From Haloarcula halophila (GTDB taxonomy: Archaea > Halobacteriota > Halobacteria > Halobacteriales > Haloarculaceae), in contig NZ_CP119559.1 in assembly GCF_029278565.1 (NCBI RefSeq), forward strand, positions 1,426,001 through 1,490,000: a stretch of DNA of 64,000 bases. The letters run 5' to 3'. Shown one piece after another: positions 1 to 64,000 of the stretch; position 1 is the stretch's first letter, and the number at the start of each line of letters is the position of its first letter. Both the position numbers and the translations under genes were made by a program. A model generated the notes under the pieces. That model made no database searches, was not told the origin of the DNA, and saw only the letters and a program-made list of their open reading frames with translations.

Positions 1-1484
1 CCGATCACGACCGGGCGGCCCGCGGCGGGCTGCTCTCGCCGGCGGGCGACCGCATCGCCTACGCCACCAACGAATCCGACGACTTCGGCAACCTGGACGT
101 CTACGTCGCGAACGCCGACGGCTCCGCTGCCCGGACCCTCGAACTCGGGGAGACGGGGTCGGAGGCGACGCCGGTCGACTGGGGACCCGACGGCGAACGC
201 CTGCTCGTCTCGGACAACAGCGCCGATCTGACCCGCAGCGGCGTCTACGACCTCCGGACAGACGAGGTGACCTGGTTCGGCGGCGACAGCGAGGAGTCCC
301 CGGCGTTGTTCATGCCCGACGGCCGGCGGTTCCTGGCGGTCCGGACCCGCGAGGCCGCCAAGATGCCCGTCGTCTACGACGTCGAGAGCGGCGAGTCCCG
401 CGAACTGGACCTTCCCGAGGGAGTCGCCGGCTTCGGACTGGCCGGCGACGCCGTGCTGGGCGAGGACCGGGTCCTGCTGACCCACACGACGCCGACCCGC
501 CGACCGGACCTGCTTGCCTACGACCTCTCGACCGACGGGACGGAGACGCTGGTCGCCGCCGAGTACGGCCCGTTCTCCCCCGAGGACTTCGCCGACGCCG
601 AGTACCGCACGTTCGACTCCGACGGCGTCCCCGAGACGCCACAGGCCGCCGTCGACCACGATCCCTACGACACGCTGGAGATCGGCGCGTTGCTGTACGA
701 CTCCGGCCAACGACCGTCGCCGCTGGTCGTCAACCCCCACGGCGGTCCCCGCGGGATGGACCACAAGGCCTTCGATCTGTACACCCAGTTTCTCGTCCAG
801 CAGGGGTACTCGGTCCTGCAGGTGAACTACCGGGGCTCGACGGGCCGGGGCCGCTCGTTCGTCCGTGAGTTGTACGACGACTGGGGCGGCGCCGAACAGG
901 GGGACATCGCGACCGGCGCCGAGTCCGTCCTCGCAGAGTACGACTGGCTCGACGGGGACCGGGTGGCCGTCTTCGGGGGCTCCTACGGTGGCTACTCGGC
1001 GTACTGGCAGTTGGTCCAGTACCCGCACCTGTACGACGCTGGCGTCGCCTGGATCGGGCTGACCGACCTCGAAGAGATGTACGAGACGACGATGCCCCAC
1101 TACCGGACCGAGTTACTGGAGAAGAACATCGGGACGCCCGAGGAGAACGGCGACCTCTACCGGGAGCGGTCGCCCATCCGGTACGTCGAGAACCTCTCGG
1201 CGCCGCTGTTCGTGCTCCACGGCGTCAACGACCGCCGGGTTCCCGTCTCGCAGGCCCGTCTGTTCCGGGACGCACTGGACGACTTCGGGTACACCGAGGG
1301 GCCGGGGTCGGAGAGCCCGCCGGGAGACGGAGAGGCCGTCGAGGCAGGCGACTACGAGTACACCGAACTCGGGAAGGAGGGCCACGCCTCCTCGGATATC
1401 GACCAGAAGATCCGGCTGTTCCGCCTGCTCGCGGACTTCCTCGACCGGCGGCTCGGTACCGAACCCGTCGTCGCCGAGGACTGA
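1..1484 (+). CDS. S9 (prolyl oligopeptidase) family serine peptidase, 5' end outside the window
   Basis: The frame is open from base 3 with no stop, so about 494 C-terminal residues are present and the start lies upstream. The first ~200 residues read as beta-propeller blades with turns such as SPAGDRIAY and GPDGERLLV. An alpha/beta-hydrolase domain follows. It has an HGGP oxyanion loop near 738, a GGSYGG nucleophile elbow with Ser at 981-983, an acid in HGVNDRRVP with Asp at 1230-1232, and His at 1383-1385 in KEGHAS. In this family the propeller gates access of short peptides to the Ser-Asp-His triad. The protein is probably cytoplasmic, although the N-terminus cannot be checked. It could be an acylaminoacyl peptidase or a dipeptidyl aminopeptidase; the sequence does not decide the substrate. 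Confidence 0.9.
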   Translation, partial: DHDRAARGGLLSPAGDRIAYATNESDDFGNLDVYVANADGSAARTLELGETGSEATPVDWGPDGERLLVSDNSADLTRSGVYDLRTDEVTWFGGDSEESPALFMPDGRRFLAVRTREAAKMPVVYDVESGESRELDLPEGVAGFGLAGDAVLGEDRVLLTHTTPTRRPDLLAYDLSTDGTETLVAAEYGPFSPEDFADAEYRTFDSDGVPETPQAAVDHDPYDTLEIGALLYDSGQRPSPLVVNPHGGPRGMDHKAFDLYTQFLVQQGYSVLQVNYRGSTGRGRSFVRELYDDWGGAEQGDIATGAESVLAEYDWLDGDRVAVFGGSYGGYSAYWQLVQYPHLYDAGVAWIGLTDLEEMYETTMPHYRTELLEKNIGTPEENGDLYRERSPIRYVENLSAPLFVLHGVNDRRVPVSQARLFRDALDDFGYTEGPGSESPPGDGEAVEAGDYEYTELGKEGHASSDIDQKIRLFRLLADFLDRRLGTEPVVAED

Positions 1485-1532
1485 AGACGGCCTCGGCGGT
1501 AGTTTTCTGCCGACTGGCCGCGTACCACCGGT

Positions 1533-2489
1533 ATGGACACCGCCTACGCCGCGCTCTCCGATCGCGTCCTCGTCGGTAGCGGCGACGCCTGGAAGGACCG
1601 TCTGGTGAACCACGACGTCGAGTGTCTCGGTGCCCACTCCGACGCGCCCGAGCGAGCGTTCGTCGGGACGGTCGACGCCGGCCTCCAGTACACGACCGAC
1701 CGCGGGGGCTCCTGGAGCACGGCACTGGATGCCGGCGACCGCGTGACCGCGGTCACTGTCGACCCGCAGGACCCCGACGTGGTGTGGGCGGGAACGGAGC
1801 CAAGCGCCGTCTACCGGTCGGGCGACGGCGGCGAGCGCTGGACCGAACGTGACGGACTGACCGACCTGGAGTCGGCCTCCCGATGGTCGTTCCCGCCCCG
1901 CCCCCACACCCACCACGTCCGCTGGCTCGCCGTCGCACCCGACGACCCCGACCGCCTCTACGTCGCCGTCGAGGCCGGCGCCTTCGTCCGGAGTCCCGAC
2001 GGCGGCCGGACCTGGCTCGACCACCCCGACGGCGCCCGCCGAGACATCCACATGCTTGCGACCCACCCGGACGCCCCGGATCGGGTCTACACCGCTGCCG
2101 GCGACGGCTACGCCCGTTCTGACGATCGAGGCGAGACGTGGACTCACCCCCAGGACGGCCTCTCCCATCGCTACGTCTGGAGCGTCGCCGTCCATCCGGA
2201 CGACCCGGAGACGGTCGTCGTCTCGGCGGCCAGCGGCCCGCGGTCGGCCCACTCGACGGGCGGGGAGAGCTACGTCTATCGCTCGGCCGGCGACGGGTGG
2301 GAGCGTGCGATGGACGGCCTCCCCGGTCCGGACGGACTGGCCCGGCCGGTGCTCGCCCGGGACGAAACGGCCGTCTACGCGCTGACGAACCACGGACTGT
2401 TCCGGTCGGAAAGCGGGGCCGAGTGGCGCCGTGTCGGGGAGTGGCATCCCGACTACAACCAGGTGCCACGCGGGCTGGTGGTCGTCTGA
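1533..2489 (+). CDS. Asp-box (BNR/WD40-like) beta-propeller protein
   Basis: This is a 318-residue protein built from repeated blades. Several contain the Asp-box pattern S-x-D-x-G-x-x-W (TDRGGSWS, SGDGGERWTE, SPDGGRTWLD, SDDRGETWTH). This motif marks sialidase-like and photosystem-assembly-like propellers. No signal peptide or membrane segment is visible, so the protein is probably cytoplasmic. No catalytic residues of a glycosidase can be pointed to, and the family is usually annotated only as a BNR or WD40/YVTN repeat protein. It starts at ATG 1533, 48 bases after the peptidase gene and on the same strand, so the two may be co-transcribed. Confidence 0.8.
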   Translation: MDTAYAALSDRVLVGSGDAWKDRLVNHDVECLGAHSDAPERAFVGTVDAGLQYTTDRGGSWSTALDAGDRVTAVTVDPQDPDVVWAGTEPSAVYRSGDGGERWTERDGLTDLESASRWSFPPRPHTHHVRWLAVAPDDPDRLYVAVEAGAFVRSPDGGRTWLDHPDGARRDIHMLATHPDAPDRVYTAAGDGYARSDDRGETWTHPQDGLSHRYVWSVAVHPDDPETVVVSAASGPRSAHSTGGESYVYRSAGDGWERAMDGLPGPDGLARPVLARDETAVYALTNHGLFRSESGAEWRRVGEWHPDYNQVPRGLVVV

Positions 2490-2562
2490 ACGGGACCGCC
2501 GGAAGTGACTTTCGAGGTGATTGTCGTAATGACTATCATGTTTGCCCATCCACCACCGTGCG

Positions 2563-3543
2563 ATGGAAGTTCCGCAAGCCCGCTCTGAATGCGACCAGGT
2601 CCTCCAGACCGTCTCGTCGTCGGTCGTCGCCGACGACGAGTTCCTCGAAACAGTACTGACAGCCGTCCTCGCAAGGGGGCACGTTCTCATCGAAGACGTC
2701 CCCGGGACCGGGAAGACGCTGACCGCGCGCAGCTTCGCGTCGGCGCTCGGCCTCTCGTTCTCGCGGGTCCAGTTCACTCCCGACCTCCTGCCGGCCGACA
2801 TCACCGGGACACAGCTGTACCGCGAGAGCGACGACGCCTTCGAGTTCAGCGAGGGACCGGTATTCGCCAACTTCGTGCTGGCCGACGAGATCAACCGGGC
2901 ACCGCCGAAGACCCAGGCGGCACTGCTGGAGGCGATGGCCGAACGCCAGGTGACCGTCGACGGCGAGACCCACCCCCTGCCCGAACCGTTCGTCGTCGTC
3001 GCGACCCAGAACCCCGTCGAGAGCGAGGGCGTGTTCCCCCTGCCCGCGGCACAGCGCGACCGGTTCCTGATCAAGACGAGTATCGGCTACCCGGACCCGA
3101 CCGCCGAGCGAGGGCTGTTGCGCCAGCGGACCCGCCGGGACGAGCAGACGCCGTCGGTACGGACGGTGCTCGATCCCGAACGTGTTCGATCGCTCCAGGC
3201 AGTTCCAGAGACCGTCACCGTCCACGACGACGTCGTCGGATACATCACCGACATCGCGCAGGCGACTCGTGACGACACGCGCGTCGAAGTCGGGGTCTCG
3301 CCCCGCGGGACACAGCGGTTGCTCGAAGCCACGCGGGCGCGAGCCGTCGTCGACGGCAGGGCCTTCGTCCGGCCGGTCGACGTCACCACGGTCGCCGAAC
3401 CGGTCCTCGCACACCGGCTCTCCCTGACCGCGGACGCGTCGGTCGACGGGACGACGGCGGCGGCGGTCGTCGCGGCAACCCTCGACGGCGTCCCGGCGCC
3501 GACGGTCTCACCACCGGAGGAGCGGGTGCCGACGGAGGGGTGA
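2563..3543 (+). CDS. MoxR-family AAA+ ATPase
   Basis: This 326-residue ATPase has Walker A EDVPGTGKT at about residues 44-52, Walker B VLADEIN, and the MoxR segment RAPPKTQAALLEAMAE after it. MoxR ATPases act as chaperone-like remodelling factors, usually together with DUF58 and von Willebrand-type partners encoded beside them. That is the case here. ATG 2563 is chosen because it gives the usual MEVPQARSEC-type N-terminus; a TTG at 2542 would add seven residues with no family support. It is the first gene of a four-gene operon (MoxR, DUF4129, DUF7269-DUF58, membrane protein) whose stops and starts nearly touch. Confidence 0.93.
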   Translation: MEVPQARSECDQVLQTVSSSVVADDEFLETVLTAVLARGHVLIEDVPGTGKTLTARSFASALGLSFSRVQFTPDLLPADITGTQLYRESDDAFEFSEGPVFANFVLADEINRAPPKTQAALLEAMAERQVTVDGETHPLPEPFVVVATQNPVESEGVFPLPAAQRDRFLIKTSIGYPDPTAERGLLRQRTRRDEQTPSVRTVLDPERVRSLQAVPETVTVHDDVVGYITDIAQATRDDTRVEVGVSPRGTQRLLEATRARAVVDGRAFVRPVDVTTVAEPVLAHRLSLTADASVDGTTAAAVVAATLDGVPAPTVSPPEERVPTEG

Positions 3544-3593
3544 ACCGATGCCCGAGGAGACAGCCGCGAGACGCCCCCGGCGGAGGCGGTAGC

Positions 3594-4265
3594 GTGCAGC
3601 GACTCGTCCCGCTCGCGCTCGCGTCGCTAGCCGTCCTCGCGCTGGGCCTGGTCGCCGCGTCCGTCGACACCGTCTCGACCGAACCGACGGTCGAATCGAC
3701 CACGACACCGCCGGAGCGAACCGTCGGGAGCGGGGGAGCCGGGGCGGTCACTCCGGAATCCAACGGGAGTCAGTCACAGCGGACTGTGGCTCAACCCGCC
3801 AGGACCACCGCGACGGCGGCCGCCGACGCCCGTGGGGAACCGCCGCTCTGGCAGGTCGTCGCCGGGCTCGGGCTGTTCCTCCTTGGCAGCCTCCTCGCCC
3901 TGTACGGCCTGACCGGCGGTGACGAGAGTGAATCGACGGAAGACGAGGAGCGACCACCGGAACCGACCGTCCCCGATCCCGACCGCGTGACCCTATCCGG
4001 TGACGTGCCCGCGACGAACGACGTCTACCGCGCGTGGCGGGCGTTGTGTGCGCAGGTCGAGGCCGGAGACGCGGGCGACACGCCGGCCGAGGTCGCGACG
4101 GCGGCGGTCGCCGCCGGCTACCCGGAACCGCCGGTCAGCGCACTCACCGAGTCGTTCTGTGCCGTCAGGTACGGCGAGGCCTGTCCGACGGAGCGCCGGG
4201 AGCGGCGAGCCCGTGAACTGGCCGATCGGCTCGGATTCCCGCCGATAGAGGGGGGAGACGCGTGA
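3594..4265 (+). CDS. DUF4129 domain membrane protein
   Basis: This protein of about 223 residues has an N-terminal hydrophobic segment (LVPLALASLAVLALGLVA), a Ser/Thr/Pro-rich extracytoplasmic stretch, and a second membrane span (LWQVVAGLGLFLLGSLLALYGL). It ends in a cytoplasmic helical domain (YRAWRALCAQV, then SFCAVRYGEACPTERRERRARELADRLG) typical of DUF4129. GTG 3594 is preferred because GGAGG lies seven bases upstream. A GTG at 3540 that overlaps the moxR stop would add 18 unlikely residues. In this haloarchaeal operon the DUF4129 protein is a constant partner of MoxR and DUF58; its function is unknown. Confidence 0.8.
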   Translation: MQRLVPLALASLAVLALGLVAASVDTVSTEPTVESTTTPPERTVGSGGAGAVTPESNGSQSQRTVAQPARTTATAAADARGEPPLWQVVAGLGLFLLGSLLALYGLTGGDESESTEDEERPPEPTVPDPDRVTLSGDVPATNDVYRAWRALCAQVEAGDAGDTPAEVATAAVAAGYPEPPVSALTESFCAVRYGEACPTERRERRARELADRLGFPPIEGGDA

Positions 4266-6184
4266 CCGACCGGAATCGGAAAACTGTCCTCGTCGGCGTC
4301 CTCGCGGCAGCGAGCGGACTCACGCTGGTACTGGTTCCGGGCGGGACACTGCTGCCGCGGGTCGTGGCGACGTTGGCGACCATCGCTGTCGGGCTCGCAG
4401 CGGTTCTCCTCGCGGCCGACCGCCTGTTCGGGGGCGACGACCCGTCGGTGACGCTCCCGACCCCGGAGACGCGGCCGGCCTACAGCGTCCCGGGCACCGA
4501 ACTCCGAGAGCTCCTAGACGCCGTGGGTCTGGTCGGCCGGCGGCGACTCGCCGATGACGCCGTCGAATCCGACGGTGCGACGCCGCGCGAACGGCTCCGG
4601 GCACGGCTCCAGCGCCTCGGCGAGGACGTACTGTCCCGGGTCGAGGGACTCCCTCGGGGGGCTGCGAGCGAGCGGCTACGACGGGGGGACTGGACCGACG
4701 ACCCAGCCGCGAGCGCGTTCTTCGCCGGCGACCTCTGTCCGCCGCTGTCCCGCTGGGCGTTCCTCCCGGGTCGAGAGGGCGAACTACCGATAGTCGAGCG
4801 GGCGTGCCACGCCGTCACGGCCCTCGCCGATCGGGCCGACGACGGGACCCCCCGGCCGGACGCGCGACTCGAGCCACCGGCCACCGCGAGCGGGGGTACC
4901 GATTGGCCGCCCGACGACCTGCCACGGGAGCGGACGACCGGACGGACCAGACGTGTCGTGGTGGCGGTCCTGCTCGCCAGCGCGGTCGGGACCGTCCTCG
5001 GTTATCCGGGGACCGTCCTGACCGCGACCCTCGGCGTGTCGCTGGCCGGGGCAGCGAAGGTGTGGTCGCCGACGGTCGATCTAGCGGTGTCACGCTCTCT
5101 CGACGCGACGACACCGGCTCCGGGTGAGGCGGTGACGGTCACGGTCACGGTCGAGAACGTCGGCACGACGACCCTGCCCGACATCCGGCTGATCGACGGG
5201 GTCCCGACCGGGCTGACGGTCGCCGACGGCCACCCCCGGTTCACGACGGCGCTGCGTCCGGGACGGGCCAGGACGGTCTCGTACACGGTCAGGGCCGTCC
5301 CGGGACGACACACGTTCGACCCGGCGACTGTCGTCGTCGGCGACGTTGCCGGTGCGACGGAGACGGTGACCACCGTCGGGGCCGCCGACGGCCCGACGGA
5401 ACTCCACTGTGGCTTCGGGAAACAGGACGGGAAGTCGGTCGAGCGACGGTCACAGGTCACACTCGACGCCGGCCAGCAGGTTGCCGACGCCAGCGGTTCG
5501 GGCGTGGAGTTCGACACGCTCCGGGAGTACCGCCCCGGCGATCCGCCGGCCCGCATCGACTGGCACCACCGGGCAAAGACCGGCGACCTCGCGACGGTGG
5601 AGTTCCGCGAGCCGCGACTGGCACGCGTCGCCGTCGTCGTCGACACGCGTCCGGCGGCGTACGTCGCGGCGAGCCCCGGCGGCGTCCCAGCACCCCGCCA
5701 CGCCGCCGTCGCCGCGGACGCGGTGGTCGGCCGCCTGCTCGCCGATGGTGTCCCGGTCGGGCTGGCGACGACAGCAGGGGACTGCTGGCGGCCACCACAG
5801 GCGGGAGACGAACAGCGGGCGGCGTTACGGACGCTGCTGGCCGGCGGGGACGCCGTCCCCTGGCGGCCGGTGACAGCGTCTGCGACAGGCGAGGATGTCG
5901 CGTCGAGCCTCGCCGCGCGACTCGATCCGGACGTACAGGTGCTGTTCGTCTCGCCGATGTGTGACGACGAAAGCGTCGACCTGGCGCGTCGCTTGGAACT
6001 GGCCGGGCACGACACCACGGTCGTCAGTCCGGACTGTACCGGCGCGGCCACAGTCGAAGGGACGTACGGTCGCCTCGTTCGCCGACAGCGACTCTCCACG
6101 CTCCGTGGTCACGACATCCCGGTGACGGACTGGGACCCGGCGGACGAACTCGGGGAGGTGTGTGCGCGTGTCGCCACCGTCTGA
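4262..6184 (+). CDS. DUF7269-DUF58 fusion membrane protein
   Basis: This 640-residue protein starts at GTG 4262 inside the stop of the previous gene (GTGA overlap). Residues 1-~215 carry two hydrophobic segments and a helical region (PGTELRELLDAVGLVG ... GDWTDDPAASAFFAGD). They match what is normally a separate small protein between DUF4129 and DUF58 (DUF7269). After a charged linker come two more membrane spans (VVVAVLLASAVGTVLGYPGTV), a beta-sandwich part (SLDATTPAPGEAVTVTV), and the DUF58 core with REYRPGDPPARIDWHHRAKTGDL and a vWA-like strand VAVVVDTR. DUF58 proteins are thought to be clients of MoxR. The frame is continuous through the junction, so this is a real fusion unless the read is wrong. 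Confidence 0.85.
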   Translation: MTDRNRKTVLVGVLAAASGLTLVLVPGGTLLPRVVATLATIAVGLAAVLLAADRLFGGDDPSVTLPTPETRPAYSVPGTELRELLDAVGLVGRRRLADDAVESDGATPRERLRARLQRLGEDVLSRVEGLPRGAASERLRRGDWTDDPAASAFFAGDLCPPLSRWAFLPGREGELPIVERACHAVTALADRADDGTPRPDARLEPPATASGGTDWPPDDLPRERTTGRTRRVVVAVLLASAVGTVLGYPGTVLTATLGVSLAGAAKVWSPTVDLAVSRSLDATTPAPGEAVTVTVTVENVGTTTLPDIRLIDGVPTGLTVADGHPRFTTALRPGRARTVSYTVRAVPGRHTFDPATVVVGDVAGATETVTTVGAADGPTELHCGFGKQDGKSVERRSQVTLDAGQQVADASGSGVEFDTLREYRPGDPPARIDWHHRAKTGDLATVEFREPRLARVAVVVDTRPAAYVAASPGGVPAPRHAAVAADAVVGRLLADGVPVGLATTAGDCWRPPQAGDEQRAALRTLLAGGDAVPWRPVTASATGEDVASSLAARLDPDVQVLFVSPMCDDESVDLARRLELAGHDTTVVSPDCTGAATVEGTYGRLVRRQRLSTLRGHDIPVTDWDPADELGEVCARVATV

Positions 6185-6677
6185 CTCCCCGGACCGGAAC
6201 GGCACGCCGCCGCGGTTCAGCGTCGGTCTCAGCGCCCTCGCCACCCTCGTCGTGCTGGCGCTCGCTGCGCCGGCCCCCGCGCCGCTCGGTGTCGGGTTGC
6301 TCGGCGCGCTGTTGGGAGCGGTCGGCGTCGTCCGGGACCGGGACGGCCTTCTGACTCTCGGGGCTGTTGGGCTCTTCGGCGCTGTCCTCCTTGCTAGGAC
6401 CGCCGGGCGGTCGCCAGTCTGGCTGCTCGCTGCCTCGGTCCCTGTCGTTCTCGCCTGGGTCACCGCCAGACACGCCTGTCGACTGGGGCGACAGATGGGG
6501 CGTAGCGTCCCGACCTTGCGCGTGGAACTCGTCCACGCCGTCTCGACGCTGGCGGTCCTGGTCGGTGGCGGTGGCGTCGGCTATCTCACATACCGGTCCG
6601 CGGTGACGAGCACGTCTCCCCTCGCAGTCGGGTTGTTGCTCCTCGCTGCCGTCGCCTTCACCGTCGCGCTTCGATGA
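6168..6677 (+). CDS. Hydrophobic membrane protein closing the MoxR/DUF58 operon (DUF7519-like)
   Basis: About 169 residues with roughly five or six hydrophobic segments and little else. It overlaps the end of the DUF58 fusion. GTG 6168 is preferred over GTG 6162 because the GGGGAGG at 6152-6158 is better spaced from it. A small polytopic protein of this kind usually closes the haloarchaeal MoxR operon (I recall DUF7519). Function is unknown; it may be the membrane partner of the DUF58/DUF4129 complex. Its stop lies two bases from the stop of the convergent gene. Confidence 0.7.
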   Translation: MSPPSDSPDRNGTPPRFSVGLSALATLVVLALAAPAPAPLGVGLLGALLGAVGVVRDRDGLLTLGAVGLFGAVLLARTAGRSPVWLLAASVPVVLAWVTARHACRLGRQMGRSVPTLRVELVHAVSTLAVLVGGGGVGYLTYRSAVTSTSPLAVGLLLLAAVAFTVALR

Positions 6678-6678
6678 G

Positions 6679-7065
6679 TCACACCATCCTCGCAAAGACG
6701 AACAGCGGAATCGCGGTCGCGGCCGTCGCGACGGCCGCCAACAGGACGATCTTCAGCGCCTTCCGGCGGTCCGCCCGCACCGCCTCGGCCTCGGCGGCGG
6801 ACCCGCGTCCCCCGCCAGAACCCGTGAGATCGTACCGGGCCAGCGCCCCGAAGGCCGCACAGAACCGGAAGTAGTCCTGGAGGACGCCGATCCAACCGCC
6901 GAAGACGAACGGGACGGTCGCCCACAACGCCGTCGTCGGGACCGTGTCGAGAGCGACGGCGACGACGACGGCCACAGCAGCCGCGAACGAGCCGATTCCG
7001 GCGAACCGCCGGCGGCGCCGCTCGACCCTGCCGATGTTACAGACGCCAGGTTGGTACTCTGCCAT
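6679..7065 (-). CDS. Haloarchaeal hypothetical membrane protein
   Basis: 128 residues beginning MAEYQPGVCNIGRVERRRRR, a Cys-containing polar head, followed by two hydrophobic spans (AAAVAVVVAVAL and TALWATVPFVFGGWIGVLQDYFRF) and a C-terminal span (IVLLAAVATAATAIPLFVFA). I recognise the opening (YQPGVCNIG ... RRRR) as typical of a small family in haloarchaea without known function. A TATA-like GCATATGCC lies about 28 bases before the ATG, so the mRNA is probably leaderless. The gene is convergent with the MoxR operon. Confidence 0.7.
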   Translation of the reverse strand: MAEYQPGVCNIGRVERRRRRFAGIGSFAAAVAVVVAVALDTVPTTALWATVPFVFGGWIGVLQDYFRFCAAFGALARYDLTGSGGGRGSAAEAEAVRADRRKALKIVLLAAVATAATAIPLFVFARMV

Positions 7066-7152
7066 ACCGGCTGCCAGGGGTCACAGCGGCATATGCTGCC
7101 CGGACTGTGGGGCAGCGTTCGCAGTGAGTGACAGACTGAGAGACGCATGGTC

Positions 7153-7163
7153 AGGATTTATTA
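7153..7163 (+). promoter_or_regulatory. TATA-like box for the gene at 7187
   Basis: GGATTTATTAC is centred about 29 bases before the GTG at 7187. With archaeal initiation about 25 bases after the box, the transcript would start at or next to the start codon (leaderless). Confidence 0.5.
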
Positions 7164-7186
7164 CCACTGGCTGACAACACACCCGT

Positions 7187-7633
7187 GTGACCCGAATCGG
7201 TCCCCTCCACGAGTTGAACGACACCTGGCGATACGCCCTTCTCGGCGGTGTCCTCTCGGCACCGTTCACCCTCGCCAGCTACTGGCAGTCCGGCTCCGAG
7301 ATGTCGCTGAGTGCAGTGTTCTTCGCGGCGATCGTCGTCGGCTACCTCGCGAAACAACGCGGCCTCGAGAGCAGCCCCGTCGGCCTCCGAACCGGCGTCG
7401 TCGGGTCGGTCCCGGCGCTGTGGATCGTCTGGGATCTCCTGACGGCCGCGACCGCACTGAGCGGATCGGCCTGGTTCGTGGTCGGTGGCTCGCTCGCGGT
7501 GGCGCTGTTCACCCTGATGTTCCTCGGTCTCGTCGTCTCCTTCTCGGCGCTCTTTGGCGCGCTGGGCGGACGGCTCGGCGGCTGGATCGCCGAGCGCAGC
7601 GGTGGCGGTCGCCGTCCGGCGGCCAGCCACTGA
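7187..7633 (+). CDS. DUF5518-type membrane protein
   Basis: 148 residues with four hydrophobic spans (for example YALLGGVLSAPFTLASYW and AVFFAAIVVGYLA) and small-residue motifs in the last span (LFGALGGRLGGWI). This layout fits the DUF5518 family of archaeal four-span proteins of unknown role. The GTG start is supported by a TATA-like box 29 bases upstream. The gene stands alone, 52 bases before the next start. Confidence 0.7.
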   Translation: MTRIGPLHELNDTWRYALLGGVLSAPFTLASYWQSGSEMSLSAVFFAAIVVGYLAKQRGLESSPVGLRTGVVGSVPALWIVWDLLTAATALSGSAWFVVGGSLAVALFTLMFLGLVVSFSALFGALGGRLGGWIAERSGGGRRPAASH

Positions 7634-7684
7634 CGCCCGGTCGAATCGAGAAGGTACTTGCCCCGTGACACCCTGACGACGTGT

Positions 7685-8767
7685 ATGTACGATGTCGCCG
7701 TCGTCGGTGCCGGCCCGGCCGGCTCGCGGTACGCCCGCCAGGCCGCCCGGAACGGGCTCGACGTGGTCGTCTTCGAGCAGGGGACGGTGGGCGAACCACT
7801 GGCCTGCTCGGGCCACGTCAGTACGGATATCTGGGAGTACACCGACGACGCGCGGGACGACCTCCTCCAGAACGAGGTCTTCGGGGCGCGGTTCCACACC
7901 GGCGGCCCGGGCAGCGACGACTACCCCTTCTACAAGGACGAGGCCGTCTCGAACGTCATCGATCGTGTCGGGCTGGACCGGCATCTGGCCGAGTTGGCCC
8001 GCGAAGCCGGCGCCGACGTCCGCGAGGACCACACCGTCGTCGGCGTCACCGAGGATCGCGACGGCGTCACCGTCGAAGTCCGCGGCCCGGACGGCATCGA
8101 GCGCCACCGCGCGCTGCTGGTCGCGGGCTGTGACGGCCCTAAGAGCCGGGTACGACGCGAACTGGGGCTGCCGGAACCCGACGAGTTGCTCCACGGCGTG
8201 TTGGGGTTCGACGGGACGGTCGATCACGGCGACTTCGTCGACGTCCACCTCACCGTCCCGCGGTTTTTCGCCTGGCGTATCCCGCGAGGCGAGGCCGGCG
8301 TCGAGTACGGGCTGGCGGTCCCGCCGGGCGACGACGCCCCCGGCCGGTTCGAGGAGTTCCTGGCGGGCTACGACGCCGACGTGACCCGCCGCTGTTCGGG
8401 ACTGATCCCGGTCGGCCCGCCCGAGCGCGTGACCGGCCGGCGGTCGTTCCTGATCGGGGACGCCGCCGCACAGACAAAACCGTTCACCGGCGGCGGCATC
8501 CTCTATGGCATGACCGCCGCCGACCACGCCGCGAACGAGATCGATCCCACCGACCCCGCGACGCTGGGGGACTACGAGCGGGCCTGGCGCGCGGAACTGC
8601 GGACCGACATCAGGCTGGGCCACGCGGTCCGGGCGGGCTACTCGGTCCCGGAGCCGATCCAGCGGCTGGGGATGAAACTCTTCGAAGGGGAGATCGGTGT
8701 CCACATGGACCGCCCGACGACCGTCTTCTCACGCGAGCAACTGAAAGCGTTGCTGTCGCGGTCCTGA
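7685..8767 (+). CDS. Geranylgeranyl reductase family FAD-dependent oxidoreductase
   Basis: 360 residues. The N-terminus is a Rossmann FAD-binding motif (VAVVGAGPAGS at residues 4-14). A CSGHV motif follows the first third; in geranylgeranyl reductases this Cys region lies near the flavin and substrate. A second FAD motif (FLIGDAAAQTKPFTGGGI) closes the domain. The family reduces the double bonds of geranylgeranyl chains in archaeal membrane lipids, or of related prenyl chains. Haloarchaea have several paralogues, so the exact substrate is not certain. ATG 7685 gives the canonical start MYDVAVVG; upstream in-frame starts lack family support. Confidence 0.88.
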   Translation: MYDVAVVGAGPAGSRYARQAARNGLDVVVFEQGTVGEPLACSGHVSTDIWEYTDDARDDLLQNEVFGARFHTGGPGSDDYPFYKDEAVSNVIDRVGLDRHLAELAREAGADVREDHTVVGVTEDRDGVTVEVRGPDGIERHRALLVAGCDGPKSRVRRELGLPEPDELLHGVLGFDGTVDHGDFVDVHLTVPRFFAWRIPRGEAGVEYGLAVPPGDDAPGRFEEFLAGYDADVTRRCSGLIPVGPPERVTGRRSFLIGDAAAQTKPFTGGGILYGMTAADHAANEIDPTDPATLGDYERAWRAELRTDIRLGHAVRAGYSVPEPIQRLGMKLFEGEIGVHMDRPTTVFSREQLKALLSRS

Positions 8768-8768
8768 C

Positions 8769-9014
8769 TCAGTTCGCCAGCGACTGACCGACCGGCACCA
8801 CGACTCGCTTGTAGCCGAGCAGATAGATCCCGGCGTACAGTGCGAGCGCACCCATTCCCAGTTCCCAGAGCCCGAAGACCGACTGTCCGGCCAGCAGGTC
8901 GGCCAGTCCGGCGTTTTCGGCCAGCGCACCGACGGCAGTGAGGACGCCAGCGGCGACAGCGGAGATCACGATTCCGAGGAGTTCTACCAGCGATTCCGAG
9001 ACGATTCCGTTCAT
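8769..9014 (-). CDS. Small membrane protein, unknown function
   Basis: 81 residues from ATG 9014 (MNGIVSESL) with two hydrophobic stretches (LLGIVISAVAAGVLTAVGAL and LWELGMGALALYAGIYLLG) and a short basic-polar tail. I do not recognise a named domain. A TATA-like GGATTACAA at about 9039-9047 fits a leaderless start, and the gene is divergent from the small gene at 9096. The stop lies one base from the end of the convergent reductase gene. Confidence 0.65.
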   Translation of the reverse strand: MNGIVSESLVELLGIVISAVAAGVLTAVGALAENAGLADLLAGQSVFGLWELGMGALALYAGIYLLGYKRVVVPVGQSLAN

Positions 9015-9095
9015 CGACGGCTGGTATGCGGGAGGCCGTTGTAATCCTTTCGCTGAACAGAAACGGTCTTTACGACGGAGCGTGGCCCACAGCGT

Positions 9096-9323
9096 ATGGC
9101 ACAAACACGGAACATGGACCACGCGACGATGGCCAAGCGGGGCTTTCTCCTCGGCGTCGGCCTGTTCGTCGTCGGTGCACTGGGCGAGACCGTCGGACAG
9201 GCCGTCGCCGGTCCGCTCCCCGGCTGGGAACAACTCCTCCTGACGAACATGGAAGCGTTCGGTATCGTGATCGGGTTGCTGTCGCCGCTCGTGTTCGGGA
9301 TCATCCTGCCGCTGACCGAGTGA
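9096..9323 (+). CDS. Small two-span membrane protein
   Basis: 75 residues. A polar N-terminus (MDHATMAKRG) is followed by two hydrophobic helices (FLLGVGLFVVGALGETVGQAV and AFGIVIGLLSPLVFGIILPL). The MDHAT-x-AKRGF opening is one I associate with small haloarchaeal proteins, but the function is unknown. A TCTTTACG box about 26 bases before the ATG suggests a leaderless transcript divergent from the gene at 8769-9014. Confidence 0.65.
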   Translation: MAQTRNMDHATMAKRGFLLGVGLFVVGALGETVGQAVAGPLPGWEQLLLTNMEAFGIVIGLLSPLVFGIILPLTE

Positions 9324-9356
9324 GCCGCCAGCCGTCGGCACCGAAGTTGGTAGAAG

Positions 9357-9365
9357 CTATTTATC
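9357..9365 (+). promoter_or_regulatory. TATA-like box for the gene at 9388
   Basis: CTATTTATC is centred 27 bases before ATG 9388, the spacing expected for a leaderless haloarchaeal mRNA. Confidence 0.55.
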
Positions 9366-9387
9366 CCGACCACGACAACCACTGGTC

Positions 9388-9783
9388 ATGCAGACATCAC
9401 GGTTTACGACCGCTTCGGCCGCAGTCGCGTTGCTCGGCTGTCTGGTCGCGTTCGTCGCGCCGCTGGCGCTCGGTGCCAGCCCCGGCATCCGCGGGAGCGT
9501 CACACTGTCGGCCGTCGTCGGGGCCGTCTTCGCCGGCAAGAACGCACAGACGATCCGCGACCGCGGGCGGCCCCGTTTCGCCGCGGGCGTGATGGCGACG
9601 GTGCTGGGTGCCTGGCTCATCGTCGCGCCGCTACAGTACGAGGCCGTCGGGCCGGCACTGACCGCGACCACGCAGTTCGGCGGGATGTGTCTGGCGGCGT
9701 TTTCCGCCTACACCGCCCTGGTCGCTATCGAGGGGTATCTCGGGGACACCGACGCGCCCGGTGACGACACCGGTTACGCGTAG
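9388..9783 (+). CDS. Four-span membrane protein, unknown function
   Basis: 131 residues with four hydrophobic spans. A first pair (AAVALLGCLVAFVAPLALG and VTLSAVVGAVFAG) and a second pair (GVMATVLGAWLIVAPL and TTQFGGMCLAAFSAYTALVAI) look like an internal repeat. Small proteins with two paired spans and a W in the third span occur in the SPW-repeat family, a weak resemblance only. The last ten bases overlap the end of the convergent ygfZ-like gene. Confidence 0.65.
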   Translation: MQTSRFTTASAAVALLGCLVAFVAPLALGASPGIRGSVTLSAVVGAVFAGKNAQTIRDRGRPRFAAGVMATVLGAWLIVAPLQYEAVGPALTATTQFGGMCLAAFSAYTALVAIEGYLGDTDAPGDDTGYA

Positions 9784-10859
9784 CGGGGCCGCCGCGCCGA
9801 GTCGCCGGAGCCGTCGACGAACGGCAGGTCAGCGAGGACAGCACCGACCTCGCTGCCGTCGACGCGGACGGTCAGGTCTTCTTCGGGTAGCTCCCAGTCG
9901 ACGGTCGCCAGCGCGATCGACGCGTCGAGGGACGGGCTCTCGACGGCGCGGGTCACCGATCCGACGTGGTCGTCGCCGGCGAAGACCGCCGCGCCAGCCT
10001 CGGGCAGGGCATCGACGCGGAGGCCGACCAGACGCGTCCGCGGGTGGCCGCGGTTCTCGATGCGCGAGACGACCTCCTGGCCGACGTAACAGCCCTTCTC
10101 GAAGTCGAGCGCGGTCCGGAGTCCGAGATCGTTGGGGAGCGCACCCTCGATCTCCGTCTCGAACAGCGGCGTCCCTGCTTCCAGGGTCAGCGTCTCCCAG
10201 GTTCGGTAGCCGAAGGGGACGGCGTTGAGCCCGCGGTTGACGAGCGTGTCGAAGACGCGTTCGGCGTCGTCGGCGCCACAGACCACGTCGAAACTCTCCT
10301 CGCCGGAGAGGTCGTCGGTGCGGATCACCGTCACGCCGGCGTCACCCAGTTCGCCCCGCTCGAACGACAGCGGGGCCTCGGGTGTCCCGGTCTGGTGGAG
10401 CACGCTCGCGATCTTCTCGGTCGCCTTCGGACCGTGGACGCCGAAGACCGCGAAGTCGTCGGTCGCGACGGTGATCTCGACGTCCTGGATGAACGTCTTC
10501 TCGCGCCACTCCTCGGCCAGCGGTTCGGCCCGCTGGGGTGGGGTAAACACCAGCAGGCGCTCGCCAGCGTTGTAGACGTACATGTCGGTCTCGACAGCGC
10601 CCTGTGGGTCCAGCAGGAGCGCGTAACACCCCTCGCCGTCGCCGTCGGGGACGCGGTTCGAGACGGCGTTGTCGACGTAGTCGATACGATCCTCGCCGGT
10701 GACGACGAGGACGCCGTAGCCGAACTCACAGACGCCGACGACGTTGCGGACCGCCCGGTGGGTCCGCTCGGGGCGGCCGTAGGTGTCGACGACGCGGCGG
10801 CCGCCGACGGACCGGAACGTCGCCCCGTGGGCCTCGTGGATGTCCTGGAGAACAGTCAT
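9774..10859 (-). CDS. ygfZ: YgfZ/GcvT-like folate-binding protein (iron-sulfur cluster maintenance)
   Basis: 361 residues of the aminomethyltransferase fold. The diagnostic K-G-C-Y-x-G-Q-E motif (FEKGCYVGQEV) lies about two thirds in. The family Cys and folate-binding fold are linked to repair or assembly of certain 4Fe-4S enzymes (COG0354, CAF17/IBA57/YgfZ). True GcvT proteins lack this motif, so YgfZ is the better call. The N-terminus MTVLQDIHEAHGATF resembles that of GcvT relatives and supports the start. The gene is probably monocistronic. Its 3' end overlaps the opposite gene by ten bases. Confidence 0.88.
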   Translation of the reverse strand: MTVLQDIHEAHGATFRSVGGRRVVDTYGRPERTHRAVRNVVGVCEFGYGVLVVTGEDRIDYVDNAVSNRVPDGDGEGCYALLLDPQGAVETDMYVYNAGERLLVFTPPQRAEPLAEEWREKTFIQDVEITVATDDFAVFGVHGPKATEKIASVLHQTGTPEAPLSFERGELGDAGVTVIRTDDLSGEESFDVVCGADDAERVFDTLVNRGLNAVPFGYRTWETLTLEAGTPLFETEIEGALPNDLGLRTALDFEKGCYVGQEVVSRIENRGHPRTRLVGLRVDALPEAGAAVFAGDDHVGSVTRAVESPSLDASIALATVDWELPEEDLTVRVDGSEVGAVLADLPFVDGSGDSARRPRYA

Positions 10860-10897
10860 CGCTCCCGGATGGGGGCTTGGGAGGCAAAAGCGTCCCG

Positions 10898-12151
10898 TTA
10901 CTGTCGCCGGGCGGCCAGCGCCGACAGCAGCGCCACGGCGACGACGGCGACGGCAGGCGTGAAGCCGGGACCGTCGACCTCGATCAGCCCGCCGGGGCCG
11001 TCGGTCGGTGTCGGGGTCGCTGTCGCGGTCGGCGTGGCAGTCGCGGTCGGCGTCGGCGTGGGCGTCGCTTCGTCGCCGCTCTGGACGCCTTCGACCACGA
11101 TGCTCGTCGAGAGCGAGTCCGACCGAGCGGAGAACTCGACCGGCCCGGCGCTCGGTATCTCGGCGGTCAGGACGCCGTTCGCGTTCGTCGTCCCGATCGA
11201 ACTCCCGTTGCGAGCGACCGTCGCCCCTTCGACGGGGTCACCGTACTCGTCCCGCACGGTCAGGCGGGCCGTCTCACCGACGACGATCCGACGGTTGTCC
11301 GAACTGAGGTTGAGCCGCGGCGTCCGCTGGATGGTGGCGTTGAGCGCCGTCTCGGACTCTCGGACTGTCAGGGTCTGGCGAACCGTCTCGTAGCCGTCCT
11401 TGGTGATCGTCGTCCGGTACTGGTCGTTGACCGGGACCCGGATCGTCGCCTCACCGTTCGAGAGCGTCTGGACCGAACCGGCCGAACCGACCGTGACCGT
11501 CGCGTTCCGCACCGGCTGGGGCTCCTCGAAGTGATCGTCGGTGACCGTGAACGTGACCAGCGCCGACCCCTCCTCGATCGTGATTTCGCGACGCGGTTGC
11601 CCTTCGAGGACGCGGGTGACCCGGGTGTCGAAGTAGCCGGCTTTGGAGACGGTGACGCGGTACTCCCCCTCCTCGATGCGCTGTGAGGTCATCCGGCCGT
11701 CCTCGTCGGTCGATCGGTCGGTAACGAACTTGCCCGAGCGATACAGCGTCACCCGGGCGTCGGGGACCGGTTGGCCGTTACCGTCGACGGCGGTGATGGT
11801 GGCGACGGTCGCCTCCGAAACCTCGACACGGACCTCCCTGCTGGAGGCGTCTTCGACCGACACCGGCGTGTTCCGGACGTAGGTGTCGTCGTCGATGGTG
11901 ATCGTGACATCCGCTCCCTCGGGAACGTCGACGAGCGCCTGGCCGTTCGCACGTGTCGTCTCGTTGATCGGGCCACCGCCGTCGTTCCACGTCGCGGAGA
12001 CGCCGGCACCGCTGACAGGGTCACCGTCCTGATCGACGACGGTGACGGTGAATGTCACCTGAGACTGTGCGACAGCAGGAGCAGGGACAAGTGCCGCCGT
12101 CAACCCCACTGCGAGGAGACAGACAGCGAGCGACCGCCACGGGGTGTGCAT
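10898..12151 (-). CDS. Secreted PGF-CTERM protein with carboxypeptidase-regulatory-like repeats
   Basis: 417 residues. It has an N-terminal signal peptide (SLAVCLLAVGLTAALVPAPAVAQ). Four or more beta-sandwich repeats follow, of the type QPVPDARVTLYRSG ... GEYRVTVSKAGY and PEGADVTITIDDD. These resemble carboxypeptidase-regulatory or PEGA-like modules used in adhesion. A Thr/Pro-Ala/Thr linker (TPTPTPTATATP) precedes the C-terminal sorting tail DGPGFTPAVAVVAVALLSALAARR. PGF-CTERM tails are cut by archaeosortase A and joined to lipid, so the product should be anchored at the cell surface. The linker is a likely site of O-glycosylation. Function beyond adhesion or surface structure is not visible. 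Confidence 0.85.
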   Translation of the reverse strand: MHTPWRSLAVCLLAVGLTAALVPAPAVAQSQVTFTVTVVDQDGDPVSGAGVSATWNDGGGPINETTRANGQALVDVPEGADVTITIDDDTYVRNTPVSVEDASSREVRVEVSEATVATITAVDGNGQPVPDARVTLYRSGKFVTDRSTDEDGRMTSQRIEEGEYRVTVSKAGYFDTRVTRVLEGQPRREITIEEGSALVTFTVTDDHFEEPQPVRNATVTVGSAGSVQTLSNGEATIRVPVNDQYRTTITKDGYETVRQTLTVRESETALNATIQRTPRLNLSSDNRRIVVGETARLTVRDEYGDPVEGATVARNGSSIGTTNANGVLTAEIPSAGPVEFSARSDSLSTSIVVEGVQSGDEATPTPTPTATATPTATATPTPTDGPGGLIEVDGPGFTPAVAVVAVALLSALAARRQ

Positions 12152-12172
12152 AGTCGGGATGATACGTGGCGG

Positions 12173-12181
12173 CCGTAAATC
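12173..12181 (-). promoter_or_regulatory. TATA-like box for the PGF-CTERM gene
   Basis: On the minus strand GATTTACGG is centred about 26 bases before the ATG at 12151, consistent with a leaderless transcript. Confidence 0.45.
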
Positions 12182-12199
12182 TCTGTCGGCAGGATGAGA

Positions 12200-13141
12200 T
12201 TATCGGCGTCCCGACGTTTCCCGGTCGACCAGCGCCGCCACTTCCCCGGCCTCGATGGGGACCAACGGACCGGGCATGGTCCGTGCCAGCGCGGCGGCGG
12301 CAACCCCGTACAGCAGCGCTTCGTCGGTCGCACTGCCGGCGATCAGCCGGTCGATGACCGCCCCGACGAACGCGTCGTGTTGGCCGGAACTGTCGACGAT
12401 ATCGGTCTCGATGGCGTCTCGTTCGTGGACGACGCCGTCGTGGTACGCGACCGCGCCGTGTTCGCTGCGCGTGAGAAAGACGTAGTCGAAGTCGTACGAC
12501 GAAGCGAGCGTGTGTGTCAACTCGCGTGGGGAACCGCTGCGGTCGAAGACGGTCGTCGCCTCGTCCTCGTTGAGAAAGAGGACGTCGACGGCGTCGAAGA
12601 GACGCTCCAGGCGCTCACGGGCCGTGTCGGCGTCCCAGAGTCCGGGGTCGAAGTCCAGATCGAGCGCTCGGGCCCCGGAGGTAGCCCGCAGGACTGCCCC
12701 CAGCGTCTCGGCGGCGGTGTCCGACAGCGCGGCCGTCGACCCCGCGGCGAACACCACGTCGGCAGCCTGGATCACGTCCATCGGCAGTTCGCCAGGCGTG
12801 ATCGTCGCGGCCGCGACGCGCTCCCGGTCCTGGATGAGCCGATCCTCGCGGGGCGGCGCAGCGTCCTCGTAGAAGGTCAGCCCCTGCCGATCCCCGTCGT
12901 CGGACCAGACGACCTCCGTCTCCAACCCGTGTTCGTGGAGTTCGGCGACGACACGCCGTCCCAGCGGCGTGTCCGGGAGCTTCGAGAGCCAGACACTCTC
13001 GGTCCCGAGCCGACTGGCCGTCGTCGCGACGTTGCTCGCGGTCCCGTCCGCACGCAGGGACACCTCTCGGGCCGTCTCGAACCGGTGGCCCTCCGGCGGG
13101 GCGAACCGAAGGGCCGTCTCACCGAAGCTGACGAGTGTCAT
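12200..13141 (-). CDS. PfkB-family carbohydrate kinase with altered active-site motifs
   Basis: 313 residues of the ribokinase fold, starting MTLVSFGETALRFAPP like haloarchaeal 2-keto-3-deoxygluconate kinases. The segments LSKLPDTPLGRRV and LDLDFDPGLW also fit sugar kinases of this group. Both family signatures deviate. The usual GGAxxN substrate motif reads DGTASN, and the usual DTxGAGD ATP-site motif reads DSSGQHD. The catalytic base Asp is retained, but the small GAG anion-hole residues are replaced by GQH. It may be a kinase with a different phosphoryl donor or substrate, or a weakly active paralogue. It is not obviously in an operon with other sugar genes. Confidence 0.8.
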   Translation of the reverse strand: MTLVSFGETALRFAPPEGHRFETAREVSLRADGTASNVATTASRLGTESVWLSKLPDTPLGRRVVAELHEHGLETEVVWSDDGDRQGLTFYEDAAPPREDRLIQDRERVAAATITPGELPMDVIQAADVVFAAGSTAALSDTAAETLGAVLRATSGARALDLDFDPGLWDADTARERLERLFDAVDVLFLNEDEATTVFDRSGSPRELTHTLASSYDFDYVFLTRSEHGAVAYHDGVVHERDAIETDIVDSSGQHDAFVGAVIDRLIAGSATDEALLYGVAAAALARTMPGPLVPIEAGEVAALVDRETSGRR

Positions 13142-13223
13142 ACCACGCCAATCGGCAGTATCCGACTTAGTTCACACGCCTCCTTCGGTGAATCCGACCG
13201 GCGGGTATCCCGAACGAACGCGG

Positions 13224-15368
13224 TCAGTCCCGGCGGCCGCCGTGACCGGGGTAGTCCCGCTCGAACCGGTCCTGGAGTTCGGTGTGATCGATCTCGATGA
13301 TCGTCGGCCGACCGTGGGGGCAGGCGTAAGGGTTCTCACAGTCGTCCAGGGCCGCCAGCAGCTCCCGGACCGACCCCTCGGCCAGCGAAGTGTTGCCCGT
13401 CACCGAGGGGTAACAGGCCAGGTCGCCCAGCAGTTCGTCGGCCGCCGCCTCGACCGTCGCCGCGGCCTCGTCGGCCCCCTCGACGAACGCCCCCAGCACG
13501 TCCCGGACGATCTCCGGTCCGGCAGCGTCGGCGATGACACCGGGGAGGGTGCGTACCTCGACGGTCCGTTCGCCGGTCCGGGCGGTGTGAAAGCCCAGGC
13601 TCGCCAGCGCGTCCGTTCGGTCGGCCAGTACCGCCGCCTCTCGGGCAGTGAGCTCCAGTTCGACCGGCTCGGCCAGCGCCTGTGTGGTCGTCTCGCCGTC
13701 GAACTTCGCCTGCAGTCGCTCGTAGTTGACTCGCTCGTCGGCGGCGTGCTGGTCGATCACCACGAGCCCGTCGTCGGTCTCCGCGACGACGTAGGTCTCC
13801 TGGAGCTGGCCGAGAATCCGCATCGACGGCAGCCGGTCGTGGTCGGTCTCTGGGTCGCCGCCGATTCGGGCCTGGTCGTGCCCGCCGGCGAACTTCCGGT
13901 CGGAATCCGAGCCGGAGTCGGTCGAGCCGGCCGTACCAGCGCTGTCGCCGGAATTCGGCCGTGTCGCCGTCTCGGAACTGTCCAGGCCCGCGTCCCCGCC
14001 GGACTGTCGATCCGCGTCCGTCTCCGTAGCGGAGTCCGGCCGGTCAGTGGCTGTGGTGTTCCTCTGGGACCCTGACGGCGACCCTGAATCGCCGGCGGTC
14101 GTCCCGCTCGCCCCGCGACCGGCGGCGCCGGACGAGGACGGACTCGAAGCGGTGGTGTCCTCGCTGTCGGTTCCACCCGAAGTGGTGGTGTCGGACGGAG
14201 TCGGGGCGGTATCCGTCGACCCCCTGTCGGCCGCTCCATCGCTGTTCGGCGTGATCTCGGTCTGTTCGGGCTGTGAGCGGCCGCGTGGAGCAGTCGAGCG
14301 CAACAGCCCCTCGCGCAACAGGGCGTCCTCGACGGCCGTCCGGACCTGCTCGCGGACCCCCTCGTCGTCGGCGAAGCGGACCTCCATCTTGCGAGGATGG
14401 ACGTTCACGTCCACGTCGCCGGCCGGTACGTCCAGAAAGAGGACGGCGAAGGGATAGCGGTCCGGCGCCAGTTGGGTCCCGTAGGCGTCGATGGCGGCGT
14501 CGTGGGCCGTCTTCGCCCGGACGTACCGCCCGTTGACGTACGTCGAGAGGTACTCCCGGCCGGCCCGTGTGATCTCTGGATGCGAGACCAGCCCGTGGAC
14601 ACCGTCCAGCGGTCCGTCCGGGAGGTCCTCGCCGTCACTCCGCGCGTCACTTCGTTCTCCGCTCCGTCGGTCCGCGGGGCTCGCGCCCGCGTGGACCGCT
14701 ATCATCGACTCGGCGACCTCGCGGCCGTAGACCGACAGCACGGTCTCCCGGAGGGTGCCCTGGCCGGTCGTGGCGAACGTCTCGCGGCCGTCGTGGGACA
14801 GCGAGACGGCCACGTCGGGGTTCGCCAGCGCGTAACTCGTGACGACGGTGTTGACGTGGGCGAACTCCGTCGAGGCCTGCTTGAGGTACTTCCGGCGGGC
14901 CGGGACGTTGTAGAAGAGGTCGTCGACGGCGACGGTCGTCCCCTCCGGACAGCCGGCCGGCCCCACGTCGGTCACCTCGCCACCCTCGACGACGAGTTCG
15001 GTCCCCACGTCGCCGCCGCGGGGTCGGGTGGTGATCGTCAGCCGCGAGACGGCGCCGATCGCATGTAACGCCTCCCCACGGAATCCCAGCGTGCCGACGC
15101 CACCCTCCAGGTCGGCGATGTCGCTGATCTTCGAGGTCGTGTGTTGCTCGACGGCCCGCTGGACCGACTCCCGATCCATGCCGACGCCGTCGTCGCTGAC
15201 GCGGACCCCTTCGGTCCCGCCGGCCTCGACGGTCACCTCCACCCGGTCGGCGTCGGCGTCGATGGCGTTCTCGACCAGTTCCTTCACGACGGAGGCGGGC
15301 CGCTCGACCACCTCGCCGGCCGCGATGCGTTCGACGGTCCGCTCGTCGAGTTGCTGGATGTCGGTCAT
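13224..15368 (-). CDS. mutL: DNA mismatch repair protein MutL, endonuclease type
   Basis: 714 residues. The N-terminal GHKL ATPase shows the family motifs AAGEVVERPASVVKELVENAID, DDGVGM and TLGFRGEAL. A Ser/Thr/Asp-rich disordered linker covers about residues 370-510. The C-terminal domain contains the metal-binding endonuclease motif DQHAxxExxxxE near residue 538 and a CPHGRP motif near residue 681. This protein should therefore nick DNA itself, unlike E. coli MutL, which relies on MutH. It works with MutS, and two mutS genes lie in this window. The start MTDIQQLDERTVERIAAGE is canonical. Confidence 0.95.
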   Translation of the reverse strand: MTDIQQLDERTVERIAAGEVVERPASVVKELVENAIDADADRVEVTVEAGGTEGVRVSDDGVGMDRESVQRAVEQHTTSKISDIADLEGGVGTLGFRGEALHAIGAVSRLTITTRPRGGDVGTELVVEGGEVTDVGPAGCPEGTTVAVDDLFYNVPARRKYLKQASTEFAHVNTVVTSYALANPDVAVSLSHDGRETFATTGQGTLRETVLSVYGREVAESMIAVHAGASPADRRSGERSDARSDGEDLPDGPLDGVHGLVSHPEITRAGREYLSTYVNGRYVRAKTAHDAAIDAYGTQLAPDRYPFAVLFLDVPAGDVDVNVHPRKMEVRFADDEGVREQVRTAVEDALLREGLLRSTAPRGRSQPEQTEITPNSDGAADRGSTDTAPTPSDTTTSGGTDSEDTTASSPSSSGAAGRGASGTTAGDSGSPSGSQRNTTATDRPDSATETDADRQSGGDAGLDSSETATRPNSGDSAGTAGSTDSGSDSDRKFAGGHDQARIGGDPETDHDRLPSMRILGQLQETYVVAETDDGLVVIDQHAADERVNYERLQAKFDGETTTQALAEPVELELTAREAAVLADRTDALASLGFHTARTGERTVEVRTLPGVIADAAGPEIVRDVLGAFVEGADEAAATVEAAADELLGDLACYPSVTGNTSLAEGSVRELLAALDDCENPYACPHGRPTIIEIDHTELQDRFERDYPGHGGRRD

Positions 15369-15498
15369 GTCGGTCCCCGCGTGGTCATTATCGCTCGTAA
15401 CGGACGCAGCGACTTGAGCGTGACTGGCTCGCGTCTATCACCCATCGTATGAAAACTGTTAACAGTGGGCAGTCCTCAGCATCGAGCGGTGAGTGACG

Positions 15499-15669
15499 AT
15501 GTGTCACCACAGAGATCACGATAGCGAGTGGACGACAGCAAAGGAGTCGCTGGACACCGACGAGGAGACCGAGAGTGAAGAGACTGATCCCGACCTACCG
15601 TCGTTCCTCAGCGAGACGGCGACAGAGGAGGACGTCGAGATCCTGACCGACGGCGGCGACGAGGCGTAG
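15499..15669 (+). CDS. Small acidic haloarchaeal protein (56 aa)
   Basis: ATG 15499 opens a 56-residue frame starting MCHHRDHDSEW and ending with an Asp/Glu-rich region (TDEETESEE ... DLPSFLSETATEEDVEIL). The Cys-His-His opening and acidic tail resemble short unannotated proteins found throughout haloarchaea. The N-terminal C/H cluster could bind a metal, but that is inference. Codon use fits the neighbours (G/C at most third positions). It lies between mutL (divergent) and the HAD hydrolase gene. Confidence 0.6.
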   Translation: MCHHRDHDSEWTTAKESLDTDEETESEETDPDLPSFLSETATEEDVEILTDGGDEA

Positions 15670-15746
15670 CAACCGGCCGTTTTTTCCACCGTGTGTCGAC
15701 CGGGCGAGTGAAGTGTCCCCACGGCGACTGCGGGAGTACGACACCG

Positions 15747-17000
15747 ATGGAGCAGTACGACCAGCTCTACCGACTCTACGAGGACATGGACACGGCGACA
15801 CTGCGGGCCTACCAGGAGTTCGTCGATCTGTTCCCGCCGCTTGACTCGCCGATCACGCTCGAACAGTGGGGCGAGATCAAGGAGGAACTGGAGGGCCGGA
15901 AGGCCGTCGTCGCCGAGCAGTTCCCGGTCACCGGCGAGACCTACGCCGAGATCGCCGCACGGCTCACCCGCGACGAGGCCTTCACCGCGCTGGACCTCTA
16001 CACCAAACACGACCGGGCGGTCAACGTCCTCGTGTTGGACGTCGACGAGACGCTCCGGTCGGCCGGCTACACCGACAACGAGATCCCCCGCAATACGCTG
16101 CACCTGCTGACCGAGTTCCACGAGGCGGGTGTCCCCATCGTCGTCTGTACCGGTCAGACCCTGGAGAACGTCAAGGGGTTCACCATCCAGGGACTGGGCA
16201 ACGACATCGTCTCCTCGGGGTCGGTCAGCATCGTCTACGAGTCCGGCAACGGTGTCTTCACGCCCGGCCACGGCCCGGACACCAAACGACTCCTCTACGA
16301 GGACCTTGATCCAGCTATCGTCGGCGTCTTCGATGCCGTCCGCCGGCGCGTCCTCTCGGAGGCCCCCGAGGGGTTCGCTCACCGAGTCCACCTCCAGGGC
16401 AACGAGTTCAACGTCACGCTCAAACCGAACGCCGAGATCGGCAGCGAGACCGCCGTCGAAGTCATCGACGAAGGGGTCGGATACCTCTGTGATCTGATCG
16501 GCCGCGTCGTCGCCGACGAGACCGAGACGGCCCTCGACCGCCCGGCGGCGGCCGCCAGGAGCTACTTCGGCCGCGATCCCGAGATCCGAGCGGTGTTCGA
16601 GGACGACGAGACCGTCGACGTGGACCTCGACGCCGTCCCCGAGGCGTTCCTCGACGTGCTCGAACGGATCGACGTGGGTTACTACGAGGGCGACGCCGTC
16701 GAACTCGTCAGCCTGGAACTGGACAAGGCCGCCGGCGTCGAGGCCGCGCTGGACGTACTGGACATCGCGGACCCGTTCGCGCTCGTGATGGGCGACAGCA
16801 AGAGCGATCTCCGCGTGATGGAGTGGGTCGCCGAGCGCGACGCCGGCATCGCTGCCGCGCCCGACCACGCGTCGAGCGACGTCCTCGCCCACGTCCGGTC
16901 CCACGACGACCTGGTCTTCGAGGCCGGCGACGCCACCTCGGTGCTTCGGGTCGCCTACGGGAGCCGGCTGCTGGCGGCGCTGGACGACCGTCGGCCCTGA
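15747..17000 (+). CDS. HAD-superfamily hydrolase
   Basis: 417 residues. HAD motif I is VLDVDETL (nucleophile Asp near residue 97). Motif II is probably VVCTGQT, and motif IV is MGDSKSDL near residue 348 followed by VAERDAGIAA. The long cap between residues ~115 and 330 is unlike small phosphatases and contains FTIQGLGNDIVSSGSVSIVYESG, reminiscent of Cof-type phosphatases that read sugar phosphates. The substrate is unknown. A ~95-residue helical N-terminal extension (YDQLYRLYEDMDTATLRAYQEF) precedes the HAD core. Start ATG 15747 is chosen because upstream in-frame sequence is not protein-like. Confidence 0.8.
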   Translation: MEQYDQLYRLYEDMDTATLRAYQEFVDLFPPLDSPITLEQWGEIKEELEGRKAVVAEQFPVTGETYAEIAARLTRDEAFTALDLYTKHDRAVNVLVLDVDETLRSAGYTDNEIPRNTLHLLTEFHEAGVPIVVCTGQTLENVKGFTIQGLGNDIVSSGSVSIVYESGNGVFTPGHGPDTKRLLYEDLDPAIVGVFDAVRRRVLSEAPEGFAHRVHLQGNEFNVTLKPNAEIGSETAVEVIDEGVGYLCDLIGRVVADETETALDRPAAAARSYFGRDPEIRAVFEDDETVDVDLDAVPEAFLDVLERIDVGYYEGDAVELVSLELDKAAGVEAALDVLDIADPFALVMGDSKSDLRVMEWVAERDAGIAAAPDHASSDVLAHVRSHDDLVFEAGDATSVLRVAYGSRLLAALDDRRP

Positions 17001-17041
17001 GCGACACCAAAAGATTAGACGCTCCAGAGTCCAGTACGGGT

Positions 17042-17548
17042 ATGTCCCTGGACTCGGTGTTCGGGCAGGTCCCGGACCCACAGTCACACTCGTTTCCCAG
17101 TTACTCGCTCCCACAGGGCGAGCCGGTGCGCCCGATCGCAGTGACGGCGGCCGAACTGGAGACGCTGTTGTCGCTCTACGAGACGTTCGCGGCGGTCGAT
17201 CCGACCGGGATCGACAGCAACCCGTTCCTTCGGGCGACCAGCGACTTCCTCGAAGAGACGTTCGGGACGACCCTGGAACGGCCCGACGACCGGCTCCACG
17301 AAGATATCGCCTCGATGCTCAACGACTTCGCCGAGGCCGTAGACGGGGCCACGGTCGGCGTCGTCGACGCGACCGCACTCCACCACCGGACGCTGTATTT
17401 CTTCCTGACGGGAGCGAAGGGGTATCACCTGGCACCCCACATCCAGTTCGATCCGGACCCGGCAGCCGTCGAGACGCTAAACGAGGTGTTCCAGCGGGTA
17501 CTCGACCAGGAGTTCTACCTCAAACGCCCGAAGTCGGTCCTAGAGTAG
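17042..17548 (+). CDS. Haloarchaeal hypothetical protein, 168 aa
   Basis: A soluble acidic protein with no recognised motif (MSLDSVFGQVPDPQSHSFPSY ... FYLKRPKSVLE). It has helical segments around AAELETLLSLYETFAAVD and EDIASMLNDFAEAVDGATVGVV. It follows the HAD gene after 41 bases on the same strand, but an AAAAGATTAGA box about 28 bases before ATG 17042 suggests its own leaderless promoter. It is convergent with mutS. No function can be assigned. Confidence 0.65.
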   Translation: MSLDSVFGQVPDPQSHSFPSYSLPQGEPVRPIAVTAAELETLLSLYETFAAVDPTGIDSNPFLRATSDFLEETFGTTLERPDDRLHEDIASMLNDFAEAVDGATVGVVDATALHHRTLYFFLTGAKGYHLAPHIQFDPDPAAVETLNEVFQRVLDQEFYLKRPKSVLE

Positions 17549-17614
17549 CGCCGCCTTCGGGTTCCAGTCGCCGGTCGACAGGTGGCTACCGGTATCAGTG
17601 TCACCGTCGTGGCG

Positions 17615-20344
17615 TCATTCTTCGAGGTCGTCTTGCCAGGACTGGACTTTCGCCATCAACTCGACCGGTGGCGTCTCGTTGACGTCCAGTTCCGAGAGGG
17701 CCGCCAACACCTCGTCGGCCTCCTCGCCGAAGCGGTCGGTGACGGCATCGGTCGGTGCCGTCCCGCCGCCGTCGGCGCTGGCCTGTTGCTCGCCGGCCGT
17801 CGGTCCCTCCGCGGCGGCGAAACTGCCCGACGAGAGGTCGAAGACGGCCTGTTTCGTCCCGCTTCCGCTGCTCCCTCTGGCCTCGATGGCCTTCTCCTCG
17901 CGGAGGCGATCCAGCACCGCCTGTGAGCGGTCGACGACCGGTTCGGGAACGCCAGCCATGTCCGCGACGTGGATACCGTAGCTCCGGTCGGTCGGACCGT
18001 CCCGGACCGTCCGGAGGAAGGTCACGTCGTCCTCGCCGTCCTCGGGGTCGCCGGCGACGGCGACGTGGACGTTCTCGACCCGGTCGAGGTGGTCCGCCAG
18101 CGTCGTCAGTTCGTGGTAGTGGGTCGCAAACAGCGTCTTCGCGCGGACCTCGTTGTGCAGGTACTCCGTGGCCGCCCACGCGATCGAGATGCCGTCGAAG
18201 GTAGCTGTCCCGCGGCCGACCTCGTCCAGGATGACCAGCGACTCCTCGGTCGCCGAGTGGAGGATGTTCGATAGCTCCTGCATCTCGACCATGAACGTCG
18301 ACCGGCCCTGTGCGAGTTCGTCCAGCGCGCCGACGCGGGTGTAGATGCCGTCGACGACGCCGACGGTGGCCGAGCGGGCCGGGACGAAACTCCCGACCTG
18401 GGCCAGCAGCGTCAGCAGCGCCGCCTGGCGCATGTACGTCGACTTCCCGCTCATGTTGGGACCGGTGACGACCAGGAACTGCCGGTCCTCGTCCATGTAG
18501 AGGTCGTTGGGGACGAACTCGGTCGTCTGCTCGACGACCGGGTGGCGACCGGCCTCGATCGACAGTTCACGGCCATCGGTCAGTTCCGGCCGGGTCCAGT
18601 CGTTCGCGACGGCGTGCGTCGCGAGCGATCCGAGCGCGTCGATCTCCGCCAGCGCCCGGCCCACGTCCTGCAACAGCGTCGCGCGGTCGGCGACCCGTTC
18701 GCGCAAGTCCTGGAACCGCTCGTACTCCACGTCGTGGCGGCGCTCCTCCAGTCGGAGGACGTCCCGCTCTTTCTCGTCGAGTTCCGGGATCGTGTAGCGT
18801 TTGGAGTTCTTGAGCGTCTTGATCTCCTCGTAGTCGTCGGGCACCTGGTCGGTCTCGCTCTTCCCGACCTGGATGTAGTAGCCGTCGGTCTTGTTGCGGT
18901 CGACCGAGAGGTGGGTGATCCCGGTCCGGTCTTTCTCCCGCTCCGGCAGCGTCTCCAGCCACTCCAGGGCGGCCTCGTGTTCCGCGATGATCTCGTCGAG
19001 GGTCGCGTCGTACCCGCGGCGGAACAGCCCGCCCTGCGTGACGGTTCCGGGCGGGTCCTCGACGAGCGCGTCGTCGAGTTCCGCCGCCAGTGTCGCGGCG
19101 GCCTCGCGGTCGGCACCGGCCAGCGCGTCCGCCAGCGGCGAGTCGGCCAGGCGCTCCGTCTCCGCGACGGCGTCGGCGATCACCGGGAGCAGTGCCAGCG
19201 TCTCCTGGACGGCTCGGAGGTCACGCGCGTCGGCGCTGCCGGAGGTCGCCCGGGCGGCCAGCCGTTCGAGGTCGTAGGCGTCACCCAGCGTCTCCCGGAT
19301 GGTCTCGCGGGCCATCGCCGCCCGAGTCAGCGCCGCCACGCTGGACTGTCGACGGCGCAGTTCCCCCCGATCGCGGCGGGGCCGCTGGAGCCAGCGCCGC
19401 AGGAGTCGCCCGCCGGCGGCGGTGACAGTGTGATCGATCGTCTCGAACAGCGACCCCGAACTGTCCCCCTGCATGGTCTCGGTGAGTTCGAGGTTGCGCT
19501 GGGTCGTCGCGTCCAGGTCGACGGTCTCGCGAGCGCCGTAGGCCTGCAGCCGCGTGACCGCTGCCAGCGTGCCGACGCCGGTCTCCTCGACGTAGGCCAG
19601 CGCGGCACCGGCGGCAGCGATGGCCGCGTCGTCGTCGGCGACACCGACGCTGTCGAGCGTCTCGGCTCCGAACTGCTCGCGGACCCGGTGGCGGGCTCGG
19701 CCGGGCGCAAACGACTCCGTGGCGTGCAGGGTCAGCGTCGCGTCGGTCCGCTCGCGGAGGCGGTCGAGGAACTCGTCGTCCCCCCGCAGATCCGGCCCCG
19801 GCAGGATCTCGGCCGGCGAGAAGGTGTACAGCTCCGAGAGCACCGCACCCGGGTCGGCGTCGTCGAGTTGTGTGACCTGGAACTGGCCGGTCGTCACGTC
19901 GGCGAACGCCAGGCCGTAGGTGTCGCCGTCGCTGGACCCCGTATTGCCCGAGGAACCCCGCCCCTCGCTCTCCCGGACGACCGTCGCGAGGTACTGGGCC
20001 GCGTCGTCACCCGTCTCGACGTGCGTGCCAGGGGTGACCACGCGGGTGATCTCCCGGGCGTGGCCGTCGGCCGTCTCGTGTTGGTCGGCTACGGCGACCC
20101 GGTAACCCCGTTCGACGAGCGCCGAGACGTACGGCGTCAGATCGTCGACCGGGACGCCCGCCATCGGATACGAAGAACCGTGTGAGGACTTCTGACTCAC
20201 CTTCAGGTCGAGTTCGTCCGCCACCAGTTCGGCGTCCTCGTCGAAGAACTCGTAGAAGTCCCCACACTGCATCGTCAGCACGTCGGCGTCGGTCTCCTCC
20301 TTGAGTGCGAGGAACTCCCCGACGATACCCGTCGCCTCTGTCAT
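17615..20344 (-). CDS. mutS: DNA mismatch repair ATPase MutS (first copy)
   Basis: 909 residues, full MutS1 length. The mismatch-reading F-Y-E motif is in CGDFYEFF at residues 30-32. The connector domain with PMAGVPV, the lever/clamp domains, and the ATPase follow (Walker [12 protein letters not shown] near residue 625, Walker [17 protein letters not shown], then FATHYHELT). The Ser/Gly-rich C-terminal region (RGSSGSGTKQAVFDLSSGSF) separates the ATPase from the final helical clamp. MutS binds mispairs and recruits MutL; mutL lies 2.2 kb away on the same strand but is not contiguous. A second, distinct mutS is at 42531. Confidence 0.96.
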   Translation of the reverse strand: MTEATGIVGEFLALKEETDADVLTMQCGDFYEFFDEDAELVADELDLKVSQKSSHGSSYPMAGVPVDDLTPYVSALVERGYRVAVADQHETADGHAREITRVVTPGTHVETGDDAAQYLATVVRESEGRGSSGNTGSSDGDTYGLAFADVTTGQFQVTQLDDADPGAVLSELYTFSPAEILPGPDLRGDDEFLDRLRERTDATLTLHATESFAPGRARHRVREQFGAETLDSVGVADDDAAIAAAGAALAYVEETGVGTLAAVTRLQAYGARETVDLDATTQRNLELTETMQGDSSGSLFETIDHTVTAAGGRLLRRWLQRPRRDRGELRRRQSSVAALTRAAMARETIRETLGDAYDLERLAARATSGSADARDLRAVQETLALLPVIADAVAETERLADSPLADALAGADREAAATLAAELDDALVEDPPGTVTQGGLFRRGYDATLDEIIAEHEAALEWLETLPEREKDRTGITHLSVDRNKTDGYYIQVGKSETDQVPDDYEEIKTLKNSKRYTIPELDEKERDVLRLEERRHDVEYERFQDLRERVADRATLLQDVGRALAEIDALGSLATHAVANDWTRPELTDGRELSIEAGRHPVVEQTTEFVPNDLYMDEDRQFLVVTGPNMSGKSTYMRQAALLTLLAQVGSFVPARSATVGVVDGIYTRVGALDELAQGRSTFMVEMQELSNILHSATEESLVILDEVGRGTATFDGISIAWAATEYLHNEVRAKTLFATHYHELTTLADHLDRVENVHVAVAGDPEDGEDDVTFLRTVRDGPTDRSYGIHVADMAGVPEPVVDRSQAVLDRLREEKAIEARGSSGSGTKQAVFDLSSGSFAAAEGPTAGEQQASADGGGTAPTDAVTDRFGEEADEVLAALSELDVNETPPVELMAKVQSWQDDLEE

Positions 20345-20416
20345 ATCCCTCTCTGTGGTCGTCCCCGGGGTAAGGATTGCGGGTGCCGAGTCGGTGGGGA
20401 CGACAGCCAGTGGACG

Positions 20417-21382
20417 CTACCCGCCGAACACCACCGAGAGGGCGACGACGAACACCAACGAACCGAAGACGAACGACACGTCACGCGGTTGGATGCGCAT
20501 GTTCTCCGTTCGAAGCGTCCGACTCTCGGAGTCCGCAAGCGACTGTGAGAACCCTTTCGTCTCCATCGCCTCCACGGTGACACGGGCGCGTTTGGCAACG
20601 TTGAAGATGAGCGGATAGAACGCCTTGATCGAGAGCTTCAGTAGGTAGTAGAAGTACCGCCAGTTCAGGAGTCCCTTCTCCTCGGGCACTTTGCTCCGGA
20701 GCCGGAAGGAGTTGATCAGCGCGTGGTACTCCTCGACGAGCAGCGGCATCATCCGGTAGCCGTAGGCGATGGCGAAGGTGAGTTGCCGCGGGACACCGAG
20801 CCGAAGCATCCCCTTGCTGATCTTCTGTGGGCTCATCGCGGAGAAGACGGCGAGACTGATCACCGAGATGATCGTCAGTTTGAGGAAGAACGGGACGACC
20901 GCGCCGACGGCGTCGATACCGACCTCCTGGCTCGTCAACGCGGTGGTGATGCCCTGGCTGGTCGCGGTCGCGACGATCGTCCCGGCCTCGGCGAAGACGC
21001 CGAGGTCGAGCGCTACGGCGGCGTCGATCACCCGGCCTGCGTTGTCACCGAGGTACGTCGCGGCGCGGAGCACACCACCCATCAGCGGGACGACGACGAC
21101 GAAGAAGCCGACGTTGGTGAGTTGCCCGAACAGCAACAGGGCGAGCAGATACTTGCTAACCTGTGACAGCGCCGCGAGGACGAACGCCGCCCCGAGCATC
21201 ACCGCGAGCGGGAGCGGGTCGTAGAACAGCCACGGGACGATCATGAACAGGACCGTCCACAGCAACACGACCCGTGGATCGAACGTATTCAACAACGCGT
21301 CCTCGTTGTCGTAGGCCGTCCGCATCAGATCGACCTTGACGTCCGCGACCGAGATGTCGGTGAAGGCGTCGACGTATTTCAT
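20417..21382 (-). CDS. ecfT: ECF transporter transmembrane component EcfT
   Basis: 321 residues with about five or six membrane spans (VLLWTVLFMIVPWLFY, LLFGQLTNVGFFVVVVPLMGGVL, IISVISLAVFSAMSP) and the EcfT coupling region RLGVPRQLTFAIAYGYRMMPLL followed by EYHALINSFRLR. The second coupling motif reads VEAMETKGF where Ala-Arg-Gly is usual. EcfT holds the two ATPase domains and the substrate-binding S protein together. Its start overlaps the end of the ATPase gene by four bases (21379-21382), so translation is coupled. A last span (VFGSLVFVVALSVVFGG) ends the protein. Confidence 0.85.
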   Translation of the reverse strand: MKYVDAFTDISVADVKVDLMRTAYDNEDALLNTFDPRVVLLWTVLFMIVPWLFYDPLPLAVMLGAAFVLAALSQVSKYLLALLLFGQLTNVGFFVVVVPLMGGVLRAATYLGDNAGRVIDAAVALDLGVFAEAGTIVATATSQGITTALTSQEVGIDAVGAVVPFFLKLTIISVISLAVFSAMSPQKISKGMLRLGVPRQLTFAIAYGYRMMPLLVEEYHALINSFRLRSKVPEEKGLLNWRYFYYLLKLSIKAFYPLIFNVAKRARVTVEAMETKGFSQSLADSESRTLRTENMRIQPRDVSFVFGSLVFVVALSVVFGG

Positions 21383-23172
21383 CGGTCCTCCGAAGTCGGT
21401 ACGCCCGCTGGGTCGTCGGGGTGGTCGGGACCGCCGAGTTCGGTCGAACTGATCGCCTCGACCATCGCATCGGTCGTGAGCACCGGCGACGCCACGTCGA
21501 GGCGGTCGCCGAGTTCGACGACCTGCGGTTGACGGAGATCGGCCTCGGCCAGCAGGTCCGTGTCGTCGAAGACGTCGGCCGGCGGCGCGTCGGCGAGCAC
21601 GTCGCCGTCGCCCATGACGATAACCCGGTCGGCCCAGGCGGCCACCAGTTGGAGATCGTGGGAGGCGACGACGACCGTCTCGACGCGGCTCTCGGCTTTC
21701 CGGAGCATCCCCGTCACCTCACGGCGGCTCTGCAGGTCGAGACTGCCGGTCGGTTCGTCCAGCAACACGACGGTCGGATCCGTCGCCAGACCGATCCCGA
21801 GCGACGCCCGGCGCTGCTGTCCGAGGCTCATCAGTCGACCGTCCCTGTCGGCGAGTTCCGCCAGGTCCAGATACTGGACGATGTCGTCGACGCGTGCGTC
21901 GACGCCGTCCGCGTCGCGATCTTCGAGGTAGTACGCGATGTCCTTGCGGACGGTGTCTTCGACGAACATCTCCTCGGGGTTCTGGTGGATGTAGACGGTA
22001 TCGTCGGCCAACTCCTCCGGGAGCGTCTCGTCGGTGTCCTGTCCTAGCACGGTCACGGTCCCCGAATCGGGTGCTTCGATGCCGGTGATGAGCCGCAGGA
22101 GGGTCGACTTGCCGGCGCCGTTGGCACCGACGAGGGCCACGCGGTCGCCGGCGTACAGGTCGAGATCGAGGCCGTCGAGGACCCGGTTGTATCCCTCCCT
22201 GAGCGTCGGATAGCCGTGCTCGACGCCCTCCAGCGAGACGAGGACCTCGCCGTCGCCGGCGGTCGTCGGTGTGGTCGTGTCAGCTGTCGGTGTCGTCGCC
22301 TCGACGCCGCCGTCGGCCAGCTGTGGGGGCGCGTCGGTGAACGCCGTCACTGCCCCCTCGACGGTGACGGGGTACCGGCCGTCGGGAAGCCGCCCTGCCC
22401 CCGACGGCAGCCCGTCGGCGATCTGTGTCACCTGTGGCGGGTGGATGTCGTGTGCGAGGAGGTCGTCGAGCCGGTTGAGGCCGACCGACACCGGCTCCTT
22501 CCAAGCGACGCCGCCGTCGGACACCAGCGCCATCTGATCGCAGTACTCGCCGATGAACTCGGAGTGGTGCTCGATGACGATGATCGTCTTGCCCTGTTCC
22601 TCGTGGAGCCAGCGGAGTTGCTCGTAGGTCTCCCGTGCGTTGTGTGGGTCCAACTGGGCGGCCGGCTCGTCGATGAAGATGAACTCGGGGTCCATCGCGA
22701 GCACGCCCGCGAGCGCGACCAGGTGTTGCTGACCGCCGCTCAGCTCCCAGATGAACCGGTCGTCGAGGTCCGCGAGGCCGACCGCTTCCAACGCACGCGT
22801 GGCCCGTTCCTCGTAGTCGTCGAGCCCGTAGTTCAGCGGGGCGAACTCGACGTCGTCACGCACCGTCTCCTGGACCAGCTGGTTCTCGAAGTCCTGGAAC
22901 ACGTAGCCGACGTGTCTGGACAGCTCGGCCACACTGGAGTCGACCGTGTCGATTCCGGCGACTTCGACCGTGCCGTCGAGTTCGCCCTCGAAGAAGTGCG
23001 GGATCAGGCCGTTGAACGTCTTACACAGCGTCGTCTTTCCGCTTCCGTTGCCGCCGACGATAGCCGTGAACTCCCCGGGTTCGATCGTCAGGTTCGCATC
23101 CCGTAACACCGGCTCGTCACCGCCGGGATAGCGGAACGTCAGGTTGTCGACGACGATTGTGTCCTGGCTCAT
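21379..23172 (-). CDS. ECF transporter ATPase, two ABC domains in one chain
   Basis: 597 residues, two complete ABC ATPases fused. Domain 1 has Walker A GGNGSGKTTL near residue 38, signature LSGGQQ and Walker B FIFIDEPAAQLD. Domain 2 has Walker A GANGAGKSTL, Walker B VVLLDEPTGSLD and an altered signature MSLGQQRR instead of LSGGQ. The linker contains a Thr-rich segment. In typical ECF systems EcfA1 and EcfA2 are separate subunits; here one chain supplies both. The asymmetric signature suggests that one ATP site is degenerate. It lies between the candidate S component and EcfT. Confidence 0.9.
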   Translation of the reverse strand: MSQDTIVVDNLTFRYPGGDEPVLRDANLTIEPGEFTAIVGGNGSGKTTLCKTFNGLIPHFFEGELDGTVEVAGIDTVDSSVAELSRHVGYVFQDFENQLVQETVRDDVEFAPLNYGLDDYEERATRALEAVGLADLDDRFIWELSGGQQHLVALAGVLAMDPEFIFIDEPAAQLDPHNARETYEQLRWLHEEQGKTIIVIEHHSEFIGEYCDQMALVSDGGVAWKEPVSVGLNRLDDLLAHDIHPPQVTQIADGLPSGAGRLPDGRYPVTVEGAVTAFTDAPPQLADGGVEATTPTADTTTPTTAGDGEVLVSLEGVEHGYPTLREGYNRVLDGLDLDLYAGDRVALVGANGAGKSTLLRLITGIEAPDSGTVTVLGQDTDETLPEELADDTVYIHQNPEEMFVEDTVRKDIAYYLEDRDADGVDARVDDIVQYLDLAELADRDGRLMSLGQQRRASLGIGLATDPTVVLLDEPTGSLDLQSRREVTGMLRKAESRVETVVVASHDLQLVAAWADRVIVMGDGDVLADAPPADVFDDTDLLAEADLRQPQVVELGDRLDVASPVLTTDAMVEAISSTELGGPDHPDDPAGVPTSEDR

Positions 23173-23181
23173 GCTGTGGGC

Positions 23182-24039
23182 TCAGGCCTGGGTCCGCTGC
23201 TGGCGGTAGTAGACGAGGCCGAACGCGACGAGCGCGGAGATCACGATCGGGACGAACAGGAACGCTTGCCCGTACGTTTCGACGAACTGCGGTTCGAAGA
23301 CGATGAGGCCGCCGCTGGTCTCGCTGAGCATCTCGACGGCGAAGGCGATCGGGAGCAGAGCAGCCCAGGCGACCAGTCGCTTCAGCGACGACCGGGTGAA
23401 CATCGGGCCGTCGCGTCCGTCGATCGGGTTCATCCCGAGCAGCGGTTCGATCTTCCCGCGCAGGCGGGGGTAGAGATACAGCGTCGGGATCGCACCGAAG
23501 ATCAGGCCGGCCCCGATGATCTGAACGAGTGCGCCCATCCCCTCGGTTGCCCAGACCGTCTCGGGCAGCCACGAGATGGCTTCGAGTTCTTCGACGCCGA
23601 CGTAGAACTTCCCGACGTCGATGAACCACGCCGCGACTTCCTCCATCGCCTTCGCGAGGAAGCCGACGGCCGCGATCTGTTTCACGTCCGTCGGATCGGT
23701 GATCAACGACATGGCGAAGAACCACGACATGGTGATGACGATCAGTCCCTCCACGGCCCCGAGGGCGCTGAAGTCGCCGATCAGTATCTCACCGAAGACG
23801 ATGCCACCGACGGGGATCGCGAGACAGGCCCAGAACGACCGGAACAGCAGGACCACCGACATCGCGACGAACCAGAACGGGCCGATCTCCAGACCCAGCC
23901 CGCCCATCGAGAACTCCGGAAGGAGTTCCGTGATCATGCTCTGGAACCCGTGCAGGGACATCACGAGGATGAACACCATCATGTCCCTGTGGTCGAAGCT
24001 GAACACGCTACTCGACTCCGCCGAGGTGTTAATTCCCAT
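23182..24039 (-). CDS. Candidate substrate-binding (S) membrane protein of the ECF transporter
   Basis: 285 residues with roughly seven hydrophobic spans (MMVFILVMSLHGFQSMI, FWFVAMSVVLLFRSFWACLAI, VEGLIVITMSWFFAMSL, LVQIIGAGLIFGAIPTLYLYP, LVAWAALLPIAFAVEML, FLFVPIVISALVAFGLVYY). Its position, first in the operon and nine bases before the ATPase gene, is that of an ECF S component. At 285 residues it is much longer than most S proteins (about 180-200), and I see no known vitamin-specific motif. It could be an S protein for an unknown substrate. A TATA box supports a leaderless start at ATG 24039. Confidence 0.6.
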   Translation of the reverse strand: MGINTSAESSSVFSFDHRDMMVFILVMSLHGFQSMITELLPEFSMGGLGLEIGPFWFVAMSVVLLFRSFWACLAIPVGGIVFGEILIGDFSALGAVEGLIVITMSWFFAMSLITDPTDVKQIAAVGFLAKAMEEVAAWFIDVGKFYVGVEELEAISWLPETVWATEGMGALVQIIGAGLIFGAIPTLYLYPRLRGKIEPLLGMNPIDGRDGPMFTRSSLKRLVAWAALLPIAFAVEMLSETSGGLIVFEPQFVETYGQAFLFVPIVISALVAFGLVYYRQQRTQA

Positions 24040-24341
24040 ACGGGAGGGGGTTTTCCTCCGTTTTATTTAACCCGTGATATGTGTGATATTGGCGTCTCGG
24101 TGCCGATACCGTTTGGTACGTGCTGTTGTCCACGGGTCAGTGCGGTCGGGATCACTCCCGATCGCTATTGAGTGGTATGCAGAGCCGGGAGACGACCGAA
24201 ACGGTCGGTTGGCTGTGCGAATCTCGGTGTCTGCAGAGAACTGAGCGGAGACCGCCGGCGATCGGCGCGTGAGCGACGGTGTGACGGGTCGGCCAGTCCG
24301 GCCGCTTACGCCGAGCAATACCACAGCCTTACCGAAGGGAG
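24040..24341. other. Non-coding gap between the ECF operon and the PHP gene
   Basis: About 300 bases. The left end holds the TATA box of the ECF operon (24062-24071). I looked for a riboswitch-like repeated stem and did not find one. The rest shows no convincing ORF or repeat. Confidence 0.5.
24062..24071 (-). promoter_or_regulatory. TATA box of the ECF transporter operon
   Basis: Minus-strand GTTAAATAAA is centred 27 bases before ATG 24039, a textbook haloarchaeal TATA box. The mRNA of the ECF operon should be leaderless, which also argues against a 5' UTR riboswitch. Confidence 0.7.
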
Positions 24342-25112
24342 TCAGGCGAGGACAGCGTCGATCTCCAGGCAGTCGATAGCCGATCGGGCGATCCGGTCAC
24401 GGAGCGTCGGGACTCGCGTCGTCACCTCTTCGGGTCGGTGACTGTCGGTGCCGAGCACGAATCCGACACCGTGGTCGGCGAACCGTGACAGCATCGACGG
24501 GTCCGGATGGGGCCGTCCGAGCGCGTCGTTGACCCGTCCGGCGTTGAGTTCCGGAACGGTCCGTGAGTCGGCCAGCGCCGCGGCGACGCGGTCGTAATCG
24601 CTCGGGCGCGAGACACCCCGGAGCGTCTCCAGTCGCTCCGGTAGATCGAGGTGGCCGAGCACGTCGAACAGGTCGGCCTCGACCAAGTCGACGACTGTGT
24701 CGTAGTAGCGTTCGACGGCGTCCCGTCGGACCCCCGCTGCGCTATCGACGTACTGGGCGTCGGAGGTGTAGTCGTAGTCCCCGGCGAAGTGGACGCTGCC
24801 GATGCTGTACTCGAAGTCGGCGGTCGCGAGGAACTCCCGAATCCGATCGGCGTCCCCCGGGACGTAGCTCACCTCGGCCGCGTCGTACAGCGTCAGATCG
24901 GTCGTCGCACGGGCTGTATCGATCCGCTCGCGGCGCCGTTCGTAGGTCTCGTCGAGGTCGTACGTCTCGTGGCGGCCGAACGCGTCCTCGGTCAGGATAC
25001 AGTGGTCGGTGAGACCGAGGCCGTCGAGTCCGGCCGCTTCGGCCGCCTCGATCATCGCCGACAGGGCCGACCCGTCGGAGAACGTCGTGTGCGTGTGGAC
25101 GTCCGTCCGCAT
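24342..25112 (-). CDS. PHP-domain phosphoesterase (histidinol-phosphatase-like)
   Basis: 256 residues. Metal-binding motifs of the PHP fold are visible: HTHTTFSDGS at residues 6-15, LTDHC, GSVHF, and the C-terminal GTDSHRPEEV. Such proteins hydrolyse phosphate esters with a trinuclear metal centre. HisK-type histidinol phosphatases and nucleotide or oligonucleotide phosphatases share the fold, so the substrate is open. It starts on the TGATG overlap with the ComB-like gene (25112), so the two are co-translated. The C-terminal residues ECIDAVLA-like tail (CLEIDAVLA) is within the PHP fold. Confidence 0.8.
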   Translation of the reverse strand: MRTDVHTHTTFSDGSALSAMIEAAEAAGLDGLGLTDHCILTEDAFGRHETYDLDETYERRRERIDTARATTDLTLYDAAEVSYVPGDADRIREFLATADFEYSIGSVHFAGDYDYTSDAQYVDSAAGVRRDAVERYYDTVVDLVEADLFDVLGHLDLPERLETLRGVSRPSDYDRVAAALADSRTVPELNAGRVNDALGRPHPDPSMLSRFADHGVGFVLGTDSHRPEEVTTRVPTLRDRIARSAIDCLEIDAVLA

Positions 25113-25849
25113 CAGTCCGCGGAGACGTCGTAGAGCTTCTGTCCGTCGAGTTTCGGGACGACGTCGCGGCTATCGAAGTCGAGGACGTACTCGTAGAGGT
25201 CCGTCCGCTTGATCTGGGGGCGGCGTTCGTACTTCGCACCCTTCGAGAACTCGACCATCTCGCGGTACACCGCCCGTTCGCGGTCGGTCGGTGGGTCCGC
25301 AAGCAGGTGGCGAGCGATGAACAGCGCGCCCGCGACGTCCTCGGGTGACGGTTTCCCGTTGGACCCAGCGGCGACGAAGTACGTTTCCTCGTCCTGTTCC
25401 CGGAGGTGGTCGGCCAGTGTGACGCCGTTGGTGAGCCCCCCGACGTAGACGTTCACCCCGTCGCCCCCCGCGAGTCGGAGATCGGTAACGGCGTTCCCAC
25501 CGTTCGTAGACGTCATCGCCGTCGGCCGGCCGGCCACGTCGACGTCCTGGACGAAACTCGGCGAGTTGAAGAAGTCGTATCCCTCCTCGCCGCGGTAGTT
25601 CGGACCGGAGCCACCGCCGATCTTCGCCCGTGGATGGTCGGCCTGGAAGGCCGGCTCTTCACCACGGTTTTCGGTGATGTGGATGTACTCGGCGCCGTTC
25701 GCGAACAGCTCCGGGACCGTCGTCGAGAACTGTGCAACGTCGACGACGACGTAGTTCCCCGGCTCGGGGTCGTCCGGGATCTGTGCCCGTGCGGGGATCA
25801 TCTGTTCGATCGGCAGCGACTCGGCCGTCCCGTCTGCTAACAGACTCAC
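25112..25849 (-). CDS. comB: 2-phosphosulfolactate phosphatase (ComB) family protein
   Basis: 245 residues. ComB-type features are YVVVDVAQFSTTVPELFANGA (family VDVxRATTT region), GGGSGPNYRG, FNSPSFVQ and TSTNGGNAV. ComB removes phosphate from 2-phosphosulfolactate in coenzyme M synthesis, yet haloarchaea do not make methane, so the haloarchaeal homologues must act on another substrate or supply sulfolactate. The GTG start at 25849 is used; ATG 25801 is an alternative that would drop 16 residues. It is the first gene of a two-gene unit with the PHP phosphatase. Confidence 0.75.
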   Translation of the reverse strand: MSLLADGTAESLPIEQMIPARAQIPDDPEPGNYVVVDVAQFSTTVPELFANGAEYIHITENRGEEPAFQADHPRAKIGGGSGPNYRGEEGYDFFNSPSFVQDVDVAGRPTAMTSTNGGNAVTDLRLAGGDGVNVYVGGLTNGVTLADHLREQDEETYFVAAGSNGKPSPEDVAGALFIARHLLADPPTDRERAVYREMVEFSKGAKYERRPQIKRTDLYEYVLDFDSRDVVPKLDGQKLYDVSAD

Positions 25850-25991
25850 GCCCGGAACTCCATCGGAACGTCGTTTGAGTGTGACTATGAGTGCTATAGT
25901 TCCGAATAGAGTGATCGGTAGCGGACCGGAGTCGTACAGTTCCGCCGACTCGGTATCCTCTGGGTGTGTGCCCCCACCGGGTATCGGTCAA

Positions 25992-26000
25992 CTATTTCAA
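25992..26000 (+). promoter_or_regulatory. TATA-like box for the gene at 26024
   Basis: CTATTTCAA is centred about 28 bases before ATG 26024 and supports this start over upstream in-frame codons. Confidence 0.45.
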
Positions 26001-26023
26001 CCGTGAGCCGGTACCATGGGTCA

Positions 26024-28162
26024 ATGGACGGGGTGCGCCGGTGGACTATCGCCGCCGGACTCACGGCCCTGCTCGTTCTCGTGGCGTTTGTGCCGGTGGC
26101 GTCGGCGACACCCTCTCAGGCAGGAGCGGTCGACGCCGCCGGAGCGAGCAGCGGCGGTACCGTCGGGTCCCCCGAAGATCCGCAGGTGGGTTCCCGGGAC
26201 GGAACCGCTACCGAGCAGGTCGCCGACAGCGAGACGATCACCGTCAACCAGTCGTTCGCCCTCACGGCAAACGACTCCGGCAGCGTCGACGTTCGGTTAC
26301 GCTACGCGATTCCCGATCGCGTCCGCTCGCTCGAAACGACACTCCCCGAGAACGCGACCGTGACACGCACGACCGGGTTCACCCGCGTCAACGGGACGAC
26401 CTACGAGTGGGACGGCGAGTCGGCCACGCCGACCCTCGCGTACCGTCGGAACCCCAACGAAACCCTCGACCGGTCCGGGCCGGAGAGCGCCGCCGGGCGG
26501 TACGTCGGCGTCGACGCCGGCGAGTGGGCGCTGTTTACCCGCTCGGCGACGCCCACGGAGTGGACCTACGTCGGGACCACGCCGGTGACCTTCCGGCGGG
26601 ACATCCACACGGTCGGGCCGGGGGCGGCCGGCGAGTGGGTCGTGTATCTCGGTACCGGAACGACGACCGAGCGGACGGCCAACGATCAGACCATCCGGCT
26701 CGTGGTCCCCGACCGTGCTTCGATGGCGGACTCCCCCGACTCGGTCCTGTCGTCGCTGTCGAACGCCTCGAACGCGCTCCGGGTCGGCGACCGGGACGAA
26801 CACGTCTTCGTCGTCGCGGCGCCGACCGGGACGAACGTCACCTGGGGCGCCCGCGGCTACCAGGTCGGCGACGCGGACATGTGGGTCAAAGACGACGAAC
26901 GGCTCGACACGGCAGAGAACATCTGGCTCCACGAGTACGTCCACAGCAGACAGGCGTTCAGGCCGACGAGCCGGACCCGCTGGCTCGTCGAATCCAGCGC
27001 CGTGTACTACGCCGCCGCCCTCACACTGGAACAGGACCGGATCGACTTCGACGCCTACCGATCGCGACTCGGCGCCGGCGCCGATCCGGTCTACGACGGG
27101 ATCATCCTCGCGGCACCCTCGACGTGGGAGGAGAGCGCCGACTACTACCGTGGCCCGCTGGTCGCCGGGCGCATCGACGAACGGATCCGCCTGTCGACCA
27201 ACGACGAACGGACGTTTCAGGACACGATGCGCCTGTTGAACGGGCGTGAGCGGCCGGTGACACAAGCGAACCTGCTGTCGGCGGTCGAGCGGGCCGGGGG
27301 CGAGCAGGCCCGCACGCTGGCCGCCAACTACACCGGGTCCACGGCGACCGTGAGGATGTGGAACGAGAGCCGCCACGCGGCCGTGTTCGGACAGTTACCC
27401 GCCCGTATCGGGTACGCGCTCCCGGCGGCAGACAACCGCTCTGCCTACCGGGTCGACGGACAGTATCGGGACGGACCAGTCGGGGGTGAGATACCGCTCC
27501 AGTTGGTCGTCGGCGAGACACTGACCGTCGACGCGATCGTCCGAAACGCCGGCGGGACCGAGGGCCAGTACAACGCGACGATGGACATCAACGGGACGAC
27601 AGTGACGACCGCAGGGGGGCGGATCGCGCCGACGACGACACGGGTGGTCCCGCTCTCGCACACGTTCGTGACCCCCGGGCAGTACACACTGAGTCTGGAC
27701 GGGACCAACGTCACCGTCCTCGTCCAGCGGCCGGCCCGGGCGGAAGTGACCGATATCGCGGTCAGTTCGCGGAGCGCTCGCGCCGGGACCGAGGTCGTCG
27801 TGACGGCGACGGTCACGAACACCGCCGACATCCCCGCCGCTGGACGGGTCGTGTTCACGCGGGACTTCGAGCGGGTCACGGATCGGCAGGTGTATCTCCC
27901 GCCCCGGAACAGCACGGAGCTGTCGACCGGGATCAGACTGCCCGAACCGGGCGACGTGCTGGTGGCGGCCGGCAGCGCCGACCCGGTCACGATCACCGTC
28001 ACACCGGCCGCGACGACGGAGTCGACCCCGACACCGACGCCGACACCAGTGTCGGGGACGACCACGCCACGGACGACGAGTGCGGACGGCCCGGGGTTCA
28101 CGGTCGCACTCGCCGTCCTGGCGCTGGCACTCGGGACGCTGGTCGCGTCTCGCCGTCGCTGA
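26024..28162 (+). CDS. Secreted PGF-CTERM protein with HExxH metallopeptidase-like motif
   Basis: 712 residues. A signal peptide (WTIAAGLTALLVLVAFVPVASA) leads into a beta-rich region. A zinc motif HEYVH lies at residues 303-307, followed 15 residues later by Glu323 in WLVESS, the gluzincin arrangement seen in M1 and M61-like peptidases. The next part (ADNRSAYRVDGQYRDGPVGGEIPLQL) and the ~100-residue beta-sandwich that follows it (VTDIAVSSRSARAGTEVVVTATVTN) resemble CARDB-like modules. A Thr-Pro linker and the PGF-CTERM tail DGPGFTVALAVLALALGTLVASRRR end the protein, so it should be anchored at the surface by archaeosortase A. The spacing of the third ligand differs from the M1 rule (18), so activity is inferred. 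Confidence 0.8.
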   Translation: MDGVRRWTIAAGLTALLVLVAFVPVASATPSQAGAVDAAGASSGGTVGSPEDPQVGSRDGTATEQVADSETITVNQSFALTANDSGSVDVRLRYAIPDRVRSLETTLPENATVTRTTGFTRVNGTTYEWDGESATPTLAYRRNPNETLDRSGPESAAGRYVGVDAGEWALFTRSATPTEWTYVGTTPVTFRRDIHTVGPGAAGEWVVYLGTGTTTERTANDQTIRLVVPDRASMADSPDSVLSSLSNASNALRVGDRDEHVFVVAAPTGTNVTWGARGYQVGDADMWVKDDERLDTAENIWLHEYVHSRQAFRPTSRTRWLVESSAVYYAAALTLEQDRIDFDAYRSRLGAGADPVYDGIILAAPSTWEESADYYRGPLVAGRIDERIRLSTNDERTFQDTMRLLNGRERPVTQANLLSAVERAGGEQARTLAANYTGSTATVRMWNESRHAAVFGQLPARIGYALPAADNRSAYRVDGQYRDGPVGGEIPLQLVVGETLTVDAIVRNAGGTEGQYNATMDINGTTVTTAGGRIAPTTTRVVPLSHTFVTPGQYTLSLDGTNVTVLVQRPARAEVTDIAVSSRSARAGTEVVVTATVTNTADIPAAGRVVFTRDFERVTDRQVYLPPRNSTELSTGIRLPEPGDVLVAAGSADPVTITVTPAATTESTPTPTPTPVSGTTTPRTTSADGPGFTVALAVLALALGTLVASRRR

Positions 28163-28265
28163 TCGGGGCGTGGCTACGCCGGCCACCACGTTCGAGGGGG
28201 TGCGAAAACGACGGTCCGCGAGCCCACGGCTCGGAGCCGTCGGGAGCCGGTGTCAGAAGGGGCAG

Positions 28266-28421
28266 TTACGCACTTGTTCGTTCCGAAGTGGCACCGACGT
28301 CGACGGCATAGTTCGACTGGAGCCACGCCTCCGGGTTCTCCCGGTCGTAGATGACGACGTCGCCGCCGCCGGTGGTGAAACTGCCGTACTCCGCTTGGGA
28401 TTCGTCCGGTGCCGATTCCAT
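28266..28421 (-). CDS. Small haloarchaeal protein (DUF7331-like), 51 aa
   Basis: Minus-strand ATG 28421 to TAA 28266-28268 gives a 51-residue protein. Its core reads YGSFTTGGGDVVIYDRENPEAW then LQSNYAVDV. I recognise the pattern YGxFxTxxG-x3-IYDRENPxAWxxS as a small family restricted to haloarchaea (I recall DUF7331). It has no known function. The protein is acidic and soluble. G/C-rich third positions support real coding. It lies between a PGF-CTERM gene and thiD. Confidence 0.7.
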   Translation of the reverse strand: MESAPDESQAEYGSFTTGGGDVVIYDRENPEAWLQSNYAVDVGATSERTSA

Positions 28422-28546
28422 CGTCGTATCCCACTGTAGGCAATCGATACCCTATAAGCGTTTCCCGGATGTGATACGGAGTATTATTACCATACTAGGA
28501 CGGCGAGACCAGCAGGGATTTTTCCCCACCGATCGACACACCGTCT

Positions 28547-29911
28547 ATGACACGCGCAGACGCACCAGTCACACCCCCGGCCGTGCTGACGATCGCCGGG
28601 AGCGATTCGGGTGGCGGGGCCGGCATCCAGGCCGACCTCAAGACGATCGAGGCCGGTGGCGGATTCGGGACCAGCGCGATCACCAGCGTCACGGCACAGA
28701 ACACGACCGGCGTCCAGGGCCAACATCTGCTTCCGATCGAGGAGATCGCGGCACAGATCGAGTCGGTGCGTTCCGACTTCGACCTGGGAGCGGTCAAGAC
28801 CGGGATGCTCGCGACGAGCGAGGTGGTCGACCTGGTCGTCGAGCACGCCCCGGAGCTACAGAACCTCGTCGTCGATCCGGTGATGGTCGCCGCCTCTGGG
28901 GATCGCCTGCTCGACGAGGACGCGGAGGACGCGTACGAGCGACTGTTCGCCGAGGCGACGCTCGTCACGCCCAACGCCGACGAGGCCGAAGTCCTGACCG
29001 GTCGGGACGTCGAGGACCCCGAGGCCGCGGAACGCGCGGGCCGTGACATCGTCGAGATGGGGGCCGACGCCGCGCTCGTCAAGGGCGGCCACATCACCGG
29101 CGAGGAGGTCGTCGACACGCTCGTGACCGCACCAGAGGAGGCGGGTGGCGTCACGAGTTTCCGCCACGACCGGATCGACACGGCGGCGACCCACGGCTCG
29201 GGCTGTACGCTCTCGTCGGCGATCGCGACCCGTCTGGCACACGGCGACGACCTGTCCGGAGCCGTGTCGGCGGGGATCGACCTCCTGGCGCGGGCGGTCC
29301 GATACCACCACGACGTCGGCGAGGGACCGGGTGCCGTCCACCACATGGTCGAACTACGCAACGAGGCCAGCAGGACGGAGACCGTCGAAGCCGTCGAGCG
29401 GATCGTCTCGGCGTGTGTCGATCTGGACGTCTCGCCGCTGGTCCCCGAAGTCGGGATGACCGTCGCCGGCGCGACAGCCTACGCCGAGACGCCCGACGAC
29501 GCCGCCGCCGTCGAGGGCCGCATCACCCGGACCCGGGACGGGGTCCGGCCCAACCGGGGTGTCCGCTACGGCGTTTCCGGGACGGTCGGTCGGTTCCTGC
29601 TGGCGGCCCGGGAGCACGACCCGGCCGTTCGGTTCGCCGTCAACTGCCGGCTGAACGACGACGTGCGGGCGGCCCTGGGGGAACTGGCCGGCTCCGTCTC
29701 GACGTACGACCGGGCCGACCGCCCGGCCGGCGCTGAGACGGAAGCGACCACGTGGGGGGTCGGACAGGCTTTCGAGGCGAGCCCGGAGACGCCCGTCGCC
29801 GTCGTCGACAACGGCGAAGTCGGCGTCGAGGCGAGTGCGACACTGCTCGGGGCCGACGCGGATACGCTCGTCGGACACATCGAGACGGTACTCGACGCCA
29901 TCGACGCCTGA
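28547..29911 (+). CDS. thiD: Bifunctional ThiD-ThiN: HMP(-P) kinase fused to thiamine-phosphate synthase
   Basis: 454 residues. The N-terminal ~270 residues are the ThiD kinase, with [18 protein letters not shown], the [11 protein letters not shown] segment, and the ATP/anion motif [13 protein letters not shown]. They phosphorylate hydroxymethylpyrimidine and its monophosphate. The C-terminal ~175 residues ([20 protein letters not shown] ... [22 protein letters not shown]) are ThiN, the archaeal replacement for ThiE that couples HMP-PP with thiazole phosphate. The fusion supplies two consecutive thiamine steps. No THI-box-like element is obvious upstream; an AGGGATTTTT stretch lies about 30 bases before the ATG. 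Confidence 0.93.
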
Positions 29912-29974
29912 CGGTCGTCCGCGGCCGGCGGCAGTCGGCCGTCGGTTTTTGTAGTCGTCGCTCCAATCCCAAGC

Positions 29975-30601
29975 ATGAGCGACGCACCACAGATCACGGT
30001 CTACTCCGATTACGTCTGTCCGTTCTGTTACCTCGGACGGGAATCGCTCCGACAGTACCAGGCGACACGCGAGGAGCCCCTCGACATCGACTGGCACCCC
30101 TTCGATCTCCGGAGCGGGAAGCGGTCCCCCGACGGCACCATCGACCACTCCGTCGACGACGGGAAAGACGACGACTACTACGAACAGGCCAAACAGAACG
30201 TGCGCCGCCTACAAGACGAGTACGGGGTGGAGATGGACCTCGACATCGCGACCGATATCGACTCGTTGCCGGCGCAGGTGGTCTCGTACTACCTGAAATC
30301 ACACACCGACTACGAGACGTGGCTGGCTTTCGACGAGGCTGTCTTCGACGCGCTCTGGCAGGAGGGGCGCGACATCGGGGAGCGGGACGTACTGGTCGAC
30401 CTGGCGACCGACGCCGGTGTCGACGCCGAGACGGTCCACTCGGCGCTGGACGACGAGACACTCCGGGCGGAAGTCCGCCAGCAGTTCGCGGCCGCACAGC
30501 AGGCGGGCGTGACCGGCGTCCCGACGTTCGCCTACGACGGTCACGCCGCCCGCGGCGCGGTTCCACCGGAACACATCGAGCGGCTGGTCGAGGGCGTCTA
30601 A
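29975..30601 (+). CDS. DsbA-family (FrnE-like) thiol oxidoreductase
   Basis: 208 residues of the thioredoxin/DsbA fold. The active-site motif CPFCYLG is near residue 14, and the FrnE-like features are WHPFDLRSGKRSPDG and the cis-Pro strand GVTGVPTFAYDGHA. There is no signal peptide, so it acts in the cytoplasm, as FrnE-type enzymes do. These proteins shuffle thiols or act in polyketide or stress pathways; the substrate is unknown. A TTTTTGTAG stretch about 27 bases upstream suggests a leaderless mRNA. Confidence 0.88.
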   Translation: MSDAPQITVYSDYVCPFCYLGRESLRQYQATREEPLDIDWHPFDLRSGKRSPDGTIDHSVDDGKDDDYYEQAKQNVRRLQDEYGVEMDLDIATDIDSLPAQVVSYYLKSHTDYETWLAFDEAVFDALWQEGRDIGERDVLVDLATDAGVDAETVHSALDDETLRAEVRQQFAAAQQAGVTGVPTFAYDGHAARGAVPPEHIERLVEGV

Positions 30602-30659
30602 CCGCGAGAGAACCCACGGGCTTGTCGGTATCGACGTGCGACGCGAGAACGAGGAGCCG

Positions 30660-30839
30660 TCAGCGCCAGCGACCGGTACGTGCCTGGACCCGCATCTCCA
30701 CGTACCGCTCCGCCCAGTTCTCGAAGTGGTCCCGGAGGACGCCCAGTCCCGGTACGGACAGCCCTGTCGGCGGCTGGTCCTCGCTACCGTCGTCGTATGC
30801 TGCCTGCTCTGCCGCCTGGGGTCCCTCCTGAAGGCTCAT
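30660..30839 (-). CDS. Small acidic-to-basic haloarchaeal protein, 59 aa
   Basis: From ATG 30839: MSLQEGPQAAEQAAYDDGSEDQ, then a Pro/Gly hinge and an amphipathic C-terminal helix (LRDHFENWAERYVEMRVQ). No motif is recognised. A TATA-like GTTTATTC at about 30870 would start transcription just before the ATG. Its stop lies 58 bases from the convergent DsbA-like gene. Confidence 0.55.
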   Translation of the reverse strand: MSLQEGPQAAEQAAYDDGSEDQPPTGLSVPGLGVLRDHFENWAERYVEMRVQARTGRWR

Positions 30840-31016
30840 TACGATACACACTACCATACCCCATTGAATAAACGTTAGGGATTCGCCGACCATGTGACCA
30901 GTTTTCGCGGGCACGCGTGCGACGCCGGGTGACAGCGATCTGCACGAAGTTCCGGGAGCTGAACGGAGACAACAAGGCCCTTATACCCAAATTCCCAACA
31001 GCGTTCTCAAGCCTCA

Positions 31017-32105
31017 ATGACCGCGTCGCCATCGTCAGGGAGCGTACAGAAGACCTTTCTCAAGTACCAACACGTCTTCGTGTTTCTCGCACCGCTGTTG
31101 TTCGTCGTCGGTGTCTACTCGGTAGCGCCGATTCCGGAGACCGCGGGGACCGACTACTGGCTGGAGTACTGGTGGCTGTTCCTGGCGTTCATCGTCGGGG
31201 CGACCATCGTCAACACGGTCGGGATCAGCGGGTCGGCGCTGTTCGTCCCCTTCCTCATCTTCGTCTTCCCGGTTATCGCCGGCGAGACACTGACCCCGGA
31301 GACACTGGTGAAAGTCGGGCTCATCAGCGAGTCATTCGGCCTCTCCAGTTCCGCGCTGGCGTTCATCCAGTACGGGCTGGTCGACCGTCGCCTGGCGCTG
31401 TCGCTGGTGCTTGGCGGCATCCCCTTCGTCGTCGCCGGCGCCTTGCTCTCCTTTATTATCCCGGCGTGGCTGTTCCACGCGCTACTGGGACTGGCACTGA
31501 TCGCGGCGTCGTTCCTCCTGTTCAAGGCCGATCTCGGCCACGAGGACCCCAGCGCTGGCGGCGACGAGGCCGACACCGCAGCCGACGGCGGCCAACCCGG
31601 CCTGCCCAACGACGACGACAAGCTCGGCCCGGCCGGCGTCGAGAAGGCCGCCGACGGGACGATCACCCGCGTCGACCGCGACGGCAACGACTACACCTAC
31701 TCGCATGGCGGCTACCTCGAACGGTTCGCCAACTACAGCGTCGGCGGCGTGTTCCAGGGACTGGCCGGCTTCGGGATCGGCGAGTTGGGGATCATCTCGA
31801 TGCTGCGCACGAACGTGCCGGTCCGTGTCGCCATCGGGACCAACCACATCGTCGTCGCGTTGACGGCCGTGCTGGCCTCGCTAGTCCACGTCTTCGGCGG
31901 CGGGCTCGTCGGCGGCCACACGATGGACCTCGCCTCGACCCCGTGGAACATGGTCGTCTGGACGGTCCCGGCGACGGTCACCGGTGGACAGATCGCACCC
32001 TACGTCTCGGCCACGCTGGATACCGGCCTCATCAAGAAGGGCGTCGGCGTGTTGTTCGCGGTCATCTCGGTCGCCCTGTTCCTGATGGCGTTCGGTGGGT
32101 TCTAA
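31017..32105 (+). CDS. TauE/SafE-family membrane exporter
   Basis: 362 residues with about eight membrane spans. The two TauE/SafE repeats start at EYWWLFLAFIVGATIVNTVGISGSALFVPFLIF and at GGVFQGLAGFGIGELGIISMLRTNVPVRVAIGTNHIVVALTAVLASL. The half-repeats carry the small-residue motifs GISGS and AGFGIGE typical of the family, which moves sulfite, sulfonates or other anions. The hydrophilic central loop (about residues 175-240) with DEADTAADGG is a haloarchaeal feature. A TTATAC box lies 36 bases upstream. A universal stress protein gene follows 24 bases after the stop and may be co-transcribed. Confidence 0.88.
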   Translation: MTASPSSGSVQKTFLKYQHVFVFLAPLLFVVGVYSVAPIPETAGTDYWLEYWWLFLAFIVGATIVNTVGISGSALFVPFLIFVFPVIAGETLTPETLVKVGLISESFGLSSSALAFIQYGLVDRRLALSLVLGGIPFVVAGALLSFIIPAWLFHALLGLALIAASFLLFKADLGHEDPSAGGDEADTAADGGQPGLPNDDDKLGPAGVEKAADGTITRVDRDGNDYTYSHGGYLERFANYSVGGVFQGLAGFGIGELGIISMLRTNVPVRVAIGTNHIVVALTAVLASLVHVFGGGLVGGHTMDLASTPWNMVVWTVPATVTGGQIAPYVSATLDTGLIKKGVGVLFAVISVALFLMAFGGF

Positions 32106-32129
32106 CCGTCCGGGCTGTTTCGTTCGGAT

Positions 32130-32570
32130 ATGTACGACGACATCTTGCTTCCGACCGACGGGAGCGACGGCATCGCCGAGGCAGCCAGCCACGCGGGCGA
32201 ACTCGCACGGCAGTTCGGTGCGACAGTCCACGTCCTCTCGGTCGTCGATACGCGCAACCGCTTCGAGAGTCCGACCGGCGGCCTCTCGGACGCCGCCTGG
32301 ACGGAGGCCGAACGCGAGCGTGCCGAGACGGCCATCGAAAAAACTGTCGACGCACTGCCCGACGGAGTGGCTATCGAGACCAGTATCGTAGAGGGTGTTC
32401 CCAAGACGGAGATCCTCGACACGGTCACGGACGAGGGGATGGATATCGTCGTGATGGGGACCCACGGGCGGACTGGACTGGATCACTATCTCATCGGCAG
32501 CGTCGCGGAGAAGGTCGTCCGTCGATCACCGGTACCGGTAGTGACGGTTCGTCTCGGGGACGAGAGCTGA
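32130..32570 (+). CDS. Universal stress protein (UspA family)
   Basis: 146 residues with the Usp fold. It starts MYDDILLPTDGSDG, and the ATP-binding motif is GTHGRTGLDHYLIGSVAEKVVRRSPVPVVTV (G-x2-G-x9-G-S/T). It probably binds ATP and responds to stress. Pairing with a TauE/SafE transporter directly upstream suggests a regulatory or partner role for that transporter, a recurrent arrangement for Usp proteins and membrane carriers. This last point is inference. Confidence 0.92.
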   Translation: MYDDILLPTDGSDGIAEAASHAGELARQFGATVHVLSVVDTRNRFESPTGGLSDAAWTEAERERAETAIEKTVDALPDGVAIETSIVEGVPKTEILDTVTDEGMDIVVMGTHGRTGLDHYLIGSVAEKVVRRSPVPVVTVRLGDES

Positions 32571-32579
32571 GACGGGGAC

Positions 32580-33350
32580 TCAGAGTGCGGTCGTCGCTCC
32601 GGTATCCTCCGACGGCCCGGGTGTGACACCGGAGTCAGATTCGCCCTCGCGGAGCTGGCTGTACGCGACCGAGATCACGGCGAGCGAGAACAGCGACGTG
32701 GGTGCCTGGACGAGCGTGACCACTAGCTGAGACAGCGACGGCGAGAGCAGGAACGTGCCGGCACCGACGATACCGCCGAAGACGGCGCTGACTGTCACGA
32801 CCAGGACCAGCAACAGGAAGAGCGTTATCCGGTTGCCCTCGCTGAGGCGGTAGCTCTTCCGGAGCGCAGTGACGAAGTTGTCGTCCTCGACTGCGATGTA
32901 CGGGACCATGAAGATCAAAACGACGTACAGGAAGATCCCCGGAACGAGGAGCAACAGCGAGCCGACGAACACGGCCAGCCCGTAGACGACGCCACCGACC
33001 AGCACGTTCACCACGGCCAGCGGGACGTTCCGGGTCAACGCGCCCGCCGGGAACGACTCCTGTGCGTCCGCGACGAAGGTCCGGACGCCGACGATCGAAA
33101 GGTACGTCGAGAGGAGCATCGCCACGAAGATACTCCCGACAGCGACACCGAGGGGGATGTCGAGGGCGAGCGGCAGCAGGGTCGCGGCCTCGGTGAACCC
33201 CATCTGGCGGTAGAGCTGGGCGATAGCTGTGTTCATCGACACCTGTATCGCGATCACGAGCACCGAGTAACTGACGAGCAGGGCACCGCCGGTTCGACTG
33301 ACGAGTCGGTCGACTGCTCCGCTGACGGCGGAGCCGATCTGGAGGGACAT
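32580..33350 (-). CDS. Polytopic membrane protein (DUF7847-like)
   Basis: 256 residues from ATG 33350 with about six membrane spans. The segment LLLLVPGIFLYVVLIFMVPYIAVEDDNFVTALRKSYRLSEGNRITLF contains the PYIAVED motif and the Ser-rich loop found in a broad family of YciC-like or DUF7847 membrane proteins. Function is unknown; relatives are thought to be glycerophosphodiester or envelope related, which cannot be tested here. The start is taken at MSLQIGSAVSG; the region upstream is not coding-like. Confidence 0.7.
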   Translation of the reverse strand: MSLQIGSAVSGAVDRLVSRTGGALLVSYSVLVIAIQVSMNTAIAQLYRQMGFTEAATLLPLALDIPLGVAVGSIFVAMLLSTYLSIVGVRTFVADAQESFPAGALTRNVPLAVVNVLVGGVVYGLAVFVGSLLLLVPGIFLYVVLIFMVPYIAVEDDNFVTALRKSYRLSEGNRITLFLLLVLVVTVSAVFGGIVGAGTFLLSPSLSQLVVTLVQAPTSLFSLAVISVAYSQLREGESDSGVTPGPSEDTGATTAL

Positions 33351-33415
33351 CACGTCGGTGTTCCCGGAGTGGCCTGATAAGCGTTCTCCCGGTGTGTCAG
33401 AGCCTGAAACGCTGC

Positions 33416-33745
33416 TCACTCGCCTTCGACGAACGCGACCAGATCGGCGGTGGGAACGAAACCATCGGCCCGACGATCGATCAGTTCGCCGGCGGCGAAC
33501 AGCAGGAACGTCGGCACCGAGCGCACGTCGAAGGCAGCCACGGCGTCGAGGTCGCGTTTCGGGTTGAAGACGACGACACGGGCCTCGGTCGCCCGGGCGA
33601 CGTTGTCCAGGATCGGTTCCATCGACTGGCAGATCGTACACCCCTCGGTGCGGACCATCACGAGGACGCGCTCCTCGCCAGCCAGCACGTCGTCGAGGTC
33701 GGATCGGGTCTCGATTGTGATCGGCCGGTCGTGTGTCGTGCTCAT
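33416..33745 (-). CDS. Thioredoxin-family protein
   Basis: 109 residues with a thioredoxin fold. The active-site motif is CTIC at residues 36-39 rather than CGPC, preceded by MVRTEG. The cis-Pro motif is VRSVPTFLLFAAGE. There is no signal peptide, so it is cytoplasmic. A CxxC with Thr-Ile between the cysteines suggests a redox potential different from classical thioredoxin; the target is unknown. The start ATG is well placed. Confidence 0.85.
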   Translation of the reverse strand: MSTTHDRPITIETRSDLDDVLAGEERVLVMVRTEGCTICQSMEPILDNVARATEARVVVFNPKRDLDAVAAFDVRSVPTFLLFAAGELIDRRADGFVPTADLVAFVEGE

Positions 33746-33842
33746 AGCGACACTACGCGACTGACAGTGAAAACGTTGTACCGACGGGCGCGTCGAGGAC
33801 TACCTGGAATACCGGCGATAGGGAAGAACGCGGTGACCCACC

Positions 33843-34700
33843 TCAGGACGGGCAGGCGAGTTCCGAAGTACCCTGTAGCCGTTTCAGGGAGTCCAGCCCG
33901 TCACAGACCGGGTCGGCGGCCTTGTCCGACCCCTCCCCGATCAGTAAGTCGCCGCCCTCACTCGTCCGCTCGAGGGCGGGATGGACGTAGACCTCGCCGG
34001 TCGCGTCGAGCGAGACGGCGGCGATGGCCTCGTCGGAACCGTAATTGTTCGTGAGCTGCCCGTTCGTGGGCACCACAACGTCGCGCTGAGTAACCACACC
34101 GTCCGCTCCGTCCAGCACCCAGACGGTCGCGGTTCGGTCAGCGTCTGGACCGAGTCCCGAGACGGAGACCGCGCCACGCCTCCCGTTGAATCGAACGTCG
34201 GTCTGGCTCTGTTGGCCCGTCGTGGTCCGCTCGTCCGCACAGGTGACGGTGTACTCGACCGTCCGTGGACTGGTCGTCTCGGCGAAGACGCTGCCACCGT
34301 CTGCCTGGGCATCGAACGAGACAGTTCGCTCGATCGTGTCCGAAGGGGTACACTCAACGGTCGTCGAGACGTCGAACGACTCGCCGATGCCGACGCCATC
34401 GTGCGTTTCGACTTCCTGATCGGGCTCGTCTACCTCGTCCGGCCCGACGGCGTACCAGACCGTGAGATCGACCGGTTGGTTGAAGTGGTTACTCACGCTC
34501 AGGAACTCGATCTCGACCGTCTCGTGTGAGTCGGCGTTCAGGGAGAGATCCTCGTACCGTAAGGACATGTACGCATTCTTGTCGCCGACCACGTCGACGG
34601 ACACCTGCCGATCGGCCGAAACCGAACTGAACCCCTGAGCCGAGACAGTCAGCATCGCCGCTGCGGCCAGCGCGAGCACGAGCGCGAGTCGCCTATACAT
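33843..34700 (-). CDS. Exported DUF1102-like protein
   Basis: 285 residues from ATG 34700. The N-terminus is a signal peptide (LALVLALAAAAMLTVSAQGFSS). The mature part begins ADRQVSVDVVGDKNAYMSL, the motif ADR-x-L-S-V-D-V-V-x-D-x-x-A-Y-L shared with the two proteins at 35747 and 36707. The remainder is beta-rich with Cys pairs (CTPSDTIERT, VTCADERT, DPVCDGL, ELACPS) that could form disulfides. The gene overlaps the DUF7344 regulator by eight bases, so the two are translationally coupled. It lacks a TM anchor and should be released or assembled. Confidence 0.75.
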   Translation of the reverse strand: MYRRLALVLALAAAAMLTVSAQGFSSVSADRQVSVDVVGDKNAYMSLRYEDLSLNADSHETVEIEFLSVSNHFNQPVDLTVWYAVGPDEVDEPDQEVETHDGVGIGESFDVSTTVECTPSDTIERTVSFDAQADGGSVFAETTSPRTVEYTVTCADERTTTGQQSQTDVRFNGRRGAVSVSGLGPDADRTATVWVLDGADGVVTQRDVVVPTNGQLTNNYGSDEAIAAVSLDATGEVYVHPALERTSEGGDLLIGEGSDKAADPVCDGLDSLKRLQGTSELACPS

Positions 34701-35310
34701 CCTCGACCTCCGCCGGGCTGTCGGCGGACTCCAGTCGCATCCCCCGCGAAAGGAGGAAATGTGACAGCGACGAGACGCCGAACGCCCCGATGAGGAAGAC
34801 CGTCCACCCGGTCGGCGGGATCGCGACGAACGGCTGGACACCCAGCGAGGCGAGTCCGACGAGGATCGCGCCGATAGCGCTGAGGCCCATGTAGTAGAAG
34901 CTCCACGGGATGTCGTACCGGTCGACGACTTCGAGGTAGATGTCGAGCTCGGCGGCGGCGTCGGTCAACTCGACGACGCCGGCCCGACGATCGAACTCGA
35001 CGATGCCGGTTTCGTCCATCTTCGGGAGGTGGAACTGCTGGAGCGAGGAGTACACCGTCTTGCGCTCGCTCGAAGAGATCTCCCGGATACTGCTGTCGTT
35101 CTCCCAAGCAGCGACCTGTTCAGCCAAGTCCGAGAGTGTGCCTACCTGTTCTTTGTTTTTCAAGTACTGGATGACGAACCGACGTCGCCGGTTGCTCAAC
35201 ATCTCGAAGATCTCGTCCCGCGTCAGCGATTCGTTTCCGACCTCCGTCTCCGGCACTCGTAACTGATCGATATCGATGCCACCAGTGTGCTGTGACTGTG
35301 ATTTACTCAT
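34693..35310 (-). CDS. DUF7344 winged-helix regulator with C-terminal membrane domain
   Basis: 205 residues. Residues ~35-115 form a winged helix (RDEIFEMLSNRRRRFVIQYLKN, TLSDLAEQVAAWEND, ERKTVYSSLQQFHLPKMDETGIVEFD), the DUF7344 pattern found in many haloarchaeal regulators. Two membrane spans at the C-terminus (FYYMGLSAIGAILVGLASLG and WTVFLIGAFGVSSLSHFLL) would tether it to the membrane. A GGAGGG sits four bases before the ATG. A perfect palindrome lies 24 bases upstream of the start and is a candidate operator. The gene is divergent from the duplicated exported-protein genes and first in the operon with the gene at 33843. Confidence 0.85.
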   Translation of the reverse strand: MSKSQSQHTGGIDIDQLRVPETEVGNESLTRDEIFEMLSNRRRRFVIQYLKNKEQVGTLSDLAEQVAAWENDSSIREISSSERKTVYSSLQQFHLPKMDETGIVEFDRRAGVVELTDAAAELDIYLEVVDRYDIPWSFYYMGLSAIGAILVGLASLGVQPFVAIPPTGWTVFLIGAFGVSSLSHFLLSRGMRLESADSPAEVEDV

Positions 35311-35746
35311 GTACCCTCCCACCCTGGAGCTATCGAACACTGCCGATAGTGTTCGTGACGACTACAGTTCAGTTCTATATCAGAAGGTCATAAAGTTGTT
35401 GTTAGTTTTGGATTTTGAGGAGGACGAATAGACTGCCTTCGGGCGAAATCTTCACTTCGGAATCCCTACAATACCGGCGCTGCTGGCGGATAACCCTCCG
35501 TTTTCGAGACGGCGTGTGAGATCGCCGATCGAACACGATCTGTCGGGATTTCAAAGAGTCTATTCCCGGTTTCTCACTCGGTATGACCACATCTACCGGG
35601 GCGATGCGCTCGGTTCAAACAGCGTATGTCGTGGTTCAATCGGTCTATGCACTCGTATCATAGAGACTACTACAATATCCGATGCATCTGTGGTAGCTGA
35701 TAGCGCACCGGCCCTCTGGGGGTGGGTGCCAACGAGGTAACGACCA
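35311..35746. other. AT-richer divergent intergenic region
   Basis: 436 bases between the DUF7344 regulator and the first Tat-exported gene. It holds the regulator promoter and palindrome on the left and, from about 35608, an upstream copy of the repeated promoter segment. The composition is clearly AT-richer than most of the window. No convincing ORF; a 62-codon minus-strand frame at 35402-35590 has no family features. Confidence 0.6.
35334..35355. promoter_or_regulatory. Perfect 8-bp inverted repeat upstream of the DUF7344 gene
   Basis: CGAACACT-GCCGAT-AGTGTTCG has perfect arms and a six-base spacer, about 24 bases before the regulator start and between its ATG and the TATA-like ATAT/ATAAAG stretch at 35376-35400. 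It could be an operator for autoregulation or a hairpin in the 5' leader. Confidence 0.6.
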
Positions 35747-35828
35747 ATGCAACGACGCAAGTTCCTGATCGGAATGGGATCGCTCGCCGCCGGCTCGGCG
35801 GCTGCAATGGGTACCGGTGCGTTTACGA
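35717..35828 (+). repeat. 112-bp repeat copy 1: ribosome-binding site, start codon and Tat signal
   Basis: Identical base for base to 36677-36788, offset 960. It covers the GAGGT Shine-Dalgarno region, ATG 35747 and the codons of the signal sequence through GTFTT-like residues (ends at GTTTACGA). Sequence upstream of it, back to about 35608, is also similar but diverged. The coding sequences downstream do not match. Confidence 0.95.
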
Positions 35829-36325
35829 GTGCCGAAGCGGATCGTGATCTAACCGTTAGTGTAGCCGAAGACTCGAACGGCTATCTCAAGCTGAGTGCTA
35901 ACGGTAAAGGCGATAATTCACTGTTCTCGTCCATCGAGGAGAACACGCTTACTCTGGACTTTGGGGAACGGGATCTCGGTTCCGGTGAACCCGACCCGCA
36001 AGGAGTGAATCCGGATTCAGTGATGCAGTTTGACGGTGTGTTCAGGATTTCGAACCTCGGAACTCAGTCGGTAGACGTGTGGTTCGAAACCGATATGGAC
36101 GGTGTAACGTTCTACCGGTTCAGTGATCCAGACGGGAACAGTCTCAACGGATGGGAAAACAGGAAAGAAGGGCTCGGGGAAGGAGCCCATATGACGCCAG
36201 GTATCGAGATCGATACGACTGGAGACACTAGTGTCGAGGACTTAGAAGGCGAGGTCACGATTTACGCGAGGGATGCCGACCAAGACGACCCACCAGAGCA
36301 GCCGGAATCTGAACCGGCCGAATAA
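35747..36325 (+). CDS. Tat-exported DUF1102-like protein, copy A
   Basis: 192 residues. The start MQRRKFLIGMGSLAAGSAAA is a twin-arginine signal (RRKFL). After cleavage near AFTSAEA the mature part begins ADRDLTVSVAEDSNGYLKL, matching the motif in the proteins at 33843 and 36707. The middle is beta-rich and Asn/Gly/Asp-rich (NGKGDNSLF, DSVMQFDGVFRISNLGTQSVDVWF). The chain ends in an acidic Glu/Pro tail (DDPPEQPESEPAE). There is no TM anchor. An SD GAGGT precedes the ATG by eight bases. Codon use is less GC-biased than the window average. Confidence 0.82.
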   Translation: MQRRKFLIGMGSLAAGSAAAMGTGAFTSAEADRDLTVSVAEDSNGYLKLSANGKGDNSLFSSIEENTLTLDFGERDLGSGEPDPQGVNPDSVMQFDGVFRISNLGTQSVDVWFETDMDGVTFYRFSDPDGNSLNGWENRKEGLGEGAHMTPGIEIDTTGDTSVEDLEGEVTIYARDADQDDPPEQPESEPAE

Positions 36326-36706
36326 GCGTCCGCACCCATAGATATTCGAGACGTTCGAATCGATCCGGCCAGTTCGACGGGAGATACGCCGGATTCAGCG
36401 AAAACGACGAGAGAAGACTTTTAATAGACGAATCGAACCCGTACCCAGGCTCGGATAGCGTCGGTATCCAGATCACGGCTATCGGGCAAGTCGGACTCTG
36501 ACATCGGTCGGCAGTTCGCAGCATTGCTCAGGTTCTGGGACAGTTTTCTCGGTTCGATCGGCTCACCCGTTCAGTTCAAACAGGGTATACGATCGTTCAA
36601 TCGATCTGCGATTTTGCTCAAAGAGCGGACTACAATGTCCATAGCGTCTCTGGTATCTGGTAGCGCACCGACCCTTTGGGGGTGGGTGCCAACGAGGTAA
36701 CGACCA
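36326..36706. other. Intergenic spacer between the two duplicated exported genes
   Basis: 381 bases. The right 140 bases are a diverged copy of the region upstream of the first gene (for example the blocks AGTTCAAACAGGGTATACGATCG and ACTACAATGTCC, which parallel 35610-35680). The left part shows no gene. AT-richer than average. Confidence 0.6.
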
Positions 36707-36788
36707 ATGCAACGACGCAAGTTCCTGATCGGAATGGGATCGCTCGCCGCCGGCTCGGCGGCTGCAATGGGTACCGGTGCGTTTACGA
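36677..36788 (+). repeat. 112-bp repeat copy 2: ribosome-binding site, start codon and Tat signal
   Basis: Identical to 35717-35828. It carries the same GAGGT, ATG 36707 and signal codons. It ends at GTTTACGA, where the two genes diverge abruptly. Confidence 0.95.
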
Positions 36789-37504
36789 CCGAAGCCTCTC
36801 GGGCTATGAGTATCGACGTTGTGGGCTCGGAAAGCGCATACTTGGGTGTGGACCCCGAAACTGGGTCAGAGTACGTCGAAGAATCAAGTCCGATGTCGAT
36901 AAACTTGGCGGGGAACAGCGACTACGGGGGCTCCGGATTATTCGAGGAATCCGATACTGCGATTGCTCCGGCCTTCGAACTCCAGAACCAGTCGGATGAG
37001 ACCCTTTACGTCGAGGTTGAGAATCCTCTCGCAAACAATGATATTAGCACGCCGAGTCTGGAAGGGCCGGCTGGGGTCGATGTCCAGTTTCTTACCGTAC
37101 CATCCCTGCCACTGAGAGATTACAATGGGAAAGGAGGCCTCGCACTGATCGGCCGCGATTCTAAAGTGGAGGGTAGTGGTAACGGTCTTGGCGGGGGCTT
37201 CGATGACCCTGGCTCCAATGAATATTGGTTCCACCAAGGCCCGAATGATACCCCATCAAATGCGCCAAACCGCACGGCATTGACTCAGTCCAGTGACAAA
37301 TCGGCAGCGGGGGCACTTGAAATCGCACCGGGTCAATCTTTCCCGGTCGTTTTCCGAGTCGTGGTTAATGATGTGGCTGAGAATACTGAGGCAAACGAAC
37401 CGCGGGATATTGACGCAAACTTCACGATTGAGGCGTTCGACACCACTTCCAAACTCACGTACGATACGGTCAATGACATTTGGCCATCGGACTCCCCGTC
37501 GTAA
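36707..37504 (+). CDS. Tat-exported DUF1102-like protein, copy B
   Basis: 265 residues. It has the same twin-arginine signal as copy A, encoded by identical DNA. The mature start TEASRAMSIDVVGSESAYLGV keeps the family motif; the rest differs from copy A and is longer. It contains FELQNQSDETLYVEVENPLAN and a Ser/Gly/Asn-rich part. The C-terminal portion ends FRVVVNDVAENTEANEPRDIDANFTIEAFDTTSK. Codon use is markedly more AT-rich than in neighbouring genes (one line, 37381-37440, is 50% GC against 73% for 1741-1800). Either the gene was transferred or it evolves quickly. The function is probably structural at the surface; this is inference. Confidence 0.82.
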   Translation: MQRRKFLIGMGSLAAGSAAAMGTGAFTTEASRAMSIDVVGSESAYLGVDPETGSEYVEESSPMSINLAGNSDYGGSGLFEESDTAIAPAFELQNQSDETLYVEVENPLANNDISTPSLEGPAGVDVQFLTVPSLPLRDYNGKGGLALIGRDSKVEGSGNGLGGGFDDPGSNEYWFHQGPNDTPSNAPNRTALTQSSDKSAAGALEIAPGQSFPVVFRVVVNDVAENTEANEPRDIDANFTIEAFDTTSKLTYDTVNDIWPSDSPS

Positions 37505-38154
37505 GTAGTCAGGCTGTCATGCTTACTCCGTTTGCTGGGAGGTGAGGCAGCAATCGGGTCCTTCAACTTGCGGATTATCGACGTACGGAGACTCACTGCT
37601 AGACCGCTCCGATCCACTTGACCAATATATTGTGGACAGCTACCACACGATGACTCGATTAGTTCGATCTCCACTTGGTTACCACCGGTAGATGTGATCA
37701 CGGTACTGGGTTTTGTGGGAAGGTGCACGTTCGGACATTCAGTGTATCGAAACATTGAGTTGTTCCTCAGATCGCCCGTATTGAATCAGTGCCAACTGCT
37801 TCCCTTCACAGACTTCAGTTCGAGACTCCGACGAAAGCCATCAATTTCGAACTGTTCCAGACGTGTATCAAAACGTCCGAAGCTGGGCGCCAGATCGTTT
37901 CAGCAGAACGATTATCGATACAGACATTTCCCGTCGGAACTCACGGGCTGGACAGACTTACGCGGGGTTTCTGGTTCTGCCATACCAACCGCGTCGAATG
38001 TGGGGAGCCCGCCGTTGATCGTCACGACGAATAGCATCTCAGGCTGTCGAAGTATCGTTTTAGCACAGTTCCAAACACCGTCTAACACTCTTTTCGCCCC
38101 CGCATAGAGAGAAATACAATACTGTAGCTCAGGCAATAACCGAAGAGACCGCCC
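37505..38154. other. 650-bp AT-rich region without a convincing gene
   Basis: No open frame here has family features. A plus-strand frame at 37756-38034 and a minus-strand frame ending near 37912 could be remnants of a gene or of a mobile element, but I could not recognise either. The region separates the duplicated exported genes from the gene at 38155. A TATA-like AAATACAATA near 38112 may serve the latter. Confidence 0.5.
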
Positions 38155-39099
38155 GTGGCCCGACGCACACTCGTCCTCGTCGCCGTGCTCGCACTGGCGT
38201 CGGTAGTGTTGCTCGTGCCGACGGGCGCAGCGCCGTTCACCCAGTCGGGCACCGATTCGATCACCGGCGAAGTCCACCTCGCGCCCGCGGAGGGACCGAA
38301 CGGGCGGTACGCAGTGCTCGACGAGGACGGCGAGATAGAGATCGTAGTGGATGAATCGAACCCATACGCCGATGCGGATGGCGTCAAGGAGAACGCGACC
38401 ACCCGCATCGACGACGTGTTCACGATCACGTACACCGGGGCCGAGCAAGCGAAAGTGTGGCTGACCAACGACGCCGAGGACGTCCGGTTCTACCGCAGCG
38501 GGGGCGCAGCCAGCACCCTCGAACGGGAGGACAAAGCGGTCGTGCTCGGGCCGAACGCGACCGTTCACGTGGGGCTGCGGATCGACACCCGCGGGAATCA
38601 CGACGTCGAGCAGGCCGATTCCTTCACCGTCCACGCGGAGGCTCCCGACGAATCGACGCCAGCACCGGCGGAGACGCCCGAGCCGACACCGACGCCGGAG
38701 CCGTCGCTCACCGACGAGAGTGAAGACGACGGCGACGATACGACGCCGACGGCGACTGAGACGCCGACCGATGCCAACGAAAGCGACGACAGCGATAGGA
38801 GGACACCGACAGCGACGCCGGAACAGAGCGTCGCCCCGCCGACCTCGACAACCGACGGCGGCGTCGGCTCGTCGTCGATAGGTGGAGTCGGCGGTGTGAC
38901 ACCGACGGCCACGCCGAGTCCGACCGATGCCGGGAGGGTCGTGGATCAAGACCCAGTCGGCGGCCAGCCGACGGAACTCGGCGGGTTCGCACAGGACCCG
39001 GGAGTCGTCTTCGGAGCACTCCTCGTCCTGCTCCTGTTGGCGTACCTACTGCGTCGGGCCGCCGAGCGGGCACGGGGGGACGAGCTTCGATCTGAATGA
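38155..39099 (+). CDS. Exported DUF1102-like protein with C-terminal membrane anchor
   Basis: 314 residues from GTG 38155. A signal peptide (LVLVAVLALASVVLLVPTGAAP) leads to a beta-rich module with PNGRYAVLDEDGEIEIVV and FTITYTGAEQAKVWLTND, which fits the DUF1102/WxL-like pattern of the neighbours. A long Thr/Pro/Glu-rich stalk (~residues 165-270) follows, typically O-glycosylated. A single TM segment (VVFGALLVLLLLAYLL) and an Arg-rich tail (RRAAERARGDELR) end it. Unlike PGF-CTERM proteins there is no PGF motif. The stop overlaps the start of the rhomboid gene (ATGA), which suggests coupling and perhaps an enzyme-substrate relation. Confidence 0.78.
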   Translation: MARRTLVLVAVLALASVVLLVPTGAAPFTQSGTDSITGEVHLAPAEGPNGRYAVLDEDGEIEIVVDESNPYADADGVKENATTRIDDVFTITYTGAEQAKVWLTNDAEDVRFYRSGGAASTLEREDKAVVLGPNATVHVGLRIDTRGNHDVEQADSFTVHAEAPDESTPAPAETPEPTPTPEPSLTDESEDDGDDTTPTATETPTDANESDDSDRRTPTATPEQSVAPPTSTTDGGVGSSSIGGVGGVTPTATPSPTDAGRVVDQDPVGGQPTELGGFAQDPGVVFGALLVLLLLAYLLRRAAERARGDELRSE

Positions 39100-40031
39100 A
39101 CGGACCAGGCGAGTCTTCCACCGAGCGAACGATGGACGACGATACGACGCCGACAGTGAGCGAACTGTTGGACAGCGCCACCGCCGTCGACGTTGTGCTC
39201 CTGCTCACGGTGCCTGCGCTGTTGATCGCGGTCGCGTCGCTGCCGGCGTCCGTCCGCCGGTCGCTCGTCTTCGAGTACGCCGCCCCGTCGTTCGGGACGG
39301 CGGTCGCCGCGCCGTTCGTCCACCTGAACGAGACACACTTGCACCGGAACCTCCTCGCGTACGCCGTCCTCGCGCCGACCGTCTACCTACTGAGCGTCGT
39401 GAGCGGCCATCGGCAACGGTTTCGGGTCGTGTTCGTCTCGTTCGTGCTGGTCTGTCCGCCCGTCCTGTCGTACCTGAACCTGGCGATCGTCCGCGAGGGC
39501 ATAAGCGTCGGCTTCTCGGGCGTGGCGATGGCGCTGTACGGCTATCTCCCACTGGCGATCGCCGTCCATCTCGAACGGCGGTTCGACGTGGCCCCGACGG
39601 AGACGACCGCGCCGTTGCTGTTCTTCTCGGGACTCCAGCTGATCACGGTATTGACACTCGGTGCCGTCGCCACTACCCGGGTGAGTGTCCCGATCCGTGG
39701 TGTCACCGTTCCGGTTACCTCGGTCCTCGTCGCGTCGCTGATCGGCCTCGTCGCGGCGTTGACACTGGTGTTAACACTGTACACGCTAGCGGTGCGCGAC
39801 CACGTCACGGCGCTGATGGCGACCCTGCGTACCACGACGACCCGTTCCGGCCACTTCGAGTTGCTCGTCCTCGCGACTGGCCTGTTTCTGACCGTTCCTT
39901 TCGTCACCTTTCCGATCAACCCCGTCGTCGGGAACAGCGTCCTGAACCTGTACGTTCACCTGGTCGGGTACGCGCTGGGGTTCATCGGTTCGTTCACACT
40001 GGTCGCTATCGAGGAGCGTCTGGCGATATGA
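39096..40031 (+). CDS. Rhomboid-family intramembrane serine protease
   Basis: 311 residues with about eight membrane spans. The rhomboid catalytic features are present: the nucleophile motif GFSG (Ser141, in ISVGFSGVAMALYG), His288 in LYVHLVGYALGFIG (the H-x3-G-x3-G helix), and an upstream THLHRNLLAYAVL segment resembling the HxxxN region of TM2. Rhomboids cut substrates within or next to the membrane. The gene directly follows, by a four-base overlap, a single-span exported protein, so that protein is a natural substrate candidate. The start is ATG 39096; ATG 39132 is a possible alternative. Confidence 0.75.
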   Translation: MNGPGESSTERTMDDDTTPTVSELLDSATAVDVVLLLTVPALLIAVASLPASVRRSLVFEYAAPSFGTAVAAPFVHLNETHLHRNLLAYAVLAPTVYLLSVVSGHRQRFRVVFVSFVLVCPPVLSYLNLAIVREGISVGFSGVAMALYGYLPLAIAVHLERRFDVAPTETTAPLLFFSGLQLITVLTLGAVATTRVSVPIRGVTVPVTSVLVASLIGLVAALTLVLTLYTLAVRDHVTALMATLRTTTTRSGHFELLVLATGLFLTVPFVTFPINPVVGNSVLNLYVHLVGYALGFIGSFTLVAIEERLAI

Positions 40032-40061
40032 AGAAGTTACAACAATCGATCATGTCACTAG

Positions 40062-40070
40062 AAATTTATA
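40062..40070 (+). promoter_or_regulatory. TATA box for the signal peptidase gene
   Basis: AAATTTATA is centred 27 bases before ATG 40093. This supports ATG 40093 as a leaderless start rather than GTG 40072. Confidence 0.6.
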
Positions 40071-40092
40071 GGTGGAGGTCCAATCGCTGCCG

Positions 40093-41241
40093 ATGACGGT
40101 GCGGGGTTGGACCGAGACACTGCTCGAGGTGATCGTCGTGGTGTTCCTCGTGTCGATGGTGGTCGGGCAACTGCTCGGACAGCCGGTCCTGCTGGGCTAC
40201 GTCACGACGGGGAGCATGCAGCCGACGCTGAACCCGGGCGACGGCTTCGTCGCGATTCCGGCAGCGCTGGCCGGCCCGGTCGAGGAGGGCGACGTCGTCA
40301 CGTTCCGGGCCGAGGAGATACAGGGGGGCGGGCTGACGACCCACCGCGTCGTCGACCGGACCGACCGGGGATACGTCACTCGCGGGGACAACAACCCGTT
40401 CACCGACCAAGACAGCGACGAGCCGCCGGTGACCGAGGCCCAGATCGTCGCTGTCGTCTGGCAGCCCGGCGGGACGGTCGTCTCCGTCCCCGGCGTCGGC
40501 CTCCTCGTGTCGGGGACACAGGAGACGCTGGGGGCGATCCAGGGACAGCTAGCCCGGCTTGCCGGGACACGCTCGCTGCTCGGGACACAGGGGATCGCGT
40601 ACCTGCTGGTGGCGCTGTCGGTCGCCGGCTACGCTATCGACATCCTGCTGGGCGGGGATCGGGAGCGCGAACAACGCGAGACCTCCCGACAGACGGGCGT
40701 GAGTGTCCGGCTGATACTGCTCGTCCTGGCCGGAGCGGTCGTCCTGTCGGCGACAGCCGCGATGGTCGGGCCGTCCGGGTCACAGGAGTTCGGCGTCGTC
40801 AGTTCCGAGAGTGACTCCCCGGGCCTCCGCGTCATCGAACAGGGGACGACCGAATCGTCCCGGTACATCCTGGGCAACGGCGGGTTCGTCCCGATGGTCA
40901 CGTACGTCGATCCGGTGACCGAGGGCGTCACGTTCGAACCGCGGGAGACAGTGGTACCGGCTCGATCGACGGTCAACGGGACGATCAGTATCACGGCCCC
41001 ACCGGAGACCGGCTACTACCGGTATTTCGTCGTCGAGTACCGGTACCTGCATCTCCTGCCGCAGTCGACGATACGGAGCCTCTACCGGATACACCCCTGG
41101 ACGCCGATCGTCGTCATCGACGCGCTCCTCGCAGGGTCGTTCTATCTGCTCGGCGCGGCGTTCGTCGACACCGGTCGGGTGCGCTCGCGCTCGCGGGAGG
41201 CCCCCTCCCGCCTCGACCGGTTCGTCTCCCGACTCAAGTAG
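40093..41241 (+). CDS. ER/SipW-type signal peptidase I with C-terminal beta domain
   Basis: 382 residues. An N-terminal TM span (LLEVIVVVFLVSMVVG) precedes the peptidase core. The catalytic Ser41 is in TGSMQPTL, and His84 in TTHRVVD takes the place of the bacterial Lys. The GDNN motif places Asp99. This Ser-His arrangement marks the ER/SipW class. A second TM (GIAYLLVALSVAGYAIDILLG), a third TM, an extracytoplasmic beta domain (about residues 240-330, LRVIEQGTTESSRYILGNGG) and a final TM follow. Haloarchaeal housekeeping signal peptidases usually lack this extra domain. The context suggests a peptidase dedicated to the exported proteins next to it. Confidence 0.85.
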   Translation: MTVRGWTETLLEVIVVVFLVSMVVGQLLGQPVLLGYVTTGSMQPTLNPGDGFVAIPAALAGPVEEGDVVTFRAEEIQGGGLTTHRVVDRTDRGYVTRGDNNPFTDQDSDEPPVTEAQIVAVVWQPGGTVVSVPGVGLLVSGTQETLGAIQGQLARLAGTRSLLGTQGIAYLLVALSVAGYAIDILLGGDREREQRETSRQTGVSVRLILLVLAGAVVLSATAAMVGPSGSQEFGVVSSESDSPGLRVIEQGTTESSRYILGNGGFVPMVTYVDPVTEGVTFEPRETVVPARSTVNGTISITAPPETGYYRYFVVEYRYLHLLPQSTIRSLYRIHPWTPIVVIDALLAGSFYLLGAAFVDTGRVRSRSREAPSRLDRFVSRLK

Positions 41242-41254
41242 TGTTACGATCCAA

Positions 41255-41263
41255 GATATTACC
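41255..41263 (+). promoter_or_regulatory. TATA-like box for the DUF5305 gene
   Basis: GATATTACC is centred about 25 bases before ATG 41284, consistent with a leaderless mRNA separate from the signal peptidase gene. Confidence 0.45.
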
Positions 41264-41283
41264 ACACAGTAACCAGTATTCCA

Positions 41284-42483
41284 ATGAGAATGAACCGTCG
41301 GAGCCGACGACTGCGGACGGTCGTCGCTGACAACTTCGCCGTGCTCGTTGCCGTCCTCCTGATCGGCGGGGCTGTCGGCGGCTACCTCGCGTATACGACG
41401 CACGTCGAGCCGGGGACGACCACCGAGACGCGGGAGGTCTCCTCCTGGCGTTCCACGTTCGACGTCTCCCACCGGGCGCGCGTCGTAAACGGAACCGACG
41501 CGTTCGGGGAGGGGACGGTGCTTCGGAACCGGAACGTCTACTTCCGGCGGATCAGCCCGCGGCTGAACGGGTCGGTGACCTACAGCTACGCGGCCAGTGA
41601 CGGGGGCACGTTGAACACGACCACCACGGTTCTCCTCGTCTTTCGCTCGGTGGGCGCAACCGAGGGCGGGAACACGACCGTCTACTGGTCCGTCGAGCGG
41701 CCGTTGGCAGCGGCTAATGAGGGGTCACTGGCGCCGGACGAACGGACGAACGTGCCGTTCTCGGTGAACGTCACAGCAGCGACTGCGGAGGCCCGACGGA
41801 TTGAGGAGCAACTCGGCGGATCGCCCGGAACGCTCGAAGTCTCCGTCCTCGCACGGACGAACGTCTCGGGGACACGGAACGGCCAACCGGTCGACGTCAC
41901 GAGGACGAACCGGCTGCGTATAACGGCCGACGGGGGCGTCTATCGCGTCAGTACCCCCGGCCCGGTCGTCGAGTCCGACAGTCAAAGCGAGCCCGTCACC
42001 GTCCCCGCCGAATACGGGCCGGTCCGACGGATCGGCAGCCCGCTGCTGCTCGGAATCGCGCTGTGTGGGCTACTCGGTCTCACAGGGGCGAGATACACCG
42101 GCCGGCTGGATGTCTCGGAGGCCGAACGGCAGTGGCTCGCTTACCAGGAGACACGTGCGGAGTTCGACGAGTGGATAACCACCGGCCGGGTGCCGACGGA
42201 GGCGGACGGGCCACCCACGGTGACCGTCGACTCCCTCGAAGGGCTCGTCGACGTGGCCATCGACACGGACAACAGGGTCATCGAGGACCCCGAGAGGGGT
42301 GCCTGTCTCGTGCTCGGGAGCGAGCAGTGGTTCCGCTACGACGCTCCCGCGGACCCGCTGGCCGAGGACACCGGAGGGATCGACCCCCTCGACCAGGACG
42401 CCGATGGCGACAGAACGGACGGGGACCAGCCCGACGAACAGCCGACCGACGAGCCACACCCTGACGGCGACACCACTGGGTGA
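41284..42483 (+). CDS. DUF5305 membrane protein
   Basis: 399 residues. A TM span near the N-terminus ([21 protein letters not shown]) is followed by an extracytoplasmic beta domain with many Asn/Thr sites ([32 protein letters not shown]), then a second TM ([16 protein letters not shown]). A cytoplasmic domain ends in an Asp-rich tail ([13 protein letters not shown]). DUF5305 proteins are known from archaea, often near SipW-type signal peptidases. It may chaperone or anchor the exported proteins; no catalytic residues are visible. Confidence 0.8.
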
Positions 42484-42499
42484 GAGAGCCGACCGTGGG

Positions 42500-42508
42500 G
42501 TATTTGAC
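42500..42508 (+). promoter_or_regulatory. TATA-like box for the second mutS
   Basis: GTATTTGAC is centred 27 bases before ATG 42531, which supports that start over the in-frame codons at 42480 and 42561. Confidence 0.5.
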
Positions 42509-42530
42509 CGCCCGCCCCCGCTGGTCGTCC

Positions 42531-45248
42531 ATGGACGCTGCGCTTGGCCCACCGGAGAAGATGGCCGAGCTGGACGACGAACTGACGCCGATGATGGCAC
42601 AGTACTTCGAGCTGTGCCGGCAGTACGACGACGCGCTCGTGCTCTTCCAGGTCGGGGACTTCTACGAAGCCTTCTGTGAGGCGGCCGAGCGGGTCGCGCG
42701 GCTCTGTGAGATCACGCTGACCCAGCGGACCGACTCCACCGGCGAGTATCCGATGGCCGGCATCCCCATCGACAACGCCGAGTCCTACGTCGAGACGCTG
42801 CTGGACGCAGGCTACCGGATCGCGATCGCCGACCAGGTCGAGGACCCCGACGAGGTCAGCGGCGTCGTCGAGCGGGCCGTCACCCGCATCGTCACGCCCG
42901 GAACGTTGACCGAGGCCGAACTACTCGGCGGCGCGGACAACAACTACGTCGCGGCACTGGCCGGTGGTGACGACTACGGGCTGGCGCTGTTGGACGTCTC
43001 GACGGGGGACTGTTACGCGACCAGCGTCGGCTCGGAGACGGCGGTGACCGACGAGTTGAGCCGCTTCGGGCCGGCGGAGGCGATCGTCGGCCCCGGCGTC
43101 GAGGTGGACGAAGAGGCGGTCTTCGGGCCGTCATGTCTCGTCTCGGCGTACGAGCCGGCGGCCTTCGAACGGGATGCCGCCGCCGACCTCGTCGAGCGGT
43201 ACTTCGGCCCGCCCGAGCGACTGCTGGCCGGTGACAGTGAGAGACGGGCCTGTGGAGCGCTGCTGGCCTACGCGGAGTACACGCGGGGCAACAGCGGCGC
43301 GGTCGGTCCCGACGGCGAACCGACCGCCGAGGACGACCCGACTGAGACGCTGGGGTACCTCAACCACCTGACCCGGTACGATCCACGGGAGTACATGCTC
43401 CTCGACGCGGTGGCCGTCGAGAGCCTGGAACTGTTCGAGCGCCGCTCGGTCCGGGGCCACGAGAACCGCACGCTGGTCGACACGGTCGACGAGACGGCCT
43501 GTGCGCTGGGCCGGCGGGAACTGACCGACTGGCTCCGCCGGCCGCTGTTGGACGAGGACCGCATCGACGCCCGCCACGAGGCCGTCGCGGTGCTGAAACG
43601 GGACCCGGCGACCCGCGAGGCGCTCCACGACCTGCTGAACGAGGTCTACGACCTCGAACGGCTCGTCTCGCGGGTCTCGCGGGGCCGGGCCAACGCCCGG
43701 GACCTGCGCTCGCTGGCGGCGACGCTGTCGGTCGTCCCCGACGTCCGCGAGCAGTTGGCCGACGCCGACGCCCGGCTGCTCGGGGACCTGCACGCGACGC
43801 TGGACCCGCTCGCGGACGTGCGCGAGGAGATCGAGGCCGCGATCCGGCCGGACCCGCCCCAGGAGATCACCGAGGGCGGCGTCATCAGGGAAGGGTACGA
43901 CGAGGAGTTAGACGAGTTGCGCTCGACCGAGCGATCGGGCAAGCAGTGGATCGACGACCTCGAAGCCACCGAGCGGGAACGGACCGACATCGACTCGCTG
44001 AAGGTCGGCCACAACAGCGTCCACGGCTACTACATCGAGGTGACAAACGCCAACCTCGATTCGGTGCCGGAGGACTACCAGCGCCGCCAGACGCTGAAAA
44101 ACAGCGAGCGGTTCTACACGCCCGAGCTGAAAGCTCGCGAGGAGGAGATCATGCGGGCCGAGACCGCGGCCGACGACCTGGAGTACGAGCTGTTCCGTGC
44201 GGTCCGAGAGACGGTCGCCGACGAGGCCGAGCGGATCCAGGCGCTGGCCGACCGACTGGCGCGACTGGACGTACTCGTCTCCTTCGGGACCGTCGCTGCC
44301 CGGTACGACTACGCCCGGCCGACGGTCGGCGCGGACGGCATCGACATCACCGCCGGTCGCCACCCAGTCGTCGAGCGGGCCGAGGACGCGTTCGTCCCGA
44401 ACGACACCCGCCTGGGCGCGGTCGGCGACCGCGCGGACGACGACCACCCGCCCCGCTTTGCGGTCATCACCGGCCCCAACATGAGCGGGAAGTCCACCTA
44501 CATGCGTCAGGTGGCCTGTCTCTGCCTACTGGCACAGGCCGGGAGCTTCGTCCCCGCCGAGTCGGCGTCGGTACCGATCCTGGACCGGGTGTTCACCCGG
44601 GTCGGGGCCAGCGACGACATCGCCGGCGGCCGCTCGACGTTCATGATCGAGATGACCGAACTCGCGACGATCCTCCAGTCGGCGACCGAGGCGTCGCTGG
44701 TCCTGTTGGACGAGGTCGGCCGCGGAACCTCGACGGCCGACGGCCTGGCGATCGCACGGGCGGTCACGGAGTACCTCCACGACGAGGTCGGCGCCTACAC
44801 GCTGTTTGCGACCCACCACCACGAGTTGACCGACGCGGCCGCCGATCTCCCGGGTGTCGTCAACCGTCACTTCGAGACCAGCCCCGGGGACGAGGTCGTC
44901 TTCGACCACGAACTCGCCGCCGGCCCGGCGGCCGCCTCCTACGGCGTCGAGGTGGCCGAGATGGCCGGCGTCCCCGAGTCGGTCGTCGAACGTTCGCGGG
45001 CACTGCTGGACCGCGAGCAGGCGTCGGACGCGGGCGAGCCGCCGACCGGCGACCCGGCGACGAACGGACACGGGACGGCGAACGTCGGCGGAACCGAGGC
45101 GACGGGTGGCGACCGTGACGACTCGACGGGCTCGGACGCGTCGGCACCGGGGTCGGTTCGCGAGACGTTGCGGGAAGTCGACGTGGCGACGATGACGCCG
45201 CTCGAAGCGATGAACACGCTGGCGACGCTGGCGGATCGGGTCGAATGA
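42531..45248 (+). CDS. mutS: DNA mismatch repair ATPase MutS (second copy)
   Basis: 905 residues. The mismatch motif F-Y-E is at residues 44-46 in VGDFYEAF. The connector reads [21 protein letters not shown]. The ATPase has Walker [12 protein letters not shown] near residue 648, [14 protein letters not shown] and FATHHHELT. The C-terminus has a Gly/Thr/Asp-rich insert ([16 protein letters not shown]) before the final helical segment ([14 protein letters not shown]). It is clearly a different lineage from the copy at 17615-20344, as the N-terminal and connector segments differ. It is convergent with nucS, 36 bases between stops. Confidence 0.96.
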
Positions 45249-45284
45249 ACACGCCACACGGGCGAACGTGTCGCCGTAGCGGAA

Positions 45285-46013
45285 CTACGGCGGTTCGAGC
45301 GAGACGAACTCCAGACCCTTCTCGGCCAGCAACTGGCGGGCGCGGTCGGTGACCGACGGCGCGACCAGGATACCGCGGACCTCGGTCTCGGCGTGGAGTT
45401 CCCGGGCGAGCGCCTCGACGTAGCGGTCCAGTTGGCCGACCGCGTCCGGGCCGACCCGCCGCCGTTTCAGTTCGAGGACGACCGTCCGACCGGCCGCGTC
45501 CTCGGCGTAGATGTCGACGGCCCCGGCGGGCGTCTCACGCTCGGTCGCCAGCGGCGTGAGCCCGTCCTCGACGAGCGCCGGCGTGTCGAGGATCCGCTCT
45601 TTGAGGTCGGCCTCGGTCCCGGTCAGCGCCAGGTCCTCCGGATCGCTCACGTCGAAGGCGGCGGCGTGGGCCACCCGCTCGAACGTGATCGCCAGTCGCT
45701 CGGCGGGCGTCTCCCGGGTCGACCGGACCAGCAGGGTCCCGTCGCTGACGGCGACGGTGTGTTCACACCCCGGGGGCTGCCAGTTGACCGGCTGTTGGCC
45801 CTCGTCAGTGTGGACCAGCGCGGCGCCGTCGGGCTTGAGCGTGACGTGTCGGTCACCGGGGGCCAGGGAACTCTCGGCCCGGCCCTCGTACTCGACGGCA
45901 CAGCGACCGAACAGAGTCACCATCGCGCCGCGGTCGATGCCCCGCTGGACGAGGTCACACGCGGTGTCGGGGGCCGGATAGCTCAACGTCTCGACGGCAC
46001 TCTCGGCGGTCAC
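45285..46013 (-). CDS. nucS: Mismatch-specific endonuclease NucS/EndoMS
   Basis: 242 residues. The C-terminal nuclease domain has GAVDIYAED, VVLELKRRRV (the catalytic E-x-K) and VGQLDRYVEALARE. The N-terminal DNA-binding domain includes GCEHTVAVSDGTLLV. EndoMS cuts both strands at G/T, T/T and G/G mismatches in archaea and actinobacteria that lack MutS/MutL, so its presence alongside two mutS and mutL is notable. The start is GTG 46013. It follows the gene at 46023-46454 on the same strand after nine bases, so they are likely co-transcribed. The end faces the second mutS. Confidence 0.92.
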   Translation of the reverse strand: MTAESAVETLSYPAPDTACDLVQRGIDRGAMVTLFGRCAVEYEGRAESSLAPGDRHVTLKPDGAALVHTDEGQQPVNWQPPGCEHTVAVSDGTLLVRSTRETPAERLAITFERVAHAAAFDVSDPEDLALTGTEADLKERILDTPALVEDGLTPLATERETPAGAVDIYAEDAAGRTVVLELKRRRVGPDAVGQLDRYVEALARELHAETEVRGILVAPSVTDRARQLLAEKGLEFVSLEPP

Positions 46014-46022
46014 GGCTGTCGG

Positions 46023-46454
46023 TTAGCGGTCGGTCGGTAAAAATGGCGTGTCGTCGGGCGGGAACGCGGTCCGTGCCCGCCGCTCCAGTGCCCGCACCAG
46101 TCCCGAGCGGACGACACGGGGCCGGCGCCGCTGTCGGTCCGCACAGGCACGGCTTTTCGTCTCGACCCACCACGCACGCAGGGCGTCGAGGTCGGCCGCC
46201 GTCGCGAGTGCCACGTCGTCGGCGTCCGAGAGCGTCGGGTCGAGCCAGCAGACGCAGTAGCTCCGCGTCGTCCCGTCGACGACGACCACCCGGTCGTAGG
46301 TGGCGTCGAGTTCGGTCCAGACCGCTCGGGCGGGCACGTCACCGCCCAGTGGCTGTGACTGGACGATCGGGTCGGCGTCGACGCCCCAGTGTGCGACACG
46401 GAGGGCGACCCGGCCACGGGAGCGCGGTCGGACGACGAGCGTCCGGCGACCCAT
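46023..46454 (-). CDS. DUF6735-like haloarchaeal protein
   Basis: 143 residues from ATG 46454. The start MGRRTLVVRPRSRGRVALRVAHWGVD (charged beta region) resembles DUF6735, a haloarchaeal family with a conserved H-W pair. The middle has VVVVDGTTRSYCVCWLDP. There is no catalytic motif. It is upstream of nucS by nine bases, so it might have a role with it; this is only context. It is more basic than its neighbours (RRRPRVVRSGLVRALERRART), which could mean nucleic-acid binding. Confidence 0.6.
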   Translation of the reverse strand: MGRRTLVVRPRSRGRVALRVAHWGVDADPIVQSQPLGGDVPARAVWTELDATYDRVVVVDGTTRSYCVCWLDPTLSDADDVALATAADLDALRAWWVETKSRACADRQRRRPRVVRSGLVRALERRARTAFPPDDTPFLPTDR

Positions 46455-46525
46455 CAGCGCCTCCGAAGCGTATGCAGTGCTCGCATCGTGAGCGCCTGGC
46501 CCCGTCACTGCACTTGAACTTCGGG

Positions 46526-47920
46526 TCAGCGCACCGGCAACGAGATACTGATGCGGTTCCCGCGGTCGGTCTCGTCGAACTCGATGCGCCCCCCGGAGAG
46601 ATCGACGCTCCAGAAGACCAGCCAGAGCCCGAGTCCGGTCGTGTGTGTGACCTCGTCCATCGGCTGCTCGCCGGTCAGTACCCGGAACTCCTCCCGCGGA
46701 ATCGGCGGACAGTCGTCGCACACCTCGACGGTCACCCACTGCTCGTCGGCCCGGACCGACACCGCCACTGTCGGAGCGTCGGTCTCGGCGTGGACAACGG
46801 CGTTGTCGAGTAGTTCGCCGACGGCGGCGGCGATCTCGGGCAGCGCCGCAGCGTCGGCCGTCGCGGGGATATCGGTCTCGACGACGGCGTCGGGATACGT
46901 CTCCCGGAGTGTCGCCACTTCGGTCTCGACGATAGCGGCGAGATCACGGACCGTCGGCATCTCGTGATCGGTGAGTAAGTCGATGATCCGGCGCTGTGTT
47001 TCGGCGTCTTCGAGCAGTGCCTCCCCGACCCGGACGATCGTCTCGACGAACGGTTCCACCGCCTCACCGCCCCGGTCGGCGATCAGTTCGGCGTTGCCCA
47101 CGATCGTCGTCATGTCGTTCCGGAGGTTGTGTCGGAGGATGTTCCCCATCACGACGAGTTGGCGTTCCCGACGCCGACGGTCCGAGATGTCGCGGGTGAA
47201 CCCGGCGATGCGGTCGACGGTCCCGTCCCTGATGATCGGTGTCCCCTGGACCCAGACCCAGACGCCGTAGTCACGGTCCGGATTGACACGGTATTCGATG
47301 TCGACGGGCTCGCCGGCCGAGAGTCGGTCCATCGCGTCGACGACCAGGTCGACGTCGTCGGGATGGACGGTGTCGAGAAACGCCGTCGGGTCGGCCCGGA
47401 CCTCGTCCGAGGGTTGCCCGTAGACGGTCTCGTAGGCGGAGTTGAGAAAGAGGAGTTCGCTCCAGTCGCCCTCGAACAGCCAGAGCACGTCGTCGGCAGC
47501 CTGTGAGAGTTCGATGAACTGCTCTTCGACCGCGGCACGTTCGCGTTGGGCCTCCCGCCGGCGTGTGATCTCCCGAGAGCTGATGACGTACCCACCGAGA
47601 CCCTCGTCGGTTTGGTTCGAGAACCGGCTTTCCAGCCAGATCCACCCACCGTCGCTGTCGCGATGCCGGTACGAGACCGTCTCTGCAGTCGGTTCGTCGG
47701 CGTCGACGACCGACTCGAAGGTCGCCCAGGTCCGATCCCGATCCACGGGATGGATGTACTCGAACGCGTTGGTCCCGACGAGCGCCTCGGACTCGAAGCC
47801 GAGGATTCGTCTGGCGGCCGCGTTGACGTACAGGTACTCGCCGTCAGCGTCCACGAGGACGATCTTATCGAGTGCCTGGTCGAGAAGCACGGGGAGCATC
47901 GCTCCCTCGTCGGGGTCCAT
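46526..47920 (-). CDS. PAS-domain sensor histidine kinase
   Basis: 464 residues. Two PAS domains occupy roughly residues 10-130 (DKIVLVDADGEYLYVNAAARRIL) and 140-260 (DDVLWLFEGDWSELLFLNSAYETVYG). The kinase part starts with the H-box RHNLRNDMTTIVGNAELI, then the N-box ELLDNAVVHAET and G-box GLGLWLVFWSVDLSGG. It is soluble and lacks an attached receiver. The cognate regulator is not adjacent. The start at ATG 47920 (MDPDEGAMLP) is preferred; the 50 residues upstream are not PAS-like. PAS domains may sense redox or small molecules; no heme or flavin Cys is visible. Confidence 0.9.
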   Translation of the reverse strand: MDPDEGAMLPVLLDQALDKIVLVDADGEYLYVNAAARRILGFESEALVGTNAFEYIHPVDRDRTWATFESVVDADEPTAETVSYRHRDSDGGWIWLESRFSNQTDEGLGGYVISSREITRRREAQRERAAVEEQFIELSQAADDVLWLFEGDWSELLFLNSAYETVYGQPSDEVRADPTAFLDTVHPDDVDLVVDAMDRLSAGEPVDIEYRVNPDRDYGVWVWVQGTPIIRDGTVDRIAGFTRDISDRRRRERQLVVMGNILRHNLRNDMTTIVGNAELIADRGGEAVEPFVETIVRVGEALLEDAETQRRIIDLLTDHEMPTVRDLAAIVETEVATLRETYPDAVVETDIPATADAAALPEIAAAVGELLDNAVVHAETDAPTVAVSVRADEQWVTVEVCDDCPPIPREEFRVLTGEQPMDEVTHTTGLGLWLVFWSVDLSGGRIEFDETDRGNRISISLPVR

Positions 47921-48105
47921 CACCACCCGGTACGTGGTCGAGCTTCTAAGCGTTTGTCTCTGCGGGCGGTAGAAACTGGACAGCTGTCCGCCGACGGCCC
48001 GACGGGGAGACGATCCGTCCCACGGACGGGCCGGATCGGTGTCGATCCATCTCAGTGTGGTAACTACCCACAATCCTCAAGTGTCGGCTCGTCGTAGTAT
48101 CTCCT

Positions 48106-48381
48106 ATGGTGGGGACCCAGTGGCTGTACGGCGCCATCGCGCTGCTGGTGGGCATCCACGTGCTGACGATGCTGTACGCCTACCGGAGTCATGACGAGAC
48201 GGCCACGACCGAGTCCGAGGGCGAGCAGACACAGTCGCTTGGCGGACGCGGAGAACAGGTCGACTGCCCACAGTGTGGAACGACCAACGACCCGAACTAT
48301 CGGTTCTGTCGGACCTGTGTCGCCGACCTCTCGAAACAGGCCCCACAACGCCAGCCGACCGGTGGGAGTCATCCACACTAA
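48106..48381 (+). CDS. Small membrane protein with C-terminal zinc ribbon (DUF7577-like)
   Basis: 91 residues. An N-terminal TM (WLYGAIALLVGIHVLTMLYAY) is followed by a polar linker and a zinc ribbon CPQCG ... FCRTC (four Cys in two CxxC pairs). The topology places the ribbon inside the cell. Similar short TM plus zinc-ribbon proteins are common in haloarchaea and lack a known function. It is 71 bases from the coiled-coil gene that follows on the same strand. Confidence 0.7.
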   Translation: MVGTQWLYGAIALLVGIHVLTMLYAYRSHDETATTESEGEQTQSLGGRGEQVDCPQCGTTNDPNYRFCRTCVADLSKQAPQRQPTGGSHPH

Positions 48382-48452
48382 CCGTGGACGAAGCGCTTAT
48401 TTCCGGATAACAACAACGTAACACAAGTGGTGTGTACTGCCAGGGTGGCCGG

Positions 48453-49757
48453 ATGGACCGGGTGATCGATGTCACAGCGACCGACGACGGCGTCCTCGAC
48501 CGGACCGAGAGCGACGGCGTTCTCGGGCGGTCGCTGCTGTGTCTCCCGCTGTCGACACACCTTCGAGACGCCGAACAGGCCCGATACGTCGCCTGGAACA
48601 AGAAGCGGGGCGTCACCTGTATCCACGGCGGCCCGGACACGTACGCTCCGAGCGGGAGCTATCGGGCGTTCGCCGTCGCCACCGACAGCCGAATGGTGTT
48701 CGTCGTCGGCGGCGACGCCGAGGACGACCGGGTCTTCACCTTGCCGTACCGCGAGGTCCTGACCGTCGAGACGAGCGCGAACTTCCTCTCCTCGACACTC
48801 GAACTCGTCGCCGACGGCCAACAGCGCTGGCAGTTCGCCTGCCGTGGCGACCTCGACCCGGTCGCGAGGTACGTCGACGAAGCGGTCCAGTGTTGGACCC
48901 GCGCCGAGACGCTGTTCGATCGGGCCGATAATCGAGTCAGTTCAGCCCACGACGCTGTCGAAGACGGACGGTTAGACGCCGCAAGAGAGGCCCTCGATGC
49001 AGCCGAGACACAGGTAGCCGACGCACGGGACCATCTCGACGAACTGGGGCCGGACGCAGTCGCGCGCGGGACTGCCGTCGTCGACGACATCGAACACGAC
49101 ATGGCCGAGGCACGCGGCCGACTCGCCGCGACCCGAGGTGCCAGAGCCCACGAACGGGCCCGTTCCGCCTGGGACCGAAGCGAGTACGCCACGGCCTACG
49201 ACGCCTACGAACGCGCCCGCGAAGCCTATCGACGGGCGCGTGCCCACGGCGTGACCGGCCTCCCGCTGGAAGAACGCCTCGCAGCAGTCGACGAGGAGTG
49301 TGACCGGCTCGCCAGCGCGCCGCTGGACGCGGCACGCGAGGCCGCCGCCGCTGCCCGGGAGACCGACGACCCACAGACCGCGAGCGAGCGCTGGGAGACC
49401 GCGCTCGAACGGTATCAGGACGCGGTCACGCTCGATTGGGGGCGACGGCGACGGTTCGAGGGCGACCCCGAGCAGCTCCGGGACACCGTGGCCGACACCG
49501 CCACCGCGCTCATCGGTGCCCGGCGAGCCGCGGCCCAGGATCGACTGAACGCCAGCGACTGGCTCGCCAAGAGCGGCGACGAGGACGGCGCCAGGGCCGC
49601 TCTCCGAGAGGCACGGGAGCACGTCGAGCGGGCCGACGAAGTCGCCGCGGAACTCGCCCCCGACCGCCGGGAGTTCGTGACCGAGGACATGGCCGCGGTC
49701 GCCGAACGGACCGCTCGCCTCGAGGCCGACCCGAGCCGCCCCGATACGGGGGTTTAG
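48453..49757 (+). CDS. Coiled-coil protein with N-terminal PH-like domain
   Basis: 434 residues. The first ~130 residues are beta-rich and PH/GRAM-like (FAVATDSRMVFVVGG, DRVFTLPYREVLTVETSANFLSSTLELVADGQQRWQFAC). The remainder is long alpha-helix (AREALDAAETQVADARDHLDEL, HERARSAWDRSEYATAYDAYERAREAY), resembling TPR or coiled-coil repeats with Ala/Glu/Arg periodicity. It is soluble. I know no function; the layout suggests a scaffold that responds to lipids or salts through the PH-like part. ATG 48453 is chosen (MDRVIDVTATDDGVLDRTE); GTG 48432 is an alternative. Confidence 0.7.
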   Translation: MDRVIDVTATDDGVLDRTESDGVLGRSLLCLPLSTHLRDAEQARYVAWNKKRGVTCIHGGPDTYAPSGSYRAFAVATDSRMVFVVGGDAEDDRVFTLPYREVLTVETSANFLSSTLELVADGQQRWQFACRGDLDPVARYVDEAVQCWTRAETLFDRADNRVSSAHDAVEDGRLDAAREALDAAETQVADARDHLDELGPDAVARGTAVVDDIEHDMAEARGRLAATRGARAHERARSAWDRSEYATAYDAYERAREAYRRARAHGVTGLPLEERLAAVDEECDRLASAPLDAAREAAAAARETDDPQTASERWETALERYQDAVTLDWGRRRRFEGDPEQLRDTVADTATALIGARRAAAQDRLNASDWLAKSGDEDGARAALREAREHVERADEVAAELAPDRREFVTEDMAAVAERTARLEADPSRPDTGV

Positions 49758-49782
49758 GAGGGCGGGCTACGTCGGTCCACGC

Positions 49783-50769
49783 ATGCGCTTTGGTATCCTC
49801 TCGACGGCGAAGATCGGCCGTGAAGCCGTGATCCCCGCGATCCAGGCCAGCGAGCATACGGTCACAGCCATCGGCTCCCGGGACGCCGAACGGGCGCGAC
49901 GTGTCGCAGCGGACCTCGGCATCCCCGAGGCCTACGGCGACTACGAGACGCTCCTGGCCGACGCCGACATCGACGCGGTGTACAACCCGCTTCCCAACGC
50001 CCTCCACGCCGAGTGGAGCCAGCGAGCGGCCGATCACGACCACCACGTCCTCTGTGAGAAACCCCTGACCGTCGACAGCGCCGAGGCGATCGACCTCTTC
50101 GAGTACTGTGCCGATCGGGGCGTGACCCTGATGGAGGCGTTCATGTACCAGTTCCACCCCAGAACCCGGCGGGCCCGCGAGATCGTCCGCGAGGAACTGG
50201 GCGAACTCCGCGCGGTCGAGTCGTCGTTCAAATTCCGGCTGGATTGGGACGGCGACATCCGACTAGATCCGGAACTGGCCGGCGGGAGTCTGATGGACGT
50301 GGGCTGTTACGCGGTCAGTTCGGTCCGTGGGTTCCTCGGCGAACCGAACCGGGCGTTCGCCCACGCGACCGATTCCCGGGAGACAGGTGTCGACACGAAC
50401 CTCGCCGGTACCCTCGCCTACGACGACGGCCGGGTCGCACAGATCGCCTGTGGGTTCGACTCGCCTCACGTCGAACGGTACAGAGTCGAGACCGACGACG
50501 GCTGGCTCGAAGCACGGGACTGCTTCGGCCCCGAACCCGACCAGTCCGTCTCGCTGACCTACGCCGTCGACGGCCGCGAGGTGACGGAGACGTTCGACCC
50601 GGTCGATCAGTACCGCCTCCAGGTCGAGGGGTTCGCCGACGCTGTGTCGGCGGGAGTGGACCCGCTTGTCGACCGCGCCGAGACGCTGGGCAACATGCGC
50701 GCGATCGACGCCCTGGCCCGTAGCGCCGAACGGGGCGAGCCGGTCGACGTTGCCCCGACAGTGGAGTAA
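49783..50769 (+). CDS. Gfo/Idh/MocA-family sugar oxidoreductase (xylose dehydrogenase-like)
   Basis: 328 residues. A Rossmann NAD(P) domain starts GILSTAKIGREAVIPAI. The family motif EKPL is in HHVLCEKPLTVDS. The catalytic-domain features include MEAFMYQFHPRT and AGGSLMDVGCYAVS. Haloarchaeal relatives oxidise D-xylose or glucose at C1. The following aldo/keto reductase gene suggests sugar or aldehyde metabolism. The start is canonical. The gene is separated from the coiled-coil gene by 25 bases and may share its transcript. Confidence 0.85.
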   Translation: MRFGILSTAKIGREAVIPAIQASEHTVTAIGSRDAERARRVAADLGIPEAYGDYETLLADADIDAVYNPLPNALHAEWSQRAADHDHHVLCEKPLTVDSAEAIDLFEYCADRGVTLMEAFMYQFHPRTRRAREIVREELGELRAVESSFKFRLDWDGDIRLDPELAGGSLMDVGCYAVSSVRGFLGEPNRAFAHATDSRETGVDTNLAGTLAYDDGRVAQIACGFDSPHVERYRVETDDGWLEARDCFGPEPDQSVSLTYAVDGREVTETFDPVDQYRLQVEGFADAVSAGVDPLVDRAETLGNMRAIDALARSAERGEPVDVAPTVE

Positions 50770-50836
50770 CGACGATCGGGTCACGCGGGTGACACGCGAC
50801 CCAACGGTTTTGCCGACCGCGGGCGAGATACCGTCC

Positions 50837-51676
50837 GTGACACCCCCCACGAAGACACTGCCCAGCGGCGACGAACTCCCGATGGTCGGGATCGGTACCT
50901 GGCAACTCCAGGGAGATACCCTCGCACAGTCCGTGCGTGCCGGTCTCGACGCCGGCTACGCCCACGTCGACACGGCCGAGGGCTACCACAACGAGGCCAC
51001 GATCGGTGAGGCACTGGCGGACTACGACCGCGAGGACGTCTTTCTCACCTCGAAAGTCCTCCCCAAACACCTCGACTACGAGTCGGTGATCGCCTCCTGC
51101 GAGGCGTCGCTCGAACGGCTGGGGACCGACTACCTCGACCTCTATCTGGTCCACTGGCCGAACCCGGCGATCTCGCTGCGGGAGACGCTCCAGGCGATGG
51201 CGCACCTCCACGATGAGGGGCTGGTTCGGAACGTCGGCGTCTCGAATTTCAGCGCCTACCAGCTCTCGACCGCACACCACATCTCGCCGGTTCCCATCGC
51301 GGTCAACCAGATCGAGTACCACCCTTGGAACACCCAACCCGACGTCGTCGACTACTGCCACGAGACCGACACCGTCGTCGAGGCTGCAGCACCACTCGCT
51401 CGTACGGAGGTGTTCGGCGATCCCGTGATCCAGGATCTCTCCGGGAAGTACGACCGCTCGCCGGCGCAGATCGTCCTGAAATGGGCCGTCGAGAACGACG
51501 TCGTCGTCCTCCCGAAATCAACCTCCCCGGACCACGTCCGGGCCAACCTGGAGCTGTTCGATTGGGATCTGGACGACGACGACCACCAGCGTATCGACGA
51601 GATCGACCGCGAACGGACCGTCTACGACCATCCAGTCAGGGACTGGACTGGCGACACCTACGGGATCTCACAGTAG
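50837..51676 (+). CDS. Aldo/keto reductase
   Basis: 279 residues from GTG 50837. The TIM-barrel tetrad is visible: Asp and Tyr in HVDTAEGYHNE, Lys in LTSKVLP, and His in LVHWPNP. The NADPH loop carries VLPKSTSPDHVRANLELFDW. These enzymes reduce aldehydes and ketones with NADPH; specificity is unknown. The gene lies 67 bases after the Gfo/Idh gene on the same strand, so a shared transcript is possible. Upstream in-frame codons give a basic non-family sequence and are rejected as starts. Confidence 0.9.
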   Translation: MTPPTKTLPSGDELPMVGIGTWQLQGDTLAQSVRAGLDAGYAHVDTAEGYHNEATIGEALADYDREDVFLTSKVLPKHLDYESVIASCEASLERLGTDYLDLYLVHWPNPAISLRETLQAMAHLHDEGLVRNVGVSNFSAYQLSTAHHISPVPIAVNQIEYHPWNTQPDVVDYCHETDTVVEAAAPLARTEVFGDPVIQDLSGKYDRSPAQIVLKWAVENDVVVLPKSTSPDHVRANLELFDWDLDDDDHQRIDEIDRERTVYDHPVRDWTGDTYGISQ

Positions 51677-51682
51677 GTCTCG

Positions 51683-51874
51683 ATGGTCACGCCACCGCCG
51701 CTTGACCGCTACGACGCCGCCGCGGCCCTGAGCGTCGGCTGCCTGCTGGTGGTGGCGTATCTCCTCGTTCCGAACCCGACCGTCCAGTACGCCGTGTGGC
51801 TGACGATCTTCTGTGTCTGGATGGCGTGGTTCGTCTTCTTCGGGGCGAAATGGCTCTACGGAGTGGATCGCTAA
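51683..51874 (+). CDS. Small two-span membrane protein, 63 aa
   Basis: MVTPPPLDRYDAAAALSVGCLLVVAYLLVP is followed by a short loop and a second helix (YAVWLTIFCVWMAWFVFFGAKWLYGV). No recognised family. It lies six bases after the aldo/keto reductase stop and is probably co-transcribed. Confidence 0.6.
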   Translation: MVTPPPLDRYDAAAALSVGCLLVVAYLLVPNPTVQYAVWLTIFCVWMAWFVFFGAKWLYGVDR

Positions 51875-51918
51875 CCGCAAGACGAGAGAACTGTTTACTC
51901 GATTCCGTGTCAGACGGA

Positions 51919-51927
51919 TTTTATAAC
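51919..51927 (+). promoter_or_regulatory. TATA box of the 45-aa gene at 51951
   Basis: TTTTATAAC is centred about 28 bases before ATG 51951. Clear leaderless spacing. Confidence 0.6.
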
Positions 51928-51950
51928 CCCTCCCGAAGTATACACACCCG

Positions 51951-52088
51951 ATGCCTCGCATCGAAGTCCCGGAGAACCTGTACCGCCAGATCGAGGACGA
52001 AGCGAACGGCGACGACTTCAATGACACCCTCTGGAAGATGGTCGGCTCGTACCGCCGGACCAACAATCCCGAAGCCGACCAGACGTGA
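51951..52088 (+). CDS. Small DUF7557-like protein (ribbon-helix-helix-like), 45 aa
   Basis: ATG 51951 to TGA 52086-52088 encodes MPRIEVPENLYRQIEDEANGD and then a short helix and basic tail (DTLWKMVGSYRRTN). A beta strand followed by helices, with an acidic-basic distribution, resembles the ribbon-helix-helix antitoxin shape of haloarchaeal small proteins. It is near the hicBA modules but shares no transcript with them. DNA binding is inference. Confidence 0.6.
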   Translation: MPRIEVPENLYRQIEDEANGDDFNDTLWKMVGSYRRTNNPEADQT

Positions 52089-52203
52089 GCGTGGCTAACT
52101 GATTCGGTGGTCGGACCGGAGTCCAGTTTTGTGAGTCCGCAGCGGCCTTGTTCTTCTAAACGCGACGAGCGTCCCTCATCCGGATAGTTCGATAGGACGA
52201 GAA

Positions 52204-52221
52204 AGTTGGATGGACTCGCCG
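52204..52221. repeat. tRNA-Ala 3'-end-like sequence
   Basis: AGTTGGATGGACTCGCCG. Its last 11 bases (52211-52221) equal the plus-strand reading of the tRNA-Ala 3' end at 53621-53631. The whole 18 bases match 55666-55683 on the opposite strand with one mismatch. Confidence 0.45.
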
Positions 52222-52344
52222 AGTTGGATAGACCGCGAAATCGCGCTCGATTCCACCTGAACCGTCGGTTCCAGCGGCTGGCGGCTCCTCCGACACCTGC
52301 CAGCGCCGAACGTTTATCCCCCTGACCGAGCAATACGGTCCTAT

Positions 52345-52617
52345 ATGGCCAGTTCGACCCGCGAAGGCGATTCCGACCACGAGGACGAGATTCGGATGTG
52401 GCGCGAGGGCGACGACTGGGTCATCACCGACGTCGAAACTGGAGTCACGACCCAGGGCGAGACTCGCGAGCACGCGCTCGAGATGCTCGACGAAGCCGTC
52501 GCGCTCCACAAGGGCGAGATCGGTCGCGAACCGACCGACGAAGAACTCCGTGAACTGGGCATCGATCCGGACGACAACACAACCGGCGATACGGAGCTGC
52601 CGGATTTCATGCAGTAG
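52345..52617 (+). CDS. hicB: HicB-family antitoxin
   Basis: 90 residues. The HicB core is a beta-alpha-beta fold (EIRMWREGDDWVITDVETGVTTQGETREHALEMLDEAVALHKG) followed by an acidic tail. HicB binds and neutralises HicA. The C-terminal extension lacks a clear ribbon-helix-helix DNA-binding domain, so its autoregulatory role is uncertain. The partner hicA is frameshifted directly downstream. The TATA-like CGTTTATCC at about 52309 fits a short leader. Confidence 0.85.
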   Translation: MASSTREGDSDHEDEIRMWREGDDWVITDVETGVTTQGETREHALEMLDEAVALHKGEIGREPTDEELRELGIDPDDNTTGDTELPDFMQ

Positions 52618-52868
52618 ATGGGTCGACGGACCTTCTCGGGGATGGAAGTCGTGAAAGTGCTGGTCAACGTCGGGGCTTCGAGTGGCGACGAACAATCGGT
52701 GACCACGCACAACTCTACTACGTCCATCCGACCAACGACGACGACAGGCGACAGGTGACCGTGCCGCTCCACGACGAACTCAAACCCGGGACACTGCGAG
52801 ACATCGCAAACGGGGCTGGTGCGAACGACTTCGACACGTCCTGCGACTGGATCGATCACAACAGCTGA
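52618..52868 (+). pseudogene. hicA: hicA toxin pseudogene with a one-base deletion
   Basis: ATG 52618 follows the hicB stop directly. The first 19 codons (MGRRTFSGMEVVKVL) read as HicA; then the frame breaks at the G-run 52672-52675. Inserting one G restores GFEWRRTIGDHAQLYYVHP, then QVTVPLHDELKPGTLRDIA and IDHNS to a stop at 52868. This matches the intact HicA at 53023-53268 in motif order (GDHA with the catalytic His, TVPLHD, GTL, WID). The toxin is therefore lost unless the read has a base error. Confidence 0.85.
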
Positions 52869-53022
52869 AACGCCCGAGAGCAGATGTCTTAGATGAACCC
52901 GCCGGGGTTTCGTCACGCCGCGTGAAAGATTCGGACTAACCCCGACGCTGTGGTGCGGTCCAGGGATACCCCGACCGAACAACTCGTGAGTTCGGATTCG
53001 GCTCGATCCGTGACACCGATGT

Positions 53023-53268
53023 TCACCGATGCTCGTCGATCCACTCACACCACGCGTGGAAGTCGTTCGTACCACACTGGTCGGCAATGCGCTGCAGTGT
53101 TCCGACGCGGAGTCGGTCGTGGAGCGGTACGGTGACGGTCCGTTTCTCGCCAGCCTCGGGATGGGTGTACTTGAGAATTGCGTGGTCACCGCGTGTCCGG
53201 TCGTGGCGATACCCGAACTTCCGGAGGACGGTGACGATTTCACTGCCCGAAAAATCTCTCGTGACCAT
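53023..53268 (-). CDS. hicA: HicA-family mRNA interferase toxin
   Basis: 81 residues with a double-stranded RNA-binding-like fold: DFSGSEIVTVLRKFGYRHDRTRGDHAILKY (His in GDHA is the catalytic residue) and TVTVPLHDRLRVGTLQRIAD. HicA cleaves mRNA when HicB is degraded. The gene begins the base after the hicB stop (53269), so the pair is hicB-hicA on the minus strand, facing the broken pair at 52345-52868. Confidence 0.88.
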   Translation of the reverse strand: MVTRDFSGSEIVTVLRKFGYRHDRTRGDHAILKYTHPEAGEKRTVTVPLHDRLRVGTLQRIADQCGTNDFHAWCEWIDEHR

Positions 53269-53475
53269 TCACGAGTCCTCGAACCACGGCGCATCGGGTT
53301 CGGGAGCCGCTGTGTCCCCGGCTCTCGCTTCCTTGGTAAGCTCGATGGCTTCATCGAGGTTTTCGAGCGCCGCCGTCCGTGACGGTCCCTGACTCGCAAC
53401 ACCGGTTTCCTCGTCTACCGCCGACCACCAGCCATCGTCCTCTTCGATGAGACGGATCTCACGTCCGGTGCTCAT
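53269..53475 (-). CDS. hicB: HicB-family antitoxin
   Basis: 68 residues. The core IRLIEEDDGWWSAVDEETGVASQGPSRTAALENLDEAIELTKEA is the partial RNase H-like HicB fold without a DNA-binding extension. It binds HicA encoded directly downstream. The ATG at 53475 has a TATA-like TTATCTGATA 27 bases upstream. It shares the W-x-AxDxETGVxxQG-pattern with the other HicB but is shorter. Confidence 0.88.
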   Translation of the reverse strand: MSTGREIRLIEEDDGWWSAVDEETGVASQGPSRTAALENLDEAIELTKEARAGDTAAPEPDAPWFEDS

Positions 53476-53620
53476 ACAGCATGATACGCCTGAATATCAG
53501 ATAAGGGTTCGGCCGTGGTCGAAACGGGTGTGCGTCTAGTCCACGACGGATTCCAGGAGAGTTCATTGTGGGTGCGACTGGACAGCGGTAGAGGGCCTGA
53601 AAACTGTGATACGCTGGATA

Positions 53621-53692
53621 TGGACTCGCCGGGATTTGAACCCGGGGCCTCTTCCTTGCGAAGGAAGCGATCTGCCACTGATCTACGAGCCC
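53621..53692 (-). tRNA. tRNA-Ala (anticodon CGC)
   Basis: 72 bases on the minus strand. The acceptor stem GGGCTCG pairs with CGAGTCC and has the G3-U70 wobble that identifies tRNA-Ala. The anticodon stem-loop is CTTCC-TTCGCAA-GGAAG, anticodon CGC, reading GCG codons. The D-loop has AGTGGCA and the T-arm CCGGG-TTCAAAT-CCCGG. The discriminator is A and no CCA is encoded, as usual in archaea. A TATA-like GTTTTTACG lies about 31 bases upstream. Confidence 0.95.
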
Positions 53693-53718
53693 GCGCGTTT
53701 GCCTCTCGAACGCCGGGT

Positions 53719-53727
53719 CGTAAAAAC
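53719..53727 (-). promoter_or_regulatory. TATA-like box for tRNA-Ala
   Basis: Minus-strand GTTTTTACG is centred about 31 bases before the mature 5' end of the tRNA. Confidence 0.5.
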
Positions 53728-53903
53728 CCTGCGCGTGAGGGCGACCTTCGATAGCGATTCACACGGCGTGTGGACGTGTCCCGGCGTGCGGTTCGGTGCG
53801 GATGCGACCCGGCCTCACGGACGGATATCGAGGCCGACGCGACGATCAGTCCCGAGCCACGCCCTGTGGGCGCGCCTCGACCCTCGCGAAGCTGACGCTT
53901 CGC

Positions 53904-54215
53904 TCAGTCCTCGAGGACGATCTCGATGGAGACGTCGTTGGGCACCTGGATGCGCATTAGCTGGCGCAGTGCCCGTTCGTCGGCGTCGATATCGATCAGC
54001 CGCTTGTGGACCCGCATCTCCCAGTGTTCCCACGTCGCAGTCCCTTCACCGTCGGGGGACTTGCGTGTGGGGACTTCCAGCGTCTTGGTGGGGAGCGGGA
54101 CCGGCCCCGACAGCTCGACACCGGTCTTCTCGGCGATCTCCCGCACGTCGGCGCAGATGTTGTCGAGGTCGTCGGGGCTCGTGCCTGCGAGCCGAACGCG
54201 TGCCTGCTGGGACAT
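53904..54215 (-). CDS. rpsJ: 30S ribosomal protein S10 (uS10)
   Basis: 103 residues: [20 protein letters not shown], then GPVPLPTKT and a conserved HKRLIDID segment. It binds 16S rRNA in the small-subunit head. It lies three bases after the EF-1A stop, as in the tuf-rpsJ order common in archaea, so the two are co-transcribed. Full length for the family. Confidence 0.97.
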
Positions 54216-54218
54216 GTG

Positions 54219-55484
54219 TTATCGCTCGTTGACGCTGAGGACCTTACCAGCAGCGATGGTCTGACCCATGTCGCGGATGGCGAAGGAGCCGAGCTCCGGG
54301 ATCTCGCCGGACGGCTCGATGCTGAGCGGCTTCTGCGGACGAACCGTGACGACTGCAGCGTCGCCGTTCTGGATGAAGTCGGGGTTCTCCTCGGCGACCT
54401 CGCCGGAGGCGGGGTCGATCTTCTGGTCCAGGGACTCGATGGTACAGGCGACCTGTGCCGTGTGAGCGTGGAAGACCGGCGTGTACCCCTCGGTGATCAC
54501 CGACGGGTGCTGCATGACGACGATCTGGGCCTGGAACGTCTCGGCGACCGACGGCGGGTCGTCGGCCGGACCACAGACGTCACCGCGGCGGATGTCGTCC
54601 TTGCCGATGCCACGGACGTTGAACCCGACGTTGTCACCGGGCTCGGCCTTCGGGACTTCCTCGTGGTGCATCTCGACGGTCTTGACCTCGCCGCCGACGT
54701 CGCTTGGCTGGAACGAGACGTTGTCGCCCGTGTTCAGGATACCCGTCTCGACACGGCCGACCGGGACCGTCCCGATACCGGAGATGGTGTAGACGTCCTG
54801 GATCGGTAGGCGAAGCGGCGCGTCCGTCGGCGGTTCCGGCGCCGGCAGTTCGTTGAGTGCCTCGATGAGGATCTCGCCGTCGTACCAGTCCGTGTGCTCG
54901 GACTCGCTGGCGATGTTGTCGCCCTCGAACGCCGAGACCGGGATGAACTTCGCGTTCTCCGTGTCGAAGCGGACCTGGTTGAGGAGGTCCTTGACCTCCT
55001 CGACGACCTGCTTGTACTCGGACTCGCCGTAGTCGACGAGGTCCATCTTGTTGACGGCGACGATGAGTTCGCCGATGCCAAGCGTTCGGGCCAGGAAGAC
55101 GTGTTCCTGGGTCTGGGGCTGAACACCGTCGTCGGCGGCGACGACGAGAACAGCGTTGTCGGCCTGGCTCGCGCCCGTGATCATGTTCTTCACGAAGTCA
55201 CGGTGGCCGGGACAGTCGACGATGGTGAAGTCGTAGGTGTCCGTGCTGAACTCCTGGTGGGCGATGTCGATGGTGACACCACGCTCTCGCTCCTCGGCGA
55301 GGTTGTCCATGACGTAGGCGAACTCGAAGCCGCCCTTGCCCTTCTCTTCTGCTTCTTCCTTGTGCTGTTCGATGACGTGCTCCGGTACCGATCCTGTCTC
55401 GTACAGGAGGCGGCCGACGAGCGTGCTCTTTCCGTGGTCGACGTGGCCGATGATGGCCAGGTTCTGGTGTTGTTCGTCGCTCAT
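54219..55484 (-). CDS. tuf: Translation elongation factor EF-1 alpha
   Basis: 421 residues. GTPase motifs are GHVDHGKST near residue 14, the DIAHQ effector loop region, [12 protein letters not shown] and a GDN-type domain III. EF-1A delivers aminoacyl-tRNA to the ribosome. The start is ATG 55484; a TATA-like TTCATAAAAT-type box lies about 55 bases before the ATG, implying a leader of about 28 bases. It is first in the tuf-rpsJ unit. Confidence 0.97.
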
Positions 55485-55533
55485 TGTTGAATCTCACGCG
55501 CAGGGGCGCTGTATCGGAATCTTTAGCCGGTGG

Positions 55534-55543
55534 TTCATAAAAT
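55534..55543 (-). promoter_or_regulatory. TATA-like box of tuf
   Basis: Minus-strand ATTTTATGAA is centred about 55 bases before ATG 55484, so unlike most genes here tuf should have a short leader. Confidence 0.45.
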
Positions 55544-55660
55544 CATTTCGAAAGCGAGCAGGCGTCATCCCCGCGCTATCGTGCGGTTCGACATGACGTG
55601 TCATGATGTGGGTTGGAGAGCGGCCGACAACGACGGACTACTGAAAGACCGGACCAGGCA

Positions 55661-55676
55661 ATCCCGGCGAGTCCAC
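55661..55676. repeat. 16-bp copy of the tRNA-Ala 3' end
   Basis: AATCCCGGCGAGTCCA. Its reverse complement equals 53621-53636 exactly. Inverted relative to the tRNA gene. Confidence 0.6.
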
Positions 55677-55843
55677 CCAACTCATTCCGTTCGTTTCCTC
55701 GCCGACTTCCCGTTCGCTACGCTCACGGCAGTCCCGTCGAGCTGGATAGACAGAGGACGCCACGGATCGTTTCTCGCGAAAGTCAGACCCGGATGGGTCC
55801 TATGACACCACTGGAAAATGCGTCTGTGGTCGGTTCGCCCGGA

Positions 55844-56239
55844 CTACAGCGCTTCCTCGATGGAGCGCGCGATGTCGGCAAAGATCGGTAGTTCGACGGT
55901 CTCCTCGGAGTAGGCCTTGTACGCCAGGAAGATGAACGCGACGAACATAGCCAGGTTGAACACGCCCATGATCAGGCCAGCCAGCAGCGCGATTGTTCCC
56001 GGTAAGGACCCGGTTATGAATCCCACTGCAAACCGGAAGACGTACAGACCGATCCCGAAGGCAACGGCCTGTGCCGCGTTGAATCGCAGGAACTCGTTGC
56101 CGTCTTCCTCGACGAAGAGGAAGATCAGCGCGATCGGCCACAGGATGTAGCCGATCGCAGCCGCGATGTTCGCCGAGAGTCCGAACACCGCGTCGTCAGC
56201 TTCCGCACCTGGCACCACCGTATCTGATTGCGTCGCCAT
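55844..56239 (-). CDS. DUF4870-type membrane protein
   Basis: 131 residues from ATG 56239. Three membrane spans fit DUF4870: AAAIGYILWPIALIFLFVEED, NAAQAVAFGIGLYVFRFAVGF and IALLAGLIMGVFNLAMFVAFIFLAYKAYS. The FLRFNAAQA motif after span 1 is typical. Function is unknown, perhaps membrane stress. It has a clear TATA box (56262-56272) and a leaderless start. It is convergent-upstream of EF-1A on the same strand but separated by 359 bases. Confidence 0.8.
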   Translation of the reverse strand: MATQSDTVVPGAEADDAVFGLSANIAAAIGYILWPIALIFLFVEEDGNEFLRFNAAQAVAFGIGLYVFRFAVGFITGSLPGTIALLAGLIMGVFNLAMFVAFIFLAYKAYSEETVELPIFADIARSIEEAL

Positions 56240-56261
56240 ATATCCGGACTCTACACGATCG

Positions 56262-56272
56262 CATATAATAAT
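56262..56272 (-). promoter_or_regulatory. TATA box of the DUF4870 gene
   Basis: Minus-strand ATTATTATATG is centred about 28 bases before ATG 56239. Leaderless spacing. Confidence 0.6.
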
Positions 56273-56402
56273 TTCCCTCAGAGCGACAGGTGTTATAATC
56301 CGGCGATCGTTCGATCCTTCGACATATCTTGGCCGTCGGTAAAACGGATGACGACACCTGGTTTCAAAAGCGTATAGGCAGTACTGGTCAGCTCTCGGAT
56401 AG

Positions 56403-57353
56403 CTACTGCCCGAGTCGACCGACATCTGCGAGGACGGCACTCGCGGTTTCAGGGCCACCGGCACCGCGACCGGAGATGTTGAGCCGACCGGCGTGTTCGG
56501 TCTCCAGTTGGACGATGTTGCGCGTCCCCGACGGCGCAAGCGGTGCGTTCTCCGGCACCAGTCGGGGGCCGACGCGGACCTCTCCCTCGGCGACTTCGGC
56601 GATGAGGCGGATCGTCCGCCCCTCCTCTTGGGCGAGTTCGAGGGCGCTGCCCGCGATGTCCTGGATCCCCTCGACCTCGGCGTCTTCGAGCGTGTACTCC
56701 CGGCCGTCGTCGGCCAGGACGTTGGCGACGATGACACCTTTCAAGGCTGCGTCGGTGCCGTCGACGTCGAACGTCGGGTCGGCCTCGGCGACGCCCAGGT
56801 CCTGGGCCTCCGCGAGAACGTGTTCGTATCCCAGCCCTTCTGCGGCCATCCGCGAGAGGATGAAGTTCGCCGTCCCGTTGAGGACTCCCCGGACCGCGGT
56901 GATGTGTTCCGGATCGAAGTCGTCGATCGTCGAGAGGACCGGCATCGCACCGCCGACGGTCGCCTCGAACAGGACCGTCCCCTCGCTTTCCGCTTCGAGT
57001 TCCCGGACATCCGCGTACCGTTCGGCGACCGGTCCCTTGTTCGCGAGGACCACGTGTCGGTCCCGTTGAAGCGCGGTCTTGAGGTGGCCGAAACCGGGTT
57101 CGGCATCACCAAGCGTCGTCGGCGTCGCCTCGACGAGGACGTCGTATGGCGCCTGGAGGGCGTCTTCGGGTGCTTCGTCACCGACGATGCCGTCCGTTGC
57201 TTTCCGGTCCAGAACGGCCGCCGTATCGAGACCGTCCGGATCGATCGCGGCGCTCCGTGAGTCCGAGAACGCAGTGACGGTGTGGCCGTAGTCGGCCGCG
57301 AGTTCGACGACCGACCCGCCGACCGCGCCGGCACCCATTACTGCCAGCCTCAT
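56403..57353 (-). CDS. hom: Homoserine dehydrogenase
   Basis: 316 residues. The N-terminal Rossmann motif is LAVMGAGAVGGSVVE. The middle contains VVLANKGPVAE and GGAMPVLSTIDDF, and the catalytic segment is GVLNGTANFILSRM with EAQDLGVAEADPTFDVDG. It reduces aspartate semialdehyde to homoserine for Thr and Met. There is no C-terminal ACT domain; that function is supplied by the separate ACT protein upstream, whose stop overlaps the ATG (57350-57353). Confidence 0.95.
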   Translation of the reverse strand: MRLAVMGAGAVGGSVVELAADYGHTVTAFSDSRSAAIDPDGLDTAAVLDRKATDGIVGDEAPEDALQAPYDVLVEATPTTLGDAEPGFGHLKTALQRDRHVVLANKGPVAERYADVRELEAESEGTVLFEATVGGAMPVLSTIDDFDPEHITAVRGVLNGTANFILSRMAAEGLGYEHVLAEAQDLGVAEADPTFDVDGTDAALKGVIVANVLADDGREYTLEDAEVEGIQDIAGSALELAQEEGRTIRLIAEVAEGEVRVGPRLVPENAPLAPSGTRNIVQLETEHAGRLNISGRGAGGPETASAVLADVGRLGQ

Positions 57354-57886
57354 AGTTCACCCCCGGCGGCCAGTGGTTCGATGACACGTAGCTCCTTTTC
57401 GGCCGCGATATCTCTGATCGTTTCCATCACTGACTCGGTCGCGTTCTGTTCGGTCGCCAATCTGATCCGTGCGCTGGAGGTGGCGTCCTCGGTCCCTTCG
57501 GGCGCCGACAACGAGAGGTCCGTCACCGTCGCGTCTGTATGCTCCTGGATGCGCGAGAGCGTATCCGAGAGGTCCGTGTTGATGAGATGCCCCGTGAGGA
57601 CGACCGTCAGTGTCTCGCTGTAACGCTCGGCGCCAGCCTGGATGACGTTGATGCCCGCGTCGCGCAACGCGTCGACGATACCGTCGAACCGTTCGGGGGT
57701 CGCCTCCATGTCGACCTCCACGGGGATGTGCCCGCGGGGCGTGACATTGCCCCGTTCGTGGAAGATAGAGAGGAGGTTACCGCCGTTGTCGGCGATGGGC
57801 CCGAGCGCCCGCAACAGTTCACCCGGCTCGTCGACCAGTTCGAGCCGAACTGTGTAGGACCGAACCTCGTCGGTCGAGTCGCTCAT
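57350..57886 (-). CDS. ACT-domain regulatory protein
   Basis: 178 residues. The first ~75 are a recognisable ACT fold (SYTVRLELVDEPGELLRALGPIADNGGNLLSIFHERGN). The rest is less regular and may be a second ACT unit (VVLTGHLINTDLSDTLSRIQEHTDATV). ACT domains bind amino acids and control partner enzymes. The four-base overlap with hom makes it very likely to act as the Thr-responsive subunit of homoserine dehydrogenase. The N-terminus MSDSTDEVRSY is typical for haloarchaeal proteins. Confidence 0.88.
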   Translation of the reverse strand: MSDSTDEVRSYTVRLELVDEPGELLRALGPIADNGGNLLSIFHERGNVTPRGHIPVEVDMEATPERFDGIVDALRDAGINVIQAGAERYSETLTVVLTGHLINTDLSDTLSRIQEHTDATVTDLSLSAPEGTEDATSSARIRLATEQNATESVMETIRDIAAEKELRVIEPLAAGGEL

Positions 57887-57934
57887 CGCCCGCTCACCTC
57901 CTGTGGAGTATCTCCGCTCATTGTCGGTGACTCA

Positions 57935-58143
57935 GAGGGGGTAGCTATAAGAATCCCAGCGTTTCGTGCGAGCGGATAGACTGCACTGACGACCGGAGCG
58001 TACTGGCGGTCACCCATCACGTCGGGACCTTCGAGGGACTGATCGACCGACTCACCGTCTTCGACCGGGGCGAGAGCCGCTACGACGGCCCCGTCGACAC
58101 CGAGATCGGCGCCCGCGAACAGTACCTCTCGATCGTCGGTTAG
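57935..58143 (+). pseudogene. Possible 5'-truncated gene remnant
   Basis: A plus-strand frame open from about 57935 to TAG 58141-58143 lacks a good start. Its last ~45 codons have strongly GC-rich third positions and a protein-like sequence (VLAVTHHVGTFEGLIDRLTVF ... DTEIGAREQYLSIVG). I do not recognise the family. It may be the tail of a gene whose front is lost, or a small gene with an unusual start. Confidence 0.3.
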
Positions 58144-58358
58144 GGGAGAAACTCCTCGTAGATGTCGTCGATCCACTCGTTGAACTGCTCGCCCCGCGGG
58201 GACCCCCACGGGTTCCGCGAGAAGTAGTAGATCGCCGCAAACAGCGTCGAGAGCCACAGCGCGATCGCCGGGCCGAGGATGGACTGCCAGATAAACGTCG
58301 ACGTGCCGGCGATCAGCGCCGCGATCAGGAGGTCCACCAGTTGGTAGAGTCGGCTCAT
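58140..58358 (-). CDS. Small membrane protein, 72 aa
   Basis: Two adjacent hydrophobic spans (LIAALIAGTSTFIWQSILG and ALWLSTLFAAIYYF) are followed by a polar-acidic tail (NEWIDDIYEEFLP). No family recognised. A CGTTTAGG box (58382-58389) 28 bases upstream supports a leaderless start. It is convergent with the possible remnant on the other strand. Confidence 0.6.
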   Translation of the reverse strand: MSRLYQLVDLLIAALIAGTSTFIWQSILGPAIALWLSTLFAAIYYFSRNPWGSPRGEQFNEWIDDIYEEFLP

Positions 58359-58381
58359 ACCGATCGTTGGCCCGAGAGGAG

Positions 58382-58389
58382 CCTAAACG
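58382..58389 (-). promoter_or_regulatory. TATA-like box for the 72-aa membrane protein
   Basis: Minus-strand CGTTTAGG is centred about 28 bases before ATG 58358. Confidence 0.45.
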
Positions 58390-58634
58390 TATGGGAAGAG
58401 AGAGGCGAGGTGTAGCGGTCTGTCGAGTGTGCCGAACTCACCCCGACGGTGCGGGCCAGTGTTTCCGAGTGAGTCGTCGGACTGCGGAGGGACAAGCGTA
58501 CCGCGCGAACATCGTGAGCACGGTCTCACGGGACCGAACGAATCGAGGTCCCGCCTTTTTCCCAGCTTTTTGCAGCGGGGGTTCCCGCAGCGAGCGGAGC
58601 GAGCGCGGAAACTCCCGTTCCAGAAAGTGGAGTC

Positions 58635-60824
58635 TTAGAAGTAGTCGATCGCTTCCGGCAGCTCGGTCTTCATCCCCTTTCGCGTGCGGATCTCGGTGAT
58701 CTTGTCGGGCTGGAGGTTGTCGGCCATGACCTGGAAGCCGGCGTTCTCGGTGTTCCAGGAGGCACGGCCCTCGGTGGCCGAGCGGATGTCACTGGAGAAG
58801 CCGATCATCTCGTCGACGGGCGCGACGCCCTCGACGACCATCAGGTCGCCTTCCTGGTACATGTCGTCGACGCGGCCACGACGGCCCTGGATCTCGCCGC
58901 TCGCGGCGCCCATGTGATCGTTGGGTACGTCGATACGGACCTGCTGGATCGGCTCCAGCAGTTTGATGTCGGCGTCGATCAGTGCGTTGTGGACGGCCTC
59001 CCGGACTGCCGGGATGACCTGTGCCGGACCGCGGTGGATGGCGTCCTCGTGGAGCCGCGCGTCGTGGAGCCGGATGAGCGAGCCCTGGACCGGCTCCGCA
59101 GCGAGGGGACCGTCGTCGAGGGCCTCTTCGAGCCCTTCGATGACCAGTTCCATCGTCTCGTTGAGGTGCTGGATCCCCTTCGTGTCGTCGATGAGGACGT
59201 TCGTCCCGTGGATGTGTTCGACGTTCTGGGAGGTGTCCTTGTCCATGCCGGCGTCCTGGAGAGCCTCACGGCGCTCCAGTTCGGGCATGTCCATCGAGGC
59301 TTCGCCGAGCTTGATCGTCTCGACGATGTCCTCGTTGAGCGGCTCGATGGTGATGTAGAACCGGTTGTGGTTGTTCGGCGAGCGGCCCTCGACCTCGCGG
59401 GAGCTGGACTGGGGGGCCTCGCGATAGACGACGATCGGCTCCCCGGTGTTGATCGGGATGCCCTGGTTGCGCTCGATGCGCTGTCCGATGACCTCCAGGT
59501 GGAGCTCACCCTGGCCGGAGATGAGGTGTTCGCCGGTGTCCTCGTTGATCTCGACCTGGATCGTCGGGTCTTCCTTGGCGACCTGCTGGAGCGTCTCGAT
59601 GAGCTTCGGCAGGTCGTCCATGTTCTGTGCCTCGACGGACTTCGTGATGACCGGCTCCGAGATGTGTTCGATAGACTCGAAGGGAGTCATCTCGATGCTC
59701 GAAACGGTCGAGCCGGCGATAGCGTCTTTGAGGCCGGTGACGGCGGCGATGTTGCCGGCGGGGACGTGTTCGACCTCCTCGCGCTCGCCACCCATGTAGA
59801 TCCCGACGCTCTGGATGCGGTTCTTGCCGGCGGTCCCGGAGACGTACAGCTCCTGGCCCTTCTCCAGGGTTCCGGAGAAGACACGGCCGGCAGCGATCTC
59901 GCCGGCGTGGGGGTCGACACCGATGTCGGTGACCATCAGGACGACTTCGCCGTCCTCGTTGACGAGCCGCATGTCGTCGGCGAGTTCCGAGTCCGCGTCC
60001 CCACGCCAGATACGCGGGACACGACGGGGCTGGGCGTCGACGGGGTTCGGGAAGTGCTCACAGACCATGTCGAGCACGACGTCGGACAGCGGCGTGCGCT
60101 CGTGGAGTTCCTGGCGCTTGTCGGCGCGTTCGAGCTCCATGATCTCGCCGAAGTCCATCCCGGTGCGTTGCATCGAGGGCATCGAGACGCCCCACTTGTA
60201 CAGCGCCGACCCGAAGCCGACGGTCCCCTCCTCGACGGAGACGGTCCAGTCGTCGTCGATGTCGTCCATCTCCTCGGTCATCCCGCGGATGAGCTCGTTG
60301 ACGTCACGGATGACAGCGAGCAGGCGCTCCTGCATCTCTTCGGGGCCTTCCTGCAGCTCCGAGATGAGGCGGTCGACCTTGTTGATGAACAGGGTCGGCT
60401 TGACGCCCTCACGGAGCGCCTGGCGCAGCACCGTCTCGGTCTGTGGCATGGCGCCCTCGACGGCGTCGACGACGACGAGCGCACCGTCGACCGCACGCAT
60501 CGCGCGGGTCACGTCGCCACCGAAGTCGACGTGGCCCGGCGTGTCGATGAGGTTGATGAGGTGGTTCTGGTCCTCGTACTCGTGGGTCATCGAGACGTTC
60601 GCGGCGTCGATGGTGATCCCACGTTCCTGCTCGTCCTCCTCGGTGTCCATCGCGAGCTGTTCGCCCGCGGTGTCGTCGGAGATCATGCCGGCACCGGCCA
60701 GCAGGTTGTCAGTCAGCGTCGTCTTCCCGTGGTCGACGTGAGCAGCGATGGCGATGTTCCGGATGTACTCCGGGTCGTTCATCAGTGTCTCACATTCCTG
60801 AACGATTTTCTTACGTCGGCCCAT
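58635..60824 (-). CDS. fusA: Translation elongation factor EF-2
   Basis: 729 residues from ATG 60824 ([20 protein letters not shown]). GTPase motifs are [18 protein letters not shown] and NKVDR. The diphthamide target His lies in [13 protein letters not shown]. Domains IV and V are complete, with the C-terminus [11 protein letters not shown]-2 drives translocation. It is related to the nearby S7 and EF-1A in the str-type region, but other genes are interspersed. Confidence 0.97.
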
Positions 60825-61015
60825 TATACAGAAGAGTATCAACAGGAGGGTCAAAAGGATAGTGTTTCGCCACGACCGGACGGCTGATTCCGGCAGTTAC
60901 GCGTGCTACTCTCACTCATTCGAGGTATTCCGTTCCGGCCTGATCGTTTCTTCCCGAGCGTGGAGAACGGAACGGCCGTGGATTAATGGTATCCCATCCC
61001 CTGTGAACGACACAC

Positions 61016-61813
61016 ATGGAACTACACGTACAGGGCGGGCCGGTCGAACCGTTTCTCGGCGCACAAGACCTCTTCTCGACGGAGTACGATCTCGACCGGC
61101 CAGTGACAGTCCGGGTCCGTGAGGACCCCGACGAACGAACGCGGGTGAGTCACAGCGAGGACGGCCATCTGTTGACGATCTCCCGGCAGGCCGCGACCAG
61201 CGCGATGGCCCGGGAACTCGCGCTCCACGAGTTCGCACACATGCACCACCACGAACGGGGCCACCCGTCACACACCCAGTCGACAGAGGAGGCGATCTAC
61301 CTGGCGCTTGCGGGCCGGTCGGTCGAACAGCGGAAACTCACCCACTGCTACCAGATCGCCAACCACATGCGCGATGTCTACGCCGACGACGTCTGGATGG
61401 CGATGGCACCGGGCGACAAACTCGTCCCCTTCCTGGAGGCGAGTCTGGCCGCGGCAGTCGCGGACCGTCCGGCTGACCCCCCGGGCTGGGACCACGTGAC
61501 CCCGACGACACCACGCGATCGCGGCCCGGACGAACCGACCGCCAGGTTGACGCCGGCCGCCGATCCCGAGATCACCGCGGTCAACGCCGCGTTCGCGCTC
61601 GCACTGTGTGAGCGCCACGACCTCGTCGACGACGACCACCGGTTATACGATCTCGCGCACGCGGCGGCCGCCGACGCCGAGGGCGTCAGCCTCGCGGAGT
61701 TCAAGCGCCATTTCGCTTCGCTGTCACCCGACCCCGACGCCTCCGAATTCCGGAAGGCACTGGTCGACGTGACCCGCGCGTACGCCACCAGCGGGACGAA
61801 GGCAGCCGACTGA
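61016..61813 (+). CDS. DUF5781 protein with HEFAH metallopeptidase-like motif
   Basis: 265 residues. HEFAH at residues 71-75 sits in a helix (MARELALHEFAHMHHHE), followed by a Glu-rich helix TEEAIYLALAG that could supply a third ligand (Glu at about residue 90). The rest is helical (VTRAYATS) and soluble. DUF5781 proteins are archaeal and unstudied; a zinc peptidase role is inferred from the motif. ATG 61016 is followed by a beta segment MELHVQGGPVEPFLG. The gene is divergent from EF-2. Confidence 0.75.
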   Translation: MELHVQGGPVEPFLGAQDLFSTEYDLDRPVTVRVREDPDERTRVSHSEDGHLLTISRQAATSAMARELALHEFAHMHHHERGHPSHTQSTEEAIYLALAGRSVEQRKLTHCYQIANHMRDVYADDVWMAMAPGDKLVPFLEASLAAAVADRPADPPGWDHVTPTTPRDRGPDEPTARLTPAADPEITAVNAAFALALCERHDLVDDDHRLYDLAHAAAADAEGVSLAEFKRHFASLSPDPDASEFRKALVDVTRAYATSGTKAAD

Positions 61814-62524
61814 TCACGCGGTGACCAGCGGCGAGACCGCGAGTGCGACGGCGGCCGTGACCACCAGGTAATCGCCCCGCCCGAAAGCCATCGCCGGCGG
61901 CGTCGGGTTCCAGGCGAAACACCGGGCTCGAAGGGCGACAGAGAGGTGATCGGCACGCCCCAACGCTCGTGCGAGGCCGACGACGGCGATCCGGCGCGCC
62001 CGGTCGACGACGGAGCGCCGTTGCCCACCGCGTGCCCGGATCGCGTCCTGAACCGACAGGAGATCCCGCCGGAGCACGGGGAGAAACCGGAACGTGAGCG
62101 CGACGCCGACACCGAGCGCCTGGCCGAAGCGGCCGGGGACGTGTCGCTGGATGGCGGCCCGCGTCGCCCGAACCGGCGTCGTCCGGACGTAGGCTGCGCT
62201 GACGAACAGTACCAGGAGGACGCGGGTCACCGCGACTGTCGGCACCAGCGCGCGGTCGGGGGCCAGCCAGGGCGACCCGAGGACCACCGCGGCCGAGAGC
62301 GGCCCGAGCGCGAGGATAGCGACGACGAACCAGTAGTTCCGGAGCACCGTCAGCGGCGAGAGCCGTCCCGCCGTCAGCACGACCCCGGCGAGAACGGCCA
62401 GCCCGGCGAGCCGGGTCGGTGTCGGTCGGGCGAAGACGGCGACGGCGAACCCCACCTGGAAGGCGAGTTTCGACCGCGCGTCGAGCCGATGGGCCACCGT
62501 CGCACCCGGTTCGTAGGTCAGCAT
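61814..62524 (-). CDS. bioN: Biotin ECF transporter T component (BioN-like)
   Basis: 236 residues with four or five membrane spans (AFQVGFAVAVFA, LAGLAVLAGVVLTAG, YWFVVAILALGPLSAAVVLG, VLLVLFVSAAYVR). EcfT coupling motifs are QDAIRARGGQRR and HLSVALRARCFAW (the Ala-Arg-Gly/Cys pair). It forms the membrane scaffold of the vitamin transporter. The gene overlaps the ATPase gene by seven bases and completes a bioY-bioM-bioN order. Confidence 0.9.
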   Translation of the reverse strand: MLTYEPGATVAHRLDARSKLAFQVGFAVAVFARPTPTRLAGLAVLAGVVLTAGRLSPLTVLRNYWFVVAILALGPLSAAVVLGSPWLAPDRALVPTVAVTRVLLVLFVSAAYVRTTPVRATRAAIQRHVPGRFGQALGVGVALTFRFLPVLRRDLLSVQDAIRARGGQRRSVVDRARRIAVVGLARALGRADHLSVALRARCFAWNPTPPAMAFGRGDYLVVTAAVALAVSPLVTA

Positions 62525-63219
62525 CCCGCGTCGACACCGAGCGGTTCCAGATCGGGCACGACCGTCTCGGGATCGCCGTCGGCGACGATCCGACCCTCGG
62601 ACAGAGCGACGATCCGGTCCGCCCGCTCCCGGAGGTCCCGTAGATCGTGCGTGACGACGACGACGCTGGTCCCCTCGGCGGCGAGTTCGTCGAGTTTCGC
62701 GAGTACCGACCGCCGCGCCCGTAGGTCCAGGCCGGCGAAGGGTTCGTCCAGCACGAGATGGGTCGGTTCCATCGCCAGCGCTCCGGCGATCGCCACCCGG
62801 GCTTGCTGCCCGCCCGAGAGTGCGTCGATACGTGCCTCCTCGCGACCGGCCAGGTCGACGGCCGCCAGTGCCTCGGTGACCCGGCGGTCGATCTCTGCCC
62901 GCTCCAATCCTAGGTTCTCCGGGCCGAAGGCCACGTCGGCGCCGACGGTCGCAGCCACTAACTGATCGCGGGGGTGTTGGAACACCATCCCGACGCTCGT
63001 CCGTGCCGCGACCGGGTCCTCGGTCACGTCGACGCCGTCGACGGTGACGGTCCCCGAATCGGGTTCCAGCAGGGCGTTACAGTGGCGGACGAGCGTCGTC
63101 TTTCCGCTCCCGTTCGGGCCGACCAGCAGGAGAAACTCCCCGTCGGGGACGGTCAGCGAGACGCGGTCGAGAGCGACGGCGTCCCCGAACCGGTGGACGA
63201 GATCGGTGACGGAGATCAT
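62518..63219 (-). CDS. bioM: Biotin ECF transporter ATPase (BioM-like)
   Basis: 233 residues, one ABC ATPase: Walker A GPNGSGKTTL near residue 34, signature LSGGQQARVAIAG, Walker B LVLDEPFAGLDL, and a switch His in VVVVTHDL. It powers uptake with BioN and BioY. The start overlaps the end of bioY by four bases. Single-domain, unlike the fused ATPase at 21379. Confidence 0.92.
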   Translation of the reverse strand: MISVTDLVHRFGDAVALDRVSLTVPDGEFLLLVGPNGSGKTTLVRHCNALLEPDSGTVTVDGVDVTEDPVAARTSVGMVFQHPRDQLVAATVGADVAFGPENLGLERAEIDRRVTEALAAVDLAGREEARIDALSGGQQARVAIAGALAMEPTHLVLDEPFAGLDLRARRSVLAKLDELAAEGTSVVVVTHDLRDLRERADRIVALSEGRIVADGDPETVVPDLEPLGVDAGC

Positions 63220-63830
63220 ACGGCCTGTTGCCGGGCGAGCGCCCCACCCCGGACCAGCGCCAGCGTCGCGGCGATCTTGATAGCGTCACCCGGGAGAAAC
63301 ACCGCGGCACCGACCGTCGCCGCCTCCACCGGCGGGAGTCCCGCCGCGTAGGCCAGCCACGGCACGCCGACGGCGTAGATGACGACGAGACCGACGACGA
63401 GCGCGCCGGCCTGGACGCCGACCGAGACCTCCGAGAGCTGTCGAGGCCCCGAACCACGGTCGGCGATACTCCCGAACGGGCGGTGGACGATCGCTCCGAT
63501 GACGACCGCGGCCACGAGGAAGCCGATCAAGTAGCCCCCCGTCGGCCCGAGGACGTAGCCGAGCCCCGCGCCGCCGTTCGAGAACACCGGCGCGCCGGCG
63601 ATCCCGACCAGCAGATAGAGCGCGATCGAGAAGCCGCCCCAACGGGGTCCCAGCAGGAGGCCAGCGAAGTAGACGCCGAACACCTGAAACGAGATCGGTG
63701 CGGGGAGTCCCGGAACCGGGATCGAGACGTACGCGAACACGGCTGTCAGCGCCGCGAGGACCGCCGCGAGCGAGATGTGTTTGACTGCCTCGTCGCCGAC
63801 CAACTCGACGGAGTCGTGTTCCTGTGCCAT
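63216..63830 (-). CDS. bioY: Biotin transporter S component BioY
   Basis: 204 residues from ATG 63830 (MAQEHDS). Six hydrophobic segments and the BioY motifs PISFQVFGVYFAGLLLGPRWG and GGYLIGFLVAA fit the biotin-binding S protein. BioY binds biotin outside and delivers it with EcfA/EcfT. It is first in the bioYMN operon. A clear TATA box (63853-63861) precedes the ATG, which supports this start. Confidence 0.93.
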   Translation of the reverse strand: MAQEHDSVELVGDEAVKHISLAAVLAALTAVFAYVSIPVPGLPAPISFQVFGVYFAGLLLGPRWGGFSIALYLLVGIAGAPVFSNGGAGLGYVLGPTGGYLIGFLVAAVVIGAIVHRPFGSIADRGSGPRQLSEVSVGVQAGALVVGLVVIYAVGVPWLAYAAGLPPVEAATVGAAVFLPGDAIKIAATLALVRGGALARQQAV

Positions 63831-63852
63831 GCGGACCATTCCCTCGTCAACC

Positions 63853-63861
63853 AAAATATAG
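63853..63861 (-). promoter_or_regulatory. TATA box of the bioYMN operon
   Basis: Minus-strand CTATATTTT is centred 27 bases before ATG 63830. No BirA-like operator is obvious around it. Confidence 0.6.
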
Positions 63862-63928
63862 CCGGCGGTTTACCAGAGGCTCGCGAAACCGAGAAACGGC
63901 CCGCGACGCGGGCAGCAAACGATCGAGG

Positions 63929-64000
63929 TTACCGCGCGGCGGCGGCGACGCGCTCTTTCTCTTCTTTCTGGTTGACGGCGTAGGCCTGGACGTCGTTGTT
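63929..64000 (-). CDS. rpsG: 30S ribosomal protein S7 (uS7), C-terminal end only
   Basis: The last 23 codons and stop (TAA 63929-63931) are present. The sequence NNDVQAYAVNQKEEKERVAAAAR matches the conserved C-terminus of archaeal S7. The rest of the gene is beyond the window. S7 begins assembly of the 30S head. In many archaea it lies directly upstream of fusA; here the bioYMN operon and DUF5781 gene intervene. Confidence 0.85.
   Translation of the reverse strand, partial: NNDVQAYAVNQKEEKERVAAAAR

Follow-up and report, generated by a model that had tools for sequence, protein, structure and literature searches.

Two adjacent genes for exported proteins in a haloarchaeal genome share 112 bp base for base, and behind this block they continue into unrelated mature parts. 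With a probability of roughly three in four, the two genes would encode alternative subunits of a tafi-like surface fibre whose mature part has been replaced repeatedly by recombination, and the leaders of the pair would have been homogenised by gene conversion after the split from the sister species. This reading comes from comparative sequence analysis of the locus and its relatives.

The locus and its products

The window, a stretch of 64,000 nt, is part of a 4.04-Mb genome (G000) of the Haloarcula clade; the genus of the host includes Halomicroarcula rubra and Haloarcula amylovorans. Gene 1 (35747–36325, plus strand) encodes a predicted Tat-exported, fimbria-like subunit of 192 aa. Gene 2 (36707–37504, plus strand) encodes a protein of 265 aa with the leader of gene 1 and an unrelated mature part. 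Their start codons, at 35747 and 36707, are 960 bp apart, and both proteins begin with the twin-arginine leader MQRRKFLIGMGSLAAG... The GC content of the two mature parts is 54%, compared with 66.6% for the window.

The locus adjoins mutS. Divergent from gene 1 is a gene for a DUF7344 protein (34693–35310, minus strand; PF24035, E 1e-30), which is conserved among syntenic relatives and is a candidate regulator of the locus. It is accompanied by a TafC-like fimbrial protein that scores below the cut-off (33843–34700, minus strand; NF052521, E 8e-12). On the plus strand there follow a DUF1102-like exported protein (38155–39099), which is a weak paralogue of gene 1 at 32% identity, a rhomboid-type membrane protein (39096–40031), an archaeal/SipW-type signal peptidase I (40072–41241) and a DUF5305 protein (41284–42483). 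The signal peptidase exceeds the TIGR02228 cut-off (54.7 bits versus 51.85) and is the likely leader peptidase.

Neither protein has a Pfam match of its own. Both match the TafE and TafA families well under the equivalog cut-offs (NCBIfam TafA/TafE scores of 53.7 and 43.8 bits against 155, and of 46.9 and 34.2 bits against 190), and nothing in the genome is above either cut-off. Compared with the solved tafi pilin of Natrinema sp. J7-2, genes 1 and 2 give phmmer E values of 7e-11 and 4e-9, which are partly leader-based, and a profile match of E 3e-25 that also rests partly on the leader. The predicted model of gene 1 is all beta (pLDDT 72). Its nearest structures include FimA at rank 1 and, at rank 3 with a TM of 0.46, PDB 9p0a, which from the entry title we take to be the Natrinema sp. 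J7-2 tafi pilin; nothing falls under E 0.001. The model of gene 2 was too poor for a structure search. Genes 1 and 2 look like genes for Tat-exported, tafi-like surface-fibre subunits in a SipW-type locus, below the TafA/TafE cut-offs.

The repeated 112-bp block

Positions 35717–35828 and 36677–36788 (both plus strand) are identical, and the adjacent bases differ on both sides. Each copy runs from the 3′ arm of a 5′-UTR hairpin through an SD-like GAGGT and the ATG to codon 27 of the Tat leader, up to GTTTACGA. An earlier note on this DNA had described an exact repeat with ribosome-binding site, start codon and Tat signal, and base-for-base comparison confirms it. The note's picture of similar but diverged upstream sequence and a sharp split of the coding sequences also holds. 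The wider match around the blocks is 92% over 171 bp, with a 40-bp piece further upstream at 78%; the diverged promoter-region copies (35600–35716 for gene 1 and 36560–36676 for gene 2, plus strand) are 70% alike, compared with 100% for the block; and the mature parts have no alignable DNA. The genome contains one more, weaker copy of the block, at 79% over 92 bp (C1:1958047–1958138).

At the 86–92% identity found in the same stretch of other genes, 112 straight matches have a probability of about 5e-8 to 9e-5, so that the identity is not due to chance. That the block was duplicated or homogenised in the assembly, an error which the earlier note had named as fatal to its reading, is hardly credible: the exactness of the repeat is the sole point in its favour, whereas the flanks of the two copies are distinct, the tandem pair recurs in the genome of the sister species (G014), and near-identical leader pairs are found in four other genomes.

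Probable replacement of the mature part between species

Relatives were compared with one genome per species. There are 14 cross-species gene pairs, not independent since several share one genome, in which the upstream DNA is homologous (66–91%) and the mature parts give no DNA alignment. In three other cross-species pairs both regions have stayed homologous. In those pairs for which the end of homology was mapped, it lies at about +67 to +145, and homology mostly returns after the gene. The clearest example is G032/G037, 92% identical over 1.3 kb to +67; behind this point identity is lost, and it returns 65 bp beyond the stop codon. G005 and G017 served as a control: their first genes are 83% identical upstream and 91% in the mature part, so that fast evolution of mature parts is not a sufficient explanation. 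In the older pairs, replacement could be imitated by very fast diversifying selection, but this hardly accounts for G032/G037, with its 92% flanks, or for the mosaic described next.

Gene 1 of G014 has upstream sequence of the G000 type to +91 and a mature part of other origin. This mature part has 75–77% DNA identity to genes that lie behind other upstream sequences in G017, G005 and G141, and in other species it is located at another locus. The proteins of the locus are 61–90% identical between G000 and G014, compared with 31% for the mature part of gene 1. Tandems are present in G000, G014, G032, G083 (four genes), G086 and G123. The 3′ crossover shows no obvious fixed homology, and the genomes compared, one per species, include no intermediate strain.

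A constant promoter, 5′ UTR and Tat leader joined to alternative mature proteins is therefore well supported across species by sequence comparison. The earlier note had proposed such a constant leader with alternative mature parts, as in antigenic variation or in subunit switching by recombination. On the evolutionary scale the 14 pairs, the breakpoints and the mosaic bear this out, and since the products resemble surface-fibre subunits, one may fairly speak of subunit switching by recombination over such periods. Antigenic variation within a strain is the less likely part of the proposal; no silent cassettes were found in this genome. Nor do the relatives show one identical, stable arrangement, the finding that the note had set against itself; mature parts at the same position differ in almost all species compared.

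Some related loci have features of their own. In G005, the gene homologous to the mature part of G014 gene 1 (L035:10221–10634) is truncated to 137 aa by a TAG, at a position where the codon in G017 is for tryptophan. Contig 2 of G016 (L044, L045), which is 248 kb in length, carries a taf-like gene pair twice, as identical copies at a distance of 212 kb. At L116:3019–5786 four taf-like genes with different mature parts form an array, one of them with a GTG start, and the leader blocks are 86–96% alike over 115–188 bp.

Origin of the exact identity

In G014 the tandem pair occupies the same place beside mutS, and its two leaders are 86–88% alike. Most other within-genome leader pairs are 77–94% alike; in four further genomes, G086, G083 (the four-gene array), G123 and G032, they are near-identical at 98–99%. 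The tandem genes of G000 and G014 provide 16 informative sites for a test of conversion. From −145 to −60 the shared sites group by position (7 versus 2 and 1), and from −30 to +81 they group by genome (6 versus 0), a switch with a Fisher p of 0.007. Since the upstream region groups by position and the block by genome, the exact identity is most likely the result of gene conversion, or an equivalent recombination, after the split from the sister species. The switch in grouping, together with 100% identity here and 86–92% elsewhere, also points to a recent event.

With 16 informative sites in the test, a copy-by-copy history of duplication is a less likely alternative to conversion. An ordinary recent tandem duplication of promoter and leader that involved no conversion is very unlikely. 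Promoter and leader units are indeed found duplicated in several genomes, but the sister species already has the tandem, and likeness falls from 100% in the block to 70% in the promoter copies beside it. The earlier note had argued from identical synonymous sites that recent duplication or conversion was needed. Conversion is upheld by the site grouping and by the 100% versus 86–92% identity; identical synonymous sites as a stand-alone proof of recency are weakened, because the leader is well conserved between species and has rare codons at fixed positions.

A conserved leader and 5′ hairpin

The leader is present in 52 of the 146 genomes of the family and in 131 of 392 genomes sampled from the order. 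Leader codons are identical in 72.5% of cases (115 cross-species pairs), compared with 69% in mutS. The rare codon CAA (use 5%) is found in all leaders that have Gln2, and other rare codons recur at fixed leader positions: CGA in 94% (use 8%), GGA in 79% (use 6%) and GCA in 85% (use 4%). This conservation implies either a constraint at the nucleotide level or a shared recent ancestry.

A hairpin is predicted at the 5′ terminus of the mRNA of gene 1 (35705–35729, plus strand) and of gene 2 (36665–36689, plus strand). Across the family, the stem upstream of the leader ATG has loops of variable length. The hairpin arms pair better with their own partners than with the arms of other genes (arm-swap z 6.2, compared with 1.6 for other genes), and minimum free energy z-scores are weak (mean −1.1). 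A TACAAT box, a predicted TATA element by consensus, is situated 28 nt before the hairpin of gene 1 (35671–35676, plus strand). A second TACAAT box is 28 nt before the hairpin of gene 2 (36631–36636, plus strand), a distance read from the sequence, as the automated stem call differed for this copy. TACAAT-like boxes occur 20–32 nt ahead of the stem in 38 of 64 genes, with 8.5 expected, and this spacing places the covarying hairpin probably at the very start of the mRNA, where a 5′-terminal stem may protect the transcript. A search of Rfam RNA elements gave no match to it.

tRNA-like minihelices in related loci

A different RNA element is found in 33 of the 146 family genomes and in 121 of the 392 order genomes; there is none in the window or elsewhere in G000. 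It is a tRNA-like minihelix that consists of an acceptor-like stem and a T-arm GGCGGTTCGATTCCGCC, followed by a second hairpin, and it lies between successive genes for exported filament proteins, behind the stop codon of the first and before the start codon of the second. Its settings are taf-like operons and arrays of larger SipW-type genes (...GTSALFSDTESF). Examples are at L109:3743–3798, L111:1314–1371 and 2453–2514, L116:4334–4387 and 5013–5066, and L134:3880–3930, with others in L183, L181, L182 and further loci.

Covariation in the helices is strong, with 32 two-sided changes compared with 4.4 in shuffled alignments, and they are 97.5% paired in an alignment fitted to the model. The minihelix matches no Rfam family, and no paper on it was found in the literature searched. 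It is a candidate processing signal for RNase P/tRNase Z between cistrons. At L134:3822–3914 and 4634–4726, ARAGORN calls two tRNA-Arg (CCG) directly before taf-like genes, and these are probably full-length versions of the same element. New here are the covarying hairpin, placed by prediction at the 5′ end of the mRNA, the conserved rare leader codons and the minihelices of related loci.

Proposed mechanism and its alternatives

In the proposed mechanism, the products of genes 1 and 2 would be exported by Tat, processed by SipW and built into a tafi-like surface fibre as its alternative subunits. Both genes would carry the same unit for expression and export, made up of the TACAAT promoter, the 5′ hairpin, the SD-like site and the Tat leader, and the mature part behind this unit would be replaced repeatedly as foreign or paralogous genes recombine homologously with the locus. 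The 5′ crossover would take place in the conserved leader. Entry of such a subunit gene with a matching leader would give a tandem, the likely intermediate, and recombination between the leaders would then loop out the old mature part; the product of recombination between the two blocks would be an in-frame gene. In G000, conversion after the divergence from the sister species would have homogenised the leaders of a tandem that was already present. The selective reason is probably escape from viruses or a changed adhesion partner. A more elaborate proposal takes the hairpin and the leader, rare codons included, as the constant cassette of a dedicated haloarchaeal exchange platform that switches subunits within populations and between species; this is unlikely.

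Exact direct repeats of 112 bp at a distance of 960 bp would allow deletion to an in-frame fusion, and tandem arrays exist in other genomes. Both points are in keeping with rapid switching within a population, in which recombination between the identical blocks, by loop-out or by conversion from elsewhere, changes the displayed subunit with high frequency as in antigenic variation. A stable two-subunit fimbria would give the same picture, however, and deletion would be one-way unless restored from other copies in the genome. A search of the genome for silent donor copies found none for either mature part, which makes a pilE/pilS-like system unlikely, and rapid switching as a whole is distinctly improbable. 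The same low standing may be given to the idea of two stable subunits of one fibre, such as shaft and adapter, that are equally expressed and whose leaders are kept alike by nucleotide selection and occasional conversion, with no exchange. Tafi families do have several subunit types, and the leaders are constrained, as the rare codons and the 5′ hairpin indicate. But stable subunits leave unexplained both the mosaic in G014 and the replacement of mature parts between species at the same position, and with most other within-genome leader pairs only 77–94% alike, constraint alone does not give 100%. Repeated replacement with later homogenisation of the leaders is the reading favoured here.

Comparison with known systems

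The Tat-fimbriae (tafi) were reportedly described by Galeva et al. in 2025. The present locus is similar in having a Tat leader of the same type, detectable pilin homology and a TafC-like neighbour gene. It differs in the scores of genes 1 and 2, far below the TafA and TafE equivalog cut-offs, and in the exchange of the mature part between species; canonical TafE is over the cut-off in 12 of the 32 genomes of the genus and stays over it in 12 of 12, and among these only G030 carries the present locus too.

Fixed loci with a conserved start and a variable subunit are also known from the pilA alleles of Pseudomonas and pilE of Neisseria. The constant 5′ part and variable mature part at a fixed locus are common to both; the protein family and the secretion route are different, and no store of silent cassettes was found here. 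TasA/camelysin and the Pyrobaculum bundling pili (AbpA, PDB 7ueg) share a SipW-type peptidase in the locus and, as predicted here, a beta-sandwich subunit. The leader here is of the Tat type, unlike theirs, and 7ueg is a weak fold match to the gene 1 model, at rank 40.

The VARTIG modules of Thermococcales are the closest archaeal parallel. There too, the variable part of an archaeal secreted protein is exchanged between species and not between copies in one genome, and between-species recombination was inferred that could not be mapped on the DNA (PMC8416519). In VARTIG it is the C-terminal Ig domain of a large protein that varies (PMC8416519), and here it is everything behind the leader. The VARTIG protein is a large multi-Ig protein of arCOG07710, unlike the proteins of 192 and 265 aa described here, where the conserved part is promoter and leader alone and the breakpoints can be mapped on the DNA.

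With respect to mobile elements, viral contigs contained neither an exact copy of the leader nor a relative of gene 2, and the phages searched gave no match. A plasmid search returned one record, from Halalkaliarchaeum sp. AArc-CO, at 81%.

Concluding remarks

Such loci occur in the named relatives Halomicroarcula rubra and Haloarcula amylovorans, and unexpected RNA elements were found in the same kind of operon. The locus would represent a case, mapped at the DNA level, of the replacement of an archaeal surface-fibre subunit, with the leader as the likely crossover region. It makes archaeal variation of exposed filaments, with viruses or mating partners as possible drivers, testable by strain sequencing.
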